A stretch of DNA of 64,000 nt from Acidobacteriota bacterium (lineage in GTDB: Bacteria > Acidobacteriota > Thermoanaerobaculia > Gp7-AA8): positions 1-64,000 of the forward strand of contig QHVT01000025.1 in assembly GCA_003223645.1 (NCBI GenBank), read 5' to 3'. The notes beneath the pieces are model-generated. The model did no database searches, had not been told where the DNA came from, and was given only the letters and a program-made list of their open reading frames with translations. The position numbers and the translations under genes are program-made. Shown one piece after another: positions 1-64,000 of the stretch. How positions within the stretch are numbered: the stretch's first letter is position 1; each line of letters begins with the position of its first letter.

Positions 1-228
1 GGGGGCACCCATGCCCGGCGCTGCTTCGGCGAAGAGCGCCGCTTTCTCCAGCGACGCCACGGACGTGTAGCGGGCGAGCCGGATGTCACTCGGCGTCAGC
101 GTCTGCGGCTCCGCCGCGTCGGGAAACTCCGCGGCCATCGCGCGAAGACGCGCCATGCGCTCCTGTGCATCGGGGGTGAATCGATTGGTTGCCGGCGCCT
201 GGGCCGGTTCCAGTTGTACGTTACTCAT
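1..228 (-). CDS. Hypothetical protein, N-terminal fragment (runs off the window)
   Basis: Reading leftward from an ATG at 228, the frame is open to the window edge, giving 76 codons of an incomplete protein. An AGGAGATT ribosome-binding sequence lies just upstream of the start on the minus strand, which supports translation. The visible part is rich in Ala and Pro, starts MSNVQLEP and contains a helical stretch around QERMARLRAMAAEFPD. There is no signal peptide or recognisable motif. The sequence upstream of the start (229-300) is AT-richer than its surroundings and could hold the promoter. I do not recognise the family. Confidence 0.6.
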   Translation of the reverse strand, partial: MSNVQLEPAQAPATNRFTPDAQERMARLRAMAAEFPDAAEPQTLTPSDIRLARYTSVASLEKAALFAEAAPGMGAP

Positions 229-652
229 ACTCAATCTCCTTTTCTTATTGTCATTGTCGAAATTCTTGTGAATGAGAAATGCGACGGGTCAAAGGACGGT
301 CATAGGCAAACTCCTTTCTGTCGATGAAGCTGTGGCGGGGCAAGCGGTGAGCGCGAGGAGGGGATCAACGGCAGCGGCTCAAATTGCGGCTGCTGGTTGG
401 GCCCACAGACCTTCACGGTGCCGGCGTCCACGCCCGGGCGGGCATACCGGCGAATGGTTGCTGCAGCAGCCATGAGCGCCGGACCGGACCGATCACGAAT
501 ATAGGTCCGCATGGTTGCTGTGTCAAGTACATCGCATGTGAAACATGTTATTTCCACGCGCTCCGCACGGCGTCTGGAGGTGTGAGACTCTGGAAACCCC
601 GATGGGAACGAGGTGAATTCGCTTCCCGAGCGAATGAAACCAGCTCGGTGCA

Positions 653-1301
653 AGTGCGAACGAAAACAGCGCGGTTGCGAACCAAAACAGGCCCGTTGCA
701 AACGAAAACAGGCCCGTTGCAAATGAAAACAGGCCCGTTGCAAACGAAAACAGGCCGGTTGCAAATGAAAACAGGCCCGTTGCAAATGAAAACAGGCCCG
801 TTGCAAATGAAAACAGGCCGGTTGCAAACGAAAACAGGCCGGTTGCAAATGAAAACAGGCCGGTTGCAAATGAAAACAGGCCGGTTGCAAATGAAAACAG
901 GCCGGTTGCAAACGAAAACAGGCCGGTTGCAAACGAAAACAGGCCGGTTGCAAATGAAAACAGGCCAGTTGCAAATGAAAACAGGCCAGTTGCAAATGAA
1001 AACAGGCCCGTTGCAAATGAAAACAGGCCGGTTGCAAACGAAAACAGGCCGGTTGCAAATGAAAACAGGCCGGTTGCAAACGAAAACAGGCCGGTTGCAA
1101 ACGAAAACAGGCCGGTTGCAAACGAAAACAGGCCCGTTGCAAATGAAAACAGGCCCGTTGCAAACGAAAACAGGCCGGTTGCAAACGAAAACGGCCGGTT
1201 GCAAACGAAAACAGGCCGGTTGCAAACGAAAACAGGCCCGTTGCAAATGAAAACACGCCGGTTGCAAGTGAAACCAGCGCGATTGCAAGTGAGCCTGGCC
1301 C
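653..1301. repeat. 21-bp tandem repeat array (about 28 clear units plus degenerate ends)
   Basis: From 674 to about 1281 a 21-bp unit repeats almost perfectly. Each unit joins a TTGCAAA block to a GAAAACAGGCC block. Two positions vary: C or T after TTGCAAA, and C, G or twice A after GGCC. One unit near 1190 lacks one base. The outermost units are degenerate, as expected for an expanding array. Twenty-one base pairs is close to two DNA helical turns, so equivalent positions face the same side of the helix. There are no unique spacers, so it is not CRISPR. Confidence 0.95.
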
Positions 1302-1337
1302 GATTGGAAGCGCTCCACTCCGTGTACTCGGACACGG

Positions 1338-1469
1338 CGCGCCATCAACGTCGATTCCGTGGCCTGGCTGCGCGACCTGCTCGAAGGCATAAACTTGCAA
1401 GCGGGGACAGGAGACCGGATGACGTTTCCAGAGGCAGAGATCAAAAAGTGGCTGGCGGAATGGGATTGA
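1338..1469 (+). pseudogene. Possible C-terminal remnant of a decayed gene
   Basis: The frame reads RAINVDSVAWLRDLLEGIN, then a linker, then EAEIKKWLAEWD and a TGA. It looks like an ordinary amphipathic protein C-terminus rather than random sequence. Upstream in the same frame are stops at 1290 and 1269 within the last array units, and the only ATG leaves 16 codons. The array may have expanded through or next to the original gene. This is weak evidence: composition and the helix-like pattern only. Confidence 0.25.
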
Positions 1470-1488
1470 TCAGCGGCTTCGGCAGACG

Positions 1489-2067
1489 ATGACCACGGTG
1501 CCGGATACGCCGCAGATGCGTGCAGGAACCCTCGGCACCGTCGTGGGAGCCATGTGGATTGTCCATGTGCTCGACGTCCTCGTTCCCGGCGCGGGCTCCG
1601 TCCTCGGACACGGAATCGTTCCGCGAACCCTGTCCGGCCTCGAGGCCATCCCGGCAGCGCCGTGGATCCATGGCAGCTTTCAGCACCTCATCGCCAATAC
1701 CATCCCATTTCTCATCCTTGGCGGTCTGGTCCTGCTGCGCGGCGTCCCCGAGTTCGTGTTCGTCGTCCTCACATGCGTGGTGATCGCGGGCGCCGGCACC
1801 TGGGCATTCGGCGCCGGGAACGCGCAGCACATCGGCGCCAGCGGCATCGTCTTCGGCTTATTCGGATACCTGCTCGTCCGGACGGTCTTCGACCAGCGCT
1901 TGTCTTCCGCCGTGATCACGCTCGTCGTGGCAGTGGCTTATGGCGCCGCGATGATCCGGTCCATCATTCCAGCCTACGGCATCTCCTGGAGCGGCCACTT
2001 CTTCGGATTCATCGGAGGAGTCATTGCCGCCCGGCTGCGGCACGTAGAACGTGCGCGTAGCAGCTGA
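1489..2067 (+). CDS. Rhomboid-family intramembrane serine protease
   Basis: A 192-residue multi-spanning membrane protein of rhomboid type. Visible family features are an HLIANT segment after the first helices, the catalytic-serine motif GASGIVFG (GxSG) and a later WSGHFFGFIGG segment carrying the partner histidine, so the Ser-His dyad is intact. The length suits the compact bacterial rhomboids. The natural substrate is unknown. The last codons (RSS and the stop) lie inside a palindromic element that begins at 2053, so the original C-terminus may have been trimmed or replaced. It stands alone between the 21-bp array and the BREX operon and has no obvious link to either. Confidence 0.85.
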   Translation: MTTVPDTPQMRAGTLGTVVGAMWIVHVLDVLVPGAGSVLGHGIVPRTLSGLEAIPAAPWIHGSFQHLIANTIPFLILGGLVLLRGVPEFVFVVLTCVVIAGAGTWAFGAGNAQHIGASGIVFGLFGYLLVRTVFDQRLSSAVITLVVAVAYGAAMIRSIIPAYGISWSGHFFGFIGGVIAARLRHVERARSS

Positions 2068-2156
2068 CGCGCCTACGGCGTGCGGCTGAACGCCCAGCGT
2101 CGAACCTTTCCTCTGCCGTTCAGCTGCGCGCCGAAGGCGCGTCAGCTGCTACGCGC
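2053..2156. repeat. Palindromic element, 21-nt perfect arms
   Basis: Arms at 2053-2073 and 2136-2156 are exact reverse complements around GTAGCAGCTGACGCGCC. The left arm supplies the end of the rhomboid reading frame. The interior (2116-2140) is identical over 25 nt to 16836-16860 on the far side of the BREX operon, so both belong to one dispersed family. Confidence 0.9.
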
Positions 2157-2412
2157 GGGTTACTCCGGCCACTGCAACGCCTCGCCATCGCCGTGACCCG
2201 ATTGCGAGGCCTACGTCGGTGAGATAGCTGGCCGAGCCGTGACGCTTATAACCCTCCGTGCTTGTTTTTTGCGTTGTCAGCAAAACGGATGACGCCGTTA
2301 ACTGTTGTTTCTAAAGTATTTGTATTGAATGATGCGCTTGCCGGCAAACTTGCCGGCGAAAATATGTCGATGTTGACGGTTGGTTGTGACGGGAGTACCG
2401 TGCCCTTCGGAC
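2157..2412 (+). promoter_or_regulatory. BREX leader region, AT-rich; promoter not pinned down
   Basis: This stretch becomes markedly AT-richer from about 2250, unlike the surrounding DNA, and precedes the first BREX gene. TTGTCA (near 2275) with TTAACT 18 bp later is one candidate promoter but matches consensus only loosely. A doubled TTGCCGGC motif occurs near 2340-2360 (CTTGCCGGCAA then CTTGCCGGCGA) and could be an operator. No coding sequence is supported here. Confidence 0.35.
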
Positions 2413-3201
2413 ATGAGTACTTTCATTACTTCTCGCGTCGCTCCTTCGGCGCTGACAGCAGTCGGCTTCCGTCTCGGCGACAAGGGCACGCACACGAGTA
2501 GAACAATGATGCTGGCCGAGCTGAGCGCGGTGCTGGCATCTGCTTCTGCCTCCGCCACTCGCGCCGACTACGCATCCGCGGTCATCGATGGCAACTGCCT
2601 CGACAAGCCAACGGCCTCGACGCGGCGGCTCAGCAATCAGCGACTAGGAGAGCTCTACAGTCTGGACGCGGCTATCCCGCTTTTTAGGCTACTGCGTCGC
2701 CTCTGGTTTGCAAATGAGAAAGCACGTCCGCTACTGGCGCTTCTCGTCGCGATTGCGCGTGACCCTCTTCTTGCCGCCAGCGCACCTGCCGTCATGCACC
2801 TTCGACCGGGCGAGGAGTACCGCAAGGACCCGGTGAAGGAGTCCATCCGCCAAGCGGTACAAGGCCGGCTCAGCGAGGCCACGCTCGAAAAGGTCGTGCG
2901 CAACGTCTCCAGCTCGTGGGCTCAGTCGGGACACCTCGAGGGAAGAACGTTCAAGCGTCGCGCTCGGGTTACACCGACGCCCGGTGCAATTGCATTTGCT
3001 TTGTATCTTGGCTGGATCTCCGGCTTTCGAGGGGAAGAACTGCTCGACTCTCCATGGACGCGAGTTCTCGATTCCAGCGTGACTCAGACGACGGAGCTCG
3101 CACTCGCGGCGAAGCGCATCGGTCTGCTCGACATCCGCATCGCTGACCGCGTCGTCGAAATTTCTTTTCGCCGCCTCGATCCCTCAGGAAACGTGGAATA
3201 G
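2413..3201 (+). CDS. brxA: BREX protein BrxA (DUF1819)
   Basis: First gene of the BREX operon, 262 residues. BrxA is a small DNA-binding BREX component with helix-turn-helix folds. The conserved segment RLSNQRLGELYSLD and the context directly before brxB and brxC support the call. I chose the ATG at 2413 (MSTFITSRV) because it begins the conserved part; an upstream in-frame ATG at 2380 would add 11 unlikely residues. Only 3 bp separate its stop from brxB, so the two are co-transcribed. In type I BREX, BrxA contributes to phage resistance without being the methylase. Confidence 0.85.
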   Translation: MSTFITSRVAPSALTAVGFRLGDKGTHTSRTMMLAELSAVLASASASATRADYASAVIDGNCLDKPTASTRRLSNQRLGELYSLDAAIPLFRLLRRLWFANEKARPLLALLVAIARDPLLAASAPAVMHLRPGEEYRKDPVKESIRQAVQGRLSEATLEKVVRNVSSSWAQSGHLEGRTFKRRARVTPTPGAIAFALYLGWISGFRGEELLDSPWTRVLDSSVTQTTELALAAKRIGLLDIRIADRVVEISFRRLDPSGNVE

Positions 3202-3204
3202 CAC

Positions 3205-3759
3205 ATGGGCCGGATCGAAGCGCTCGCGGAGAAGTTCAGACGACACATCGCGACGCGGTGGCAGCGAACGATCGCTGGCTCGCAGCGCATGATCATGATC
3301 GTGTACGACAAAGAGCTGGAGCGCACGCTGCGCGAGCGGAAAGGCCTTTTCGAAGAAGCGGCCCGCGATGCGAACCACGAATGGTGCGAAGTCGATGTCG
3401 CGGCGGCGTTCGCGCGCTGGCTTGGTGCAGATGAGTACGCAGAATCGTATTTCGCATATCCCGAGGACCTCGCGCTTCGTCTGGAGGCTGAGTTCCCCGC
3501 GGTCGTTGCCGAAGAGATCCGATCCACACTGCGCGCTTGCGGTGAAAACTCTGTCGTCGCGCTCCTTGGAGCCGGGTCACTATTCGGTCTGGCGCGAGTG
3601 TCGGCGGTGTTGCGGCTCGTCGAGTCTGAAATCCAGGGCCGGCTTCTCGTCTTCTATCCAGGTCAATTCGAGAACAACAAATATAGGCTTCTCGACGCTG
3701 CTGATGGCTTCAACTACATGGCTGTGCCCATTCTTCTGGACGGGGGGGAAGACGAATGA
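3205..3759 (+). CDS. brxB: BREX protein BrxB (DUF1788)
   Basis: 184 residues, second gene of the BREX operon. The family shows the segment LLVFYPG followed by YRLLDAADGFNYMAVPI near the C-terminus, both visible here. BrxB is a core type I BREX protein of unclear biochemical role that works with BrxC and PglZ. The gene overlaps brxC by the sequence ATGA, so translation is coupled. The GAGSLFGLARVS stretch resembles the conserved hinge in other members. The length is close to the usual 190-200 residues. Confidence 0.88.
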   Translation: MGRIEALAEKFRRHIATRWQRTIAGSQRMIMIVYDKELERTLRERKGLFEEAARDANHEWCEVDVAAAFARWLGADEYAESYFAYPEDLALRLEAEFPAVVAEEIRSTLRACGENSVVALLGAGSLFGLARVSAVLRLVESEIQGRLLVFYPGQFENNKYRLLDAADGFNYMAVPILLDGGEDE

Positions 3760-6700
3760 ACGTTGGCGACATCCTTCAGCGCGATCCGGCGAAGCACCGG
3801 CTGATCAACAACGGGCAGGCGCGTCTCACCGAAGACGGCGGCGAACGGGTAAGCGAGGAGCTCCAGGGGGAGCTCAGTACGTTCGTCTGCGAAGGTCAAT
3901 ACGCCGATGGAATGCATCGCATCATCTCCTCGTATCTGAGCGATCTCAATAAGACGAGCCAGAAGGGCGCCTGGGTCAGCGGATTCTTCGGAAGCGGTAA
4001 GTCCCATCTTCTAAAGATGCTCGCGCACCTCTGGCAGAACACGGAGTTCTCGGATGGATCGACTGCTCGCTCACTTCCTCCCGAGATTCCTTCCGAGCTG
4101 CGAGCGCTGTTCCTCGAGCTCGATACTGCCGGCAAGCGCGAAGGCGGACTTTTCGCCGCCGCGGGAACACTCCTGGGCGGGTCGGATCATGTGCGCGTCG
4201 CCGTCCTGTCGATCATTCTGCGTGGTGCAGGACTGCCATCTTCCGCCGTCGCCGCGCGATGCGCGCTGTGGCTGCACGAAGAGGGATTGTTCGAAAAGGT
4301 CCGCGCGAGCGTTGAACGGAACGGCCGGTCATTCGAATCGGTACTGCTCAATCTTTACGCAAGCAAGGAACTGCAGCGCGCGATCCTGGAGGCCGATCCG
4401 CAGTTCGCTTCGTCCGAAGCGCAGGCGCGCGAGATTCTGAAAGCGCAGTTTTCGCCGCTCTCGGGCGATCTCTCCACTGATGAATTCGTGCGTCTCGCGA
4501 AGCAGGCGCTCTTCTTCCGGTCACGCAACAAGCGGATGCCCTGCACGCTCATCGTGCTGGACGAGGTCCAACAGTACATCGGCGACTCTCACGATCGTTC
4601 GACCGTGATCACCGAAGTGGCCGAGGCACTCTCGAAACAGTTCGACAGCAAGGTGATGATTGTTGCGGCCGGACAGAGTGCGCTCAGCGGCCAGACATCG
4701 AATCTCGGCAAGCTGGCGGACCGCTTCAGCATCATGATCTCGCTGTCGGACACCGATGTCGAGACGGTGACTCGAAAGGTTCTGCTTCGCAAGAAACCAA
4801 CCGCCATTGGGAGCATCAAGGACGTCATCGAGAAGCATTCCGGGGAAGTCTCACGGCAACTTCAGAGCACCTCGATAGGGGAGGTCTCAGCCGACCGTGT
4901 CACGATCGTCGACGACTACCCGCTCCTGCCGGTCCGCCGGCGATTCTGGGAGCAATGCTTCCGCGTTGTCGACGCCGCCGGTACGCAAAGTCAGCTCCGG
5001 TCGCAGCTTCGCATCCTGCACGACTCCGTAGCGAAGTTGTCGGATCGACCACTCGGCGCCGTGATTCCAGGCGACGAATTGTACGAGTCACTCGCTCCGA
5101 ACATGGTCGAAACGCAGGTGCTCGATCGGACGATCAACGAACGGATCATCGATCTGTCGAAGGACGGCACGGAAGAAGGCGTGCTCGCGCGCAGGATTTG
5201 CGGCCTCGTATTCCTGATTGGCAAGCTGCCTCGCGAAGTGGGAGCCGATATCGGCGTTCGCGCGAAGGCGGATCACATCGCCGACCTGCTCGTTGACGAT
5301 ATACGCGCCGAGAACGGCAAACTGCGCGCGCGTATCGCAACCCGCATCGAAGAGCTCGTGAAGGATGCGACGCTCATGCAGATGCCGGATGGCGAGGTGC
5401 GCCTTCAGACGAAGGAGGGTGCCGAATGGAATCGCGAGTTTCTCTCCCGCCAGGCGAAGTTTCGCGATAGCACCCGGGGCGAGCTGCAGATCAAACGCGA
5501 CGAATTGCTGTACGCCGAGCTGGAACGAGTGGTGCGGCAGCTCGCGATCAAGCAGGGAATGGCAAAAATCGGACGCTCGCTTTCCGTGCGACGCGACCAG
5601 TCTATGCCCGCTGGCGAGGATCATCTGGTTCTTTGGGCGCGCGACGGATGGTCGGACTCGGAGAAGAACGTGCGCGACGCGGCACGCGCGGCGGGCTCCG
5701 ACAGTGCGTTGATCATCACGTTCATTCCGAACAAATCCGCCGAGCCTCTCAATCGCGCCATCATCGAAACGGAAGCTGCCTCCCAGACCATCGATGCAAA
5801 AGGGAACATCGGCAGCGGCACCGCTGCCGCCGAGGCGCGGCAGAGCATGGAGGCGCGGCGTGCGCAATCCAAGGCGCAGCGGGACAAACTCATCACGGAG
5901 ATTGTCGCCAGCGCGAAGGTATTTCAAGGCGGAGGCAACGAGCTGCATGACCTGACGCTTGAGGCAAAACTGCGCGAGGCCGCGATGGCTTCGTTGATTC
6001 GCCTCTTTCCGCGTTTCAAGGATGCCGACGGATCGACCTCCAACTGGGAAGCTGCGGTGAAGCGGGCCCGCGATGGTGCCGAACATCCCTTCCAGCCTCT
6101 CGGCTACACCGGGCCAGTCGAACAGCACGCCGTGTCTCAGCAGGTCTTGATCGCGATCGGCGCGGGGTCGAGCGGAACCGAAGTGCGCAAACAACTGAAG
6201 AGCAGCCCGTTCGGCTGGCCGCAGGATGCGATCGACGCGGCGCTGCTTGCTCTGCACCGCCACGAGCATCTGTCGGTCAGGCTCAACGGTGTCGTTCTTC
6301 GCCCCGGACAGCTCGATCAGAACAAGATCGCGAAGGCGGAGTTCCGGGTCGAGAAGACGACGCTGACCGTGCTACAGAAGCTCGCTGTGCGAAAGGCATT
6401 TGCGCTTGTCGGAGTGGCGTGCAAATCGGGCGAGGAGCAGGCGCGTGGGCCTGAGTTCGTCCACGCGCTCCAGATTACGATCGCGGCCGCCGGTGGAGAG
6501 CCGCCGATGCCACCTCCGCCCGTTTGGCTGCGCTTCGACGAGATTGGTGCTGCCACCGGTACGCAGCAGCTTCTTGCCGTCGCGAACGCGGCAGCCGAAC
6601 TGGAGACCAACGTTCCGCAATGGAAAGCCAGCGCAGAGCTGATCGCGACGAGGCTTCCCGGCTGGAAGGTTCTCGGCCGGCTTGCCGCGCATGCGTGCGA

Positions 6701-7223
6701 CCTTCCTGATGCAACACCGATAATGGAGGAAATCGAGGCGATCCTCGCCGGTCGTCTGCTGCTGCAGCCTCACGATCCGGTTTCACCGCAGCTCAAAGCG
6801 TTGTGCGACCTGCTCCGAGCGAAACTCCTCTCACTCCAGGCCGAGCAGCAGCGCGCGCACGACGACAAGACGGCATCACTGGCGGCCACGGACGTGTGGA
6901 AAAAGCTCACCGAGGCGCAGCGTCGGGAGATTTTCGCCGGTGTTCAGCTGGCACCTCCGGAGCCGCTCGACGTCTCGTCGACCGATGCGCTGCTCGCCTC
7001 TCTCGATCGACGCTCGCTCTCCGCGCGCGAGGCCGACGTGCATGCACTCAGCTCGCGCGTCCAGAACGCGATCGAGCGAGCCGCAAGACTGCTCGAACCG
7101 AAGGTCCGACGAGTCAGTCTGACGAGTGCGACGCTTCACACGCGAAAGGACGTCGATACCTGGATCGACCAGCAGAGGACTGCTCTCCTCGAGGCAATTG
7201 AGGATGGGCCGGTTCTGGTCTAG
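3756..7223 (+). CDS. brxC: BREX ATPase BrxC
   Basis: 1155-residue P-loop protein, the usual size for BrxC. Walker A is GFFGSGKS at residues 76-83, preceded by WVS as in other BrxC proteins. Walker B is LIVLDE at 265-270, followed by VQQYIGD. The rest is long and helical with charged regions. BrxC is required for BREX defence and is thought to use ATP to drive assembly or DNA engagement of the complex. The start overlaps the end of brxB (ATGA). The gene ends 25 bp before pglX. No frameshift or missing motif is seen, so the ATPase should be active. Confidence 0.93.
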   Translation: MNVGDILQRDPAKHRLINNGQARLTEDGGERVSEELQGELSTFVCEGQYADGMHRIISSYLSDLNKTSQKGAWVSGFFGSGKSHLLKMLAHLWQNTEFSDGSTARSLPPEIPSELRALFLELDTAGKREGGLFAAAGTLLGGSDHVRVAVLSIILRGAGLPSSAVAARCALWLHEEGLFEKVRASVERNGRSFESVLLNLYASKELQRAILEADPQFASSEAQAREILKAQFSPLSGDLSTDEFVRLAKQALFFRSRNKRMPCTLIVLDEVQQYIGDSHDRSTVITEVAEALSKQFDSKVMIVAAGQSALSGQTSNLGKLADRFSIMISLSDTDVETVTRKVLLRKKPTAIGSIKDVIEKHSGEVSRQLQSTSIGEVSADRVTIVDDYPLLPVRRRFWEQCFRVVDAAGTQSQLRSQLRILHDSVAKLSDRPLGAVIPGDELYESLAPNMVETQVLDRTINERIIDLSKDGTEEGVLARRICGLVFLIGKLPREVGADIGVRAKADHIADLLVDDIRAENGKLRARIATRIEELVKDATLMQMPDGEVRLQTKEGAEWNREFLSRQAKFRDSTRGELQIKRDELLYAELERVVRQLAIKQGMAKIGRSLSVRRDQSMPAGEDHLVLWARDGWSDSEKNVRDAARAAGSDSALIITFIPNKSAEPLNRAIIETEAASQTIDAKGNIGSGTAAAEARQSMEARRAQSKAQRDKLITEIVASAKVFQGGGNELHDLTLEAKLREAAMASLIRLFPRFKDADGSTSNWEAAVKRARDGAEHPFQPLGYTGPVEQHAVSQQVLIAIGAGSSGTEVRKQLKSSPFGWPQDAIDAALLALHRHEHLSVRLNGVVLRPGQLDQNKIAKAEFRVEKTTLTVLQKLAVRKAFALVGVACKSGEEQARGPEFVHALQITIAAAGGEPPMPPPPVWLRFDEIGAATGTQQLLAVANAAAELETNVPQWKASAELIATRLPGWKVLGRLAAHACDLPDATPIMEEIEAILAGRLLLQPHDPVSPQLKALCDLLRAKLLSLQAEQQRAHDDKTASLAATDVWKKLTEAQRREIFAGVQLAPPEPLDVSSTDALLASLDRRSLSAREADVHALSSRVQNAIERAARLLEPKVRRVSLTSATLHTRKDVDTWIDQQRTALLEAIEDGPVLV

Positions 7224-7248
7224 TCGATACCCTGATGGAGAACCATGC

Positions 7249-10200
7249 ATGGCGTCACTGCCGAGGCATCTGAGAAAACAGCTCGAGAACGCGGTGAGGA
7301 AGGGACGACGAGTCGCCGATGAGGGCGCTCGTAAGGCGCTCGAAGGGTTTGCGGTGGCACATCACGAGCCATGGCCGAGCATGAAGCCGGAGGAGCGTGT
7401 GCTGCGCAACCGTTTGCGCCGGCACGGGCGACAGCTCGGCGACAACTTGGACGCGCAGAAAGGCACGCAGGCGATCGAGCATCTCTCTAGTGAGATCGCG
7501 TATGAGCACTGGCACCGGATGCTGTTCGCGCGTTTCCTGGCAGAGAACGATCTTCTCATCGAGCCAACATCGGGCATGGCAGTATCAATCGACGAAGTAC
7601 GCGAATTGGCACATCCGCAGAATGCCGATTGGATCGATCTCGCGGCTGGGTGGGCCCAGCGGATGCTGCCGCAGATCTTCCGGAACGGCGACCCGGCGCT
7701 CGAAGTGACGCTGCCGCCTGAGGCGCAGCTCAAGCTGGAGGAGATCGTTGAGTCATTGCCGCCTGAGGTCTTTCTCGCCGATGACTCGCTCGGCTGGGTT
7801 TATCAATTCTGGCAGGCGGAAAAGAAGGACGAAGTCAACGCCAGGGGAGTGAAGATCGGGGAGGACGAGCTGCCGGCGGTGACGCAGCTCTTCACCGAGG
7901 ACTACATGGTCGATTTCCTCCTCGACAATACCCTCGGCGCGTGGTGGGCGGGGAAGAAGCTTGCCGAAAATCCGGATCTCGCAGCCGCGGCAATGACTGA
8001 GGAGGAGTTGCGTGCGGCCGTCGCGTTGCCGGGCGCGCCCTGGAGCTATCTCCGGTTCTTCATAAACGAAGGCCGCTGGACACCGGCCGCGGGAACGTTC
8101 GGCGGGTGGCCGAAGGCGGCAAAGGAAGTAACGTGTCTGGACCCTTGCATGGGTTCGGGGCACTTCATCGTGGCGATGCTCGCGCGCCTAGTGCCATTGC
8201 GCATTGCAGAGGAGCAGCTCAGCGAGCAGGACGCGGTTTTCGCGGTCATCGAGAAGAACATATTCGGCTTGGAGATCGATCCACGTTGCACACAGATCGC
8301 AGCATTCAACGTCGCATTGGCCGCTTGGAAGCGCGTGGGTCACTGTGCAATACCTTCGATGAACCTTTCATGCTCCGGCCTCGGCATTCACGCGAAAGAG
8401 GAGGAGTGGATCGCGCTTGCGGGGAATGATGACCAAGTGCGCGAAGCACTGCGGCAACTCTACAAACTGTTCGCGCAGGCACGCATTCTCGGCAGCCTAA
8501 TCGACACTCGTCGGGTCGGCGGAGACCTCTTCACGGCCAACTTTGAAAAGGTCCGTCCACTCCTGCAGACGGTGCTTGAATTGGAGGAGAAAGACGAGCG
8601 AGTTGGGGAACTGGCAGTGACGGCGAGGGGGATCGTCGGGGCTGCGGCTACGTTGAGTGGCAGCTTTACGCTAGTTGCGACGAACGTGCCTTATCTGGGC
8701 CGGGGGAAGCAAAACGAAGAACTAAAGGCATATTGCGAACGCATTCACGCAGAGGCGAAGGCGGATCTTGCGAATTGTTTCATCGAACGGTCTCTTGCGT
8801 TCTGCCTCCCCGGAGGAGCGACCGCTATGGTCACGCCACAAAACTGGTTGTTCCTGGGGACATATCGTGCTCAACGCGAGTCGTTGCTTGCTAGAAATCA
8901 GTGGCCAATGGCAGCGCGCCTGGGCGCGAACGCATTCAGGGATATGAACTGGTGGGCAGCAACTACTGCACTGGTAGTGCTCATATCCAGCGAGCCTAGC
9001 CGCGATGCAAGAATGTGTGGTTTGGACGTATCGTTCGAAAAAGATCAAGAGAACAAGGCTGCACTTCTTCGCGGCGAGTTCGTTTCAGAGAAGACCGCTG
9101 ATCTCGTGGTGTGCAGCCAAGCTGAATTGCGTAACGGACCCGACGCAAGGATCGTTATTGGTGATCAAACGAAAGGGTCTCTCTTACGTGATTTCGCAGA
9201 ATCCTACGTCGGAATGCATGTGGGCGATAACGAACGCTTCTGCTTGTGCGTTTGGGAGTTTCCATCGATTTCCGAGTCTGTTCGACCATATCAAACGGGG
9301 GTTCTCGAATGCGAGACCTACGGAGGGCGTCACTTAGTAATGGTATGGCCGGAGAACGGGAGAATTCACTTCGAAAACCCCAAAGCGCGAGTTCAAGGTA
9401 AGCCGGCATGGGGCAGGAGAGGTGTATCTGTTCGCCTGATGGGAAACCTTGCGACAACTCTCGCGACCGGCGAAATGTTTGAACAAACTATCGCAAACGT
9501 AGTTCCTAAAGATCCTCAGGATCTTCCAGCCATATGGGAGTTCTGCAAGTCCGACGAGTTTCGCAATTCAGTGCGGAGGCTTGACCAGAAGGTAAACGTA
9601 ACCAGCGCAACACTTGTGAAAGTGCCGTTCGATCGATTCCGATGGCAAGATTTGGCTAACAAAAACAATCCCACGGGGCTTCCCACATCGTTTTCGAGCA
9701 GTCCGACACAGTGGCTTTTTGACGGCCGGCCGAATGGTAGTGATGTTCCACTCCAAACTGCCATTGCTCGACTTGTCTCCTACAGCTGGCCGAGGCAAAC
9801 CGGCACAAGTTTTCCCGACTGCCCCGAGCTTGTCGGAGATGGCTTAGAAAAACACGCCGACCCGGACGGAATAGTCTGCCTTACGCCGGCCAAGGGCGAA
9901 GCTGGCGCAGCCGATCGTCTTCGTGCGCTGCTCGCTGATGCTTACGGCACCGAATGGTCGCCCGCAAAGCTCAACGAATTGCTCGAGCGGGAAAATTACG
10001 GTGGCAGGTCACTCGAAGAGTGGCTGCGCGAAGGCTTCTTCGTTCAACACTGCGATCTCTTCCATCAGCGTCCGTTCGTCTGGCAGATCTGGGACGGGGT
10101 GAGGGATGGCTTCAGTGGGCTCGTGAACTATCACAAGCTCGCGGCGCCGAACGGCGAAGGGCGAAAGACGCTCGAAAAACTCCGTTATTCCTACCTGGGC

Positions 10201-10668
10201 GACTGGATTGAGCGGCAGCGCGGAGATCAGAAGCGCGGGGTTGAAGGGGCCGATCTCAAGCTTGCTGCCGCTGAGCATCTGGCGGGCGAGCTCGAGAAGA
10301 TCCTCCAAGGAGAGCCGCCCTACGATCTCTTCATTCGCTGGAAGCCGCTGCACGAACAGCCGATCGGATGGGATCCCGACATCACCGACGGTGTCCGCAT
10401 GAACATCCGCCCCTTCATGAATGCGAGGCTCTATAACGCGAAAGCAAAAAACGCCTGCATTCTTCGCATGACGCCGAACATCAAATGGAAGAAGGATCGC
10501 GGAAACGAGGCCACCCGCGCAAAGGAAGACTTCCCTTGGTTCTGGGGCTGGGACGAGCAGACGGTCGACTTCAAGGGCGGCTCGACGTTCGACGGCAACC
10601 GCTGGAACGATCTGCACTATGCGCGCGCATTCAAGGAGAGCGCGCGAGCAATCCAAAGGCAGAAATGA
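7249..10668 (+). CDS. pglX: BREX N6-adenine DNA methyltransferase PglX
   Basis: 1139 residues. PglX methylates host DNA at a non-palindromic site so that BREX recognises self. The SAM-binding motif I is DPCMGSGHF at residues 298-306. The catalytic NPPY-type motif appears as NVPY at 479-482, a variant usual in PglX. The ATG at 7249 (MASLPRH) was chosen because it follows the brxC stop by 25 bp. The region 8700-9850, likely spanning target recognition, is visibly richer in A and T and in codons such as TTA and ATA than the gene ends, suggesting recombination of the specificity module. The stop overlaps the next gene by ATGA. Confidence 0.93.
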   Translation: MASLPRHLRKQLENAVRKGRRVADEGARKALEGFAVAHHEPWPSMKPEERVLRNRLRRHGRQLGDNLDAQKGTQAIEHLSSEIAYEHWHRMLFARFLAENDLLIEPTSGMAVSIDEVRELAHPQNADWIDLAAGWAQRMLPQIFRNGDPALEVTLPPEAQLKLEEIVESLPPEVFLADDSLGWVYQFWQAEKKDEVNARGVKIGEDELPAVTQLFTEDYMVDFLLDNTLGAWWAGKKLAENPDLAAAAMTEEELRAAVALPGAPWSYLRFFINEGRWTPAAGTFGGWPKAAKEVTCLDPCMGSGHFIVAMLARLVPLRIAEEQLSEQDAVFAVIEKNIFGLEIDPRCTQIAAFNVALAAWKRVGHCAIPSMNLSCSGLGIHAKEEEWIALAGNDDQVREALRQLYKLFAQARILGSLIDTRRVGGDLFTANFEKVRPLLQTVLELEEKDERVGELAVTARGIVGAAATLSGSFTLVATNVPYLGRGKQNEELKAYCERIHAEAKADLANCFIERSLAFCLPGGATAMVTPQNWLFLGTYRAQRESLLARNQWPMAARLGANAFRDMNWWAATTALVVLISSEPSRDARMCGLDVSFEKDQENKAALLRGEFVSEKTADLVVCSQAELRNGPDARIVIGDQTKGSLLRDFAESYVGMHVGDNERFCLCVWEFPSISESVRPYQTGVLECETYGGRHLVMVWPENGRIHFENPKARVQGKPAWGRRGVSVRLMGNLATTLATGEMFEQTIANVVPKDPQDLPAIWEFCKSDEFRNSVRRLDQKVNVTSATLVKVPFDRFRWQDLANKNNPTGLPTSFSSSPTQWLFDGRPNGSDVPLQTAIARLVSYSWPRQTGTSFPDCPELVGDGLEKHADPDGIVCLTPAKGEAGAADRLRALLADAYGTEWSPAKLNELLERENYGGRSLEEWLREGFFVQHCDLFHQRPFVWQIWDGVRDGFSGLVNYHKLAAPNGEGRKTLEKLRYSYLGDWIERQRGDQKRGVEGADLKLAAAEHLAGELEKILQGEPPYDLFIRWKPLHEQPIGWDPDITDGVRMNIRPFMNARLYNAKAKNACILRMTPNIKWKKDRGNEATRAKEDFPWFWGWDEQTVDFKGGSTFDGNRWNDLHYARAFKESARAIQRQK

Positions 10669-11732
10669 CGAAGCGTGAATCCATGACGACGCTGCGTCGA
10701 TTGGTGACGAATCTCGCCGACATCCCGATGGTAACGGCGTGGTATCTGGCGGACCTCGCCGAGGCGAAGGGCAGGCAGCAGCTCTTCACACGTCAGGCGC
10801 CGCAGCGACTGAAGGCGCTACGCGAGCACGCGATGATCGAGAGCGCCGTCGCGTCGAACCGCATCGAAGGGGTGGAGATCGATCCGTCGCGTGTTCGGGC
10901 TGTGGTCCTCGGAAAGCCTGCCCTGCGCGACCGAAATGAAGAAGAAGTACGAGGCTACCGCGACGCCCTGCGACTCATCCATGGCTCGGCGGAAGGCCTC
11001 GAGATCTCCGAGAAAACGATCCTCGAGCTGCATCGAATGTCTCGCGGTCGGTCGGGAGACGCGGGTGAGTACAAGTCCCACGACGTCGACATCGTCGAGA
11101 TACTCCCGGACGGGAGATCGCGCCTTCGGTTCAAAACGGTTTCGGCGCGCTCGACTCCGAAGGCGATGCGCGAGCTGATCACCTTGTGGCAGGACGTCAT
11201 CCAGCAACCCATTCCGCCGCTGGTCGCGCTCGCGGCATTCAATCTCGACTTCCTCTGTGTCCATCCCTTCCGCGACGGCAACGGGCGAGTCTCGCGACTC
11301 CTCCTGCTTCTTCAGTGCTACCACAGCGGCGTCGAAGTCGGCCGGTATGTCAGCATCGAGAGAGTCATCGAGCTGAATAAGGAGCGCTACTACGAGACTC
11401 TGGAGGAGTCCTCCCGAGGCTGGCACGAGGGCGTGCACGACCCGTGGCCGTACATCAACTACCTGCTTTACGTTCTGAAGGAAGCGTATCGGGAGTTCGA
11501 GACACGAGTCGGCGAGACTGCGGCGCGCCGTGGTGAAAAGAGCGAGATCGTGGTTGCGGCCATCGAACGCGCGGACGCTCCCTTCAGCATTGCCGATCTC
11601 CAGCGGGAGTGCCCCGGCGTCAGCGTCGACATGATCCGGCATGTCCTGAAGGCGCAGAGAGCACAAGGTCTCGTGGAGTGCCTTGGACGTGGTCCGAGTG
11701 CCCGATGGCGGCGTCTCAGCACAATCAGGTAA
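10665..11732 (+). CDS. Fic-family protein inside the BREX operon
   Basis: 355 residues. The active-site motif HPFRDGNGR at 200-208 is complete, so the protein should be able to transfer AMP or a related group to a target hydroxyl. An inhibitory-helix motif SNRIEG at 64-69 fits (S/T)xxxE(G/N) placed before the Fic core, the arrangement of self-inhibited class II Fic proteins. A C-terminal winged-helix-like region (about 285-355) may bind DNA. It is coupled to pglX by an ATGA overlap and lies 63 bp before pglZ. It is not a core BREX protein; a role as regulator, toxin or modifier of BREX parts is inference. Confidence 0.9.
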   Translation: MTKRESMTTLRRLVTNLADIPMVTAWYLADLAEAKGRQQLFTRQAPQRLKALREHAMIESAVASNRIEGVEIDPSRVRAVVLGKPALRDRNEEEVRGYRDALRLIHGSAEGLEISEKTILELHRMSRGRSGDAGEYKSHDVDIVEILPDGRSRLRFKTVSARSTPKAMRELITLWQDVIQQPIPPLVALAAFNLDFLCVHPFRDGNGRVSRLLLLLQCYHSGVEVGRYVSIERVIELNKERYYETLEESSRGWHEGVHDPWPYINYLLYVLKEAYREFETRVGETAARRGEKSEIVVAAIERADAPFSIADLQRECPGVSVDMIRHVLKAQRAQGLVECLGRGPSARWRRLSTIR

Positions 11733-11764
11733 CAACTCGATCAATCGGGTAATGGATCAGGTAA
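11724..11764 (+). promoter_or_regulatory. Three ATCRGGTAA direct repeats before pglZ
   Basis: ATCAGGTAA at 11724, ATCGGGTAA at 11744 and ATCAGGTAA at 11756 lie at the Fic stop and in the 63-bp gap before pglZ. It is the only real gap in an otherwise closely packed operon. They could be a binding site for a regulator or simple duplication drift. Confidence 0.3.
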
Positions 11765-11795
11765 TAACAATGATGGCAGGCAGGGGTTCTCGACA

Positions 11796-14090
11796 ATGAC
11801 CGGCGATACGCTGCTTCAGGCACTCGTGCGGCAGCTCGACGCAGCTGGCCGCGGCAGTGACGGAGTCGCGCGTCCTGCTGTGATCCTCTGGCCCGATCCG
11901 GAGCGCCAGTGGCTCGGTCTGATGCCGCAGTTCCGTGTAACGATGCCGCTTTTCACGCTCGGTGCTTACGACATCGAGACGCGCACTGGTCCGTCGATCT
12001 GGCTCCGCTGCATCGTTGACCGCACGGTGCCGGGAGTGCTCGGTTCCGACGTTACGCCGATCTTCTACCTCCCCAACGTATGGCGACAGCAGCTCCGCTC
12101 CGGCGCCGACTGTCCGATTGCATTGCAGCCGCTCGTCGAGTTGCAGTATCGCGGCACGACGTGGCATCAGAAAAACGGACGCGAGTGGACCGTCGAGGCT
12201 TTTTTGATCTCGCATCTCCGGCTCGAGATCGCGCAGGATCTGCGCACGCGCGAGGCGCTGTTGCGCGCGCTGCCCCGGCTCGGTGATGTCGATGTTGGCA
12301 GTCTGCAGGACCGTCGGCTCGATGCCGAGGACTTCGATGGGCTCGCGGTCGGTGATCCAGTTCGCGATCTGTTGCGATGGATGTCCAGCGCGAAGTCATT
12401 CCGTGCCGGCATGCCCGACGCGGAGTGGGCGTCGTTCGTGAGTCTCTGCCGCTCATCATTCGGTTTCTCGCCCGAGGAGGACGACGTTGCCGTCGCAGCA
12501 ACGCGGCTTGCCGAAGGGGGAGGAAAATGGGATCAGGTGTGGGCGCGATTCTGCGAGGCGCCGCGGCTTTACCCCGGAGTAGTCATCGCGTTGCGCGGTG
12601 CGCGCCATTCGCTGCTGACGGGCGCTCGCGATCCTGCCCGCAATACCGCTCGCGAGGACTCACTGCGAAAAGACCTCCGCGCGCTGCTCGTCGAGCCGCA
12701 TACCGTGGCGTGTTCGCGCATCGAGGCGCTCGATGCCGAGCACGCGCCGCGACGCGAGCAGGTTTGGGCGCTGATGGGGGAATCGCCGCTCGCGGTTGCT
12801 CTCGAGCCGCTTGCGCGGCTCGCCTCGCTCGCTTCGAAGACCCCGGGAGGCGCGACTGCGTCCGATGCAGCGGCGGAATACGCGGATGATGGCTGGCGAT
12901 GCGACCGCGCTCTGCTCGACGCGGTCTCGTTGTCCGTGCCGCCAGCCGACCACGACCTCATCGCAAAGGTCGCGCGAAATCTTTACGAACCCTGGGCGGA
13001 TGCGAGTGCGCGGCGGTTTCAGGAACTGATCGGAAGGACGCGACCAACGGACATGGTGAAGGACGCACCCGTACCCAGTCACGGGGGTGCCTGCGTGCTC
13101 TTCGTCGACGGGCTCCGTCTCGACCTCAGTATGACGCTCGTGGAGAAACTGCGCGCGCGAGGACTCGCCGTGGAAAAGAGCCACCGGATTGCACCATTGC
13201 CCACCGTGACCGCCACGGCGAAGCCGGCGATCGTGCCACTCGTCGGCGCGTTCCGCGCCGGTCATGACGCATCCGATTTCCAGCCCGTCTTCACGACCAG
13301 CGGCGAGCCTGTGATCGCGCAGAAGTTACGCGATGAAATGCATGCACGGGGCGTGGCGGTGCTCGATGCCGACGCCCTGGCCGGCCCGGAAAACGAACGG
13401 TCGATCGGCTGGATGGAGATCGGGCACCTCGACGAGAGAGGCCACGATCTCGGCGTGGAGATGGTTCGGCACATTGACGAGGAGTTGGAGCGCATCGTCG
13501 AGCAGACGATCTGCCTGACCGATCTTGGCTGGAGAGTAAAAATCGTGACCGACCATGGCTGGCTCCTCCTGCCCGGCGGATTGCCGAAGCATCAGCTGCC
13601 GGCCTACCTTACGGAGTCTCGATGGTCGCGGTGCGCGACCGTGAAGCCGGGCACGAAGGCGGAGCTTGACAGCTACGGATGGCACTGGGACCCCTACGTG
13701 TCGATCGTGTCTCCTCCCGGGATTCACGCCTTCCAAGCCGGGCACGAATACGCACATGGCGGAATCAGTCTCCAGGAGTGTGTGGTCCCGGAGATCACCG
13801 TGAAAACCGCTACGCCGAAAGTAATCGCAAAGCTGGATCGAGTTGAATGGCGAGGGATGCGGTGCCGTGTGACGGTGAGGAATGCGGCAACCGGACTTCG
13901 ACTCGATCTGCGCACGAATCGGAAAGACGCGACTTCGACGGCTGCTGCAGCAGTTCGAGACGTCATGGATGGTCGTGCCGACCTGCTCGTGCTCGACGAC
14001 GCGAACGAAGGAAAAGCGGCGTTCGTGGTGCTGCTCGATGAAGACGGCGGCGTCGCCGACTACCAGGCGACGACGATCGGAGGAGACTGA
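11796..14090 (+). CDS. pglZ: BREX alkaline-phosphatase-fold protein PglZ
   Basis: 764 residues. PglZ has the alkaline phosphatase fold and is a core BREX protein; related PglZ proteins show metal-dependent nuclease or phosphodiesterase activity. Metal-binding signatures are visible: FVDGLRLD at 436-443, VTDHGWLLLPGG near 580, and a late segment EYAHGGISLQECVVPEI that is characteristic of type I BREX PglZ. The N-terminal 400 residues are a helical domain with little conservation. A GGAGG-type ribosome site lies just before the next start. Its stop overlaps the brxL start (TGATG), so both are translated together. Confidence 0.92.
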   Translation: MTGDTLLQALVRQLDAAGRGSDGVARPAVILWPDPERQWLGLMPQFRVTMPLFTLGAYDIETRTGPSIWLRCIVDRTVPGVLGSDVTPIFYLPNVWRQQLRSGADCPIALQPLVELQYRGTTWHQKNGREWTVEAFLISHLRLEIAQDLRTREALLRALPRLGDVDVGSLQDRRLDAEDFDGLAVGDPVRDLLRWMSSAKSFRAGMPDAEWASFVSLCRSSFGFSPEEDDVAVAATRLAEGGGKWDQVWARFCEAPRLYPGVVIALRGARHSLLTGARDPARNTAREDSLRKDLRALLVEPHTVACSRIEALDAEHAPRREQVWALMGESPLAVALEPLARLASLASKTPGGATASDAAAEYADDGWRCDRALLDAVSLSVPPADHDLIAKVARNLYEPWADASARRFQELIGRTRPTDMVKDAPVPSHGGACVLFVDGLRLDLSMTLVEKLRARGLAVEKSHRIAPLPTVTATAKPAIVPLVGAFRAGHDASDFQPVFTTSGEPVIAQKLRDEMHARGVAVLDADALAGPENERSIGWMEIGHLDERGHDLGVEMVRHIDEELERIVEQTICLTDLGWRVKIVTDHGWLLLPGGLPKHQLPAYLTESRWSRCATVKPGTKAELDSYGWHWDPYVSIVSPPGIHAFQAGHEYAHGGISLQECVVPEITVKTATPKVIAKLDRVEWRGMRCRVTVRNAATGLRLDLRTNRKDATSTAAAAVRDVMDGRADLLVLDDANEGKAAFVVLLDEDGGVADYQATTIGGD

Positions 14091-16147
14091 TGAGCGTGAC
14101 GATGGACCATCTCGATCAAGTTGCGGCATCAGTGTTCGATGGATACCTCGTGCGCAAGGATCTCGTTCGGCAATACGCGCGGCAGTATCCGGTGCCGACA
14201 TACGTCGTCGAGTTCATGCTCGGCCGCTACTGCGCGACGACCGATCCGAAGGAGATCGAGGAAGGATTGCAGGTCGTCGAGTCGCAGTTGAAGAACCGCA
14301 CGGTGCGCACGGGCGACGAGGAGCTGTTCAAGTCACGGGCACGCGAAGAGGGAAGCGTGCGCCTGATCGATCTCATTCGCGCTCGTCTCGACACGAAGAA
14401 CGACTGCTATGTCGCGGAGCTTCCAAGTTTGAACCTGCGCGATGTCCGCATCAGCGACCAGCTGGTGAAAGAAAACGAGCGGATGCTCACCGATGGCTTC
14501 TACGCCGAGGTTACGGTGTCGTACGACGGCACCATCGGGCAGGAACAGGGTGGAGGCAGAGCGTTCGGAGTTGCCCAGCTCCGACCGATTCAACTGTCGA
14601 AATCAGATGTTCTCGATACACTCGCGAGCGCGCGACGCGCATTCACCACAGCAGAATGGAGCGACTTTCTGATCCGCTCGATCGGATTGGAGCCGACGGT
14701 GCTAAGCGAGCGGGCGAAGCTGGTCACGCTCCTCCGGATGATTCCTTTCGTCGAGCGGAACTACAACATGGTGGAACTCGGGCCGCGTGGCACCGGAAAG
14801 AGCCATCTATTTCAGCAGATCTCCCCGTACTCACATCTGATCTCAGGTGGCAAGGCGACGGTGGCGAAGATGTTCGTCAACAACGCCAGCGGTCAGCGCG
14901 GGCTCGTCTGCCAGTACGACGTCGTTTGTTTCGATGAGATCTCGGGAATCTCCTTCGATCAGAAGGACGGCGTGAACATCATGAAGGGGTACATGGCCTC
15001 GGGAGAATTCAGCCGCGGGAAGGAAAGTATCCGCGCTGAAGGAGGCATCGTCATGGTGGGCAATCTCGACGTCGACGTGATGCACCAGCAGCGGATCGGT
15101 CACCTTCTCACGCCGCTGCCGGCGGAAATGAGGCAGGACACTGCATTTCAGGACCGTATTCACGCGTATTTGCCCGGTTGGGACTTTCCCAAGATCAATC
15201 CGAACGACCATCTGACGAGTCACTTCGGCCTTGTGAGCGATTTCTTGAGCGAGTGCTGGACGAGATTGCGAACGACGAGTCGTGTTCAGATTTTGCAGAA
15301 CCGCGTTTTCTGGGGTGGTGCGTTGTCCGGACGTGATATCGAGGCGGTGCAAAGGACGGTGAGCGGGCTGGTCAAGCTGCTCTTTCCCGATCGCGAAATG
15401 GGCGTTCCTGACGAGGCGCTGGATCGCATCGTGCGCACGGCACTCGAGATGCGGCGACGCGTGAAAGAGCAACAGAAGCGGATCTTTCCGAGCGAATTCC
15501 GCAATAGCGCATTCAGTTACACGCTCGGCGTTGACGGGGTCGAGCAGTTCGTCGCCACCCCGGAGTTGCACAGTGATTCGGCCATCGAGACCGATCCGCT
15601 CCCGCCGGGACAGGTGTGGGCACTGAGTCCCGGAGGAGTCGACACGTCGGCAGGACTCTTCCGTGTTGAGGTGACGACAAATACCGGAAGCGGAGTGAGA
15701 ATTCTGAATACACCGGTGCCCCCTCAGTTTCGCGAGAGCGTGAAGGTTGCCGAACAGAACCTGTATACGCAGGCGAAGCGGCTGGTCGGGGATCGCGACC
15801 CGAAGACGCACGAGTTTTCGATCCAGATGCGCGCCATCGATAACGACAAGAGCGGAGCGGGCCTGGGTCTGCCGGTGTTGATCGCACTGTCCGGCGCGTT
15901 ACTTGGCAAATGCGCGAAGGGCGGACTTGTGATCGTAGGACCGCTGAATCTTGGCGGCTCCACCGAGTTACTCCCGAACGCGGTGGAACTGGCTGAGATG
16001 GCGATCGACAAACAGGCGGGGACACTGCTGATGCCGATCAGCGCGCGTAAGCAACTTTTCGCGCTACCTGACGATGCAGCAACAAAGATCAATGTTGAGT
16101 TTTATAGCGACGCTACGGATGCACTACTGAAGACGCTGGCGGAATGA
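14090..16147 (+). CDS. brxL: BREX Lon-like protein BrxL
   Basis: 685 residues, the normal BrxL size. An AAA+ ATPase core carries Walker A GPRGTGKS at 231-238 and Walker B-like DVVCFDEISG from about 277. The C-terminal domain (about 550-685) has the Lon protease fold, with SGAGLGL and the run GGLVIVGPLNLGGSTE. BrxL forms ring-shaped DNA-binding assemblies and is needed for defence in type I systems. A GGAGGA site precedes the TGATG overlap with pglZ. This gene closes the operon; sequence after 16147 shows no further BREX gene. Confidence 0.92.
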   Translation: MSVTMDHLDQVAASVFDGYLVRKDLVRQYARQYPVPTYVVEFMLGRYCATTDPKEIEEGLQVVESQLKNRTVRTGDEELFKSRAREEGSVRLIDLIRARLDTKNDCYVAELPSLNLRDVRISDQLVKENERMLTDGFYAEVTVSYDGTIGQEQGGGRAFGVAQLRPIQLSKSDVLDTLASARRAFTTAEWSDFLIRSIGLEPTVLSERAKLVTLLRMIPFVERNYNMVELGPRGTGKSHLFQQISPYSHLISGGKATVAKMFVNNASGQRGLVCQYDVVCFDEISGISFDQKDGVNIMKGYMASGEFSRGKESIRAEGGIVMVGNLDVDVMHQQRIGHLLTPLPAEMRQDTAFQDRIHAYLPGWDFPKINPNDHLTSHFGLVSDFLSECWTRLRTTSRVQILQNRVFWGGALSGRDIEAVQRTVSGLVKLLFPDREMGVPDEALDRIVRTALEMRRRVKEQQKRIFPSEFRNSAFSYTLGVDGVEQFVATPELHSDSAIETDPLPPGQVWALSPGGVDTSAGLFRVEVTTNTGSGVRILNTPVPPQFRESVKVAEQNLYTQAKRLVGDRDPKTHEFSIQMRAIDNDKSGAGLGLPVLIALSGALLGKCAKGGLVIVGPLNLGGSTELLPNAVELAEMAIDKQAGTLLMPISARKQLFALPDDAATKINVEFYSDATDALLKTLAE

Positions 16148-16267
16148 TCTCCCGCGTTCACACTGTCTTGTTCGGGCTTGAGGCGGATCTCGAGGAGAAT
16201 CTCGCTGCTCATCGCGAGATCGGGGTTCTTCCTCAGCGATGACCGCAACCGCGCCTCCGGCGCGTTG

Positions 16268-16300
16268 CAAAGCGGCGGCTGGTGCCGCCGCAGTACAAAA
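16268..16300. repeat. Short palindrome, CAAAGCGGCGG family, copy 1
   Basis: CAAAGCGGCGG, a few spacer bases, then GCCGCCGCAGTACAAAA. The same layout recurs at 16449-16481 and, in an inverted pair, within 50534-50731. Confidence 0.75.
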
Positions 16301-16448
16301 GTGAGTAGGAAAACGGCCGCCGCGATCCTCTTTCCGAACTGTTAAGCAAGACTTAATGGTTACCTGTCGATCACTTCGGCATGCAGATACCGATTGCGTG
16401 ACGCATGTTAGCGCGGCCCTTTCGGGCCGCGCCGAGCCCCCGCCCACC

Positions 16449-16481
16449 CAAAGCGGCGGCGAATGCCGCCGCACTCCAAAG
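16449..16481. repeat. Short palindrome, CAAAGCGGCGG family, copy 2
   Basis: CAAAGCGGCGG, spacer, then GCCGCCGCACTCCAAAG. It sits just before the ArsC-like gene and could also act as a hairpin in its leader. Confidence 0.75.
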
Positions 16482-16503
16482 CCCCCGCGTACATCCTTCC
16501 CCC

Positions 16504-16919
16504 ATGACCGACCTTTCCTCCACAACCCCCGTTGCAGTAAGAGCCGCGCTGCGCTGGCGCTTGTGCGCGAGGCGGGCATCGAACTGCCGGTGCGGGAGTA
16601 TCTTCGCGATCCTCTCTCCGTCGACGAGTTGCGACGGGTTGTGCGGTTGCTTGGGGTGCGGCCGATCGAGATCGTGCGGCGGGGGGAGGCGGTGTTCGCG
16701 GAGCTGGGGCTCGGCGATGGGACGGCGGACGAGGAGGTGTTGCGGACGATGGCGGAGCATCCGATTCTCATTGAGCGGCCGATTGTCGTTCGGGGCGGGT
16801 GGGCGGTGGTGGGGCGGCCGCCGGCTGCGTCGGCCCCGTTCAGCTGCGCGCCGAAGGCGCTTCAGGGCCGCGCCAGCAGCCCCGCGATCTCGAAGTGTAC
16901 GCGCACGCAATCGCGCTAG
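16504..16919 (+). pseudogene. ArsC/Spx-family reductase, frameshifted near its start
   Basis: The arsenate reductase-like fold is clear from FLHNPRCSKSRAAL (catalytic Cys in NPRCSKSR) through ELPVREYLRDPLS and HPILIERPIVVRGGWAVVGRPP. An ATG at 16504 gives M-T-D-L and then leaves the frame. Adding one base in the run CCTTTCC would restore MTDLFLHNPRCSKS, the expected N-terminus. After GRPP the reading frame runs into a palindromic element (16836 on) instead of the short helical end usual in the family. Either a sequencing error or real decay explains the missing base; the altered C-terminus is real in this assembly. Confidence 0.7.
16836..16860. repeat. 25-nt copy of the palindromic element found before BREX
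   Basis: Identical over 25 nt to 2116-2140 (CGTTCAGCTGCGCGCC core). It forms the end of the ArsC-like frame. The two copies lie on either side of the BREX operon in the same orientation. Confidence 0.85.
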
Positions 16920-17035
16920 CCGCCACGGGCGGCTGCGTGGATTGCTCCGCCTTGCGGCATGCTTGTCGCCACGTCACGACCTGCGGCTTCGAGCGGCGCA
17001 ACGCGCCTGAGATCTCGTTTCTGCCGCGCAAGCTC

Positions 17036-18157
17036 CTAGTGCTGCGGCGTGATCGTCGTGATCTGCTGCGTGCGATTGTTCGTCACGCTGATGAATGCCC
17101 AGAGACGTTTGTCAACGTGTGGACTATTCACGGACACGCGAAGGCTGGTGACGTTTGTGAGCGGGAGGCCGGCCAGCTCCGAGGTCAGGTCCACTTCGAT
17201 GTAGCCGGGAGCGGGCGGATACTGTTGGTAGGCGCCGCCCGGGAAATCGACTCTCGCCAGCGCGAACGGTTCACTGAGGCTGCCGGTGCCGTCGTTGAAG
17301 TGCACCTCGACGTCGACGTCTCCGCCGGTCGGTCCGTCGAAGTCGTAGATGCGCAGCATCACGCGAGCGTCGCTGCCGTAGGGGATGTCGTTCAACAGAA
17401 TCGGCTCGCCGGTGAACGCCTTTCGCTCGGAGAGCACCGGGATCTCCGTTCCCCAGCTTTCATTTTGGCGACTGACGTCGCGCACGCGCAGGTGAAACGC
17501 AAGCGCGCTGCTGCCGGAAACGTGCAGGAATGCCGGACCGGAGTGGGTCAGGTGCGGGCGAAAGGACGAGAGCGGTGCTCCCCAATCCGGAGGCGGAGGC
17601 TCGAACGGAGTTGGGGTCGTGGCCGGCGGCACCTGGTAGACCGCAACCGAAAACGGATGCGGGTTCCACCCGACCAGCTCCGTGACCCAGCGTGAGCCGA
17701 ATGCTCCGGGGACTTCGCCCGCCGCGTAGAACGGCACGAGGAAGCGCTCGTATCCTCCGTTTCCGTAGGTGAACGCGTCGTTCACGGTGACCGTTTGCTG
17801 CGTGAACGGAATCTGGATGGATCCCAATGTGATGGAGCCGGCCTCTCGCGGATTGAACGTGACGTCGTAAGTCCCGCCGGCATTCGGAGGCGTCTTGATC
17901 TTGATCGACGTGCCGTCCGTTGCTGCTTCGACCACTTCGGCTTTTTTCCCTCCGATGCTGACGGACGGCTTGCCGCTGCAGAGAGGCACGGGACAGGGAA
18001 GTGCGGAGCCGATGAGGTTTTTCCCTCGCAGCGTCACGACCGTTCCGCCTGTGACCGCGCCGCTGGTTGGTTCGATGCTTTCGATCGTCGGAATCGCCGC
18101 CGAAAGAGTGACGCTCGTCAAGAGGACCAGGGTCGCCACGATGACTCGCAATTTCAT
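17036..18157 (-). CDS. Secreted IPT/TIG-domain protein
   Basis: 373 residues. A signal peptide is evident (MKLRVIVATLVLLTSVTLSA). Residues 23-130 form an IPT/TIG immunoglobulin-like domain with the typical PTIESIEPTSGAVTGGTVVTLRGKNL opening. The remaining 230 residues are a beta-rich domain of unknown type, probably an extracellular adhesion or structural module. A four-Cys cluster around LPCPVPLCSG may form a disulfide. It is transcribed alone and divergently from the GNAT gene, with 86 bp between their starts. Secreted IPT proteins are frequent in acidobacteria, but the ligand is unknown. Confidence 0.8.
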   Translation of the reverse strand: MKLRVIVATLVLLTSVTLSAAIPTIESIEPTSGAVTGGTVVTLRGKNLIGSALPCPVPLCSGKPSVSIGGKKAEVVEAATDGTSIKIKTPPNAGGTYDVTFNPREAGSITLGSIQIPFTQQTVTVNDAFTYGNGGYERFLVPFYAAGEVPGAFGSRWVTELVGWNPHPFSVAVYQVPPATTPTPFEPPPPDWGAPLSSFRPHLTHSGPAFLHVSGSSALAFHLRVRDVSRQNESWGTEIPVLSERKAFTGEPILLNDIPYGSDARVMLRIYDFDGPTGGDVDVEVHFNDGTGSLSEPFALARVDFPGGAYQQYPPAPGYIEVDLTSELAGLPLTNVTSLRVSVNSPHVDKRLWAFISVTNNRTQQITTITPQH

Positions 18158-18243
18158 CGCATCCTCCTCGCCTGTCCGGGTTGACAGCTATCGTAAGGTT
18201 GCTGCGCGGTTCGTACAAGCGACCGGCGACGCATTTCATCACC

Positions 18244-18798
18244 ATGTTTTCCTCGCGTCATCACTTCGTTGACACGCTGCCGGGCGGATTCACGATCCGC
18301 CGCGCGGTGTCCGCCGACGCGGCCACGGTCGCGGAGCTCGCCGAGCGCACGTTTGCCGAATGGTTCGGCGCGCAGAATTCGCCGGACGACATCGCCGCGC
18401 ACGCGGCGCGCTCGTACAGCGAAGCGATTCAGCGGCGCGAGATCGAAGACCCCGACGGAGTCACGTTGCTCGTCGAGTCGGACAACACTCCGATTGCTTT
18501 CGTGCAAATCCGGCGCGGTCCCGCGCCGGCGTGCGTCGACAGCGAATTGCCGGTCGAGATCGCGCGCTTCTATGTCGATCGTCCGTATCACGGACGCGGG
18601 ATCGCGCAGGCGTTGATGAGCGAAGCGATCGACGCCGCGCGCGCGTTAGGCGGCGCGACGCTGTGGCTGGGGGTGTGGGAGCGCAATCCGCGCGCGATCG
18701 CGTTCTATACAAAGTGCGGATTCGTGGACCGCGGCTCGCACCCGTACGTCGTCGGCAGTGACGTGCAGAATGATCGCGTGATGGTGATGACGTTATGA
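18244..18798 (+). CDS. GNAT-family N-acetyltransferase
   Basis: 184 residues with the GNAT fold. The acetyl-CoA binding loop is RPYHGRGIAQALM (Q/RxxGxG/A type), followed by AIDAARALGGATLWLGVWERNPRAIAFYTKCGF, the classic C-terminal half of the family. The substrate cannot be told from sequence. The ATG at 18244 (MFSSRHHF) places the first strand at FTIRRAVSADA as usual. The gene is followed at once by a large palindromic element and then by an ECF operon, so it is probably a single-gene unit. Confidence 0.88.
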   Translation: MFSSRHHFVDTLPGGFTIRRAVSADAATVAELAERTFAEWFGAQNSPDDIAAHAARSYSEAIQRREIEDPDGVTLLVESDNTPIAFVQIRRGPAPACVDSELPVEIARFYVDRPYHGRGIAQALMSEAIDAARALGGATLWLGVWERNPRAIAFYTKCGFVDRGSHPYVVGSDVQNDRVMVMTL

Positions 18799-18810
18799 AA
18801 CCGCTCGTTT

Positions 18811-18943
18811 CCGAGCCCGAGCCCGAGCCCGAGCCCGCTTCCGCGCCCGGGGTGGGGGTTCGCGAAGCGATGCTGCCGCGATGACGCGCTTCGCGCGCCC
18901 ACCCCGGGCGCGGAAGCGGGCTCGGGCTCGGGCGCGGGAATGC
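18811..18943. repeat. Large palindromic element with 34-nt perfect arms
   Basis: Arms 18823-18856 and 18898-18931 are exact reverse complements, built from GAGCCC steps, CTTCCGCGCCCGGGG and a GTGGG end. Part of the same sequence (CCGCGCCCGGGGTGGG with GCGAAGCGAGAA-like flanks) recurs at 54991-55043 after gatB. It could fold into a very stable hairpin between the GNAT gene and the sigma operon. Confidence 0.9.
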
Positions 18944-18984
18944 CCCTGCATCGATTTCTGCGATCCTACGTATAAGGGTGCAGG

Positions 18985-19539
18985 ATGACGGCAATCGTGG
19001 CTGAGACCGCTGACGCTGCAGCATCGTCGTCGATGCTGCCGAAGGCGCAGAGCGGCGACCACGATGCCTTCGCGAAACTGGTCGAGCAGCACGAAGCCAT
19101 GGTCTACAGCCTCGCGTATCACTTCTTCAACGACCGCGGACGCGCCGAAGAGATCGCGCAGGATGTCTTCCTGCAGCTCTATCGCAACCTCGGCACGATC
19201 GAGTCGGACGCGCATCTGCTGTTCTGGCTGCGCCAGGTCACGACGCGCCGCTGCATCGACGTCACGCGCCGCACGCGGCTCAAAGCCGTGAGTCTCGAGG
19301 ACGCGGGCGAGTTGCGCGCCGCCGAGAAGCGCAGCGATGCGCTCTTCGATCGCAAGATGCGCGCGCTCCTCGACGAGCTGCCGGACATCCAGCGCGTCGT
19401 CGTCACGCTCCGCTATCAGGAGGATCTCGATCCCTCCGACATCTGCCAGATCATCAAGCTACCCGTCAACACGGTGAAGAGTCATCTGCACCGCGCACTG
19501 CAGTCGCTGCGTAGAAGACTTGGAGAACAGCAACCATGA
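18985..19539 (+). CDS. ECF-type RNA polymerase sigma factor
   Basis: 184 residues. Region 2 is seen in ALAYHFFNDRGRAEEIAQDVFLQLYRNL-like sequence (residues 35-70) and region 4 in DLDPSDICQIIKLPVNTVKSHLHRALQSLRRRL at the end. The protein would direct RNA polymerase to a small set of promoters, likely including its own operon. Its stop overlaps the start of the membrane protein downstream (ATGA), the normal layout for a sigma/anti-sigma pair. Two further secreted-protein genes follow in the same direction. Confidence 0.9.
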   Translation: MTAIVAETADAAASSSMLPKAQSGDHDAFAKLVEQHEAMVYSLAYHFFNDRGRAEEIAQDVFLQLYRNLGTIESDAHLLFWLRQVTTRRCIDVTRRTRLKAVSLEDAGELRAAEKRSDALFDRKMRALLDELPDIQRVVVTLRYQEDLDPSDICQIIKLPVNTVKSHLHRALQSLRRRLGEQQP

Positions 19540-19856
19540 ACCTCGACAACGATCTGAGACGCGCACTGCGCCGCGAGCCGCCGCCGGCCGGCTTCGCGGG
19601 GCGTGTGATGCAGCGCATCGGTGGAGCGGCGGGCTCTCAGCCCGCCGAAACCCGACGGCGGACCAAGAGTCCGCCGCTCCAGTGGTGGCGCGCGGCGGCG
19701 GCCACGGTGATGCTCGCCGCGGTGCTGGGCGGCTATCGCATTCACGAAATCCGCAAAGGCGAGCAGGCGAAGGAACAGCTCCTTCGCGCGATGAGCATCG
19801 CCAGCGAAAAGGCCGCGTACGCGCAGCAGCAGGTGCGTCAGATCGGATCGCACTGA
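19536..19856 (+). CDS. Small single-pass membrane protein, likely anti-sigma factor
   Basis: 106 residues. The short cytoplasmic N-terminus (MNLDNDLRRALRREPPPAGF) resembles the start of small anti-sigma proteins encoded with ECF factors. One membrane helix lies at about 50-68 (WWRAAAATVMLAAVLGGYRI), followed by a short helical tail. Translational coupling to the ECF gene supports the role. Residues 29-49 (GGAAGSQPAETRRRTKSPPLQ) are encoded by a palindromic element (19621-19681) almost identical to one in an intergenic gap at 50499, so an inserted repeat has become part of the linker ahead of the membrane helix. Confidence 0.7.
   Translation: MNLDNDLRRALRREPPPAGFAGRVMQRIGGAAGSQPAETRRRTKSPPLQWWRAAAATVMLAAVLGGYRIHEIRKGEQAKEQLLRAMSIASEKAAYAQQQVRQIGSH
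19621..19681. repeat. In-frame palindromic element in the anti-sigma-like gene
   Basis: The left half (19621-19646) matches 50499-50524 at 25 of 26 positions (GTGGAGCGGCGGGCTCT core), and the right half ends in the inverted CCGCCGCTCCA. The reading frame of the host gene runs straight through. Confidence 0.85.
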
Positions 19857-19877
19857 AAACAAGGAGACACGAAGGAC

Positions 19878-20399
19878 ATGCGTAAATTCATTCTCACTCT
19901 CGCTCTCACGCTCCTCGCGATTCCCGCGATGGCACAGCAGATCAATCTCGATTTCCCCGGACTCGCGGAGAAGGCCGACGAAGTCGTCGACGTGACACTC
20001 GACGCGTCGCTCTTGAAGCTCGGCGCGCGATTCCTCTCCGACAACGATCCCGACCAGCGCGCCGTGCGCGACATCGTGCGCAAGCTCGAAGGCATCTACG
20101 TCCGCAGCTACGAGTTCCCGGAGTCGGGGATGTACGACCGCACTCTCTTCGATCGCGTGAAGTCGCAGCTCGGGCCGACGTGGAAGCCGCTCGTCACCGT
20201 CCGCAGCAAGACCAAGGACAACGTGAACATCTATGCCGACATGCGCGGCGACAACATCGTGGGACTCGTCATCATCTCCGCCGAGCCGCGCGAGTTCACC
20301 GTCGTCAACATCGTCGGATCGATCGACATCGACCGCCTCGCCGATCTCTCCGGACAGTTCGGCATCCCGAAATTCTCGAAGGGGAAAGACCGTGATTAA
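19878..20399 (+). CDS. Secreted DUF4252-family protein
   Basis: 173 residues with a clean signal peptide ending AIPAMAQQ. The mature part matches DUF4252: a KLEGIYVRSYEF stretch, WKPLVTVRSKTKDNVNIYADM, then GLVIISAEPREFTVVNIVGSID near the end. The family is periplasmic or lipoprotein-like and is commonly encoded beside ECF/anti-sigma pairs; its molecular role is unknown. A GGAGA ribosome site precedes it. Its stop overlaps the GTG start of the next, related gene. Confidence 0.85.
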   Translation: MRKFILTLALTLLAIPAMAQQINLDFPGLAEKADEVVDVTLDASLLKLGARFLSDNDPDQRAVRDIVRKLEGIYVRSYEFPESGMYDRTLFDRVKSQLGPTWKPLVTVRSKTKDNVNIYADMRGDNIVGLVIISAEPREFTVVNIVGSIDIDRLADLSGQFGIPKFSKGKDRD

Positions 20400-20865
20400 G
20401 CGACTCCTCTGCGCCGCACTCTTCCTCGCGACCGCACTCCCGACGTACGCCGGATTCGGCGAAGTCGCGCGGGCGATCGATCGCCACCACGGAATGCATC
20501 GCCGCTGGCTGCCGGGACTCGGCATCGCGCGGTTTCTCGTGTGGGTCGTGCGTCCGAAAGGCGTGCACGACTTCCAGCTCGTCACGTACGAAGGGCGCGG
20601 CGACGTCGATCCGCAGGAGATGCGCGCGCTCATGCAATCGAACGCCGGGGAGGGCTACACGCCGCTCGTGCGCGTGTGGTCGCGCAAGTCGGGCGAGTGG
20701 AGCTTTGTCTACGCGCGCTCGCAGCCGAACAGCGCGCGGATGGAGCTGATGATCCTCACGCATGACGACGACGACACGGTGCTCGTCCGCGTCGACGTCG
20801 ATGCGGCGATCATCGCGCGCGAGCTCGGCGATCCGCGCGGTGTTTCGCGATACGCAAGGCAATAG
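20392..20865 (+). CDS. Second secreted DUF4252-like protein
   Basis: 157 residues starting at a GTG that overlaps the end of the preceding gene. A signal peptide (VIKRLLCAALFLATALPTYA) is followed by a domain that lines up with the neighbour: GYTPLVRVWSRKSGEWSFVY against WKPLVTVRSKTKDNVNIY, and LMILTHDDDDTVLVRVDVDA against LVIISAEPREFTVVNIVGSI. I infer that the two are diverged paralogs and probable partners. GTG was chosen because no ATG gives a signal peptide in this frame. Confidence 0.75.
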   Translation: MIKRLLCAALFLATALPTYAGFGEVARAIDRHHGMHRRWLPGLGIARFLVWVVRPKGVHDFQLVTYEGRGDVDPQEMRALMQSNAGEGYTPLVRVWSRKSGEWSFVYARSQPNSARMELMILTHDDDDTVLVRVDVDAAIIARELGDPRGVSRYARQ

Positions 20866-20937
20866 TTGCGCAACTTCGCAAGTCCGTAGAGGACGGCCGT
20901 GCGTCGATGACCCGGTGTAGAATTCTCGTCCTCCAAA

Positions 20938-22113
20938 ATGGCCCGCTACGAAGAACGCGACGAGTCGTACGATCTCCTCAATCAATATCTGCAGGAAATC
21001 GCGAAAATCCCCCGTCTCACGCCCGAGCGTGAGAAGGAATTGGGCCGCCGCGTCCAGCAGAACGACAAGTCCGCGCTCGAAGAACTGGTCAAGGCGAATC
21101 TACGGTTTGTGGTGTCGTACGCGAAGCGCTATCGCAACGCGCACGTGCTCTTTCTCGATCTGATCAACGAAGGCAACATCGGACTGATCCACGCCGCGAA
21201 AAAGTACGACCCCGACAAGAACGTCAAGTTCATCACCTACGCGGTGTGGTGGATCCGCCAGGCGATTCTGCACGCGCTGTCCGAACAGGCCGGCGCGTTC
21301 CGCCTCCCGCCGAAGCGCGCGAACCTGATGTATCGCCTCGAAAAGGCGATCGCGACGGCGATGACCGAGGGGAATCACATCCCGACGCCGGACGAGCTGG
21401 CGCAGAGCCTCGGCGTCACGGTCAAAGAGATCCAGACGCTGCTGCGGGCGAACACCGACAACTACTCGCTCAACGCCGAGCTCGACGAAGGCTCACACAC
21501 CGAGCTCGGCGACGTAATCGAGCAGACCACGATTCCGTCCGCGGAAGTCGAGATGCAGGACCAGTCGCGCCGCGAAGAACTGCTCGCGCACATGTCCGAG
21601 CTCTCACCGAAAGAGCGGCTCGTGCTCTCCCTGCGCCACGGCGTCAGCGACAACGTGCCGAAGAGCATCCGCGAGCTCGCGGACTTCCTCAACCGCACCG
21701 TCGAGAACGTGACCGGCGTGTTGGAGAGCGCGAAGCGGAAGGTCTGCGCGCAGCTCGACATCAACGAAAGCGAGCTCGCGGTCCTCGTGCTCTACACGAA
21801 CCCGAACCCGAAGGCGTGGCCGCACTACTGGTACGAGCTCGACGATCGCAAAGACAGCGTGACCCCCGACATCGCGAAGGACCGCATGCCGTTCCTCCAG
21901 AACCTGCGCCAGCAGGGAAGCGTGCAGCTGGCCATCGACTCGCTCACGCTCGAAGAAAAAACGATCGTGAAACTGCGCTACGGCATCCTCCAGGACGACG
22001 AGCTGACTTTGCGCGACATCGGCGAGATCCTCGGCCTCTCGCGAGAGCGCGTGCGGCAGATCGAGAGCCGCGCGGAGGCGAAGTGCCGGCGCAGCGTGCG
22101 TAGGGAGCGGTGA
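20938..22113 (+). CDS. Sigma-70 factor with two region-4 domains
   Basis: 391 residues. Region 1.2 (LLNQYLQEIAKIPRLTPERE) is followed by full region 2 (about 49-118, with NLRFVVSYAKRY and FITYAVWWIRQAI) and region 3 (126-198). A first region 4 lies at 221-273 (SPKERLVLSLRHG through ESAKRKVCAQL). About 60 residues of unrelated sequence, including WPHYWYELDD, then lead to a second, more canonical region 4 at 335-388 (LTLEEKTIVKLRYG, SRERVRQIESRAEAK). It resembles group 2/3 factors such as RpoH but the duplicated promoter-reading domain is unusual. It is transcribed alone. Confidence 0.9.
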   Translation: MARYEERDESYDLLNQYLQEIAKIPRLTPEREKELGRRVQQNDKSALEELVKANLRFVVSYAKRYRNAHVLFLDLINEGNIGLIHAAKKYDPDKNVKFITYAVWWIRQAILHALSEQAGAFRLPPKRANLMYRLEKAIATAMTEGNHIPTPDELAQSLGVTVKEIQTLLRANTDNYSLNAELDEGSHTELGDVIEQTTIPSAEVEMQDQSRREELLAHMSELSPKERLVLSLRHGVSDNVPKSIRELADFLNRTVENVTGVLESAKRKVCAQLDINESELAVLVLYTNPNPKAWPHYWYELDDRKDSVTPDIAKDRMPFLQNLRQQGSVQLAIDSLTLEEKTIVKLRYGILQDDELTLRDIGEILGLSRERVRQIESRAEAKCRRSVRRER

Positions 22114-22129
22114 GCGAACCCGTCAGTGG

Positions 22130-22321
22130 TCAGTCCCCGATAAGGCCGTCTTTTCGCAGTTCCGCGTCGAATGACGCCAACGACTTCGAGGGCTCGCCTT
22201 CTCGTTCGCGAGCGACGAGGACATCCTGAAAGTCTTCCCACACGTCTGCCCACTGCTCGAGATCGAGCAGCACGGCCACGCGGTTCCCTTCCTCGTCCGT
22301 AACGTATCGAACTCCGCGCAT
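22130..22321 (-). CDS. Small antitoxin-like protein (Phd/RelB-like), orphan
   Basis: 63 residues, MRGVRYVTDEEGNRVAVLLDLEQWADVWEDFQDVLV and a charged tail. The pattern YVTDEEGNRVAVLLDLEQW is typical of small Phd/RelB-like antitoxins, which bind DNA with the N-terminal half and neutralise a toxin with the tail. No toxin gene is seen next to it, so it may be an orphan or may work against a toxin elsewhere. It is antisense-facing to its neighbours and occupies the gap between the sigma gene and 22357. Confidence 0.65.
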   Translation of the reverse strand: MRGVRYVTDEEGNRVAVLLDLEQWADVWEDFQDVLVAREREGEPSKSLASFDAELRKDGLIGD

Positions 22322-22356
22322 CGGTTCATTGTAGCCTCACGCTACACTAACGCTCG

Positions 22357-22620
22357 ATGTCCGAGCCGCAGTCTCCTCCCATGGGCCGCCTCGACGCGTT
22401 TGACGTCGGCGCGAAGAAGCTCACGATCCAAACCGAGTTTTTTGCCCGTCCCGCGTGGCGCATCGAGACGAAGATCTACCTCGGCGGCGAACTGAAGAAG
22501 CTGTACACCGAGGATCTCGAGGGGAGTGCCGAAGACGAGCTGCAGAAGCGCGTAAACGACTTTCACCAGGCGAAGATCGACGAGCTCACGGAAAGTCTGC
22601 GCGCGCGGAAGTCGCAATGA
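22357..22620 (+). CDS. Conserved small hypothetical protein
   Basis: 87 residues. The protein has beta-strand-like segments (KKLTIQTEFF, WRIETKIYLGGELKKLYTED) and a helical end (AEDELQKRVNDFHQAKIDEL). There is no signal peptide or membrane helix. Its stop overlaps the start of the ABC ATPase (ATGA), so it belongs to that operon, but its function is unknown. It has the look of a PilZ-size accessory protein, though no PilZ motif is present. Confidence 0.7.
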   Translation: MSEPQSPPMGRLDAFDVGAKKLTIQTEFFARPAWRIETKIYLGGELKKLYTEDLEGSAEDELQKRVNDFHQAKIDELTESLRARKSQ

Positions 22621-23513
22621 GCCGGAGCCTGCCCCGAGCAGAGCGAGGGGTGCAAGTCCGCGCGCTGAAAAAATCGTTCGGCTCGCACGCGGTGCTGCAG
22701 GGCATCGACCTCGACGTCGCGCCGGGCGAAGTGGTCGGTCTCATCGGACCGAACGGCGCGGGGAAGACGACGTTGATGTCGTGTCTCCTGGCGTTCCTTC
22801 ATCCGAACGCGGGCGAGATCACGATCGACGGCTTGCCGAATGACGATCTGCGCGTGCGGCGGCGCACCGGATTCGTGCCGGAGCGGATGAACTTCGATCG
22901 CCGCGCCACCGGCTACTCGTTCCTTCGCTACATGGCCGGACTCGCGCGCGTGGGCAATCGCGAAACAAAAGTGCGTGCGATGCTCGAGCGGCTCGGCATC
23001 GCCGGCGCCGCGGATCGCCGCTTGTCGCAATATTCGCGCGGCATGCTGCAGCGCATCGGCATGTGCCAGGCGTTGATCCACGATCCGGACTTTCTTTTTC
23101 TCGACGAGCCGACGTCGGGACTCGATCCCAACGGCGTGCTGTTGGTGCGCGATCTCATCGCCGAACAGAAGCAGCGCGGCGCGGCGGTGCTCCTCAACTC
23201 GCATCAGCTCGCGGAAGTGGGGAAGGTGTGCGACCGCGTCTTCTTCCTCAATCGCGGCGTGATCGGACGCGAAGAGACGCTGCGCCACGCCGATCGCATC
23301 GTCATCGCGATCACGATGCTGCCGGGGTTCGACGCGAACGCGATCGCGCGCATCGCCGGAAACGCGCCGAAGGAGAACGTCGTCATCGCGACGGTCGAGA
23401 CGGAAGCGGACATCGCGCAGATGGTGCGCGAGGTGATCGCGACGGGCGCGGGCGTGATCGACGTCCGCAAGCACACGGCCGACCTCGAGGGCATTTTCCG
23501 AGGTGTGGCGTGA
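22617..23513 (+). CDS. ABC transporter ATP-binding protein
   Basis: 298 residues. Walker A GPNGAGKTT, a Q-loop region, signature LSQYSRGMLQR and Walker B FLFLDEPTSGLDPNG are all present, with an H-loop in LLNSHQLAEV. It belongs to the ABC-2 export ATPases (CcmA/NatA/DrrA type). The C-terminal 80 residues form the extra regulatory domain usual in this group. Start ATG 22617 overlaps the previous stop. The stop TGA at 23511-23513 ends the first copy of a 15-bp direct repeat that flanks an inserted element; before insertion the ATPase and permease probably overlapped by GTGA. Confidence 0.93.
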   Translation: MSRSLPRAERGVQVRALKKSFGSHAVLQGIDLDVAPGEVVGLIGPNGAGKTTLMSCLLAFLHPNAGEITIDGLPNDDLRVRRRTGFVPERMNFDRRATGYSFLRYMAGLARVGNRETKVRAMLERLGIAGAADRRLSQYSRGMLQRIGMCQALIHDPDFLFLDEPTSGLDPNGVLLVRDLIAEQKQRGAAVLLNSHQLAEVGKVCDRVFFLNRGVIGREETLRHADRIVIAITMLPGFDANAIARIAGNAPKENVVIATVETEADIAQMVREVIATGAGVIDVRKHTADLEGIFRGVA

Positions 23514-23611
23514 GAAATAGATGGCGGATGGCGGATGGCGGATGGCGGACCGCGGGTTGGCTTGCCGTCTGCCATCTGGCATCTGCCATCCAATCACGAG
23601 GTGTGGCGTGA
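23499..23611. repeat. Palindromic insertion flanked by a 15-bp target duplication
   Basis: The 15-mer CGAGGTGTGGCGTGA occurs at 23499-23513 and again at 23597-23611. Between them lie 83 bp holding GGCGGAT direct steps and an inverted match (GATGGCGGATGGCGGA against TGCCATCTGGCATCTGCCATC). The first copy contains the ATPase stop, the second the permease GTG start. This is the best evidence in the window that such elements insert. Confidence 0.9.
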
Positions 23612-24330
23612 ACGGGGTGGTGGTGGCGGAGACCGTGCGGCGGTGCGTGACAAGCATCGCGTACTGGGCCTTCGTCGCGCTCCTCGCGATCATTTCGCTT
23701 GGCCTCGCGCGCTTCGACCGGCCGGGCACGGCGTGGCCATCGCTCGTGTCGCTGCTCGCGTACATCATCGGCTGCACGGCGATCGGTCCCGAGTTCTCGT
23801 CGGGCACGCTGCAGCTGATTCTGACGAAGCCGGTGAACCGCTCGGTCTATCTTGTGTCGCGCGTCGCGGGAGTGGTGAGCGCGATCTGGATCGCCGCGCT
23901 GATCGCGTTCTCGTTCGAGTTGCTCGGCCGCGTGTTGTGGGTCGGCGCGGTGCGTCTCGACATCATCGGCGCGATCCTCATCAACACGTTCGTCGACACG
24001 CTGCTGATCTGCGCGCTGCTGGTCTTTTTCGCCAGCTTCACGCGCGCGTACTTCAACATCGTGATCTACATGGTGCTGATGATCGGCCTCGGCGTCGCGC
24101 AGGGGATGGTCTCGATGTTCCGCTCGATGAGCGGCACGCTCGGCGCGTGGCTGGCGACACACGACATCGTCGACCGCATCCTTGCGTCGATCAACAGCAA
24201 TCTCTTTCCCGACGCACCGCCGCGACTCGACTGGCACTGGCTGCTGATGATTGCGTCGAATGCGGCGATCGCGATTGTCGCGGCGTGTTTTATCTTCCGA
24301 AGACGCGAGGTTCCGTATGGGGCGGACTAG
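23608..24330 (+). CDS. ABC-2 type transporter permease
   Basis: 240 residues from a GTG at 23608, with about six membrane helices. The sequence GPEFSSGTLQLILTKPVNRSVYLVSRV is the conserved cytoplasmic coupling segment of ABC-2 permeases. It would pair with the ATPase encoded just before. I chose the GTG because it lies in the second copy of the 15-bp direct repeat, exactly where an ATPase-permease overlap would have existed. An ATG at 23521 inside the repeat would add residues encoded by the element (MADGGWRMADRG) and is less likely. The substrate is unknown. Confidence 0.85.
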   Translation: MNGVVVAETVRRCVTSIAYWAFVALLAIISLGLARFDRPGTAWPSLVSLLAYIIGCTAIGPEFSSGTLQLILTKPVNRSVYLVSRVAGVVSAIWIAALIAFSFELLGRVLWVGAVRLDIIGAILINTFVDTLLICALLVFFASFTRAYFNIVIYMVLMIGLGVAQGMVSMFRSMSGTLGAWLATHDIVDRILASINSNLFPDAPPRLDWHWLLMIASNAAIAIVAACFIFRRREVPYGAD

Positions 24331-24333
24331 TCA

Positions 24334-24429
24334 TGTGGTGACCGCTGCCCTCAGCGGTCACAGCGCCGCCGATGGCGGCGCCAGCGGCGCCTTGCACCGC
24401 CGCGACCGCTGGGGGCAGCGGTCACCACA
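24334..24429. repeat. Palindromic element after the ABC permease
   Basis: Perfect 17-nt arms TGTGGTGACCGCTGCCC (24334-24350) and its complement (24413-24429) enclose a second hairpin (GCGCCGCCGATGGCGGCGCC). It sits in the gap before the small membrane peptide gene and could serve as a strong hairpin. Confidence 0.9.
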
Positions 24430-24447
24430 ATGTGCGAGGGATTCAGC

Positions 24448-24537
24448 ATGAGCGTTCACAATCAACGCACGGTTCCGATCCTCTACATCGCGATCGCCGC
24501 GCTGCTGCTCCTCGCGCGCATTCTCACGAGCCTCTGA
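24448..24537 (+). CDS. Predicted 29-residue membrane peptide
   Basis: ATG 24448 to TGA 24537 encodes MSVHNQRTVPILYIAI and a further hydrophobic run ending in LARILTSL. A short polar start followed by about 20 hydrophobic residues makes a single membrane helix. The stop overlaps the start of the next gene (TGATG), which suggests translational coupling and argues that the frame is real. Comparable tiny membrane proteins serve as transporter or oxidase subunits, but nothing here identifies the partner. Confidence 0.55.
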   Translation: MSVHNQRTVPILYIAIAALLLLARILTSL

Positions 24538-24905
24538 TGCGACTCGAACATCTCAGCGAAACGGAAGAGGATCACTGGCGCGGCGAGTTCGCGCAGGAGA
24601 ACTGGATCTTCGGCGCGCTCACGCTCAGCGTAACGCTGCCGGAGTTCGCCGGCGGCATGCCGGCGCTGCGCGAGATGCACTTCGGCTACTACCTGCAGCC
24701 GCTGCATCTCAACGTCGACGACCGCGAAGACCTGCCGCGCAAGCTCGTGTACGTCCTCGCGCGGCGCAAGCCGCCGCTCGATTTCCTCGAGCTCTCCGGC
24801 GCGGGCATGCGCATCCCGCACTGCTTCCCGACCGGTTTCACGCTCGGGTCGGTGCTGCGCATCACGCTGCAGGAGTTGAAGCGGCTGCCGCTGCGGGAGC
24901 CATGA
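24537..24905 (+). CDS. Hypothetical protein
   Basis: 122 residues from the ATG that overlaps the stop of the small membrane peptide. The protein is soluble with a mixed pattern (RLEHLSETEEDHWRGEF, ALTLSVTLPEF, LHLNVDDREDLPRKLVYVLARRK) and no known motif. Its last 44 bp overlap the 3' end of the protease gene on the opposite strand (24862-24905). I do not recognise the family; pairing with the tiny membrane protein suggests they act together. Confidence 0.6.
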   Translation: MRLEHLSETEEDHWRGEFAQENWIFGALTLSVTLPEFAGGMPALREMHFGYYLQPLHLNVDDREDLPRKLVYVLARRKPPLDFLELSGAGMRIPHCFPTGFTLGSVLRITLQELKRLPLREP

Positions 24906-25983
24906 TCTCGCTCTCGAAGATGCCGCCGATTTTCGCGTCTTCGCCGGCGTGGAAGACGAGGCAGAACCACGTTTCGGCGGCCGAGGCGGCCGCCGCTCCA
25001 CTCGTGAGGAAGATCGCGATCTTCTGGTCGCCGGTCGCATAGCCTGCGAGGCGCGCGTCTCGAAATTTCGAGAGCCACTCCGCCTCGGTCGCAACGAACT
25101 TCGCCTCCGGGCGCGACTCGAGAAATGCAGACGTGCGATTCGCGACGCGAAACGCGCGCATCGAAGCGGCATCGCCGTGCACCGCATCGACGAATGCGCG
25201 TGCACGCGAGGCGAGGGGAGTGGCCGGAAGCTCATTCGTCCACACCGCTTTGCTCCAGCCGTTGTTCGAGGTCGGCGCATCGCGCATCGTCTTCTCGATC
25301 CAATCGCGATGCGACGAAACGCGCGCGTAAATCTCGTGCGAGTCGTAGCGACAGCTCTTGCCGCGCTCGCTCGCGTTCGCGGAGCTGACGCCGATGGTCC
25401 AGGACTTTCCGTCATGCTCGATGATCGCCGGCCCGCCGCTGTCGCCCGGACCGCTGATGCCTTCGAGCTTCGTCGCGCGCGGCGGCGCGTCGAACGTGAA
25501 GCCGATGACGTTCTCGTCGACGCGATCGACGACGTTTGTCGCGCCGCGCAGCACGCCGTCCTCGGTCGACGGGCCGCTGTTACCATCTCCGGTCGCACCG
25601 CGTCCGACGAACGTGACGGTCATTCCCATTTCGTTCTTGCCGCTGTACGGCGCAACCGGCGTGATTCCTTCGACTGCGTCTTCGAGCCGCACGAGCGCGA
25701 AGTCGTGTCCGCTCCGCTCGTCGGCGAGCCAGTCGGGATCGATGACGACCGCCGCGACGCGATACCGCTTCCCTCTCAACTGCACGAACGCGCCCGCCGG
25801 CGCAAGCTCCGCGCCGACATGCGCGGCGGTGAGAACCCATCGCGGCGCGATGAGCACGCCTTCGGCGAGCTTCTGCATTTGCGCGACCGCCGAGTAATGC
25901 GCGGCGAGCCGAATGTAGTCGCCGTCGGCGCGGTCGTGACGGCGGAGGATGCCAAGGACAACGAGAGCGATGACGATTCTCAT
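24862..25983 (-). CDS. Secreted trypsin-like serine protease
   Basis: 373 residues. The catalytic triad is intact: His in WVLTAAHVG, Asp in SGHDFALVRLED, Ser in GPGDSGGPAI. The N-terminus is short and hydrophobic (MRIVIALVVLGIL) and acts as a signal or anchor. About 130 residues after the protease domain form a second, unrecognised domain. Within that, SGAAAASAAE is encoded by a 30-nt palindromic element (24973-25002) identical to one inside the ABC exporter at 31244. A BlaI-type site just upstream (25994-26003) suggests control by the neighbouring BlaI repressor. Confidence 0.88.
   Translation of the reverse strand: MRIVIALVVLGILRRHDRADGDYIRLAAHYSAVAQMQKLAEGVLIAPRWVLTAAHVGAELAPAGAFVQLRGKRYRVAAVVIDPDWLADERSGHDFALVRLEDAVEGITPVAPYSGKNEMGMTVTFVGRGATGDGNSGPSTEDGVLRGATNVVDRVDENVIGFTFDAPPRATKLEGISGPGDSGGPAIIEHDGKSWTIGVSSANASERGKSCRYDSHEIYARVSSHRDWIEKTMRDAPTSNNGWSKAVWTNELPATPLASRARAFVDAVHGDAASMRAFRVANRTSAFLESRPEAKFVATEAEWLSKFRDARLAGYATGDQKIAIFLTSGAAAASAAETWFCLVFHAGEDAKIGGIFESEIMAPAAAAASTPAA
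24973..25002. repeat. In-frame 30-nt palindromic element in the protease gene
   Basis: Exact reverse complement of 31244-31273. It encodes SGAAAASAAE in the protease. Longer relatives with the same GTGGAGCGGCGGCCGC arms lie in gaps at 26008-26078 and 61646-61673. Confidence 0.92.
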
Positions 25984-25993
25984 GATGGTTCCT

Positions 25994-26003
25994 TACATGT
26001 GTA
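25994..26003 (-). promoter_or_regulatory. BlaI-type operator upstream of the protease gene
   Basis: TACATGTGTA fits TACAnnTGTA, the core of BlaI/MecI operators, and lies 10 bp upstream of the protease ATG. The blaI-like gene itself has a stronger copy at 28102. This places the protease in the probable BlaI regulon. Confidence 0.55.
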
Positions 26004-26007
26004 GGGG

Positions 26008-26078
26008 AGTGGAGCGGCGGCCGCTCTCGGCCGCCGACCGCTCGCGAAAGTCCGGCGGCCGAGGGCGGCCGCCGCTCC
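26008..26078. repeat. GTGGAGCGGCGGCCGC palindromic element, intergenic
   Basis: Arms AGTGGAGCGGCGGCCGC (26008-26024) and GGCGGCCGCCGCTCC (26064-26078) between the protease and BlaR1-like genes. It is the same family as the in-frame copies at 24973 and 31244. Confidence 0.88.
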
Positions 26079-26085
26079 GCTTCAA

Positions 26086-27702
26086 TTAGTAGTTGAGGAT
26101 GGCGTCGAGAACTTTCTCGTTCGCGCCGGCGTCGCGCAGAATCCGGCGCAGCCAGGTCTCGCGCGTGACGCCGCTCCACGATCCGATCCAGCGCGCGCCG
26201 CGCGGATCGAACACGAAGGAACGTTTGCCGGCGGACGACGTCTCGATGACTTGCACGATCGTATTGGTGTTCACGTCGAGCGCGCCGGTGGCGTTGTCGT
26301 AGTCCAGTTGGATGTGCGCTTTCACTTCTTTGCCGTCGTCGTCGGTACGCGAATAGTTCGCCGCCCACGTCGAGTTCTTATGGGCCGTCTCGCCGTCGTA
26401 CGCCTCCTCGGCGAGAAAGCCGGAGATCATCGCGCGCCGCGCGTCGTCGCACCACGGCTTCTCGTCGCCGTTCACGACGTATCGGTACTTCGGGTCGAGG
26501 CTCGGACCGGGAACGACTTCGATGTGGCGCGTGACGCGGTCCGCTTCCTGGTCGACGCGCACGAATCCGCCGGAGTTGTTGAAGCGCACCCATGAACCGT
26601 CGAGCGCCACCTGTGCTTCGTGCGCGACGAACTTCACGTGCGTCGTGCCGTCCGGTCCTTCGAACGTCTGGCGAAGACTCGCATCGGTGAAGTCGTTCGC
26701 CTGTCCCGGCGTTCGCGTCGTCGCAGCGGCGGCGGTGACGATGCCGAACGCGGGCGCGAAGAGCGCCATTGCGCCGAGGACGAGGAGGGCGAGAGCGAAG
26801 CGGACGCTGACGGGGAGCGGCGCGGACGGATGCGCCCGCAGCACGCGCTGCACGCGCGCGATGAGATTCGAGCCGCCCTCCGCCATCGCGGCGACGGCGG
26901 GCGGCGCGGGTGCGATGTTGGACGCGAGCTCGGCGAGCGTCTCCGCGAGCGCGCGCTGATTGCCGGTCTGCAGCACTGCCGCGTCGTCGCAGAGAAACTC
27001 CGCGGTTTCTTTCAGCTTCGCGGCCGTGAGCCAGTTCAATGGCTGGAAGAACAGCAGCGCTTTCACAGCCTCCGCGAGCGTGAGCCAGAGCGGATCGCGC
27101 CGCAGCAGATGTCCGAGCTCGTGCGCGAGGATCGTCTCCTGCTGCTCCGCGCTCAAACGCGCGAATGTGTCGGACGGAATCACGATCTCCCATCCGAGCA
27201 TCGCCACCGGCGACGCGACGGACTCCGATGTGCTGAGACGAATCGGCTTCGTGCAACGCGCGCGCGCGGCGAGTGCATCGAGCAGCTCGCGCGCGGGGCC
27301 GAGAAGCAGTTCCGTTCGATCGCCAACGGCTGCGAGAAATCGGCGGCGGCCGACGAAGATGCGCGCGAGCAGGAGCAACGCGATGAGCGCGTACGCGATG
27401 GCAGCGAGCGATGTGCGATCGACGCGTGACGGTTGTGTTGCGACGACCGGTGTTGCGACGACGGTCGATTCGGGAGCAGGCATCGTCACCTGCATCCGCT
27501 GCGGTACACGCGCGGGAAGAATGCGCTCGACCGGCGCGAGCACCTGCAGCGTCGCCGTCACGATTCCGCCGATGAGTGCGACCTTCCACAACGTGTCGCG
27601 AACGGAAGCGGAGCGAATGAAGCGCGCGACGATCGCGACGACCGCGATCAGCAGCGTGCTGTGCATCAGATACGTGACACCCCATATCGTGACTGCGCTC
27701 AT
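26086..27702 (-). CDS. BlaR1-like membrane metallopeptidase sensor (M56)
   Basis: 538 residues. Four N-terminal membrane helices carry an M56 peptidase domain with HELGH in ETILAHELGHLLRRDPLW and the downstream ETAEFLCDDAAV zinc ligand region. A fifth helix near 310 leads to a C-terminal domain that is not a penicillin-binding sensor; it contains beta-rich sequence around FEGPDGTTHVKFVAHEAQ. Family members cleave a BlaI repressor after sensing a signal outside the cell. ATG 27702 was chosen because it overlaps the stop of the upstream blaI-like gene (ATGA) and starts MSAVTIWGVTYL. Confidence 0.88.
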   Translation of the reverse strand: MSAVTIWGVTYLMHSTLLIAVVAIVARFIRSASVRDTLWKVALIGGIVTATLQVLAPVERILPARVPQRMQVTMPAPESTVVATPVVATQPSRVDRTSLAAIAYALIALLLLARIFVGRRRFLAAVGDRTELLLGPARELLDALAARARCTKPIRLSTSESVASPVAMLGWEIVIPSDTFARLSAEQQETILAHELGHLLRRDPLWLTLAEAVKALLFFQPLNWLTAAKLKETAEFLCDDAAVLQTGNQRALAETLAELASNIAPAPPAVAAMAEGGSNLIARVQRVLRAHPSAPLPVSVRFALALLVLGAMALFAPAFGIVTAAAATTRTPGQANDFTDASLRQTFEGPDGTTHVKFVAHEAQVALDGSWVRFNNSGGFVRVDQEADRVTRHIEVVPGPSLDPKYRYVVNGDEKPWCDDARRAMISGFLAEEAYDGETAHKNSTWAANYSRTDDDGKEVKAHIQLDYDNATGALDVNTNTIVQVIETSSAGKRSFVFDPRGARWIGSWSGVTRETWLRRILRDAGANEKVLDAILNY

Positions 27703-28100
27703 TTGCGCTCCTTCTTTCCCCGCTTTTCCCAATCGCTGATCAGCGACCGCACGCGCTCGACGTCGCCGGGCGCGATGTCCTTCGCCTCGAGCGCGTGACT
27801 CACCAGCGCCGGCAAACTTCCGCCGAACAGATGGTCGAGCACGTTGCGCATCTTCGCGCGCCCCACTTCGTAGCGTGTAACCGTCGGCTCGTAGATGAAC
27901 TCGCGTCCGTCGGCGTAATGCGCGAGGAATCCCTGCTTCTCCAGCCGCGTCATCATCGTGCCGATCGTCTTCTTCGCCAGGCCGGTCTTGTCGAGGAGCG
28001 CGTCGTGCACGTCCGTGACGCTCGCCGTCCCGCGGCTCCAGACCTCCTGCATGATGGCGATCTGCAGGTCGGTGAGCTCGTGAAGGTCTTTCCTGTTCAT
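27699..28100 (-). CDS. BlaI/MecI-family transcriptional repressor
   Basis: 133 residues. The winged helix is evident from LTDLQIAIMQEVWSRGTASVTDVHDAL through KKTIGTMMTRLEKQGFLAHYADGREFIYEPTVTR, matching BlaI/MecI repressors (the segment that BlaR1-type proteases cut lies nearby). It is encoded directly before and overlapping its likely protease. A perfect palindrome that fits the family operator lies 1 bp upstream of its ATG, so it should repress its own operon. Beta-lactam sensing is not implied, because the partner lacks a penicillin-binding domain. Confidence 0.92.
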   Translation of the reverse strand: MNRKDLHELTDLQIAIMQEVWSRGTASVTDVHDALLDKTGLAKKTIGTMMTRLEKQGFLAHYADGREFIYEPTVTRYEVGRAKMRNVLDHLFGGSLPALVSHALEAKDIAPGDVERVRSLISDWEKRGKKERK

Positions 28101-28101
28101 G

Positions 28102-28115
28102 CTTACAGCTGTAAG
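28102..28115. promoter_or_regulatory. BlaI operator: perfect 14-bp palindrome
   Basis: CTTACAGCTGTAAG contains TACAnnTGTA, the BlaI/MecI core, and is a perfect palindrome. It lies between the blaI-like gene (minus) and the ABC exporter operon (plus), so it could control both. Confidence 0.8.
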
Positions 28116-28167
28116 AATAAGCCCGCGCGCGGTCGTTGGCAAGTGTCGTTCATGTCACAGCACTACA

Positions 28168-29955
28168 ATGTCTCGCCCGATGACTCCCGTCCGCCGCCTT
28201 CTCCACTATTTCGCAAAATACCGGCGAACGCTTCTCCTCGGCTTCGCCTGTGTGCTCGGCTCCGCGGCGTTCTCGCTCCTCAAGCCGCTGATCATCGGCA
28301 GCGCGGTCAACGCCATCGGCGGCACGTTCACGCGCGGGATGCTGGTGCGCTACGGCCTCATGCTCATCGGCGCGGCGGCGATGCAGGGCGTGTTTCTCTA
28401 CCTGCATCGGCAGATCATCATCGGCGCGTCGCGCAACATCGAATACGACATGCGCAACGACTTCTACGCGCACCTGCAGCGCCTGCCGCTGCGCTACTAC
28501 CAGGAGCAGCGCACCGGCGACCTCATGTCGCGCGCGACGAACGATCTCTCCTCGGTGCGCATGCTGATCGGTCCCGCGGTGATGCATTCCGTGTCGTCGC
28601 TGCTGGTCGTCACGGGATCGTTCGTGATGATGCTGCGCATCGAGCCGATGATGGCGATGATCGCGCTGCTGGCCGTGCCGGTCGTCGCCGGACTGGTGAA
28701 GTATTTCGGCCAGCGCATTCACGTCCGCTTCAAATCGGTGCAGGACTACTTCGGCGACATCTCCGCGCGCGTGCAGGAAAATCTCGCCGGCGTGCGCGTC
28801 GTGCGCGCGTTCACGCGGGAGGCGAGCGAGATCGAGACGTTCAAGCGGATGAACCACGAGTACGTGGAGCGCAACCGCTCGCTGATTCGATTGACGGCGA
28901 CGTTCTATCCGGCGCTGCACGCATTCATCGGCGTGATGTTCGTGCTCGTCTTCTTCATCGGCGGGCGCCGCATTCTCGCCGGCACGATGACGCTCGGCGA
29001 CTTCGTCGCCTTTCAGTTCTATCTCGCGCAGATGATCTGGCCGCTGATCGCGCTCGGATGGGTCATGAATCTCTTCCAGCGCGGCATGGCCTCGATGCGG
29101 CGACTGCACGAAGTGTGGTCGGTCGAGCCGGGCGTTGACGTATCTGGAGTGGTGCGCGCCTCCGGCGCGCCTGAGGGCGGCGGCGCGCCAGAGGCGCGCA
29201 CCACTCCGCGCGGCGATCTCGAGATTCGCGATCTCACGTTCGCGTACGCCGATCGCGCCGTGCTGCGCGACATCAATCTCTCATTGCGCCACGGCGAGAC
29301 CGTCGGCATCGTCGGACGCACCGGCAGCGGCAAGTCGACGCTGCTCTCGCTCCTCACGCGCACGTTCGAGCCGCCGCCGGGAACGATCTTCATCGACGGC
29401 ATCCCGATCGAGACCATCCCGCAGCATCAGCTGCGCGACTGGATCGGCATGGTGCCGCAGGAGACGTTTCTCTTCTCCGAGTCGATCGCCGAGAACATCC
29501 GCTTCGGCCGCGCGAACGCGAGCGCCGCAGAAGTCGCGGAGGCCGCGGAAGAAGCGGGACTCACCGGCGACGTCGCAACCTTCGCGCAGGGACTCGACAC
29601 CGTCATCGGCGAGCGCGGCATCACGCTGTCGGGCGGACAGAAACAACGCACCGCGATCGCGCGCGCACTCGTGCGCGAGCCGCTGATCCTGATCCTCGAC
29701 GACTCGCTGAGCGCGGTCGACACGCAGACCGAAGAGAAGATCCTGCGCGCGTTGCGCGAGATTCGAAAGGGGCGGACGGCGCTCATCGTCTCGCATCGCG
29801 TGTCGTCGGTGAAAGACGCCGACCACATCGTCGTCATCGACGACGGCAGCATCGTCGAGCGCGGCACGCACGAAGCGCTCGTCGCGAAAGGCGGCTACTA
29901 CGCCGACTTGTACAGGCGGCAGACGATCGAGGCGGAGCTGGAGGAGATTGCATGA
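28168..29955 (+). CDS. ABC exporter, subunit with degenerate catalytic site
   Basis: 595 residues: six membrane helices (about 20-300) and an ABC ATPase domain. Walker A is GRTGSGKST, the signature LSGGQKQR, and Walker B ILILDDSLSAVD. The catalytic glutamate is replaced by aspartate (LDD), as in the inactive-site half of heterodimeric exporters such as BmrC or TM287. The partner with LDE is encoded next. Between the membrane and ATPase domains the protein carries VVRASGAPEGGGAPEARTTP, translated from a palindromic element (29146-29207) also present in a caspase gene. ATG 28168 was preferred, 12 nt before another in-frame ATG. Confidence 0.92.
   Translation: MSRPMTPVRRLLHYFAKYRRTLLLGFACVLGSAAFSLLKPLIIGSAVNAIGGTFTRGMLVRYGLMLIGAAAMQGVFLYLHRQIIIGASRNIEYDMRNDFYAHLQRLPLRYYQEQRTGDLMSRATNDLSSVRMLIGPAVMHSVSSLLVVTGSFVMMLRIEPMMAMIALLAVPVVAGLVKYFGQRIHVRFKSVQDYFGDISARVQENLAGVRVVRAFTREASEIETFKRMNHEYVERNRSLIRLTATFYPALHAFIGVMFVLVFFIGGRRILAGTMTLGDFVAFQFYLAQMIWPLIALGWVMNLFQRGMASMRRLHEVWSVEPGVDVSGVVRASGAPEGGGAPEARTTPRGDLEIRDLTFAYADRAVLRDINLSLRHGETVGIVGRTGSGKSTLLSLLTRTFEPPPGTIFIDGIPIETIPQHQLRDWIGMVPQETFLFSESIAENIRFGRANASAAEVAEAAEEAGLTGDVATFAQGLDTVIGERGITLSGGQKQRTAIARALVREPLILILDDSLSAVDTQTEEKILRALREIRKGRTALIVSHRVSSVKDADHIVVIDDGSIVERGTHEALVAKGGYYADLYRRQTIEAELEEIA
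29146..29207. repeat. In-frame palindromic element in the exporter gene
   Basis: Arms of 26 nt (29146-29171 and 29182-29207) are reverse complements with one mismatch. The left arm is identical over 26 nt to 34912-34937 inside the caspase gene. Because it is palindromic, either orientation encodes VVRASGAP and GAPEARTTP. Confidence 0.95.
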
Positions 29956-29968
29956 TTTGCGGTTCCTC

Positions 29969-30081
29969 CAGTTTATCCCGCGCGGAGACGCGGGATCTCG
30001 GGTTAAACCGCGACAGATCGCTCCGACGCACGATCATCGTTCGTGCACCGGAGATCCCGCGTCTGCGCGCGGGATAAACTG
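29969..30081. repeat. Palindromic element between the two exporter genes
   Basis: CAGTTTATCCCGCGC (29969-29983) and its complement (30067-30081) bracket inner arms with CGGGATCTC and GAGATCCCG. It fills most of the 136-bp gap between the two exporter subunit genes, where an operon would normally be tight. Confidence 0.9.
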
Positions 30082-30091
30082 AAAGAACGAG

Positions 30092-31978
30092 ATGGCCGAC
30101 ATCGAGAAACACGAAGACGAAGGCGCGAAAGCGTTCGATCCGCGGCTTGCGCGCCGTCTCTTCGCGTATCTGAAGCCGTATCGTTTCCGCGCGGCGCTTT
30201 CGGTGTTTCTCGTCATCGTCTCGTCGCTCTTCGAGATCGCGGGGCCGGCGATCACGGCGATCGCGATCGATCTCTACGTGAAGCCGCTGCAGGGCGCGAA
30301 TCCGATGGGTGTGAGCAGGCGCGCCGGCGACTGGCTCGCGTCGCACGGATGGGCGCTCGATCCGATCAGCGGCATCAATCTCACCGCGATCGTCTATCTG
30401 TTCACGCTCGTCGGCGGCTTCGCGATTCTCTATTCGCAGATGGTGCTGATGAACCTGATGGGCCAGTACATCATGTACGACCTGCGGCGGCAGATCTTCA
30501 CGCACCTGCAGCGGCTCGACATCCAATTCTTCGACCGCAATCCGGTCGGACGGCTGATGACGCGCGTGACGACCGACGTCGACGCGCTCAACGATCTCTT
30601 CACCGCCGGCTTCGTCGCGATCTTCGGCGACATCTTCGTCCTCCTCGGCATCGTCGGCGTGCTGTTCTGGATGAACTGGCGCCTCGCGCTCGTGCTCTTT
30701 TCGATCACGCCGTTCATCGTGCTCGTGTCGATCTGGTTCCGCCGCGGGGCGCGCGTCACGTACCGCAAAGTGCGCGCGCGCATCGCCGCGATCAACGCGT
30801 TCCTGCAGGAGCACATCTCCGGCATGTCGACCGTGCAGCTCTTCAATCGCGAGGAGAAAGAAGCGGAGAAGTTCGACGCGCTCAATCGCAAACATCGCGA
30901 CGCGAACATCGAGTCGATTTTCTATTACGCCGTGTTCTATCCGGTCATCGAGTTGATCGAGACGATCGGCGTTGCGCTGATCGTCTGGTACGGCGGCGGC
31001 AAAGTGATCCAGGGAACGCTCTCCGTCGGTGCGCTCGTCGCGTTCTTCCAATACTCGCAGCGCTTCTATCAGCCGATCTCCGATCTGTCCGAGAAGTACA
31101 ACATCCTGCAGGCGGCGATGGCGGCGAGCGAGCGCATTTTCAGATTGCTCGATACGCCGGTGCACATCACGTCGACGGGAACGTTGAAGGCCGAGCACCT
31201 CGAGTCGATCGAGTTCCGCGACGTTTGGTTCGCCTATAACGACAGTGGAGCGGCGGCCGCCTCGGCCGCCGAAGCGACAGCGCCGGACTGGGTCTTGAAG
31301 AACGTATCCTTCCGCGTCAATCGCGGCGAGCGCATCGCACTCGTCGGCCACACCGGCGCGGGAAAGACGACCGTCACGTCGCTGCTGCTCCGCTTCTACG
31401 AGCCGCAGCGCGGCGAGATCCTGATCAACGGCATCGACTTCCGCGAATACGACCTCGAGTCGCTGCGGCGATCGTTCGCGATCGTGCAGCAGGACTTCTT
31501 CCTCTTCACCGGCAACGTCGCCGACAACATCTCGCTCGCCGATCCCGCGATCTCGCCGGAGATGATCCGCACCGCGGCGCTGCGCGTGCAGGCCGATCGC
31601 TTCATCTCGCGATTGCCCGATGGTTACGCGTCGCAGGTGCGCGAGCGCGGAGCGGGATTGTCGGTCGGCGAGAAACAGCTGCTTTCGTTTGCCCGCGCGC
31701 TGGCGTTCAATCCGCCGGTGCTCATCCTCGACGAGGCAACATCCTCGATCGATACCGAAACAGAATTGCTGATCCAGGAGGCGATCCAGACGCTCCTCGA
31801 AGGGCGGACGTCGCTCGTCATCGCCCATCGTTTGTCGACGATTCGCTCCGCCGATTCGATCCTCGTGTTCCACCACGGGGAGATTCGCGAGCGCGGCACG
31901 CACGACCAGTTGATGGAGCACGGCGGCCTGTATCGCCGGCTCTACGAGATCCAATATCGCGAAGCGGTGGCCGTGTGA
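30092..31978 (+). CDS. ABC exporter, catalytic subunit
   Basis: 628 residues with six membrane helices then an ATPase domain. Walker A is GHTGAGKTT, the signature is LSVGEKQ and Walker B is VLILDEATSSID with the catalytic Glu present, so this is the active half of a heterodimer with the gene before. Residues about 385-394 (SGAAAASAAE) come from a 30-nt palindromic element (31244-31273) that also sits in the trypsin-like protease gene. It falls in the linker before the ATPase domain, a place that tolerates additions. The substrate is unknown; multidrug or lipid export is usual for the family. Confidence 0.92.
   Translation: MADIEKHEDEGAKAFDPRLARRLFAYLKPYRFRAALSVFLVIVSSLFEIAGPAITAIAIDLYVKPLQGANPMGVSRRAGDWLASHGWALDPISGINLTAIVYLFTLVGGFAILYSQMVLMNLMGQYIMYDLRRQIFTHLQRLDIQFFDRNPVGRLMTRVTTDVDALNDLFTAGFVAIFGDIFVLLGIVGVLFWMNWRLALVLFSITPFIVLVSIWFRRGARVTYRKVRARIAAINAFLQEHISGMSTVQLFNREEKEAEKFDALNRKHRDANIESIFYYAVFYPVIELIETIGVALIVWYGGGKVIQGTLSVGALVAFFQYSQRFYQPISDLSEKYNILQAAMAASERIFRLLDTPVHITSTGTLKAEHLESIEFRDVWFAYNDSGAAAASAAEATAPDWVLKNVSFRVNRGERIALVGHTGAGKTTVTSLLLRFYEPQRGEILINGIDFREYDLESLRRSFAIVQQDFFLFTGNVADNISLADPAISPEMIRTAALRVQADRFISRLPDGYASQVRERGAGLSVGEKQLLSFARALAFNPPVLILDEATSSIDTETELLIQEAIQTLLEGRTSLVIAHRLSTIRSADSILVFHHGEIRERGTHDQLMEHGGLYRRLYEIQYREAVAV
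31244..31273. repeat. In-frame 30-nt palindromic element in the exporter gene
   Basis: Identical (as reverse complement) to 24973-25002. It encodes SGAAAASAAE between the membrane and ATPase domains. Confidence 0.92.
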
Positions 31979-32057
31979 CGACCCTCACGTCGTTTGACAC
32001 CCGCCCGAAACGGGCCTACCTTTAGCATTTGTCCAATTGTGAAGGGAGGGGAGGCGA

Positions 32058-32273
32058 ATGACCGTGAGGTTCTTCCCCGGAAGTTTGAAACACAAGACCA
32101 GCCTGGTGGCCGGCTTTCTCCGGCAGTTCCGCGTCGAGCACGAGCTCGTGCGCTCCGAGGAGTACAAGGCGTATACGCATCACCTCGGAGAAGATCCGGC
32201 TGTGGAAGTCGACGGCCGGATGTTTGTCGATCCGAACGTGGATGCGCTCAAGAAAATCTTGAACGTCGACTAA
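32058..32273 (+). CDS. Small thioredoxin/glutaredoxin-like protein without cysteines
   Basis: 71 residues. The end PAVEVDGRMFVDPNVDALKKIL matches the last strand and helix of thioredoxin-fold proteins (glutaredoxin-like), but there is no CxxC motif and no cysteine, so it would not be a redox enzyme. A GGAGG ribosome site (AGGGAGGGGAGGCGA) precedes the start. It overlaps the 3' end of the gene on the other strand by four bases. Function unknown. Confidence 0.7.
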   Translation: MTVRFFPGSLKHKTSLVAGFLRQFRVEHELVRSEEYKAYTHHLGEDPAVEVDGRMFVDPNVDALKKILNVD

Positions 32274-32569
32274 GCAGTCTTGAAAAGCGACTCGAGCTCG
32301 CGCTCCACCGTCTGGCGGATGCGCGACTCGAACGGCTTCGCCAGCAGCGGGAGCTTCACGTCGATCACCACGGCTGCATCCGTGACCTCCAGCGTCCCCC
32401 CGACCGACATTCCGCGGGCCTTTCCTTTGAAGTACAGCGTGTCGCCGCGCCAGTCGTGCTCGACGTCGTCGGCCTTGTCGCCGAACTGGCCGAGGAGCTG
32501 CTGCGCCTTTCGATCGACGACCTGGTGAGCCTTCGTCTTCGTCGTGTTGTGCGGTACCGCGATTCGCAT
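32270..32569 (-). CDS. Polyhydroxyalkanoate-system-type small protein (PHA_gran_rgn)
   Basis: 99 residues, MRIAVPHNTTKTKAHQVV onward, ending FESRIRQTVERELESLFKT. The pattern IAVPHNTTK with KGKARGMSVGGTLEVTDAAVVIDVKLPLLAKPF is that of the conserved family annotated as PHA granule-associated or PHA-system proteins. The family occurs in many bacteria without PHA synthesis, so a direct role in PHA is doubtful here. ATG 32569 begins the conserved MRIxVPH motif. Confidence 0.75.
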   Translation of the reverse strand: MRIAVPHNTTKTKAHQVVDRKAQQLLGQFGDKADDVEHDWRGDTLYFKGKARGMSVGGTLEVTDAAVVIDVKLPLLAKPFESRIRQTVERELESLFKTA

Positions 32570-32595
32570 GCGCGCGTATTGTGCGTGACGCGTGC

Positions 32596-33471
32596 CTACG
32601 GTGTCACGGCGCTCGACTGCACGGCGATCGTCGCGCGCGGCGTGAAGTGCCACGGACTCGTCGCGACGTCGAACGAGCAGCGCTCGCCCGGCTGCAGGAC
32701 ACGCTTGCAACTCGCGTCGCCGATCAATTTGTAACCCGAGGCCTTGCGGCCGGGGCGATCGGCGTTCATCAAGTTGATGGCCTCGACGCGCAGCGCGCAG
32801 GGATGCGGATTCGAGAGCGTGATCGTGCGCCGGCCGGTGCCGATGAAGTGGACGTCGGGCGGATCGATCGCGGGCTGGTTGCTGGTGCAGAGCGGCGGGG
32901 GTGGTGGGGGAATGGGCGTGTAGCCGGAGAGACTGACGGTCTTTGTTCTGCCGTTCCCGATCACGGTCAGTTTACCGTTGCGGTGACCTTCGGTCGTCGG
33001 CGCGAACACGATGGCGGCAACACACGGCGCGCCGGCGCCGCAGTTGTCGGTGATCAGAAAGTCTTTCGCGTTCGCTTTAAGCAGCACGACGTGTTCCGCG
33101 TTTTTGATGGTGACGAGTTGGGCGGGGACGTTGCGCGCGTTGAAGTTGATTGCTGCCGGTGTAACGGTAAAAGGCTGTGGCTGCTGCGGCGGTTCACGAT
33201 CGGGCGGGGGCACTACGGGAGTATCGGGACCCTGTGTCGTGGCGGTCGTATCGGTCGTACCTGTCGTACCTGTCGTACCTGTCGTATCTGTCCTATCTGT
33301 CGTAGTCGTCGCATCTGTCCTACCAACCCCAACCCCCGCCCCCGGAGACCGCGACCCCAGCACGGGCAGAATCGAGACCACGACCAATACGATCGCGATC
33401 TCGATCCAGCGCTGCCGCTTCCGCCGCTTCCGTTCCGCGGAGTCGTCGATCAGGATGGTGATCTCGGCCAT
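32596..33471 (-). CDS. Membrane-anchored protein with Thr-rich linker and two beta domains
   Basis: 291 residues. A short cytoplasmic start (MAEITILIDDSAERKRRKRQRW) leads to a membrane helix (IEIAIVLVVVSILPVLG). A linker rich in Thr, Gly and Asp (TDTTGTTGTTGTTDTT) follows, then two beta-sandwich domains of ASPM-SPD-2-Hydin type (FTVTPAAINFNARNVPAQLVTIKN; and VHFIGTGRRTITLSNPHPC). Such domains are found in surface proteins. The Thr-rich repeat is encoded by repeated GTATCTGTC-like units and could vary in length. The next gene, also membrane, ends 4 bp upstream. Confidence 0.75.
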   Translation of the reverse strand: MAEITILIDDSAERKRRKRQRWIEIAIVLVVVSILPVLGSRSPGAGVGVGRTDATTTTDRTDTTGTTGTTGTTDTTATTQGPDTPVVPPPDREPPQQPQPFTVTPAAINFNARNVPAQLVTIKNAEHVVLLKANAKDFLITDNCGAGAPCVAAIVFAPTTEGHRNGKLTVIGNGRTKTVSLSGYTPIPPPPPPLCTSNQPAIDPPDVHFIGTGRRTITLSNPHPCALRVEAINLMNADRPGRKASGYKLIGDASCKRVLQPGERCSFDVATSPWHFTPRATIAVQSSAVTP

Positions 33472-33474
33472 GAG

Positions 33475-33915
33475 CTACACCGCTTCGCGCAGCCGCGCGT
33501 GGTTCTCGTTATCGATGACGATGCGGGCCGCCGGCACTTCTTTCCTCGCGGGCGCGGACTCCACCACGCCTTTGAATCGCGCCAGCAAGTCGCGCGTGCG
33601 GTCCATGCCCGCGATCAGCACGATCGACGTCAGCAGCACGTCGAGCTGCGGCGGCACGCTGTCCGCGTTGATGGTCCTGCCGACGCGCAGCGCGGTGAAG
33701 TTCACCGCGGCAAGACAGAGCACGACCGTCAGCGCGTTGAGAATCAACGTCTGACGCGTCTGCGCGCGAACTTTGTCGCGGAACAGGACGTGAGCGTTTT
33801 TCTGAAGCCGGCGCAGGCGCTCCCACGCCAGCGTCGACCGCGCGGCGGAGACGATGCAGTCCACCGCGAACATCACGAGAACGAGAAGACCAACCATTTT
33901 TCCGATGGCGTCCAT
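33475..33915 (-). CDS. Small membrane protein of unknown function
   Basis: 146 residues. A membrane helix at 5-25 (GKMVGLLVLVMFAVDCIVSA), another at about 55-77 (LILNALTVVLCLAAVNFTALR) and a third hydrophobic stretch (LDVLLTSIVLIAGMDRTRDLLA) suggest two or three spans. The rest is charged. Its stop lies 4 bp before the start of the Thr-rich anchored protein, so they form an operon. No family recognised. Confidence 0.7.
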   Translation of the reverse strand: MDAIGKMVGLLVLVMFAVDCIVSAARSTLAWERLRRLQKNAHVLFRDKVRAQTRQTLILNALTVVLCLAAVNFTALRVGRTINADSVPPQLDVLLTSIVLIAGMDRTRDLLARFKGVVESAPARKEVPAARIVIDNENHARLREAV

Positions 33916-33959
33916 GACTACCCCTCCGTCTGGATAGTGACGAACGCGGCGGAAACGTT

Positions 33960-35918
33960 TCAGCTCGTTACTTGCTCTGCTCCGCGAACACGATCATCTG
34001 CCACTCGATCTTCGGCTGCCCCTGCGCGTGCTCGTGATGGTCGGGGGCGGGTAGCGTGCGCCCTTTGCCCATCACGATCTCCTCGCCGCAGACGACGCAG
34101 CGGTAGATGCCGGGATTCGACGCGACCGTGCACGGAGCGTGGCGCGTATCGAACGCCGCGCTGCTCGACTGAATGACATTGTCGCGGTACTTGTACTGCG
34201 CCATTCATGTCCCTCCGAAGTCGACCTCCTCGTCCGGCGAAATCCGCCGGTTGAGTGTTCGAAGGAGTATTCGAGGTCCTGCGAATCCCGCTCGGAGAGG
34301 AGGTCCTCTCTTCAGACACTGAAGAGGGACGGGTGTGGCGTTTTTTTGCGGCGACGGATCGGTAAACGTATGTTTCCACCGACCACGTCTCCGGCGGCCC
34401 GCGCGTTGGGCCGCGCTCGAGCACCCACGGATCGGACAGCGGCTCGTCGGAGGTCAGGAGCACGAACGTCTCGACGCCGAACGGCGGCGCGACTTCGAAT
34501 CGCGCGTCGAGCACGACGTCCTGCCGCGCGCCGAACCGGTTCTCAACCGAGCCGTCGTGCGGATACAGCAGCACGCTCTCGCCGCGGCCGTCGATCGCAA
34601 AGACGTAGACAAAACGTGACGACGACGGACTATGAAGCGTGAGCTCGTACTGCTCGCCCTCGATCAGCACGCCGTCGCGCGCGTGCTGCAGCTCGAGCCG
34701 CGCCTCGCCGCGTGGTCCGCGCAGATCGCGAAGCGGACGCGGTTCGAAGACCTCGAGCATTATCCCGGGCTGCGCGCTGCCGGCTTCGATGCACGCTTCG
34801 CTGCGATCGGCGCCGATCAATGCGGTTACACGCAGGAGCGCGTCATCGGCGCGCAGCTCACTGCCGATGGCCAACCCATGCACCCGCCCGCCCTGCACGA
34901 CGACGGTTGTTGGAGTGGTGCGCGCCTCCGGCGCGCCTTTCGTTCCCCCGCCCGAAGGCGCGCCGGAGGCGCGCACCACTCGTTCCACGAACACGAACGT
35001 GCGTTCGCCGCTGCGCGCCGCGGCGTCGCCGAGAAAAGGTGCGAGACGCGCGCGCGCATCGCCGGACATCACCGGCTGCTGAAAGGGAGTCTCCGCGCGC
35101 ATTCGCGCCTGTGCGCGCAAGAAAACCTCGCTCGCGCTCGCATTGGCGGATGCTTCGCGCATCGCGCGCACGAGCGCCGATGAAAATGCGCCGTGAATGT
35201 GTTTCTCTTCATCGCGCGTCTCCCACGCGCGATCGAAGTCCTGCGTCGCGCTGAGCACCAGCGCTCCTCGCTGTTCGGGCGTGCGATGCGCAATCCGAGG
35301 AGAGACGCCGCGCGCGCCGGAGCCGCTGAAACAGTTGTCGAGGACGATCGTCAGCCGCGCGCCGCGATCGACGATTGCGTTGAAGTGCGCGCGCAACTCC
35401 TTGTCGCGAATCTCGCGCCCGTCCGCCGCGACGATCGCTTCATCCATGCCGTCGCGCTCATCGGAGTGCGTGTTGGCGACACGTGTGCCGTGGCCGGAAA
35501 AGTAAAAGAGGACGACGTCGCGATCCAGGGAACCTCTACATGAGGCGTCATCCTGAGCCGGCGAAGCGCGGCGAAGGATCTCGGAATGCGACGCTTTCGC
35601 ATTTTGAGATCCTTCGCCGTCTTCGCGGCTCAGGATGACGGGAATACGACTTGTGCACGAGTCGCCCAGAACCTCGAGAACCCGAAGAATCGCGTCGCCG
35701 GTTGCTTCGCCGTCGATCAGCGTCACGACGTCGCTCTCTTCGAATCCGTAGCGATCGATCAAAATCCTGCGCAACGCGTCGACGTCGTTGCGCGGTCCGT
35801 CGAGATTGCGCAGCGGCTTCGCTGCGCTGTAGTCGTTGATTCCGATGAGCAGCGCGCGCTTCGCGGCGTGCGCGTGCAACGCGAGCGCGCACAGTGCGAA
35901 GAGCGCCACGCGTTTCAT
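33960..35918 (-). CDS. Caspase-family (peptidase C14) protein with DUF4384-like domain
   Basis: Signal peptide MKRVALFALCALALHAHA, then a caspase domain: RALLIGINDY, His in FYFSGHGT (about residue 139) and Cys in LDNCFSGSG (about 194). A later beta-rich region resembles DUF4384 (SSRFVYVFAIDGRGESVLLYPHD). Two palindromic elements sit in-frame: residues 93-124 (VILSREDGEGSQ to ASPAQDD) just before the catalytic His, and about 312-335 (VVRASGAPSGGG, GAPEARTTP). The frame has no stop until 33960, crossing a smaller real gene, so the true end is probably near 34300 and a frameshift or lost stop is likely. ATG 35918 overlaps the upstream stop. Confidence 0.8.
   Translation of the reverse strand: MKRVALFALCALALHAHAAKRALLIGINDYSAAKPLRNLDGPRNDVDALRRILIDRYGFEESDVVTLIDGEATGDAILRVLEVLGDSCTSRIPVILSREDGEGSQNAKASHSEILRRASPAQDDASCRGSLDRDVVLFYFSGHGTRVANTHSDERDGMDEAIVAADGREIRDKELRAHFNAIVDRGARLTIVLDNCFSGSGARGVSPRIAHRTPEQRGALVLSATQDFDRAWETRDEEKHIHGAFSSALVRAMREASANASASEVFLRAQARMRAETPFQQPVMSGDARARLAPFLGDAAARSGERTFVFVERVVRASGAPSGGGTKGAPEARTTPTTVVVQGGRVHGLAIGSELRADDALLRVTALIGADRSEACIEAGSAQPGIMLEVFEPRPLRDLRGPRGEARLELQHARDGVLIEGEQYELTLHSPSSSRFVYVFAIDGRGESVLLYPHDGSVENRFGARQDVVLDARFEVAPPFGVETFVLLTSDEPLSDPWVLERGPTRGPPETWSVETYVYRSVAAKKRHTRPSSVSEERTSSPSGIRRTSNTPSNTQPADFAGRGGRLRRDMNGAVQVPRQCHSVEQRGVRYAPRSVHGRVESRHLPLRRLRRGDRDGQRAHATRPRPSRARAGAAEDRVADDRVRGAEQVTS
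33968..34204 (-). CDS. Protein-L-type zinc-ribbon-like small protein
   Basis: 78 residues, MAQYKYRDNVIQSSS with GIYRCVVCGEEIV and DHHEHAQGQPKIEWQMIVFAEQ. It resembles small conserved proteins (the protein-L repeat type) in which YRDxV starts the unit, CxxC binds metal and IxWxLxVFA ends it. The CVVC pair and HHEH could bind zinc. The frame of the caspase gene upstream runs through this whole gene in another phase; this gene matches a known family, so the read-through is the doubtful part. Confidence 0.75.
   Translation of the reverse strand: MAQYKYRDNVIQSSSAAFDTRHAPCTVASNPGIYRCVVCGEEIVMGKGRTLPAPDHHEHAQGQPKIEWQMIVFAEQSK
34912..34981. repeat. In-frame palindromic element in the caspase gene (VVRASGAP family)
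   Basis: Left arm 34912-34937 is identical over 26 nt to the exporter copy at 29146; right arm 34957-34981 is its complement. The encoded peptide differs from the exporter copy only in the middle. Confidence 0.95.
35546..35640. repeat. In-frame CATCCTGAGC-type element in the caspase domain
   Basis: Starts CGTCATCCTGAGCCGG, holds GAAGGATCTC and its inverted copy GAGATCCTTCGC, and ends GGCTCAGGATGACG. A 96-bp relative lies in a gap at 50585-50680. In the caspase gene it adds about 32 residues inside the catalytic domain. Confidence 0.92.
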
Positions 35919-36307
35919 CGGCAGGCGGCCAGCGCCTCGCCGGTCGTGACGTCGCCGTACGTCCACATCCGCCCCGAGCCGTCGCGATAGGCAACGCCGC
36001 GGAACGCGCGGTCGTGCGAATACTGCTGCACGCCGCCGCGATAGACGTCGTACGCGCCGCCGCCGTAGTGCAGCGCCTCGACCATCGAGTCTTCCATCAC
36101 GATCTTCGTCTGCACGAAAAACACGCCGCAGTCCGTGCCGGCGGCGTGCGCCTGCACGTTCCAGCGTGCGAGGCGCGAGCGCGCGTAGCGGCTCGTGAAT
36201 GCGTCCGCGGCGGCGACGTGCTCGTTGCTTTTCATGCGCGGTTGATTCGAGTCGCACGAAGACATCCAGGCCGCGATGGTCAGCGCCACTGCAAGGATGC
36301 GCGTCAT
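35915..36307 (-). CDS. Small lipoprotein, hypothetical
   Basis: 130 residues starting MTRILAVALTIAAWMSSC, a signal peptide with a lipobox-like end (WMSSC), so the mature protein is probably a lipoprotein starting at Cys18. The remainder (DRAFRGVAYRDGSGRMWTYGD) is a small mixed domain with no recognised family. Its stop overlaps the caspase start (ATGA), so the two are co-translated and the protein may tether or regulate the secreted caspase. Confidence 0.7.
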   Translation of the reverse strand: MTRILAVALTIAAWMSSCDSNQPRMKSNEHVAAADAFTSRYARSRLARWNVQAHAAGTDCGVFFVQTKIVMEDSMVEALHYGGGAYDVYRGGVQQYSHDRAFRGVAYRDGSGRMWTYGDVTTGEALAACR

Positions 36308-36329
36308 CTCACGTACCTCCATCGAAAGT

Positions 36330-36357
36330 GGGCCGCCGCCGATTGCAGCGGCGGCCC
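36330..36357. repeat. GC hairpin between 36307 and 36370
   Basis: GGGCCGCCGC (36330-36339) pairs with GCGGCGGCCC (36348-36357) across 8 nt. It could end transcription of the upstream minus-strand gene or be another small palindromic element; no T-run follows. Confidence 0.6.
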
Positions 36358-36369
36358 GGGTGAAAAGCC

Positions 36370-37410
36370 TCACGGCTCGAGCGGTGGACAGAGCGCGATC
36401 TCCCACGGACTGCGATCGACGTTGAGACGAAGCGCGTTGAGAAGCGATGACCAGAGCGTCGATGCCGGATGAATCGACGACCACGTGACTTGCGAGTACG
36501 TCGTGCCGGGTGCCGCGCCGGGAATGGGCACGAGACGCGACGACGCCGAGGGCGGATTCGCCGCGAGGTCGTAGTAGCGCTCGAAGTGCCGGCCGACGCC
36601 GGGTGTCGCACTCGGCAACGCGGGGACGAGCGGCGGCAGATTGAGCACCGCGATCTCGACGTGATTGTCTTCGTCCGGTGTCAGCGTCATCGTGCGGCCG
36701 GGCGTGCCGCCGAAGTCGGCTTCGTCGAGCTTGATGCTGTCGCCCGAGACGACGATGTCGACGCCGATCCAGCTGGCGATCGCCTGCGAATACGTCGACG
36801 CGCTGCCCGATCCGTCGAGGCGCTTGAAGCGCACCGGCGTGACGTCGCTGCCGATGCGCGCGACTTCGTAGGTGAAGACGTTGCCGCTGGTGAGATGAAT
36901 GCGCGCGGCGACGAGTCCCGTCGGAGGCGAGTTGCCCGTGACCGACGAGTCGAGACCGCAGGTCGGGCAGATCTCGCTCAGTTGGGCGAGCCAGCTGATG
37001 TCCTCGCGCTGACCCGACGTCGTCGGAATGATTCCGGAGCGGACGCCGCTCGTGAACGAGAGCGCGGGCAGCGCGGGATCGCTGCTGCTGCCTTTGACGA
37101 CCGAGACGTCCGTACCGGACAGTTGCCACGCGCCGCCGCCGGCGACCGCCGCTTCGAGCGCGTCCTGCGCGGAGTCGATGGTCTTGTCGCTGAAGAGGTA
37201 CGAGGCGATGGTCGCGTCGCGCGTCGGGCACGTACCGGTGCAGCTGCCGGCGCGCGTGATGATGATGGGTTGGTGGTGGGGAAGGCCGGTGCCGTCGGAG
37301 ATTTGATGGCCGTGGCCGACATTGAGCAGCACGACGTCGAGTTGCGTGCCGTTGCTATTGGGGATGAATGCCATCATCCCGGTGAAAAGGATTCGTACGA
37401 TGAACTCCAA
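36370..37410 (-). CDS. Hypothetical protein next to CHAT protease gene
   Basis: 346 residues, MEFIVRILFTGMMAFIPNSNGTQLDVVLLN onward. There is no signal peptide. A Cys pair cluster (ITRAGSCTGTCPTRDA and EICPTCGLDSS) may bind metal. The rest is Ser/Gly/Thr-rich and beta-like. Its first 41 bases past 37410 overlap the 3' end of the CHAT gene (37355-37410) in another phase, so they are likely one operon. The VLFTGMMAFIPN start recurs in proteins I associate with predatory or immune-like loci, but I cannot name the family. Confidence 0.65.
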   Translation of the reverse strand: MEFIVRILFTGMMAFIPNSNGTQLDVVLLNVGHGHQISDGTGLPHHQPIIITRAGSCTGTCPTRDATIASYLFSDKTIDSAQDALEAAVAGGGAWQLSGTDVSVVKGSSSDPALPALSFTSGVRSGIIPTTSGQREDISWLAQLSEICPTCGLDSSVTGNSPPTGLVAARIHLTSGNVFTYEVARIGSDVTPVRFKRLDGSGSASTYSQAIASWIGVDIVVSGDSIKLDEADFGGTPGRTMTLTPDEDNHVEIAVLNLPPLVPALPSATPGVGRHFERYYDLAANPPSASSRLVPIPGAAPGTTYSQVTWSSIHPASTLWSSLLNALRLNVDRSPWEIALCPPLEP

Positions 37411-40400
37411 GGTGTGTTCCTCCGTTGCTCTGTCGTTCTTGCGTCGACTCGAACGGTGACGATGCGTGACCGATCACCTGAAACGGAGCCCACGCCAGCA
37501 ACGACTGCAGTCCGCGGTTTCCGCTTCGGAGCATTTCGAGCTGCGCGGCCCTCAAGGCTTCTGCAGCGTCGTCGCCCTGTCCGTAATGACGATGGAAAGA
37601 CACGGAGAGCCGCTCCGCTGTGGCGTCTTCGACGTCCCACAACGTGCCCATGACGGCGGGAACACCGGCCGTGATGAGCGGCCGCACCAGCGGCGCCACA
37701 CCTTCGGAACCAACGGGAAGCCCGCCCGCGCTGCTGCACGCAGAAAGCACGACCAGGCGTGTTCGATCGAGAGTCAGGTTCCTCAACAATTCCTCGGCGT
37801 CGATCGCGCCGGAGTCTCCTTTCGATGGCGCGAGCAGCAGCACCGAGTGCCACGGCTGCGACGGGTTGACGATCGCGTGTGCCGCGATGTGCACGATGGC
37901 TTTGTTTTTTGCGAGCGCGAGAAATTCCGGAACGGTCGCGGCGTCGCCGGTGCGCACGACTGCCAGCGCGCCGAATGCGCCGGCGATGCGCTCCACTTCC
38001 GACTTCGCGCGCGGCAGCCGTTTGAGTCCGCGCGCGAGATCGAGCTGGCTGTTGAAGTTCGGATCGCCGAACAGCAGCGCGGTCGGCGGCTCTGACGACG
38101 ACAACTCTTCGTCGCGCAGCAACGAGAACACGTAGAGCGTCGCGCTCGGCGCGAGCTCGATCGGCATCTTCTCGATGAGGTGCTGTTTCGTGTCGAAATC
38201 GTAGAGGCCCGCGAACGGAAGGCCGTGCATGGCGCCGTCGGCGACGATCACGAGACGCCTCGGAACTCTGCCGTTTTGCAATTTGGCAATGTCACGAAGC
38301 GGCCGCCGCAGCAGTTCCGCGAACGGCGGCTGCAACGCGCGGCGGAAGGTCGGATCGTCGCGCTGCCTGCTCGCGCGCTGCAGTTCGTCGCTCCAGCGCT
38401 CGACGTCTTTTCGCCGCGCGCGCTGCGTGATGTGCGACGCCCCGTCGCGCGACACGATCCATGTCTCCGTGCGATCTTCCAGGACGGTGTATTGAAGAAG
38501 GAACGTCCCTTCGTCGAGGTATGGCTGGACCGCGCGGAGGCTCATCGGCTCGCCGTGCGGCACGAGCCGGCGGAACGACTCCGGCGCGACGCCGCGCTGC
38601 AGGATCAGATTGAGCGGCTCATACGCGCGCGAGCGCTCGGCGTAATCGAAGGCCGGCTCCCACTGCCCGCGGTCGACGAGCTGGCGGATCAATCGATCGT
38701 ACGTCTCGCGGAAACGATTGAAGTATGCGCTCCAGTACGGCTCACCTTCGCCGGGGCGGCGACGGGCCAGCATCTGCGATTCCTCGCCGCGCAATTCACG
38801 CAACGCGTTTTGGAGGTCGCGCTGCGCGTCGCCGTCGCGTCCCGCCAGTTGCGCCGCCTCGGCGCGCTCCGCGTAGAGCGACGCGCGAAACGTGCGCGCC
38901 TCGTCCTGCGGAACGATGGCTAATGCCGCGCTGAATGCCGCGACGGCACGCATCGGATTGACGCGCAGCAGAGAGCGGCCATCGATTTCGTGAATCTGCG
39001 CCTGAATCGCGCTCAGGACGGTCGCGTCTTTCGGTTTCTCCGCCAGCCGTTTCGCTTCCGCAAGGTCGTCGCTCGCGTCTTTGTAGCGATCGAGCTGCAA
39101 TTCGACGTCGGCGCGCGAGCGCCTTCGCGCGGCGACGTTGGTCTTGTAGTCTTCGACGCCTTCCGGAGGCTGCTCGCGAAACGCATCCTGCACCATGCGC
39201 AGCGCGAGGTTTTCATAGCGTAAAGCGATCGCGGGGAAGTGCAGTTCCGCCGCGGTTTTCGCCCCCTCGCCGAAAATCACATTGCGAATCCGTGGATGGA
39301 CCGTGCGTGAGACGTAGCGCAGCGCCTGCAGTCCCTCGTGCCACGCCAGCTCGCTCTGTCCGAGCTCGCGATAGCTTCCGCAGCGGCTGCGATGAATGCT
39401 GGCGACTTTCTCCGTGTCGCCGAATCGCTCGAATACTTTGAATGCCGCGTCGTAATTCGTGATCGCATCCAGATGGCGGCTCTCGCGCATGAAGATGTAG
39501 GCGCGCAGTGCCTGGATCTTCGCGCCGAGGTATTCGTAATGACGTTTGTGCGCTTCCTCGGCCAATGGCTCGAGCAATTGCAAGGACGTCGCGGTCGCAC
39601 CGGCGCGATAGGGGAGGTGCAGTACGCGATCCATTTCCGCGGCGAGGCGAAGCGGACTATCGCGCGGATGCGTCATCGCGCGCGCGGCATCCGGCGCATA
39701 AGGATCGCCGCCGAGGCGCCGCGACAATTCCTCGGCGAGAAGGTTCGCCGCGCCGGGATCCTTACTCTTCAGGACGTCCTGTTCGAAATAGTCCATCGCG
39801 GGACTTGGAAAAGGCGCAATGAGTTTGCGGACGGCCGTGCGGTCGCGGCGTTTCAATGCCGCGGCGACCTCGCCGCGGTTCCAATGAGGAATCGGCGCGC
39901 GGAGGCGATGCAAGTGATCGCGCGCCTCGTTGGCCCACCCCGATCGATCGTTCGATAGAAGCGCGTTCCACGAAGTCATCGCATCATTCGAGAATCCAAG
40001 GGACTCCTGAATGAGAGCGAGATTGAACAATGCAGTGGCATCGTCCGGCATCGCCGCCGTCGCGCGCTCCGCAGCTTCGAGCGCGCGCAGCAAATCGGAG
40101 TCCTGCTGTTCGCGTTGCGCGCGCACGTAATACGCGGCGGCGATGTCGGACAGCGCATGGGCATCGCTGTGCGCAAATACCCGCAGCGCCGCAATCGCGC
40201 TGTCGGTGCATTGCGGCCGCGACTCGAGAAGGCGCAGCGCGTCTTTGTGCGTATCGATCAGGTCGGGGCAGGGCTCGTCCGTCGACGGCGGTGTCGCCGG
40301 AACGGCTCGAAATGGCTGCCATTCCGCTTGCGTCAGCCGCGGTTCGATCGTTCGCCACACCTGCCTCGGTTCGGTGTCCTTACAAGCGGAAGTACCGCAG

Positions 40401-40444
40401 ACCAGAATGAGAACGACGATCCCGAGCCTTTTCACGCACCGCAT
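37355..40444 (-). CDS. TPR-CHAT protease, probable lipoprotein
   Basis: 1029 residues. The start MRCVKRLGIVVLILVCGTSACKD is a signal peptide with a possible lipobox. About 500 residues of helical TPR-like repeats follow. The C-terminal CHAT domain (about 740-1000), a caspase relative, shows the catalytic His in VHIAAHAIVNP and the Cys in RLVVLSACSSAGG, then GSEGVAPLVRPLITAGVPAVMGTLWDV. ATG 40444 was chosen because it gives a signal peptide and faces the ECF start at 40463 across 18 bp, a shared divergent control region. An upstream extension to 40786 would run over the ECF gene. Confidence 0.9.
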   Translation of the reverse strand: MRCVKRLGIVVLILVCGTSACKDTEPRQVWRTIEPRLTQAEWQPFRAVPATPPSTDEPCPDLIDTHKDALRLLESRPQCTDSAIAALRVFAHSDAHALSDIAAAYYVRAQREQQDSDLLRALEAAERATAAMPDDATALFNLALIQESLGFSNDAMTSWNALLSNDRSGWANEARDHLHRLRAPIPHWNRGEVAAALKRRDRTAVRKLIAPFPSPAMDYFEQDVLKSKDPGAANLLAEELSRRLGGDPYAPDAARAMTHPRDSPLRLAAEMDRVLHLPYRAGATATSLQLLEPLAEEAHKRHYEYLGAKIQALRAYIFMRESRHLDAITNYDAAFKVFERFGDTEKVASIHRSRCGSYRELGQSELAWHEGLQALRYVSRTVHPRIRNVIFGEGAKTAAELHFPAIALRYENLALRMVQDAFREQPPEGVEDYKTNVAARRRSRADVELQLDRYKDASDDLAEAKRLAEKPKDATVLSAIQAQIHEIDGRSLLRVNPMRAVAAFSAALAIVPQDEARTFRASLYAERAEAAQLAGRDGDAQRDLQNALRELRGEESQMLARRRPGEGEPYWSAYFNRFRETYDRLIRQLVDRGQWEPAFDYAERSRAYEPLNLILQRGVAPESFRRLVPHGEPMSLRAVQPYLDEGTFLLQYTVLEDRTETWIVSRDGASHITQRARRKDVERWSDELQRASRQRDDPTFRRALQPPFAELLRRPLRDIAKLQNGRVPRRLVIVADGAMHGLPFAGLYDFDTKQHLIEKMPIELAPSATLYVFSLLRDEELSSSEPPTALLFGDPNFNSQLDLARGLKRLPRAKSEVERIAGAFGALAVVRTGDAATVPEFLALAKNKAIVHIAAHAIVNPSQPWHSVLLLAPSKGDSGAIDAEELLRNLTLDRTRLVVLSACSSAGGLPVGSEGVAPLVRPLITAGVPAVMGTLWDVEDATAERLSVSFHRHYGQGDDAAEALRAAQLEMLRSGNRGLQSLLAWAPFQVIGHASSPFESTQERQSNGGTHLGVHRTNPFHRDDGIHPQ

Positions 40445-40462
40445 AAGATACGAGATCGGGCG

Positions 40463-41029
40463 ATGAGAAACGGAAACGGCGGCGACCGGCACGAGCGCTT
40501 CAAGACCTTGTATCAAAAGTATTACTGGCGCGTCGTCCGCTTTTATGTGCGGGCCTTTCGATTCGCCGAAGAAGATGCGGAAGAGCTCGCGCAGGAAGCC
40601 TTTCTTCGATTTTACGAGGCCATGGATGAATATCGCGGCGATGCGGAGTGGGGGTTTTTCGAAAGCGTCGCCCGCAACGTCGCGTACAACAGGATTCGCT
40701 CGAGAAAGACGCAGAAGCGGAATGCCAAAACGGTCGACATCGACGATCCCGAGCTCACTGCGAACGAGCCTCCGGCGCCGGAACAACCCGATTATGCCGA
40801 ACGGCAGGAGGCGGCGCTCCGGAGAAAGCGGCTTTATGACGCGATCTCCTCGCTTCCCAACGGCCAGCGCGAATGCGTGCTGCTCTGGCTGGATGATTTC
40901 AAGTACGACGAGATCGCGAGGGCGCTTCGCACGACGATGGATGCCGTGAAGTCGCGGCTTCGCGATGCGAAACGGCAGCTGCGCGCAAAACTGGGAGACG
41001 AGGCTGCGCTCCCGGAGGATGAAGGATGA
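40463..41029 (+). CDS. ECF sigma factor of the CHAT module
   Basis: 188 residues. Region 2 includes FRFAEEDAEELAQEAFLRFYEAMDEYRG and region 4 LYDAISSLPNGQRECVLLWLDDFKYDEIARALRTTMDAVKSRLRDAKRQL. ATG 40463 lies 18 bp from the divergent CHAT protease start. The stop overlaps the following anti-sigma-like gene (ATGA). Its role is likely to switch on the CHAT gene or the nearby caspase when its partner releases it. Confidence 0.9.
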   Translation: MRNGNGGDRHERFKTLYQKYYWRVVRFYVRAFRFAEEDAEELAQEAFLRFYEAMDEYRGDAEWGFFESVARNVAYNRIRSRKTQKRNAKTVDIDDPELTANEPPAPEQPDYAERQEAALRRKRLYDAISSLPNGQRECVLLWLDDFKYDEIARALRTTMDAVKSRLRDAKRQLRAKLGDEAALPEDEG

Positions 41030-41787
41030 ACACGAAAGCGGATTGGCAGGCGGTGGGGCGACAGCTCAGAGAAGAGGATCGCCGCGGAGCGGGAGAGCCG
41101 CCGACGGCGGACGAAGTGCTCGCATATACGCGCGGCGAATTGCCGCCGGAAGAAGAAGCGTCCGTGCGCGAGCGGCTGCTCTGTCATCCCGATCTCGTCC
41201 GTACGCTGACCGAGCCCTTCCCTGCCGAAGGCGCGAAGCGCGGTGATCCTGACTATTTGACGGACGCAGAATACGAATTTCATTGGGCCGCGATGCAGAA
41301 GAAGATGCAGAAGCCCGTGCAGCCGGTGAGTCAGCCTGGACGCGTGCTGCACTTCTGGCGCTTCGCCGCGGCGGTCGCCGCCGCGATCTCCGTCGTCCTC
41401 GGCGCATCCCTGTGGCAGGCCAATCAGCGACTCGCCGAGCCGCGCGTCGTGGCGGAACAGCAGGTGCTCTTCCCTGACGGGCGGCGCGGCGGAGGTCTGG
41501 AAGCGGCCACGCTGTCGGCGCATGGCGAGTCCGTGCTTCTCGTCGTCCCATTGATCGGTCAGAACGAGTACCAGCAGTATCGACTCGAGCTCGTCGACGC
41601 CGCGTCGCGCAGCACGGTCTGGAAGAGCGAGCCGCTCGCGCTCCGCGACGACGAGACGTTCACGCTGCTCGTGTCGCGCCGCTTCTTCCGGCCGGGCACG
41701 TACGAAGTGGTCGTGTCAGGCATCACCGGCGCGACAGAAGAAAGGGTCGCGACGTACTCGCTGCGGGTACCGACGCCGCATCGTTGA
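41026..41787 (+). CDS. Membrane anti-sigma-like protein, paralog of 42794
   Basis: 253 residues. The cytoplasmic part has DEVLAYTRGELPPEEEASVRERLLCHPDLV; the membrane helix is near 110-130 (FAAAVAAAISVVLGASLWQA); the outside part is beta-rich and ends RRFFRPGTYEVVVSGITGATEERVATYSLRV. The gene at 42794 has the same plan and end motif (RPGTY...VxGI), so they are paralogs. It lacks the HxxxCxxC of zinc anti-sigma factors but the position after an ECF gene and the layout support that role. Its last 65 bp overlap the caspase gene on the other strand. Confidence 0.8.
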   Translation: MNTKADWQAVGRQLREEDRRGAGEPPTADEVLAYTRGELPPEEEASVRERLLCHPDLVRTLTEPFPAEGAKRGDPDYLTDAEYEFHWAAMQKKMQKPVQPVSQPGRVLHFWRFAAAVAAAISVVLGASLWQANQRLAEPRVVAEQQVLFPDGRRGGGLEAATLSAHGESVLLVVPLIGQNEYQQYRLELVDAASRSTVWKSEPLALRDDETFTLLVSRRFFRPGTYEVVVSGITGATEERVATYSLRVPTPHR

Positions 41788-42778
41788 GATCCTCTTGCGA
41801 GCAGATCGCCAGCGGCATGTCATCGGTGTCGCCTTCCATGCTGACCTGGATCGCGGCACCGATCGACGGATCGCGATACGCGCGAATCCACTGCCGCACT
41901 TCGCGCTCGACATAGCGTCGCAGCGTGTCCACCGTGACGACGCCGGCGGCGGCGGCTTTGCAGTGGAGTCCTTCGATCACGGCGCGCGTGAAGACGCCGT
42001 TTCCGTTTTTCGGATCGTCATACGCGTACCGGCCGGGCGCCGCGGCGTAGAACACGACTTGTCCTTCGATCTGCGTCATCCGGTCGATGAGCGGCGCCGC
42101 CGTTCGCGGATCGGGCCCGGGCGTGCGGACTTCGGATGCGATGCGCTCGCGGCACGCGTCGATGAAGAGCAGCGACCGCCGCGCCTCCGAAGTCGCAACG
42201 ATGTCGAAGATGCGCGTGGTCGAAAGCGCGGTGTCGGGATATCGGAACAACGATGTCGAGCCGAGAATGTACGGCGTCCCTTCCCAAACGAAGCCGTGAC
42301 TCGAGATCGAGAGAATGAACATCCCGTCCTGTCCCGCGGCCGCGGCTTGCTGCTGCAGCAGCAGGAGGATGTCGCTCGGATCCGCATTCTCGATTTGCGC
42401 GCCCGCTTTCTTTAGTTCGTCGAGTCGATGCTGCGATTCTTCTTTCTGCGGTGTGCCCGAAAGCGCGAGGACGACGCGTTCGGCGGGCACGAGACTGACG
42501 CGCGCATCGAGCGCGAATGTGTACGCGAGATCGACCGCATCGTCGACGGCATACGGAACATCGATCGTGCGGTCTTTCGTGAAGCGGCGCACGCCGACGA
42601 AGAGCGCGGCCGATTGCGTGCGATCGAATCGCGAGACCGTCGCAACGTGTTGTTGTTGTTGCATCGGCAATCGGCGGATCGATCGAGTCATCGTCGACGC
42701 GTGAGGCGCGAGCATCGCCGCCGTTGCCGCGCTGACGACCGTGATTGCGACAGCGAACGGCTTCCATATCCTGATCAT
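41723..42778 (-). CDS. Caspase-family protein of the second sigma module
   Basis: 351 residues. The N-terminus MIRIWKPFAVAITVVSAATAAMLA is a membrane anchor or signal. The caspase domain shows AALFVGVRRFTKD, the His in LSISSHGFVWEG (about residue 160) and the Cys in LLFIDACRERIA (about 206). A VFYAAAPGRYAYDDPKNGNGVFTRAVIEGL stretch after the Cys is typical of caspase-like proteins. It lies downstream of an ECF (43420) and an anti-sigma-like gene (42794) on the same strand; the 3' ends of it and of the other module's anti-sigma gene overlap. Likely substrate unknown. Confidence 0.88.
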   Translation of the reverse strand: MIRIWKPFAVAITVVSAATAAMLAPHASTMTRSIRRLPMQQQQHVATVSRFDRTQSAALFVGVRRFTKDRTIDVPYAVDDAVDLAYTFALDARVSLVPAERVVLALSGTPQKEESQHRLDELKKAGAQIENADPSDILLLLQQQAAAAGQDGMFILSISSHGFVWEGTPYILGSTSLFRYPDTALSTTRIFDIVATSEARRSLLFIDACRERIASEVRTPGPDPRTAAPLIDRMTQIEGQVVFYAAAPGRYAYDDPKNGNGVFTRAVIEGLHCKAAAAGVVTVDTLRRYVEREVRQWIRAYRDPSIGAAIQVSMEGDTDDMPLAICSQEDLNDAASVPAASTSRPFLLSRR

Positions 42779-42793
42779 GCGATCTCCTTCGCT

Positions 42794-43423
42794 TCACCGT
42801 GCGCGAAGCCAGCAGTGCTGGACGCTTTCGGCTTTTCCGTTTGCGATGCCGTAGACATCCATTCGATAGGTTCCCGGACGCAGAAACGTTCGCCGGATAG
42901 CGATGGAGAACGGCGCGCGCAAATCCGACGTGCTCCAGACAATGTCGGATCGCCGCATGTCGAAGATGTCTACGCGGTAGGCGCGGTACGGCAGGTCTTC
43001 CGCGAGCAACACGTCGAGCAGATACTGCTCTTCGTTTGCAGGCAGCACGTAGATTTGCGGCAGCGCACTGCCGCGCGAGGTCCGCAGGTCGAGCGTGTGC
43101 CGCGACGCATACGCGAACGGCTCGCGGTTCTGCCGGACCTGCTGCACGAGCAGGATGCTCAGCACCGCGATGACGAAGGCGGCGGCGATGTTCGCGATGC
43201 GCGCATAGCGCCACGTCTGTTGCGGCGGAATGGCATCGTCGAGCAGCGAGGTGAGCTCCGGGTAGTAGACGAGCAGCGCCCGCACGCGCGCGGTCTCGCG
43301 CGGCGGCAACTCGCCGCGCGTGAACGCGACGACTTCTTCCGGCGACGGCGGTCCGCCGAGCCGCTCGCGCTCGCCGGCGATCCAGCGATCCAGTGCGTGG
43401 TCCCAATCGTGTTTCGTGATCAT
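42794..43423 (-). CDS. Membrane anti-sigma-like protein, paralog of 41026
   Basis: 209 residues. The cytoplasmic part is MITKHDWDHALDRWIAGERERLGGPPSPEEVVAFTRGELPPRETARVRALLVYYPEL. The membrane helix is ANIAAAFVIAVLSILLVQQV, and the outside domain ends RTFLRPGTYRMDVYGIANG. The plan equals that of the gene at 41026. Start 43423 overlaps the ECF stop (ATGA). Gene order ECF, anti-sigma, caspase suggests the outside domain senses a signal and frees the sigma factor. Confidence 0.8.
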   Translation of the reverse strand: MITKHDWDHALDRWIAGERERLGGPPSPEEVVAFTRGELPPRETARVRALLVYYPELTSLLDDAIPPQQTWRYARIANIAAAFVIAVLSILLVQQVRQNREPFAYASRHTLDLRTSRGSALPQIYVLPANEEQYLLDVLLAEDLPYRAYRVDIFDMRRSDIVWSTSDLRAPFSIAIRRTFLRPGTYRMDVYGIANGKAESVQHCWLRAR

Positions 43424-43977
43424 TGCGGTTCTCCGATCAAATCGAGCCATCGCAGTCCGGCCGGCGGCTCGCCGAGGCGCTTCCGGAAGAGCTCCGTCGC
43501 GCGATGCAGCTTCGACCGCACATCGGTTGCGGTCAGTCCGAGTCTCTTCGCAGTCTCCGCGGAGTTGAATCCCTGATGCCGCAGCACGATCGCGAGCTGC
43601 GTGTCCGGCGGCAGCGCGTTCATCACGTCCGCGATCGATCGCTGCAGCCGCTCGAAGTCGACGCGCGCGATCGCCTGCGATTCCGCCTTGTGATTCGTCG
43701 TCGTTTCTTCGACGGAGTCGAGCGACACGTTCGCGCCCCCTCCGCGCCTCGCGGCATTCGCCCTCCGATGTTCGTTGTGCGCGACGCGATTCGCCGCGAC
43801 GCGCAGATACGTCCACTCCGACCCTTGCTTCACCTGATGGATGTGCTTCCAAACTTTTAGGAGCGTTTCATGCGCCATGTCCTCGGCCTCCTGTCGCTGT
43901 CTTCCGAACCGCATGAGCTCCCGCACCAGCGGACCGCGATAGCGCACACACAAGTCCTCGAAACGGTCGTCGCTCAT
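43420..43977 (-). CDS. ECF sigma factor of the caspase module
   Basis: 185 residues. Region 2 is RRQEAEDMAHETLLKVWKHIH with the expected helices before it; region 4 is ADVMNALPPDTQLAIVLRHQGFNSAETAKRLGLTATDVRSKLHRATELFRKRL. Coupled by ATGA overlap to the anti-sigma-like gene, with the caspase gene third. It is only loosely similar to the ECF at 40463, although their downstream partners are clear paralogs, so the two modules diverged some time ago or assembled separately. Confidence 0.88.
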   Translation of the reverse strand: MSDDRFEDLCVRYRGPLVRELMRFGRQRQEAEDMAHETLLKVWKHIHQVKQGSEWTYLRVAANRVAHNEHRRANAARRGGGANVSLDSVEETTTNHKAESQAIARVDFERLQRSIADVMNALPPDTQLAIVLRHQGFNSAETAKRLGLTATDVRSKLHRATELFRKRLGEPPAGLRWLDLIGEPQ

Positions 43978-44120
43978 CTCTCTCGCTCGTCGTTAGGAAG
44001 GACACCGGCGGCGTTCGCGCTGTTGCAGCGACGTGGAGAGGGGAGCGATCTTTGGTTTGACGTCCCCGAACTTTCCGAGGTAGCCTCGGCATCAGGGACT
44101 TCCGCGGGTCGAAACGCGCC

Positions 44121-45650
44121 ATGCTCTCGAAAGTGTGGAGTGCAGCGACACTCGGAATTGATGCAGTACGGATTGTCATCGAGGTGGATGCCCGAAATTC
44201 GGGGCAGCCGAGCTTCAGCCTCGTAGGTCTTCCTGATCAGACCGTGCGCGAGTCATACGCGCGCGTGGTTTCGGCTCTCATCAACTGCGGCTTCTGGCCG
44301 ACTTCGCGACACATCGTCGTCAATCTCTCGCCGGCCGACGTGCGCAAGGAAGGGTCGGGATTCGATCTGCCGATCGCCATCGGCATTCTTCACGCGGTCG
44401 ACAAGCTTCGCAGCGAAGATGTGGCAGGACGTGTCTTCGTCGGAGAGCTTTCACTCGACGGAACGATCGCGCCGGCGCGCGGGACGCTGTCCATGTCGGT
44501 GGCGCTCGCGGCGGACGACTCGGTGCGCGAGTTGATCGTCCCGGCGGCGAACGCGAATGAGGCGGCTGCGGTGCAGCGGATCCGCGTCGTCGGCGCGCCG
44601 CATCTGCTCGCGCTGCTGCGGCACATCCGCGGAGAGGATGTGATCGCGGCGACGACTCCGATCGCTGCCATCGATCAAACGCAGGCCGAAATCGATTTCT
44701 CGGACGTGCGCGGACAGATGCAGGCCAAGCGCGCGCTCGAAGTCGCAGCCGCGGGCGGACACAACATCATGATGATCGGCCCGCCGGGATCGGGAAAAAC
44801 GATGCTGGCGAAGCGGCTGCCGACGATCCTTCCGCGCCTCTCGCTGGACGAAGCCATCGTCACGACGCAGATCTATTCGGTCGCCGGCCTTCTACCGCCG
44901 GGAAGCGGATTGTTGTCGCGCCGTCCATTCCGCGCGCCGCATCACACCATCTCGACGGCCGGATTGGTCGGAGGAGGAGCGAACGTGCGGCCGGGAGAAG
45001 TCAGTCTCGCGCATCACGGCGTGTTGTTTCTCGACGAGCTGCCGGAATTTCGGCGTGAAACGCTCGAAGTCATGCGACAGCCGATGGAAGAGGGCACCGT
45101 CACGATCGCGCGCGCGGCGCGCACCGTCACCTTCCCGTCGCGCTTCACGCTCGCCGGCGCGCTGAACCCCTGTCCCTGCGGCTACTTCAACGACGCGCGG
45201 CGCGAATGCATTTGCTCGCCGATGCAGATCACCCGTTATCTTGGGAAGATCTCGGGACCACTCCTTGATCGCATCGATCTGCAGGTTGAGGTGCCGGCGC
45301 TGACGAGCGACGAGATCACGACGATTGTGCCTGGTGAGCCGTCGTCGTCGATTCGAGAGCGCGTCGAAGCGGCGCGCGCGATTCAGCGCGAGCGCTTTCA
45401 TCGCGCATCGATTCAGTCGAATGCCGAAATGACATCGCGTCACATGCGCCGCTTCTGCGAGCTCGACCCATCTTCACGCCGCCTGCTCGTCTCCGCCGTC
45501 GAACGCCTCGGCCTCTCCGCGCGTGCGCACGATCGCATCCTGAAAGTCGCGCGCACGATCGCCGACCTCGGCGCATGCGAGCAGATCGAATCCGCGCATG
45601 TCGCCGAGGCCGTGCAGTATCGGGCGTTGGACCGGGCGTATTTTCGGTGA
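44121..45650 (+). CDS. comM: ComM/YifB-family Mg-chelatase-like AAA+ ATPase
   Basis: 509 residues. The N-terminal ChlI-type domain has the family opening SKVWSAATLGIDAVRIVIEVD and GLPDQTVRESYARV. The Mg-chelatase AAA core has Walker A GPPGSGKT near 220 and HHGVLFLDELPEF for Walker B. A zinc site lies in NPCPCGYFNDARRECICSP. The C-terminal part includes RSYHRILKVARTIADL-like sequence of the family (DRILKVARTIADLG). ComM acts as a branch-migration helicase in natural transformation in some bacteria. Transcribed alone; no other competence gene is near. Confidence 0.94.
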   Translation: MLSKVWSAATLGIDAVRIVIEVDARNSGQPSFSLVGLPDQTVRESYARVVSALINCGFWPTSRHIVVNLSPADVRKEGSGFDLPIAIGILHAVDKLRSEDVAGRVFVGELSLDGTIAPARGTLSMSVALAADDSVRELIVPAANANEAAAVQRIRVVGAPHLLALLRHIRGEDVIAATTPIAAIDQTQAEIDFSDVRGQMQAKRALEVAAAGGHNIMMIGPPGSGKTMLAKRLPTILPRLSLDEAIVTTQIYSVAGLLPPGSGLLSRRPFRAPHHTISTAGLVGGGANVRPGEVSLAHHGVLFLDELPEFRRETLEVMRQPMEEGTVTIARAARTVTFPSRFTLAGALNPCPCGYFNDARRECICSPMQITRYLGKISGPLLDRIDLQVEVPALTSDEITTIVPGEPSSSIRERVEAARAIQRERFHRASIQSNAEMTSRHMRRFCELDPSSRRLLVSAVERLGLSARAHDRILKVARTIADLGACEQIESAHVAEAVQYRALDRAYFR

Positions 45651-45659
45651 AGGTGGACG

Positions 45660-46382
45660 CTATGGGAAAACGATCTCGGACACTTCGGCGAACGGGACGA
45701 AGACGACGTCGCCTGTGGCGTGATCCCGGGCGATGAGATCGACCGAGTAGCCGTAGCAGGAGTCGATGAACGTCGCGTCGTGAATGCTGTCGTCGCGAAG
45801 CTCGAGCAGAACTCGCTGCGCCGGATTCTGGCAGCACGAACCGGGCACCGAAGTTCCGAGCGAGGTGATGCGCGTCATCTGCGCCACCGGGATCTTCGCC
45901 TGCGTTCCGTCAGTCATGCAGAAACTGTTTCCGGTCGCCGTCTGATAGGCGATGAAAGGGACGATATAGCCGAATTTCACGCTGTCGTCGTCGAGCGTGA
46001 CGATCGTGCCGTCGATTTTTCGGAGGATGGCGGCGTGCCTGCTCTGCAGGCGGAAATTCAACTCGTGCGTTCCGGCGCCGCTGACCCGAACCGTAGAACT
46101 GTCATATCCCGTGCGGCCGGCCGTGACGTCAACGTCGCCGACCTTGCTCACGGCGCTGAACGCAAACGTTCCGAAGCGAGAGGTATAGAGGTGCGTTCCC
46201 TTGTCCGTCGTGATGTTGGCGAAGGCCACCGGAAGCCCGGTCGCCGCATCCGTCACGGTGCCTTGGAAACTGATGGTGATCGCGGTACCGGAATCGACCT
46301 CTGGCATTCCCACGGAGTGCCTCTTCTGAGCGACCAACGGCAGCGAAAGCAGAATAGCGAGCGGCATCGCAAGATGTTTCAT
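45660..46382 (-). CDS. Secreted carboxypeptidase-regulatory-like domain protein
   Basis: 240 residues. Signal peptide MKHLAMPLAILLSLPLVAQ. Residues 35-110 form a CarboxypepD_reg-like domain (FQGTVTDAATGLPVAFANITTDKG). The rest is a beta domain with Cys residues (SFCMTDG, SCCQNP, SCYGYS). Such proteins are secreted or surface-bound. It faces the M36 peptidase gene, with 86 bp between starts containing an 8-bp inverted repeat. Confidence 0.75.
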   Translation of the reverse strand: MKHLAMPLAILLSLPLVAQKRHSVGMPEVDSGTAITISFQGTVTDAATGLPVAFANITTDKGTHLYTSRFGTFAFSAVSKVGDVDVTAGRTGYDSSTVRVSGAGTHELNFRLQSRHAAILRKIDGTIVTLDDDSVKFGYIVPFIAYQTATGNSFCMTDGTQAKIPVAQMTRITSLGTSVPGSCCQNPAQRVLLELRDDSIHDATFIDSCYGYSVDLIARDHATGDVVFVPFAEVSEIVFP

Positions 46383-46446
46383 ATTATTTATTGTATCTAA
46401 CCAGGCTGGGCTGTCAAATCTTATTTGAAACGTTTGGAGGTCGATC

Positions 46447-46473
46447 GTCACTACTGCTCTGAGAGGTAGTGAC
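46447..46473. promoter_or_regulatory. Inverted repeat across the GTG start of the M36 gene
   Basis: GTCACTAC (46447-46454) and GTAGTGAC (46466-46473) are perfect inverses with an 11-nt spacer. The right arm covers the GTG start at 46469. It may be a repressor site or a leader hairpin hiding the start. Confidence 0.45.
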
Positions 46474-48139
46474 AGTGAGCTCAGCCAGTGCGTTTCGAGC
46501 AGCCGAGGAGCATGCGCGTGCCATCGGGGATATCCAACTCGATCCTCACGTGCAGCATCTCCTGGGCGACGCGTACAGCGTTCACGGGCAGCAACAGCAT
46601 CGCGGGCTGTCCATCTATCCGCACTCGATCGTGTTCGAAGTCGGTGCGAACGGCGATGTGAAAGCGGACGGCGATCCGCTGGTCGCTGCGGACGACGTCG
46701 ACGTCGTGCCGGAGATTGGCGTCGAGGCCGCGGTACGTACGGCGGTTCGCCATCTGCGACGCGGAAGCGATCAGCGATGTCACACGCCACACGAGCCGGT
46801 CGATCGACTTCGCTATCGATCGCGGGTGATGTCGGCGTTTCCCATGCCGAACCGTCCGACGGTGCTGGCGAAAGGCGCGTTCGACGCGCCGGTGCAGGCG
46901 AATCTCGCGATTTTTCGCGACGGTGACCAACCGCAATTGGCGTGGCTCGTCTCGCTTGTCGTCAAACACGTCGCGGATTTCACGATCGTCGTCTCCGCGA
47001 CAGGAAAGCAGCCGCGCGTCCTCGACTGCGCGGCCGAGGCGGCGAGCGCATGCATCGCGCGCGTCTTTCCATTCAGCGCGGGCGAGCCGGCAGTCGACAG
47101 TTTGTTTCCGAGACCGCTCGCGGACTATCCGGCGGGCATTCGTCCGCTGCAGCCGTTCCGCGATTGGGTCGAGAAAGATCAGCCGCTCGGCAACAACATC
47201 GAGATGCGGGTCGGCGTGAACAAATGCGTCGTTCCGTCGACGATCGAACCGGCCGGGCGCCGCTTCACACCCGCCGCGAGCTCGCTGGAAGAGCAGGCGG
47301 TCAACGCATTCTTCGTCTGCAATTTCATGCACGACTTCTTCTCGCTGATCGGCTTCGGCGAGGAGGACGGAAATTTCCAGCAGCAAAACTTCGGCGGCAA
47401 GGGCAAGGCCGGCGATCGGCTGGTGGTCAGCATCTTTACGACCGCGCAGGGCAACGCGAACATGCGCGCGCAGAACGATGGCGGGCCCGCCGAATTGAGC
47501 CTCGGCCTGTGGCGCAATGACAACCCCCCGTCGACGGGTCGCCCCACCGCGCTCGACGCGGGCGTCGTCATCCACGAATACGCGCACGGCGTCTCGCAGC
47601 GGCTGGTCTCGGGGCGGCTCAAGAAAACGGCGCTCTCGCAGCCGCAGCCGCTCGCGCTCGGCGAAGCGTGGAGCGATTACTTCGCAATCACGATTCTGAA
47701 TTTCTATCGGCCGCCGAACGCGCGTCGATTCACCTTCGCGGAGTTCGCATCGGGAATCGCCGGCGGCGTGCGTCCGCATCCGTATGACCGATTCACTTCG
47801 GACGTAACGAAGCTCGGCGCGAAGGGGTTCGACGAGCAGCACACGGCCGGAAGCATCTTCGCGGCCGCGCTGGTCCGGATGCACGAAGAGCTGCGGACGC
47901 TCTCACTGGAAGAGACCGCGTGGCGCCTCGTCGTCGACTCGATGAAGGTGCTGAAAGAAAACCCGACGTTCCTGCACGCGCGCGACGCGCTGCTCTCCGC
48001 GAATGCGCGACTGAATGCGCCGCAGGCCGCGGCAATCGAGAGCGCGATTCGTCGAGCGTTTGCGCAATTCGGCATGGGCCGCAATGCGAGCTGCAAGAAC
48101 ACGTCATTCAAAGGATTCACGGCCGATTTCAACGCATGA
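46469..48139 (+). CDS. M36 (fungalysin-type) zinc metallopeptidase
   Basis: 556 residues. The zinc motif is HEYAHG near residue 369 with the downstream ligand region GEAWSDYFA, the hallmarks of M36 peptidases. An FTP-type propeptide occupies the first 110 residues (YPHSIVFEVGANGDVKADGDPLVA). No clear signal peptide precedes it from the GTG at 46469, which is unusual for a secreted protease; a start slip or non-classical export is possible. An inverted repeat overlaps the start. The next gene, an LpxR-like protein, begins 11 bp after the stop. Confidence 0.88.
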   Translation: MTVSSASAFRAAEEHARAIGDIQLDPHVQHLLGDAYSVHGQQQHRGLSIYPHSIVFEVGANGDVKADGDPLVAADDVDVVPEIGVEAAVRTAVRHLRRGSDQRCHTPHEPVDRLRYRSRVMSAFPMPNRPTVLAKGAFDAPVQANLAIFRDGDQPQLAWLVSLVVKHVADFTIVVSATGKQPRVLDCAAEAASACIARVFPFSAGEPAVDSLFPRPLADYPAGIRPLQPFRDWVEKDQPLGNNIEMRVGVNKCVVPSTIEPAGRRFTPAASSLEEQAVNAFFVCNFMHDFFSLIGFGEEDGNFQQQNFGGKGKAGDRLVVSIFTTAQGNANMRAQNDGGPAELSLGLWRNDNPPSTGRPTALDAGVVIHEYAHGVSQRLVSGRLKKTALSQPQPLALGEAWSDYFAITILNFYRPPNARRFTFAEFASGIAGGVRPHPYDRFTSDVTKLGAKGFDEQHTAGSIFAAALVRMHEELRTLSLEETAWRLVVDSMKVLKENPTFLHARDALLSANARLNAPQAAAIESAIRRAFAQFGMGRNASCKNTSFKGFTADFNA

Positions 48140-48150
48140 GGGAGGATCCG

Positions 48151-49164
48151 ATGCGAAAGCTGATCATCGTCACGGCTCTATTGCTCGCTGCCACCAGCGC
48201 CTCGGCGCAGTTCAACTCGTCGACGCTTTCCTGGGAGAACGACAACTTCGGCATCGGCCGGAAGAGCGACCGCTTCTACACGAACGGCGTGCGCTACTCG
48301 GCGGTATTCGAGGACGGCGTCATCCAGTGGCGTTGGCCGAAAACGTTCCGCGATGCGGTGTGGCGGCGCGCCGGCATCGACGGTGTGCAGCCGATCGAAT
48401 CGATCGGCGTCGCTTTCGGTCAAAACTTTTACACGCCGCAGATCATCACGATCGCCGCGCCGCAGCCGCTCGATCGTCCATGGGCCGGCGTGTTGTACGG
48501 CGGGCTCACCGAAGTCATCACCGATGCGGATCAAAAGCTCAGTCACGCCTTCGAGCTGCAGGTCGGCATCCTCGGACCGGGCGCGGGCGCGCAGGGGACG
48601 CAGAAGTTCGTGCACAACGATCTCGGATTCAGCAACAACGATCCGCAAGGCTGGCACAACCAGCTGAAGAACGAGCCGATGCTCGAGCTGCTGTATCAGC
48701 AGATGCGGCGTTATGACGTGAAAGAGGGAGTGTTCGACTTCGTGCCGTCGTTCGGAGTGCTTCTCGGCTCACCGCAAACGAACGTCAGCGCCGGCGGAAC
48801 GATCCGCCTCGGATATCACGTCAGCGGACTTCCGGCCGTCACGATCCGACCGACCGCCGGAGGAACGCGTCTGACCAGTCCACACAAGTTCGAGGCTTAC
48901 GTGTTCGTCGGAGGCGAAGGCCGATTCGTGCCCTTCAACGCGACGCTCGACGGAGGTCTCTTCCGCGACGGCCCGAAAGCCAACGGCTCGAAGCGCTTCG
49001 TCGCCGACTTTCGCCGCGGCGTCTCCGTGCGCTGGCACTGGACGCGTCTGACATACACGTGCATCGATCGCTCGAAAGAATTCGACGTACCGGCGGGAGG
49101 AATCGCGACGCAGCGATTCGGCTCCATCGCACTCACGATCGAGCCGTTCGTGACGTTCCGATAA
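48151..49164 (+). CDS. LpxR-type outer-membrane lipid A deacylase
   Basis: 337 residues. Signal peptide MRKLIIVTALLLAATSASA. The mature start STLSWENDNFGIGRKSDRFYTNGVRYS is the conserved LpxR opening (ENDxF, with TNG and YTNGxRxS), and the long beta-rich barrel ends in Phe-Arg. LpxR removes the 3' acyloxyacyl chain of lipid A. A GGAGGAT ribosome site precedes the ATG at 48151. It overlaps no gene; the M36 gene ends 11 bp before, so they may be co-transcribed. This is evidence for an LPS-containing outer membrane. Confidence 0.88.
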   Translation: MRKLIIVTALLLAATSASAQFNSSTLSWENDNFGIGRKSDRFYTNGVRYSAVFEDGVIQWRWPKTFRDAVWRRAGIDGVQPIESIGVAFGQNFYTPQIITIAAPQPLDRPWAGVLYGGLTEVITDADQKLSHAFELQVGILGPGAGAQGTQKFVHNDLGFSNNDPQGWHNQLKNEPMLELLYQQMRRYDVKEGVFDFVPSFGVLLGSPQTNVSAGGTIRLGYHVSGLPAVTIRPTAGGTRLTSPHKFEAYVFVGGEGRFVPFNATLDGGLFRDGPKANGSKRFVADFRRGVSVRWHWTRLTYTCIDRSKEFDVPAGGIATQRFGSIALTIEPFVTFR

Positions 49165-49231
49165 GGGCTGCCCTCGATTTTTGGACGTCCGGCATGATCG
49201 CCGCCTCCGGTGGTACATTCCACCGCTCGAA

Positions 49232-49900
49232 ATGCACATCGTCGATGACGCGGAACGGCATCATGCCGAACAGGAGTGGTTGAACGGCGGGAGCGCGTTG
49301 CCGCTCGTGTCGTTGCTGGCGTCGCGCGGGATGAATGTAGAGGCCTCGGCAGTTGCGCGTGTTGCGCTCGCGCGTCCTGAATGTCCGGACGCGGACAAGC
49401 TCGAGGAGATGCTCGACACGTTGAGCGAGACGCCGGAGGACTGGATCGAGCTGCTCGATTCGTTTTGCATCGATCCGTCGCTCGCTCGCTGGCGCGAGCT
49501 GATGCAGTTCGTGCCGCCGGAACTGATTTATCTTCGGCAGCGCAGCGCGATTCGTCATCTGCGCAAGCGCCGCGTCGAAGGGAATCTGCTCTTTCTCTGC
49601 GCGTGCGAGTGGGGTCTGACGCCCGACGCGATCGAGCTCGTGGAAGAGGGACTCGTGCGTCCGGAGACGCTGATCGAGCGCGCGGAGCGCGCCGGCGGAG
49701 CGCGCACGACGTACATCGGACTGGCCGCCGAAGCGGCCTATCTGGCCGGCGATTTTCTCGGCACGGTGAGGCTGTTACGCGATTCGTTACAGCACGAAAG
49801 TGACTGGTGCTCGGCCCTTCCGCACATCGCCTTCATCCGCGAGCGCGCGTCCAAGAGTGAGAACGACGCCCTCGACCGCGCCGGCATCCCTGCCTGGTAG
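49232..49900 (+). CDS. Hypothetical soluble helical protein
   Basis: 222 residues from ATG 49232 (MHIVDDAERHHAEQEW). The sequence is entirely helical in pattern (GGSALPLVSLLASRGMNVEASAVARVALARP, then RWRELMQFVPPELIYLRQRSAIRHLRKRR) and resembles TPR or HEAT-type repeats without a match I can name. No signal peptide. It stands alone before an AT-rich gap with a good promoter for the next gene. Confidence 0.65.
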   Translation: MHIVDDAERHHAEQEWLNGGSALPLVSLLASRGMNVEASAVARVALARPECPDADKLEEMLDTLSETPEDWIELLDSFCIDPSLARWRELMQFVPPELIYLRQRSAIRHLRKRRVEGNLLFLCACEWGLTPDAIELVEEGLVRPETLIERAERAGGARTTYIGLAAEAAYLAGDFLGTVRLLRDSLQHESDWCSALPHIAFIRERASKSENDALDRAGIPAW

Positions 49901-50035
49901 TCCAATCCTGTCAATCAGTTAGCGAAAAATAGCGAACTCGGCAGGCGTGTGGTTTTTGGACACGATATCCGTTTGCTCAGAATAAAGTTTCCGGGAACGC
50001 ACGTTTTCGAGTCGCGAAACCCGTGCGATTAATTG

Positions 50036-50063
50036 TTGACAAAATGCTGCCAGAATTTATGAT
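50036..50063 (+). promoter_or_regulatory. Sigma-70-type promoter for the gene at 50111
   Basis: TTGACA (50036-50041) and TATGAT (50058-50063) separated by 16 bp. It is the best housekeeping-type match seen in the window. The surrounding 49905-50100 is AT-rich and noncoding. Confidence 0.8.
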
Positions 50064-50110
50064 CGTGCCACCGACGTCAGAGGGGTCTGTGATGGGTGAG
50101 GAGTCGCATC

Positions 50111-50491
50111 ATGGCTTTTGAGAAATGGGAGCCGCAACCTGAATTCGAGCGCTTCCCGGCCTCGGCGACTATCGTGCAATCGCGCCTCATCCGCCTTCCG
50201 TCTCCCGTCGCGAACATGCTGCGCCTGCGCGGCAAGAGCAGCGCGAACCTCTACTACGACAAGAAACGCAAAGTGATCGGCATTCGTCCGCTCGATCGGA
50301 AGGAAGAAGGCTCCGCAAAGATTCGTCAGTCCGACAAGTCGACGTCGCTGCACGTGCCGAGCTTCTTCCGCTTCTATGACATCGATGTTCCCGGCATCAA
50401 ACGCTTCCACTGCTGGTACGACGAGAAGGAGCGGATGGCGATGATCGACATCTCGAAGCCTTCGCCGCGCGGACGACCGGCAGGAACGTAG
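50111..50491 (+). CDS. Hypothetical protein with its own strong promoter
   Basis: 126 residues, MAFEKWEPQPEFERFPASATIVQSRLIRLPSPVANML. Most of it looks beta-rich (SANLYYDKKRKVIGIRPLDRK, FHCWYDEKERMAMIDISK). The KSTSLHVPSFFRFYDIDVPGIKRF stretch could be a nucleic-acid-binding or SpoVT/AbrB-like surface, but I see no diagnostic motif. The strong promoter at 50036 suggests it is made at a high level. No family recognised. Confidence 0.65.
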   Translation: MAFEKWEPQPEFERFPASATIVQSRLIRLPSPVANMLRLRGKSSANLYYDKKRKVIGIRPLDRKEEGSAKIRQSDKSTSLHVPSFFRFYDIDVPGIKRFHCWYDEKERMAMIDISKPSPRGRPAGT

Positions 50492-50498
50492 AGATTCA

Positions 50499-50762
50499 GT
50501 GGAGCGGCGGGCTCTTAGCCCGCCAAACTCTTTTGGACTGCGGCAGCTACGCCGAACATCTCAAAAACTCGCTGTTCATGAAACCGTCATCCTGAGCTGC
50601 GTGAGACAGCGAAGGATCTCTGAATACGCAGACGTTTCGCATTTAGAGATCCTTCGGCGTCTCCGCGCCTCAGGATGACGATGTTGTGATTGGTATCAGA
50701 AAGCGGCGGTGTAGCCGCCGCAGTCCAAATAGAAACGGCGGGCTAAGAGCCCGCCGCTCCAC
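50499..50762. repeat. Three palindromic element families nested in one another
   Basis: Outer arms GTGGAGCGGCGGGCTCT (from 50499) and the inverted copy ending 50762. Middle arms TTGGACTGCGGC.GCTAC from 50533 and its complement to 50729. Core CGTCATCCTGAGC element at 50585-50680, of the same family as the one inside the caspase gene. The order suggests later elements inserted into older ones. Confidence 0.88.
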
Positions 50763-50780
50763 AGGTTTCGCGAGTGCGTG

Positions 50781-52187
50781 TCAGTGATTGCGAACCGCGC
50801 GCAACTTTCTGATCGCCGGCGTGGCCCACATGTTGGTGATCTGGTTCGCAGCGGATTCGCTGAGTTGGACGCTCGATGACGAGCTGTCCGGGAAGAATGC
50901 GCCGTTGTTCGAGAACAGCTGCGTGATGCTCGCGAGCGGGACCTCGGTGCCGTATCCCTGATTGATCGCGCGGATGTATTGGTTCGCGAAGAGCAGATAT
51001 CCGAGGTCGGTGAGGTGGAAGCCGTCGAGGCTGAAGAAGCCGCCCTGGATGAATGCGTTCGTGAATTTGATCGGGCCGACGGTGTAGCCGCCCGCGCCGG
51101 TGGCGGGATCGAGCGTCACTTTGTCGAACAGTCCTTTGATGTCCGCAACCGGGATGCTGCGCGCCGCGGCCGCGGCGTTGATCGCGGTGTTGTACTCGCG
51201 CACGCGCGCGACGATGTTCGCCACTTCGGTCGGCGTGAGGACGTCGCCGGCCGGCAGCGGCTTGCCTGCATTCGGCAGCGCGTTGAACGGCGGCACCGGC
51301 GGGAAGCCGAAGCCGGACGAGAGGCGTGTCTGCGCGGTGAGCAGCACGAAGCTGCCGGGAGGAAGCTGTCCGATCGTTCCGTTGCCGAGATCGGCGATGT
51401 AGAAGATCGGTTTTCCGTCCGGTCCGAGTACCGGCTGGCGCGTCGTCGGATTCACGATGAACGGCGGGATGGTGTTGACGATCGGGAGCGAGTTGACGTT
51501 GTCGGGAATGGTGCCGACGACCATGCCGGCGCTCGGATTCGCGGCGATGAGCGCGTCGAGGATCGCGTTGTAGCGCGCGGTGAAGTCGGCCGTGGTCGTC
51601 AGTCCCTGGTCGGTGCCGGCGAGGACGGATCCGAGCGCGTCATTGCCGCCGATCCACATCGCGATGAACGTTGCGTTCAGCGCTTTGGACTGCTCGATCT
51701 GCGTGCCGAGGCCGCGGAGAATGAACTGGCCGAACGTCGTGGGCGTGTTCGTCGCCGGCTCGTTGCCCTTGAGCGCGAGCAGCGCGGCGAGCGTTGCGCC
51801 CGGAACCGCGAGGTTGTTGTACGGACGTCCGAACGTCGTTATGAGCGGCGTGCCGTTCGAGGAAGACGCGGGAACGATCGACGGCGAGAGGTTCTGCAGA
51901 ATGAGCTCCGGTCCGATGCCGGGGAACGACACCAGCGGAACGGCAAAGCAGTTGTCGGCCGCGGTGGCGGTCGGCGGACAGATCCTGTAGCCGAGCTGTT
52001 TGGCGAGAATGGCCGGCCAGCTCCAGACCTGATGCCGCTCGTTGAGCGAGCCGCTCTCGAAGCCGGCGCCGTAGCTGTCGCCGAGCGTGACGAGGTGCGA
52101 GAAGTTCGCCGCGCCGCGCGCGCCGAACATCGGAACTGCGACAAGGACTGCGATCAGAACTGCCGCTGCGAATTTGATGCGTTTCAT
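50781..52187 (-). CDS. Secreted SGNH/GDSL hydrolase
   Basis: 468 residues. Signal peptide MKRIKFAAAVLIAVLVAVPMFGARGA. Block I is LVTLGDSYGAGFESG (Ser in GDS), block III is MWIGGNDALGS and block V is FFSLDGFHLTDLGY (Asp-His), the three family signatures. It is a secreted lipase or esterase of the SGNH superfamily. The gene for a FadL-like porin lies 12 bp upstream on the same strand, so the pair likely handles extracellular lipids: hydrolysis, then uptake. Confidence 0.9.
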   Translation of the reverse strand: MKRIKFAAAVLIAVLVAVPMFGARGAANFSHLVTLGDSYGAGFESGSLNERHQVWSWPAILAKQLGYRICPPTATAADNCFAVPLVSFPGIGPELILQNLSPSIVPASSSNGTPLITTFGRPYNNLAVPGATLAALLALKGNEPATNTPTTFGQFILRGLGTQIEQSKALNATFIAMWIGGNDALGSVLAGTDQGLTTTADFTARYNAILDALIAANPSAGMVVGTIPDNVNSLPIVNTIPPFIVNPTTRQPVLGPDGKPIFYIADLGNGTIGQLPPGSFVLLTAQTRLSSGFGFPPVPPFNALPNAGKPLPAGDVLTPTEVANIVARVREYNTAINAAAAARSIPVADIKGLFDKVTLDPATGAGGYTVGPIKFTNAFIQGGFFSLDGFHLTDLGYLLFANQYIRAINQGYGTEVPLASITQLFSNNGAFFPDSSSSSVQLSESAANQITNMWATPAIRKLRAVRNH

Positions 52188-52199
52188 GGGATCTCCTTC

Positions 52200-53480
52200 T
52201 TAGAAGCGGTAGCCGACGTTGAAGCTCCAGAGCGTCGCGTCGGTCTGATACGTGCCGTTGAAGCCGTCCGCATTGAGGCCGTTCGTGCTGCGATCCTTGA
52301 AGTGCAGGATGAACGCAGCCACGTCGGCGATGAACGGACCGTGGTGATAGCCGAAGCCGAAGGTCGCGCCGATGCGGTCGGAATCGGGAAGCAGCGGACC
52401 GACGGCTTCCGTCGGCTGCGGGTTCTCGTCGTAGAGCGCGCCCAGGCGCACGTCCCATTCGTCGGTGGCCTTGATGTTCGCGCCGAGGCGATAGCAGGAC
52501 GAGTCATCCCAATTCTGCGGACGTGTGAAGTTCGCGGACGGAGTGACGTCGAAGTTCACGGTCAGCGCTTTGAAGCGGCTCCAGGTCATGTGCGTGACGT
52601 CGAACTCGACTTCCCAGCGATCGGTCGGTTTGAACGCGACGCCGACCGCGGTGACGGACGGGAAAGGAAGCACCGTGCCGGAGATCGTTTGATCGGGCGG
52701 AAGCTGCGACGCGACGAGCGCATCGAGCTGCGTGTTGCCGGTCGAGATCTGCTGGAAGTCCGCCTTGCCTTTGAACTCGAGATCCATGTCCGAGCGATAG
52801 GACGCGCCGAAGCGGAAGCGGTCGGTCTTCCAGAGAATGCCGGCGTTATACGAATAGTCGTTGGCGTATTCGCTTTCGAGACGCGTGTTGGAGACGTCGA
52901 CGAAGCGGCCGGTGAACGGATTGAGCGTGCCGCGATTGGCATTGAGGATGACGCGTCCGCGGCGATATTCGACGCCGCCGCCGATGGCGATTTTTCCGTC
53001 GGAGCTCTGCCAGGCGAGCGCCGGCTCGAACGACATCGTCTTCAGATCGGCGTCGCGCGAGATGAATCGGCCGGCCCACGGTGTGGCCCAGTCGGTGCGC
53101 AGTCCCCACGCGGAGAACGCGCCGAGGCCGAGCGTGAGATTCCCGCCGATCGGAATCGTCGCGTAGACGTTCGGCGGGACGAAGGTGTGACGCGCGTATT
53201 TCCCTTCGACGCCGGACGTGAAGTCGCTGTTCGGATCGCCGACGAATTCATTCGTGAAGTTGATGAACGTCGCGCCGCCGAGAACCGTCAGACTGCGCTG
53301 CTGCGCGAGACCGGCGGGGTTGTAGAAGATCGCGCTCGGGTCGTCGGCCGTCGCGGCGAACGCGCCGGCCATGCCGCTGGCCTTCGCGCCCTGCTCGAAA
53401 ATCGAGAAGCCGGCGCCGAATGCCGCCGCGCTCACGAGGCACGTGAGGATGGTTACAAGGATGAATCTGAGGGATCGCAA
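52200..53480 (-). CDS. FadL/OmpP1/TodX-family outer-membrane transporter
   Basis: 426 residues. Signal peptide then the family opening AGFSIFEQGAKASGMAGAFAATADDPSAIFYNPAGLAQQ, the N-terminal hatch of FadL-type channels. The rest is beta-barrel-like and ends NVGYRF with a C-terminal Phe, as outer-membrane barrels do. It would import long-chain fatty acids or other hydrophobic compounds. The GDSL hydrolase gene follows at 12 bp, probably in the same operon. Confidence 0.9.
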   Translation of the reverse strand: MRSLRFILVTILTCLVSAAAFGAGFSIFEQGAKASGMAGAFAATADDPSAIFYNPAGLAQQRSLTVLGGATFINFTNEFVGDPNSDFTSGVEGKYARHTFVPPNVYATIPIGGNLTLGLGAFSAWGLRTDWATPWAGRFISRDADLKTMSFEPALAWQSSDGKIAIGGGVEYRRGRVILNANRGTLNPFTGRFVDVSNTRLESEYANDYSYNAGILWKTDRFRFGASYRSDMDLEFKGKADFQQISTGNTQLDALVASQLPPDQTISGTVLPFPSVTAVGVAFKPTDRWEVEFDVTHMTWSRFKALTVNFDVTPSANFTRPQNWDDSSCYRLGANIKATDEWDVRLGALYDENPQPTEAVGPLLPDSDRIGATFGFGYHHGPFIADVAAFILHFKDRSTNGLNADGFNGTYQTDATLWSFNVGYRF

Positions 53481-53560
53481 ATGGACCTCCTAAGTGATTT
53501 GTCTTAGAGGGAATTACGGCAAATGAACGGCGCGCATCATAGCACCGCTTCGCGCGGCCG

Positions 53561-54964
53561 TTAGTTACGATCGTTCAGCAACTCGCGCAGGATGTCGTTG
53601 GCCAATTCGGCCTTCGCCTTGCCGCGCGTCTCCTTCATCAGCTGGCCGACGAGGAAGCCGAACACCTGCTGTTTTCCGCCGCGATACTGCTCGACCTGCG
53701 CGGCGTTTTTCTCGACGACGCGCATTGCTGCATCGCGAATCGCCGCGGGGTCGCTGATCTGCGCGAGCCCTTTTTTCTCGACGATCGCATCCGGCGCTTC
53801 TCCGCTTGCGGACATCTCGTCGAATACTTCCTTCGCCGACTTCCCGCCGATCGCTCCGCTGTCGATGAGCTGGATCAGCCGGCCGAGCATTGCCGGTGTG
53901 ACCCGATACTGCTCGACTTCGATCTTCTGATCGTTGAGCACGCGCAGCACTTCGTTGCGGACCCAATTCGCCGCGCCGCGCGGATTCTTCGACTCGGCTG
54001 CGGTCGACTCGTAGAAATCGGCGAGTGCGCGCGTGACGACGAGCTGCTCGGCGTCGACTGCGCTGATCTCGTACTCTCGCTGATATCGCTCCGCGCGCTC
54101 GTGCGGCAGGGGAGGCAGCGACGAGCGGACGTCTTCGATCCAGGCCTCGTCGACAGCGAGCGTGAAGAGATCGGGCTCGGGAAAATAGCGATAGTCGTGC
54201 GCTTCTTCTTTCGAGCGCATGACGCGCGTCTCGCCGCTCGCGACGTCGAAGAGCCGCGTCTCCTGTGCGACTTTTCCGCCGCCCTCGATCACCTTGATCT
54301 GCCGCTCGATCTCGTGCTCGATCGCGCGCCCGACGTAGCGAAATGAATTGAGGTTCTTGACTTCGCAGCGCGTTCCGAACGGCTCGCCTTTGCGATGCAC
54401 GGAGATGTTCGCGTCGCAGCGCAGCGATCCTTCTTCCATGTTCCCGTCGCAGACGTCGGTGTACATGAGGATCTGCCGCAGACGGGTGAGATACGCGACG
54501 GCCTGTTCAGCACTTCTGAGGTCGGGATCGCTGACGATCTCGATGAGCGGCGTGCCGGCGCGATTGAGATCGACGAGCGACGCGTCGCGCTCGTGCAGCA
54601 ACTTGCCGGCGTCTTCCTCCATATGAATGCGATGCAGGTGGATGTCATTCACGCGACCGCCCGTCGCGAGCGGCTGATCGAACTGCGAGATCTGATAACC
54701 CTTCGGGAGATCGGGATAGAAATAGTTTTTGCGCGCAAAGATCGAGCGGTGATGAATCGTGCAGCCCGTCGCCAGCGCCATGCGCATCGCCAGCTCGACC
54801 GCTTTACGATTGAGCACCGGCAGCGCGCCGGGATACCCGAGGCAGACGGGACAAACGTTCGTATTCGGCGGCGCGCCGAATTCCGTCGCGCACGCGCAAA
54901 AGATTTTCGTGCGCGTCAAAAGACGCGCGTGCACTTCGAGGCCGATGACCGGTTCCCACGACAT
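53561..54964 (-). CDS. gatB: Aspartyl/glutamyl-tRNA amidotransferase subunit B
   Basis: 467 residues, MSWEPVIGLEVHARLLTRTKIFCACATEFGAPPNTNVCPVCLGYPGALPVLN, the conserved GatB start with its zinc cysteines (CAC, CPVC). The DLNRAGTPLIEIVSDPDLRS and TRCEVKNLNSFRYV motifs and the YqeY-like C-terminus are intact. GatB phosphorylates the mischarged Glu or Asp on tRNA for amidation with GatA. gatA and gatC are not adjacent. ATG 54964 starts the conserved EPVIGLEVH; a farther upstream open frame is noise. Confidence 0.96.
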   Translation of the reverse strand: MSWEPVIGLEVHARLLTRTKIFCACATEFGAPPNTNVCPVCLGYPGALPVLNRKAVELAMRMALATGCTIHHRSIFARKNYFYPDLPKGYQISQFDQPLATGGRVNDIHLHRIHMEEDAGKLLHERDASLVDLNRAGTPLIEIVSDPDLRSAEQAVAYLTRLRQILMYTDVCDGNMEEGSLRCDANISVHRKGEPFGTRCEVKNLNSFRYVGRAIEHEIERQIKVIEGGGKVAQETRLFDVASGETRVMRSKEEAHDYRYFPEPDLFTLAVDEAWIEDVRSSLPPLPHERAERYQREYEISAVDAEQLVVTRALADFYESTAAESKNPRGAANWVRNEVLRVLNDQKIEVEQYRVTPAMLGRLIQLIDSGAIGGKSAKEVFDEMSASGEAPDAIVEKKGLAQISDPAAIRDAAMRVVEKNAAQVEQYRGGKQQVFGFLVGQLMKETRGKAKAELANDILRELLNDRN

Positions 54965-54990
54965 TGAAGTGCGCATTCTAGCGATACCTT

Positions 54991-55043
54991 CCCGAGTCCC
55001 GTGCCCGCTCCCGCGCCCGGGGTGGGCGGCGAGCGAAGCGAGA
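54991..55043. repeat. Partial palindromic element beside gatB
   Basis: CCGCGCCCGGGGTGGGCG with flanking GTGCCCGCTC and GCGAGCGAAGCGAGAA. It is half of the family seen at 18811-18943. It lies between gatB and the amidohydrolase gene. Confidence 0.75.
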
Positions 55044-55044
55044 A

Positions 55045-56634
55045 TCACTTCTTCTTCGCCTCCGCCACCATCTTCTCCACATCCGCCAGCAATTTCTTCG
55101 CGTCGTACAAAATCCCGTCCTTCATCACGTAGCGCACGCCGCCGACGCGCTCGACTTCGCCGGTCGTGTCGTTCACGCGCAGCGCGCCGGTGCCGTACAG
55201 CACTTTCAAATTGTGCAGCGGGTTTTCTTCGACGAAGACGAGGTCCGCGAGCATGCCGATGCGCACTGCGCCGAACTCGGGCGGTTTTCCTTTCGGCGCC
55301 GCGAGCACTTCCGCACCATTCAACGTCGCGGCGCGAATCACTTCGAGCGGATGGAATCCCGCTTCCTCGAGCAGCTCGAGCTCGCGGATGTAGTCGAAGC
55401 CGTACAGTTTGAAAATGAATCCGCTGTCGGATCCGGTCGTCACGCGTCCGCCGCGGTTTTTGTACTCGTTGATGAAGTCCATCCAGATCCGGTAATTGTT
55501 CTTCCACTCGATCTCGTCGCGCGTCGTCCAGTCGAACCAGTACGAGCCGTGCGCCTTGCGGCTCGGCTGATAGAACTTCCAGAGCGACGGCAGCGTGTAC
55601 TTGTCGTGCCATTCCGCGCGCATCGCGCGCATGAGATCGCGGCTCGCCTCGTAGATCGTGAACGTCGGATCGATCGTGAAGTCGAGCTTCAAGAGCTCGT
55701 CCATCACTTCCTTCCGCTTCGCGCTGCCGGGAGGCGCGGCCTGCTTCCACAGACGTCCCGCGTTGCCGAAGCGGTGCTGCTCGTCGAGATAGTTGTAGTC
55801 GTCCGGAAAATCCTGGACGGTGCGGTTATCGAACAGCGCCTCGGGCAAGCCGTACCAGTGCTCCATCCCGCGCAGTCCGAGGCGCGCGGCCTGGAGGATG
55901 TTCATGCGGGCGACGCCCATCTGACTGAGGTGCGTCGTCGATCCGAGGTTGAGCTTTTTTGCCTCGTCGAGGAGAGCGGGGAGGATCTGCGGGTCGTAAA
56001 TCGGATCGCCGGCGCCAAAGACCTTCAGTCCGTCGAATCCCGATTTGGCCGCCCACTGCACGAACTTGCGCGCCTGCTCCGGCGTGTTGATCAAGCCGCC
56101 GTCCCAGATGGAATTTGTCGTGAAGACGTACGGGAAAATCCGCGGCGCGACGATTTGATTTTTATTGCTGCGATCGCGCTCGTGCATCGTCCACGCCGCG
56201 CCGTTGCCCGATCCCGGCTCGCGCACGCTCGTCACGCCGTGCGCCATCCACAACTTGAACACGTATTCCGCGTTCGTGCCCTGATCTTCGCCGCCGATGT
56301 GTCCGTGCATGTCGACGAATCCCGGCAGCACGTACATCTTCGACGCGTCGATCTCGCGGTCGCCGCCTTTCGGCCGCCGCGCCGGATCGATCTCGACTTT
56401 CGGATAGCCGACCGTCCGGATGTCGGTGATGCGATTCCCTTCGATCACGATGTCGACCGGCCCGATTGCGGGAGCGCCGGTGCCGTCGATCACGGTCGCG
56501 CCGCGGATGACCAGCCGTTTGTACGGACCGTCGCCTTCATCGGGACGGCGGTCCGGAGCAAACGGCTGATCGGCGAGGGCGGCAAATGCGAAGAGGAGAA
56601 GCGCGAGAACGAATGCGCGTCGCATGCGGCGCAT
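55045..56634 (-). CDS. Secreted amidohydrolase-family metallohydrolase
   Basis: 529 residues. Signal peptide with two possible ATGs (MRRMRRAFVLALLLFAFAALA), the first at 56634. The metal site is FVDMHGHIGG (HxH); other ligand regions are THLSQMGV and VTTGSDSGFIFKLYG (Asp). The family covers imidazolonepropionase- and prolidase-like enzymes; this one would act outside the cytoplasm. The ANGAEVL-type region (ATLNGAEVLAAPKGKPPEFGAVRIGMLADLVFV) is typical of the subfamily. Substrate unknown. Confidence 0.88.
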   Translation of the reverse strand: MRRMRRAFVLALLLFAFAALADQPFAPDRRPDEGDGPYKRLVIRGATVIDGTGAPAIGPVDIVIEGNRITDIRTVGYPKVEIDPARRPKGGDREIDASKMYVLPGFVDMHGHIGGEDQGTNAEYVFKLWMAHGVTSVREPGSGNGAAWTMHERDRSNKNQIVAPRIFPYVFTTNSIWDGGLINTPEQARKFVQWAAKSGFDGLKVFGAGDPIYDPQILPALLDEAKKLNLGSTTHLSQMGVARMNILQAARLGLRGMEHWYGLPEALFDNRTVQDFPDDYNYLDEQHRFGNAGRLWKQAAPPGSAKRKEVMDELLKLDFTIDPTFTIYEASRDLMRAMRAEWHDKYTLPSLWKFYQPSRKAHGSYWFDWTTRDEIEWKNNYRIWMDFINEYKNRGGRVTTGSDSGFIFKLYGFDYIRELELLEEAGFHPLEVIRAATLNGAEVLAAPKGKPPEFGAVRIGMLADLVFVEENPLHNLKVLYGTGALRVNDTTGEVERVGGVRYVMKDGILYDAKKLLADVEKMVAEAKKK

Positions 56635-56658
56635 TCTACGTTGCCCGGGCTTTCCCCC

Positions 56659-57000
56659 TTATGGCTTGACGTCGTGATCGCCGCCCGACTCCGGCGTGGC
56701 CGGGGACCAGCCAATCTCCGTCGTCGATCCGGTCGGCGTAATGAAACACCGGCAGAAGAACTTCCCCGCTGTTTTCAGCGTCCGCCTCTCGCCGTCGAGG
56801 ACCGTCTCGGAAACGGCGGTTCCAAAAGGGCCGATGCCTTCGAAGACCACGCGGACCTTGCCGTCGGGGCTGAAGTACTTGACGGTGTCGTCGACTCGCA
56901 GCTCATCTGCTCCGGCCATATCCGGCACAGCCGCTCCATGAATGAGATTGATCCGGATGTCGTGATGCCGGGGAGTCTGCGCGATGATTGGGCGTTTCAT
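56659..57000 (-). CDS. Hypothetical protein downstream of the kinase gene
   Basis: 113 residues. Soluble, beta-rich (DELRVDDTVKYFSPDGKVRVVFEGIGPFG, SETVLDGERRTLKTAGKFFCRCFITPTG). A CRC pair stands out. It lies 6 bp after the kinase-TPR gene on the same strand and is probably co-transcribed with it. No family recognised; it could be a partner or substrate of the kinase. Confidence 0.6.
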   Translation of the reverse strand: MKRPIIAQTPRHHDIRINLIHGAAVPDMAGADELRVDDTVKYFSPDGKVRVVFEGIGPFGTAVSETVLDGERRTLKTAGKFFCRCFITPTGSTTEIGWSPATPESGGDHDVKP

Positions 57001-57006
57001 GAGCGA

Positions 57007-59658
57007 TTAACCTCCGTTTTGCATTTCTCTCTTCAACTGGATAAAGCGAGGATCCTGGCGAAAGTCCGCCAAGTCGGGATGGCGGTCGAGCTCGCCCAGT
57101 ACGTCTTTCGTCGCCGTGCCGGCGATCGCCAGCGCCTGGTCTCGCTGGCCGAGCATCTCGTACGTCAGCACTGCGCGACGGATTACAGACTTGTCGGTCG
57201 GCGACAATTGCAGGGCCTGATCGATCTCTTCGCGGCCTCGTCCTGCATCGCCCAGTCTCGCGGCGAGATAGCCGACGTACACACGTGTGTAACCGCTTCG
57301 CGGGTCCCCCTTCAACTCCTCCAGCGCGATCTCGCTCGCTTTGCGATAGCAGTCGCGAGCCTCTTCTCCTCGACCCTCGCGGCGGCAGGAGTCTCCGAGA
57401 TTCATCAGATAGAGGTAACTGTTGGGATTCAGCGCCAGCGCCTTCTTGTAAAGAATGACTGCGTCGGCGTCCTTCTTCTGGTACGCCTTGATAGCCGCAA
57501 GACTGTTGAGGGCCCTCGCGGTCGCCTTGATCCGGACTGACGTGAGTAACGCATTGACAGCGGCGTCGTCCTGTCCCATGTCACTCAATGTCGCACCGAG
57601 GTTCGTATAGGCGTTGTAGAAGCGGGGAGCGCGTTCGATCACCTTGCGGAATTGCTCCGCAGCCTGGACATATTCACCGCGGCGGTAAAAAAATACGCCG
57701 AGCTCTTCATAGGATTCGTAATAGCCGGGTTCGAGTGCAATCGCCCTCCGATAGTTCTCGATCGCTTCTTTGCGAAAATTCAGGTGATCGTCGGCCTCCG
57801 CCATTCGCAGCAGGACCTCGACGTTGTGCGGCTGTAGATCTCTCACCCTCTGATAATCCTGCACCGCCTTTTCGTACCGGCCTCCGCTGACGTCGAAGCG
57901 GCCTTCGGCCAGAAGGACCGCAACGGAATCAGGGTCGAGCGCTTCAGCCGCCTGCAGCGCTCGACCAGCTTCGTCGAGCCATCGACGCTCCTTCGTGTCG
58001 CCGTACTTCAGGAGCATGGCTTCGACCAGGCCCGCTCGCGGCAATGGAGAATGCGGGTCCAGGCGCGCCGCCTGTTGAAACAGCGGTATGGCAACGTCAA
58101 AACTATGCTGGTCACGGCGCAGGTACCCGAGACCCTGGAGGTACGGAGCGGAGGCAGAAGGCGATATCGGGTCTGCCGGCCCGCCACGCAAACCCAGCGC
58201 CTTGGAAACAATACCCGTCAACGCTGCCGGCAAATCACCGGCATTCGCAAGAGAGTAGCGCCCGGATACTTCACCGAGGCGCGTCTGCGTATCCAGATCC
58301 ATGACGGTGCCTCGGGCGAGGAGGTCGTTCCCTTCCTTGCGCAACGCGATCTGCAGGGCGTGCGTTGCGTGCAGAGTCTGACTCGCTTGCTCTGGCGTAT
58401 GAACGTTGTTGTCCAGGCTTTGGGAAGCAGGGATCACCACGAGCGTCGGCGCCCCGGTTCGATGCCGCAGGCGATCGGCGACGTCGATCAGCGCCCCGTT
58501 TCCGATCGCTTCGACGTCTGCTGCACCTTCGATTGGAAGAATCGCCAGCCGGACGTTCGGCGGCGCGAAAAACCTGAGCAGCGGCCCGCGCATTGCAACG
58601 CCGCCGAGCGCGAGGAGCATGATCGCGGCGACCAGCGGCGCCTTCCGGAACGTTCGTTTTCCGAGGGCGTCGGAGACCCCGGTCGCGTCGGACGGCCGCG
58701 CTTCCGGTAAAGGATCCAGGCACTGCAGGATGGCCGCATCCCAACGCTTGTCGGGAATCCTCGCCCGGCTGCTGGGTGGCGGAGGACGCATTGTGAGACG
58801 ACTTTGCGTCGGTTCATCCTCAAAGGGCTTGCTCCCCGCAACCATCTCGTAAAGGATCACGCCGAGGGCATAGATGTCGGAGGCTTTGGACGCGGGAGCA
58901 CCTTGCCACAATTCGGGAGCCATATATTGAGGCGTGCCGGCCAGATCTTCTGATGCGAGTGCGGGCTCGCCGGCCAGTCCAAAGTCGGTGATCACCGCAC
59001 GAGGAGTCCCGTCGGGCAAATGGCTCAGGATCACGTTCGCGCTTTTGAGGTCCTTGTGAATGATTCCGATCTTGTGGGCCTCGGCCAGGCCCGCGCAGAG
59101 TTGGCGCGCAATCTCCAGCGCCTCTTGCCGATCGATTCGTTCCCCCGACGACAAGCGCGTGTGCAGAGTCGGACCATCGAGAAGTTCCATCGTGAGGAAA
59201 TCGACTTCGCCGTAGTCGGTCTCCGCGGTATGGATTTCGTTTACGAGACAGATGTTTCGGTGACGCACTTTGAGCGCCGACTCCAGCTCGGGGGAGAGCA
59301 GGCGGCGAAATCCGAGCTTGGCGGACTTGAAGGCGATGCGCTGGCCGCGTTTTCGGTCGAAGGCTTCGTAGACGACGCCCATACCGCCTTCACCGATCTC
59401 ACGAATGATTTCGAAGCGGTTGTTGACTACCTGTCCCGGTTTGAACGGGCGTTCGAGATCCCGCAGGGCCATCCACGGCTTGCGGAGGAACCCGCCCATC
59501 CGCTCTTCCCACTCGAGCGCATCGCGGGTCTCGTGAAAAAGCTCTTCATCTCCCTGACAAGCGACCTGTAAATAGTCGCTCCGCGCGTCGTCGGGGAGGG
59601 TGAGCGCAGTCGCGAGCAGCGTCATGACCTGGTCGTCTCGCACTGAGGTGTTGTTCAT
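57007..59658 (-). CDS. Ser/Thr protein kinase with TPR domain
   Basis: 883 residues. The kinase domain (about 70-320) has GEGGMGVVYEAFD (glycine loop), FKSAK (Lys), IHKDLKSANVIL (HxD as HKD), ITDFGLAG (DFG) and GTPQYMAPE. A membrane helix near 350 (LVAAIMLLALGGVAMRG) is followed by at least six TPR units outside (ALALNPNSYLYLMNLGDSCRREG and others). This plan, with the ECF gene upstream, is a standard acidobacterial signalling unit. ATG 59658 overlaps the ECF stop (ATGA), so both are translated together. Confidence 0.92.
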   Translation of the reverse strand: MNNTSVRDDQVMTLLATALTLPDDARSDYLQVACQGDEELFHETRDALEWEERMGGFLRKPWMALRDLERPFKPGQVVNNRFEIIREIGEGGMGVVYEAFDRKRGQRIAFKSAKLGFRRLLSPELESALKVRHRNICLVNEIHTAETDYGEVDFLTMELLDGPTLHTRLSSGERIDRQEALEIARQLCAGLAEAHKIGIIHKDLKSANVILSHLPDGTPRAVITDFGLAGEPALASEDLAGTPQYMAPELWQGAPASKASDIYALGVILYEMVAGSKPFEDEPTQSRLTMRPPPPSSRARIPDKRWDAAILQCLDPLPEARPSDATGVSDALGKRTFRKAPLVAAIMLLALGGVAMRGPLLRFFAPPNVRLAILPIEGAADVEAIGNGALIDVADRLRHRTGAPTLVVIPASQSLDNNVHTPEQASQTLHATHALQIALRKEGNDLLARGTVMDLDTQTRLGEVSGRYSLANAGDLPAALTGIVSKALGLRGGPADPISPSASAPYLQGLGYLRRDQHSFDVAIPLFQQAARLDPHSPLPRAGLVEAMLLKYGDTKERRWLDEAGRALQAAEALDPDSVAVLLAEGRFDVSGGRYEKAVQDYQRVRDLQPHNVEVLLRMAEADDHLNFRKEAIENYRRAIALEPGYYESYEELGVFFYRRGEYVQAAEQFRKVIERAPRFYNAYTNLGATLSDMGQDDAAVNALLTSVRIKATARALNSLAAIKAYQKKDADAVILYKKALALNPNSYLYLMNLGDSCRREGRGEEARDCYRKASEIALEELKGDPRSGYTRVYVGYLAARLGDAGRGREEIDQALQLSPTDKSVIRRAVLTYEMLGQRDQALAIAGTATKDVLGELDRHPDLADFRQDPRFIQLKREMQNGG

Positions 59659-60218
59659 GATCGCTCGCCGGTCAGTCGCTCGAACATCCACTTACGCGCC
59701 CGAAGCCATTCGCGCTGCAGCGTGCGCAGTTTGAGATTCAGTGCTTCAGCCGCCTCCTCATCGGTGAATCCGAGGGTGAACTTGAGCTCCGCGACGATGC
59801 GTTGCTGCGGCGACTCCTGACCGAGATCGTCGAGAAGGGCGTTCATTGCGATTGCCTGCTCCAGAGGTGTGGATTCCGCCAGGAGCCCCTCGGGAAGTCC
59901 TTCCAACGGCAGAAACTCCACCTCCGGGTGGCTGCGGGCATGGTCGATCAGGAGGCGGCGCATGATGACCGCGGCGATCGCGAGAAAATGGCCGCGGTCC
60001 TGCCAGTCGATGTTCTTTGCTCTGGCGAGGCGAAAGAATGCCTCGTTGACCAGCGCCGTCGGCTGCAGAGTATGGCCGGATCGTTCCCCCCGAAAAAGGC
60101 GTGCTGCGATCCTGCGCAGATCGGGCATCAGCACTTCGAACAGTCGTGACTCGGCCTTTCGGTCGCCAGTCCGCCACTGCTGCAGCAACTCCGTGACTGC
60201 GCCCGGCTCCTTGGTCAC
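59655..60218 (-). CDS. ECF sigma factor, acidobacteria-type (coupled to kinase)
   Basis: 187 residues. The motif HTLQPTALVNEAFFRLARAKNIDWQDRGHFLAIAAVIMRRLLIDHAR is the signature of the ECF group frequent in acidobacteria and planctomycetes. Region 4 is VAELKFTLGFTDEEAAEALNLKLRTLQREWLRARKWM. It is translationally coupled to the kinase-TPR gene; in such pairs the kinase is thought to control the sigma factor or to be its target. Divergent from the hypothetical gene at 60384. Confidence 0.92.
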   Translation of the reverse strand: MTKEPGAVTELLQQWRTGDRKAESRLFEVLMPDLRRIAARLFRGERSGHTLQPTALVNEAFFRLARAKNIDWQDRGHFLAIAAVIMRRLLIDHARSHPEVEFLPLEGLPEGLLAESTPLEQAIAMNALLDDLGQESPQQRIVAELKFTLGFTDEEAAEALNLKLRTLQREWLRARKWMFERLTGERS

Positions 60219-60383
60219 TCGCTCTCGCCCTCGGTTCCGAAATTATACCCGAACCATATAGAAGGAATTCGGTATCGGTGCCCGGGGCGCCGGAACTGCC
60301 GGACCGTTGCGGAACTTTTGTGCACGCGCGTGGCGGGATTTGCGCGCAGTGACCGCTTCCATTGATATGGAGGCCTTCTAAGC

Positions 60384-61190
60384 ATGAACATCATGCCGCC
60401 GCTGTTTCTGAATTCAAAGAATCCACAGCAAGTCGTCAGCGAGAGAATACTCGAGGCGTTCGTCGGGACGCCGCCGGCCAGACTCCTGATCTTCACCGGG
60501 ATCGCGATGCCTGCCTTGGAGTCGAATGGGCAGCTTGACGGGCAGGAGATCACGATCGACCTCAACGCGCGGGCGAACACGCGCGATCCGAAATATGCGG
60601 CCACAGTTGGCTTGGCCAGCATCTTCAACAGCGATTCCGATCTCGTCTTCGCGACTGACGATGTGAAAGTGATCACCGGCCCGAACCTCGAGCTCTTGCT
60701 TGTCTGCAATATCGCGGTAATGGGCGATCGCTCTGTCCTCAACCGTTTCGCGTACCAGGCAACGGTATTTCTCGATGCTGATAGCGGAACGATCGCAGGC
60801 ACCATCCGATGGAACCCGCACTTCCTCCTCTTTGCCGGGCCCGAACACGACCTTTTTCAAATCAATGCCTTATCCATGCAGCCGCAACCGGGCTCTCCGG
60901 GTGGATTTGGAGGGACCATCAGCAAAGTTGAGCGTGTGGGCGCGACAACGGGCGGAGTCGTTCGACAGGGAGCGATGATGGCGATCGATTACGTCATCAA
61001 TGGACTTCCGCTCGGAGTGGCGCTCACCGTCACGGTAGAGCCCAAGCCTGGTGCGTTCGTCATTCTCAACTCCAAGGCACCCTTCAATTTTTTCCAGGTC
61101 TCGGGCCCGTCGCCGATAACACTGAGCACCGCGCACTCCGTGGAACGGCCGGTGGATTTCGAGGCACGCGAGTTTATTGGTCTTCACTAG
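60384..61190 (+). CDS. Hypothetical beta-rich protein, paralog of 61201 in its N-half
   Basis: 268 residues from ATG 60384, with a GGAGG ribosome site upstream. No signal peptide. The first 140 residues (LLIFTGIAMPALESNGQLDGQEITIDLNA, then NIAVMGDRSVLNRFAYQATVFL) match the plan of the next gene (LVCINGITLKGFDTDED..IEIFIDT, then GDTAIYRIGYQANLLL). Residues after 150 form a second beta-rich region. It is divergent from the ECF-kinase operon across 165 bp and likely under that system. Function unknown. Confidence 0.65.
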   Translation: MNIMPPLFLNSKNPQQVVSERILEAFVGTPPARLLIFTGIAMPALESNGQLDGQEITIDLNARANTRDPKYAATVGLASIFNSDSDLVFATDDVKVITGPNLELLLVCNIAVMGDRSVLNRFAYQATVFLDADSGTIAGTIRWNPHFLLFAGPEHDLFQINALSMQPQPGSPGGFGGTISKVERVGATTGGVVRQGAMMAIDYVINGLPLGVALTVTVEPKPGAFVILNSKAPFNFFQVSGPSPITLSTAHSVERPVDFEAREFIGLH

Positions 61191-61200
61191 GAGGTTAGGC

Positions 61201-61626
61201 ATGATTGAACGCATTCAAATCGCGGCCGACATGGGTGAGGTCACCGCCGCGAGGCACTTGGAAATTCCGGTTCAAGGGCCGGGGCGTGCGAATCTCCTGG
61301 TGTGCATCAACGGTATCACGCTCAAAGGCTTCGACACGGATGAGGACTTCAGAAACGGCCGGGAGCCGACGGACATCGAGATTTTCATCGACACGGACTA
61401 CAAGTTGCGCGATGACGACGTACTCCTATACAGCACAGCCTATTCCTGCCTGGCATCCATGGGAACCGATGACGATACGGGATTCCAGTTGGCACTCGAT
61501 CAATCTTTTGCCGAAGTGCGCACCAGCAGGGTTGTGCGGATTCGCTTGACTGGCACGGCGGAGGGCGACACGGCGATTTATCGCATCGGGTATCAAGCCA
61601 ACCTGCTATTGGCGCGAACGCGTTGA
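61201..61626 (+). CDS. Hypothetical small beta-rich protein, related to 60384
   Basis: 141 residues. ATG 61201 has a good site, AGGAGGTT, 5 bp before it; an upstream in-frame ATG at 61177 overlaps the previous gene and lacks one. The sequence FDTDEDFRNGREPTDIEIFIDTDYKLRDDDVLLYSTAY and the end FAEVRTSRVVRIRLTGTAEGDTAIYRIGYQANLLLA mirror the preceding gene. No signal peptide. Two adjacent copies of one domain near a sigma/kinase pair suggest a shared target or sensor role. Confidence 0.7.
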   Translation: MIERIQIAADMGEVTAARHLEIPVQGPGRANLLVCINGITLKGFDTDEDFRNGREPTDIEIFIDTDYKLRDDDVLLYSTAYSCLASMGTDDDTGFQLALDQSFAEVRTSRVVRIRLTGTAEGDTAIYRIGYQANLLLARTR

Positions 61627-61645
61627 CACGGCTGAATGCCATCGA

Positions 61646-61673
61646 GAGCGGCGGCCGAAGCGGCCGCCGCTCC
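61646..61673. repeat. GTGGAGCGGCGGCCGC-family palindrome, short copy
   Basis: GAGCGGCGGCCG, short centre, CGGCCGCCGCTCC. Same family as 24973, 26008 and 31244. It lies between the ends of convergent genes and may also act as a two-way terminator. Confidence 0.8.
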
Positions 61674-61683
61674 ACCATGTCCG

Positions 61684-62319
61684 TCAGAACCGCAACTTCA
61701 CGCCCGCCGAGTAAATATAGGTATGCAGCGTGATCGCCTCGGCCAGCGGATCGTCTTTCGCAATCGCGTCGTACGAAAAATATTTCGCGTCCGCCGTCAG
61801 CGCGATCATCGGCGTGATGCGGAAGTCGATGCCCGCGTTGGCGACGAAGTGCGTCTTGGTTTCCAAGTCGTCGGACGTCACTTCCGATGTCGGATCGGTC
61901 GGATCGTCCGGACCATTCGCTTCGCCGCTCACGCGCGCGACGCCCGCTCCGACGTACGGAACGAATCGGCCGAGGCCGAAGTGAAACTGACCGATCGCGC
62001 TGATCGAAGTCAGATCGATGTCGCCCGCGTCGAACGATGACGATCCAGCCGGAGTGTTCAGCATGAGCGTCGTATCGGCGTTGAGCTTGTGATACGCGAA
62101 GTCGGTCGAGAAGTGTGGACTCCAATAGCGGTTGTAGCTGATGCCGTATCCGGAGTTGGCGTCGAAGTCGACGTCGGCGCTGATCGGGGGAAGCTCGCCC
62201 AGCGATGCGGACGAGATGTGCGGCTGCGAAAGGAACACGCCGATTTCATTGGACTGCGCGAACAGCGAGAAGGAACAGACGAAGACGAGGAGCCCTGCGA
62301 CGATTCGAATGATTTTCAC
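61684..62319 (-). CDS. OmpW-family outer-membrane beta-barrel protein
   Basis: 211 residues. Signal peptide MKIIRIVAGLLVFVCSFSLFAQ. The eight-strand OmpW plan is seen in SLGELPPISADVDFDANSGYGISYNRYW, IGQFHFGLGRFVPYVGAGVARV and ITPMIALTADAKYFSYD, ending SAGVKLRF with the terminal Phe. OmpW proteins carry small hydrophobic molecules across the outer membrane. Convergent with the preceding hypothetical genes; a small palindrome lies between. Confidence 0.9.
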   Translation of the reverse strand: MKIIRIVAGLLVFVCSFSLFAQSNEIGVFLSQPHISSASLGELPPISADVDFDANSGYGISYNRYWSPHFSTDFAYHKLNADTTLMLNTPAGSSSFDAGDIDLTSISAIGQFHFGLGRFVPYVGAGVARVSGEANGPDDPTDPTSEVTSDDLETKTHFVANAGIDFRITPMIALTADAKYFSYDAIAKDDPLAEAITLHTYIYSAGVKLRF

Positions 62320-62481
62320 TTGAAGCCTCCGCGCCGCCGTTGAGCGAGCGGCGTGCCGGATGGCGCCGCCTGAGATTTCAATGGTTTACGTTTTGCGATG
62401 CCGGCAACTGTCGACGCGAGCGGACAGAAGTGTCAGCTGCGGCTGACGCAGTGATGCGATAATTGCGGCTCCGTTCGTGTC

Positions 62482-64000
62482 ATGACACCTTCGCTGACGC
62501 TGCTGCACTCGGACGTGTTTCCGATCGCCCGCTACGCCGACGCGCTGACGCGCGAGTCGATCGCGCCGCGACGTCTGACGGCGCTCGATCAACTGTTGCT
62601 GGGCGACACGCCGGGATTGCGCGTCGTGCTCATCGATCTCGCGATCGTCGACGGCGACCGCCAGACGCTCGCGCTCGACACACGCACCGCCGTCGTCGGC
62701 GTCGGCCTCGCCGAGCAGCCGCGATGGCTCTCGGATGAAAGCGTTTACCTCGGCCTCCCGAAAGACCCGACCGATTCCGCGCTCCTCGGCGCGATCAAGC
62801 GCGCGTTCCAGTTCCTCTATCAGAAGCAGCGCGCCGATCAGCTCGAGCGGCAGCTCAGCGAGCGGACGCGCGAGCTGCAGCAGGTCGCCGAAGTCGGCGC
62901 CGCGCTCTCGACGGTTCGCGATCATTCCGTTTTGCTGACGATGATCCTCGGCAAAGCGCGCGAGCTCTCACGCGCCGACGCCGGATCGTTGTACTTGCTC
63001 GACGAAGTCGACAGAAAGAAAGTGCTGCGCTGGAAGCTCGCGCAAAACGACTCCATCGACGTCGAGGCGTTCGAAGAGCGCATCCTCCCGATCACGCGCA
63101 AGAGCCTGGCCGGCTACGTTGCGATGACGGGCGAGATGCTCGTCATCGACGACGCGTACAACCTGCCGGCCGGCGTCGAGTACGAGATCAACCGCACGTA
63201 CGACGAAAAGAATGGATATCTCACGAAGTCGCTGCTCGTCTTTCCGATGACGAATCACGTCGGCGAGACGATCGGCGTGCTGCAGCTGATCAACCGGCGC
63301 AAGCGGGGAGTGACGAAGCGTCTCAACGCGGAGCTCGTCCCCGACAACGTGATCGCGTTCGACGCCGACACCGCCGACATCATGAGGGCGCTGGCGAGCC
63401 AGGCCGCGGTCGCGGTCGAGAACAACCTGTTGTACGAATCGATCGAACGCCTCTTCGAGGGATTCGTCACCGCTGCCGTCACGGCGATCGAACAGCGCGA
63501 TCCGACGACCTCGGGTCATTCGTTCCGCGTCGCCGATCTCACCGTCGAGCTGGCGCGCGTCGTCGATCACATGGACGCAGGCGAGTATCGCGACGTCCAC
63601 TTCACCGGCGACCAGGTGCGCGAGATCCGCTACGCGTCGCTCTTGCACGACTTCGGGAAAGTCGGCGTGCGCGAGCAGGTGCTGGTGAAGGAGAAGAAGC
63701 TCTATCCGCATCAGATCGAGATCGTGCGCGGACGATTCGAGTTCGTGATGAAGTCGGTCGAGAACGAGGCGAATCGCAAGAAGATCGATTACCTGCTGCA
63801 GCACGGACGCGACGGATACGACGCGTTCTCTTCGAACGTCGACGCGGAACTGCAAAGCGAGTTGGATCGATTGCAGAAGGACTTCGCGTTCATCGCGCAG
63901 TCGAACGAGCCGACGGTGCTGCCGGAAGGCGACTTCAATTACCTCCGGCAACTCGCGACGCTCGACTTCACCGACATCCGCGGCGAGCGCCGCTTGCTCC
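62482..64000 (+). CDS. GAF-HD-GYP protein (cyclic-di-GMP phosphodiesterase type), truncated by window end
   Basis: At least 506 residues. ATG 62482 (MTPSLTLLHSDVFPIARY) opens an N-terminal receiver-like region to about 115, a coiled helix (QFLYQKQRADQLERQLSERTRELQQ), a GAF domain (about 145-320, ending ALASQAAVAVENNLLYESIERLFEGFV) and an HD-GYP domain with ERDPTTSGHSFRVADLT-type start and LLHDFGKVGVREQVL. The GYP end of the HD-GYP domain lies beyond the window. These enzymes hydrolyse cyclic di-GMP. In the HD motif, F stands where I is usual (HDFGK). Confidence 0.9.
   Translation, partial: MTPSLTLLHSDVFPIARYADALTRESIAPRRLTALDQLLLGDTPGLRVVLIDLAIVDGDRQTLALDTRTAVVGVGLAEQPRWLSDESVYLGLPKDPTDSALLGAIKRAFQFLYQKQRADQLERQLSERTRELQQVAEVGAALSTVRDHSVLLTMILGKARELSRADAGSLYLLDEVDRKKVLRWKLAQNDSIDVEAFEERILPITRKSLAGYVAMTGEMLVIDDAYNLPAGVEYEINRTYDEKNGYLTKSLLVFPMTNHVGETIGVLQLINRRKRGVTKRLNAELVPDNVIAFDADTADIMRALASQAAVAVENNLLYESIERLFEGFVTAAVTAIEQRDPTTSGHSFRVADLTVELARVVDHMDAGEYRDVHFTGDQVREIRYASLLHDFGKVGVREQVLVKEKKLYPHQIEIVRGRFEFVMKSVENEANRKKIDYLLQHGRDGYDAFSSNVDAELQSELDRLQKDFAFIAQSNEPTVLPEGDFNYLRQLATLDFTDIRGERRLL

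Follow-up and report, generated by a model that had tools for sequence, protein, structure and literature searches.

How can a hairpin repeat enter the tightest kind of bacterial gene junction, a 4-base overlap, and leave both genes unbroken? This question is raised by a junction between an ABC transporter ATPase gene and an ABC-2 type permease gene in the window, that is, the whole stretch of 64,000 nucleotides of acidobacterial DNA analysed here. The ATPase gene occupies positions 22650 to 23513 of the forward strand (PF00005, E = 9.7e-30) and the permease gene positions 23608 to 24330 of the same strand (PF12679, E = 1.2e-07); the end of the first and the start of the second were also given by a simple purpose-written gene caller. 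Two exact copies of the 15-mer CGAGGTGTGGCGTGA are present on the forward strand, at 23499-23513 and 23597-23611, separated by 83 bp. No further site was found in the window at up to two mismatches, and at least two such sites anywhere were seen in 4 of 100 shuffles. With exact copies and Pfam-supported genes, the original prediction of a 15-mer at both edges of an 83-bp insert between the two genes holds. The stop codon TGA of the ATPase gene (23511-23513) lies inside the first 15-mer, at the ATPase gene end, while the second contains a GAGGTG Shine-Dalgarno site (23598-23603) and the GTG start of the permease gene (23608-23610). The second copy was said to supply the new start codon, and it does so together with the Shine-Dalgarno site. 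The 15-mer spans the sequence from this site to the TGA stop and the minimum that keeps the signals of both genes is 14 bases, so hardly any shorter duplication could have retained stop, ribosome-binding site and start. Across the called genes, Shine-Dalgarno cores are found upstream of 212 of 1370 starts versus 52 of 1370 at the control distance.

The insert itself (23514-23596, forward strand) is composed of GAAATA, six bases linking the first 15-mer to the arm (23514-23519), a left arm of four GATGGC heptads with separators G, G and G (23520-23546), a loop (23547-23563), a right arm of four degenerate YGCCATC heptads (GCCGTC, GCCATC, GGCATC and GCCATC; 23564-23590) and CAATCA (23591-23596). 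Folded as RNA with both 15-mers it reaches –61.6 kcal/mol (z = –6.05), a value equalled in none of 200 shuffles. The word palindromic, which had been applied to the insert, is thus appropriate for its hairpin fold and not for a perfect palindrome, since the heptads of the right arm are degenerate and the two six-base ends are not complementary to each other. A terminator scan gave six hits, none of them on the hairpin element, and a search for known RNA families over 23300-24500 returned ten weak matches, nine to microRNA models and one to an sRNA model, none of them near its gathering score. A second large hairpin (GTGGTGACCGCTGCCC...) is located at 24334-24429, immediately 3' of the permease gene, and is not seen at this place in G001, a genome of the same genus. 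Elsewhere in the window a run of 21-bp tandem repeats extends from 550 to 1318 with 25 overlapping register positions.

Both genes were searched in 60 genomes, the window's own included; there was some match in 57 and 30 loci were delivered, among which the junction was compared in the seven best homologues (L065-L071). The hairpin is absent from the junction in all seven relatives examined. Six of them combine a 4-base GTGA or ATGA gene overlap with a single copy of the 15-bp stretch, and the seventh (L071) has an unrelated, longer spacer instead of the overlap. The search for an empty site in relatives, proposed with the original prediction, was therefore successful in six of the seven. In G001, whose ATPase gene is 78% identical, the two aligned BLAST pieces have exactly 15 bases in common, and the empty-site junction reads CGAGGTGAAGCGTGA. 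Given the single-copy overlap in six of seven relatives, the window carries a real 98-bp insertion, the sum of the 83-bp hairpin and the 15-bp duplication; when the insert is taken away with one of the 15-mers, a GTGA overlap results, a 4-base overlap as in the relatives with the empty site. An assembly artefact is unlikely, because the repeat recurs genome-wide and the relatives show the empty site.

The pattern GATGGCNGATGGC has 967 matches in the window's genome (472 forward and 495 reverse) and the backwards control has none. Its maximum in any of 146 relatives is 12, with 4 in the same-genus G001, and the hairpin repeat made of GATGGCR heptads is species-specific. For the survey of this family 1.80 Mb of the 6.38-Mb genome was read. 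It contains 69 clusters of at least two heptads, 37 of which are a forward array followed by a reverse array according to a strict pattern; the window copy is outside these 37, its right arm being too degenerate. The hairpins are mostly extragenic, with a median distance of 10 nt to a stop and 53 nt to a start; 21 of the 69 clusters (8 of the 37) fall within called genes and may in part be ordinary coding sequence. When 30 simple hairpins were parsed, exactly four heptads were counted in 19 of the left and 14 of the right arms, and the loops, 10-92 nt long, proved mutually unlike, with a few sister pairs sharing parts. The loop of the window copy matches none of these 30 and bears a partial likeness to that of C21:627551. 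This copy is the nearest kin of the window copy in the 1.80 Mb (86%), followed by C31:111846 (83%). Bases at the ends are common to the three: CAATCA is present in the C21 copy, and AAATA (before the arm) and CAGTCA in the C31 copy. Because sister copies share end bases, the element is copied as a unit. Across the family the outer ends are mostly not conserved, and no conserved head was found beside the GATGGC arms in the outer flanks of 107 arms.

The bases that separate the heptads bear on how the arms came about. In the inner register 21 of 68 separator pairs are complementary, fewer than the mean of 45% given by shuffling (lower tail about 1%); the outer register has 26 of 68 for a mean of 46% in shuffles (lower tail about 10%), which is not clearly a deficit. 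These values speak weakly against an origin of one arm by snap-back copying from the other, and that origin was rejected; perhaps the non-complementary separators reflect avoidance of perfect palindromes. Over the 30 hairpins the inner-register separators tend to the non-complementary A opposite C and G opposite T. As for capture of loops from elsewhere in the genome, the longest matches of 28 loops average 13.1 versus 12.2 for shuffled loops. A scan of named genomes, among which the window's own record may be missing, returned at least 25 stretches with the GATGGCR hairpin design. Labels among the matches listed are Gemmatimonadota, Phycisphaeraceae, Prevotella, Stagnimonas, Cyanobacteria, Chloroflexales and Akkermansia, which we take to be six or seven phyla. 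In L174-L198 the design is seen on several contigs of some genomes, and the Prevotella copies have CTGACG...CGTCAG ends.

Is 15 bp then the footprint of the element? A duplication of this length had been put forward as a clue to the mechanism, with other copies lacking duplications as an outcome that would refute it. In exact matching of the flanks of the 69 clusters the window copy scores 15 and the next three clusters 9, and 40 flank shuffles give up to 11. With mismatches allowed, three of the 69 clusters score at least 8 versus about 0.4 expected; the two besides the window copy, C5:187516 and C21:527548, are both inside called genes. Shuffles that exclude self-pairs reach at most 11 in 40, versus 14 for the window copy, and when self-pairs were allowed, in a previous run, 1 of 30 shuffles reached the window's score. 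Compared by eye with G001, the sister copy C21:627551 shows neither duplication nor loss. The same kind of comparison reveals no duplication at C21:615748, where an octad hairpin separates the TGA from the ATG of the TGAATG present in G001. We extended the comparison to 172 hairpins whose arms consist of tandem units, whatever the unit sequence, of which 35 are GATGGCR and the window copy is not one. Their exact flanking repeats reach 7, within chance, and with mismatches allowed there is one outlier, scoring 15 versus at most 10 in 20 shuffles. Among non-periodic hairpins of other families, 6 of 262 have at least 9 exact flanking bases versus about 0.5 expected; four of these look like parts of larger repeats, and C4:8623 and C21:286059 remain. 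A fixed target duplication for the GATGGCR family was rejected, since it is clear in one of 69 clusters only, the window copy. The other 68 have no clear flanking duplication, which is the outcome named beforehand as refuting, and the 15 bp cannot serve as a mechanistic signature of the mover. We read the duplication as informative about which insertions survive and not about the element's own enzyme. A lone flanking duplication should not be taken as a transposase signature.

A dispersed GATGGCR-heptad hairpin was inserted at the 4-base ATPase/permease overlap, and we consider it fairly probable that the duplication is an occasional repair copy kept by selection. A copy of the repeat would have entered the overlap of the two genes by the usual route of these hairpins, which presumably leaves no duplication. 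Occasionally 10-18 bp may be copied through template switching or a staggered break, for example by end joining after a break with long overhangs. A clean insertion into an overlap costs the stop, the ribosome-binding site or the start, unless the element brings them, and so an event with copying could survive; insertions that copy the stretch from the Shine-Dalgarno site to the stop would be among the few survivors at overlaps. The duplication would then tell more about selection acting on the target site than about the element's own chemistry, selection being argued from position. Ku is present here, yet it is found in 16 of 20 genomes searched, this one included, and such a widespread protein gives no direct evidence for end joining.

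To see whether the arrangement has parallels one can look at the other hairpin-bearing junctions. Stop regions were compared with start regions in 157 such tandem junctions, with gaps of 25-400 bases. The window junction and C21:128485 score 15, the next one 9. In 200 junction shuffles without self-pairs the highest score is 12, reached in 5, while 200 earlier shuffles with self-pairs allowed contained 10 junctions of at least 12 in total and no shuffle had two. The element at C21:128485-128579 (in L120) is a hairpin of 9-bp TAGGACNNA units, unrelated in sequence to GATGGCR, and its flanks CGCTGAGGCACGAATGAA and CGCTGAGGCCCGAATGAA (18 bp) are identical at 17 of 18 positions. The first flank copy holds the upstream stop and the second the downstream ATG, both in the register of a 4-base ATGA overlap, the same design as in the window. 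No alignable orthologous empty site was found for it in relatives, so the duplication is deduced from the sequence itself. Its flanking genes look, in our view, like MacB-type permeases, and the conserved ends of such permeases could repeat by descent. We read C21:128485, too, as a probable insertion with an occasional repair duplication kept by selection, and the recurrence of this solution beside a hairpin of unrelated sequence points to an escape route of general use.

The hairpin at C21:286059-286117 (L128:8859-8917) makes a third, less strict case; it is non-periodic (GTGTAG...CTACAC) and abuts a 10-bp duplication with a GAGGAG site. The upstream gene, which overlaps the next gene, gains 69 bp at its end without a change of frame. 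Of three relatives, two have a single similar copy and the third is not clearly alignable; the hairpin is in none. Some direct repeats occur without hairpins as well, since 4 of 287 hairpin-less junctions score at least 10 versus 0.35 expected (best 12). In the sequence read, 146 of 903 called tandem gene pairs overlap by 4 bases. Other elements seem to solve the overlap problem otherwise, several hairpins of other families carrying, by eye, a stop or start in their own ends. Hairpins of the GAAGGCA type (e.g. C4:224902, C21:668202 and C21:32464) have the outer ends ATGA...TCAT, and these ends appear to supply stop or start codons at tight gene junctions.

The usual lack of a duplication would also fit a Y1 (REP-type, RAYT) transposase that acts in trans and mobilizes the hairpin without duplicating its target; the 15-bp copy would then be an unrelated local accident. 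GATGGCR hairpins resemble REP and REPIN elements in the described features of these, being small dispersed hairpins of high copy number and mostly extragenic position (excerpts of PMC2817692 and PMC3116915), and IS200/IS605 relatives make no larger target duplication according to the excerpt of PMC2817692. There is one Y1 gene in the window's genome. This single match (C4:52922-53774), however, is flanked not by GATGGCR but by a different repeat, the GTGG-headed GTGGAGCGGCG hairpins. Unlike REP and REPIN, the GATGGCR arms have no conserved GTAG or GTGG head and are tandem heptads, and the loops are mostly unlike. Nor does the number of Y1 genes follow that of repeats, G005 having 15 Y1 matches and 2 pattern matches. 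On these grounds we find movement by the Y1 enzyme unlikely. The GTGGAGCGGCG hairpin family has members in the window too, near 19618, 26008, 31242 and 50496. Matches to RVT_1 are more numerous here (three) than in the other 19 of 20 genomes, which have at most one each, and G001 has none. One of the three, on L212, reads to us like a group II intron protein. As G007 has 151 matches of the related GAAGGCA repeat and no RVT_1, a reverse transcriptase as the mover is neither supported nor excluded. The search for a transposase or reverse transcriptase acting in trans, proposed with the original prediction, gave one Y1 gene and three RVT_1 matches and did not identify the mover.

Slippage duplications of about 15 bp are common, and the 15 bp might have been duplicated in tandem by replication slippage first, with the hairpin entering later between the copies. 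The direct repeats at hairpin-less junctions described above agree with this order of events. It is, however, quite unlikely in our estimation: two events are needed at one place, both 15-mers are identical, a tandem copy alone is present in none of the seven relatives examined, and the second hairpin, at C21:128485, has the same arrangement. Least probable is movement by an enzyme, whether transposase or Cas1-like integrase, that cuts with a fixed stagger of 14-15 bp and for which the 15-mers would be an ordinary target duplication: the exact duplication with its clean empty site fits this, and casposases make duplications of about 14-15 bp, but the test on the family (one clear duplication in 69 clusters) largely refutes it, and a sister copy without duplication, other duplications that are few and measure 18 and 10 bp, and outer ends that are mostly not conserved speak against it as well.

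Insertion of a heptad hairpin with an occasional repair copy, the reading we prefer, has to be placed among known repeats. The closest known kind is represented by the inverted pairs of heptameric repeats of Xanthomonas, of the GGGAATC type, of which 70 and 75 pairs were counted in two genomes (Rehm et al. 2015, PMC4692102; this and the following statements refer to the excerpt consulted). Those pairs most commonly have four units, are on average 28 nt from the end of the upstream gene and are mostly intergenic (PMC4692102). In GATGGCR, too, 7-bp units with some variable positions stand in tandem (69 clusters) and form convergent inverted pairs (37 of the 69), four units are commonest, and the hairpins are closer to the upstream gene end. 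Unit sequences differ, however. A G-quadruplex formed from GGG tracts was proposed for the Xanthomonas heptamers (PMC4692102), while GATGGCR holds GG at most; lacking GGG tracts, it is outside the GGGAATC family and is filed under the broader heptameric kind only. In Xanthomonas the majority of the repeats are flanked by the same genes in the two species, whereas here the same-genus relative has almost none, and an insertion with an empty site or a duplicated gene overlap is not described in the excerpt of PMC4692102. Heptamer arrays are scattered over bacteria, and polymerase slippage has been proposed for them (excerpts of PMC4679880 and PMC4692102). The TAACTGA heptamers of Beggiatoaceae are similar in forming intergenic arrays that are patchy between lineages; these arrays are direct, with a single inverted case reported in the excerpt of PMC4679880, whereas GATGGCR arrays are inverted. 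MITEs differ from our repeat, which has no constant-length duplication at most copies and no conserved body between terminal repeats, the loops of the 30 parsed copies being unlike. Neither a duplicated gene overlap flanking a hairpin of this kind nor a GATGGCR hairpin is mentioned in the titles and openings of abstracts that an open-access library gave for the terms searched.

The window's genome is rich in hairpins of other sequences. In the 1.80 Mb there are 435, of which 172 have arms of tandem units with periods from 6 to 9, their unit sequences including GATGGCR, GAAGGCA, GTGCTGN, GGCTCATA, GGTTGCGC and TAGGACNNA. One may ask whether a single, undescribed process copies tandem-unit-arm hairpins of many unit sequences into gene ends, acting on the hairpin form rather than on a fixed sequence and leaving no fixed target duplication; overlapping genes would be open to it whenever the module that begins with the Shine-Dalgarno site and ends with the stop codon is copied along. 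We put this forward as a doubtful, tentative generalization. Conserved hairpin sites, that is, different hairpins at the same place in G000 (the window's genome) and G001, are striking by eye and were considered and rejected: they occur in 3 of 5 gaps versus 33 of 65 (P = 0.53), not above chance because half of the collinear G000 gaps hold a hairpin. The spread of heptameric hairpins is made testable by the G000/G001 genome pair. The same-genus relative has 15 hairpins in 0.39 Mb, 8 of them with tandem-unit arms, and its unit sequences are shared only in part.
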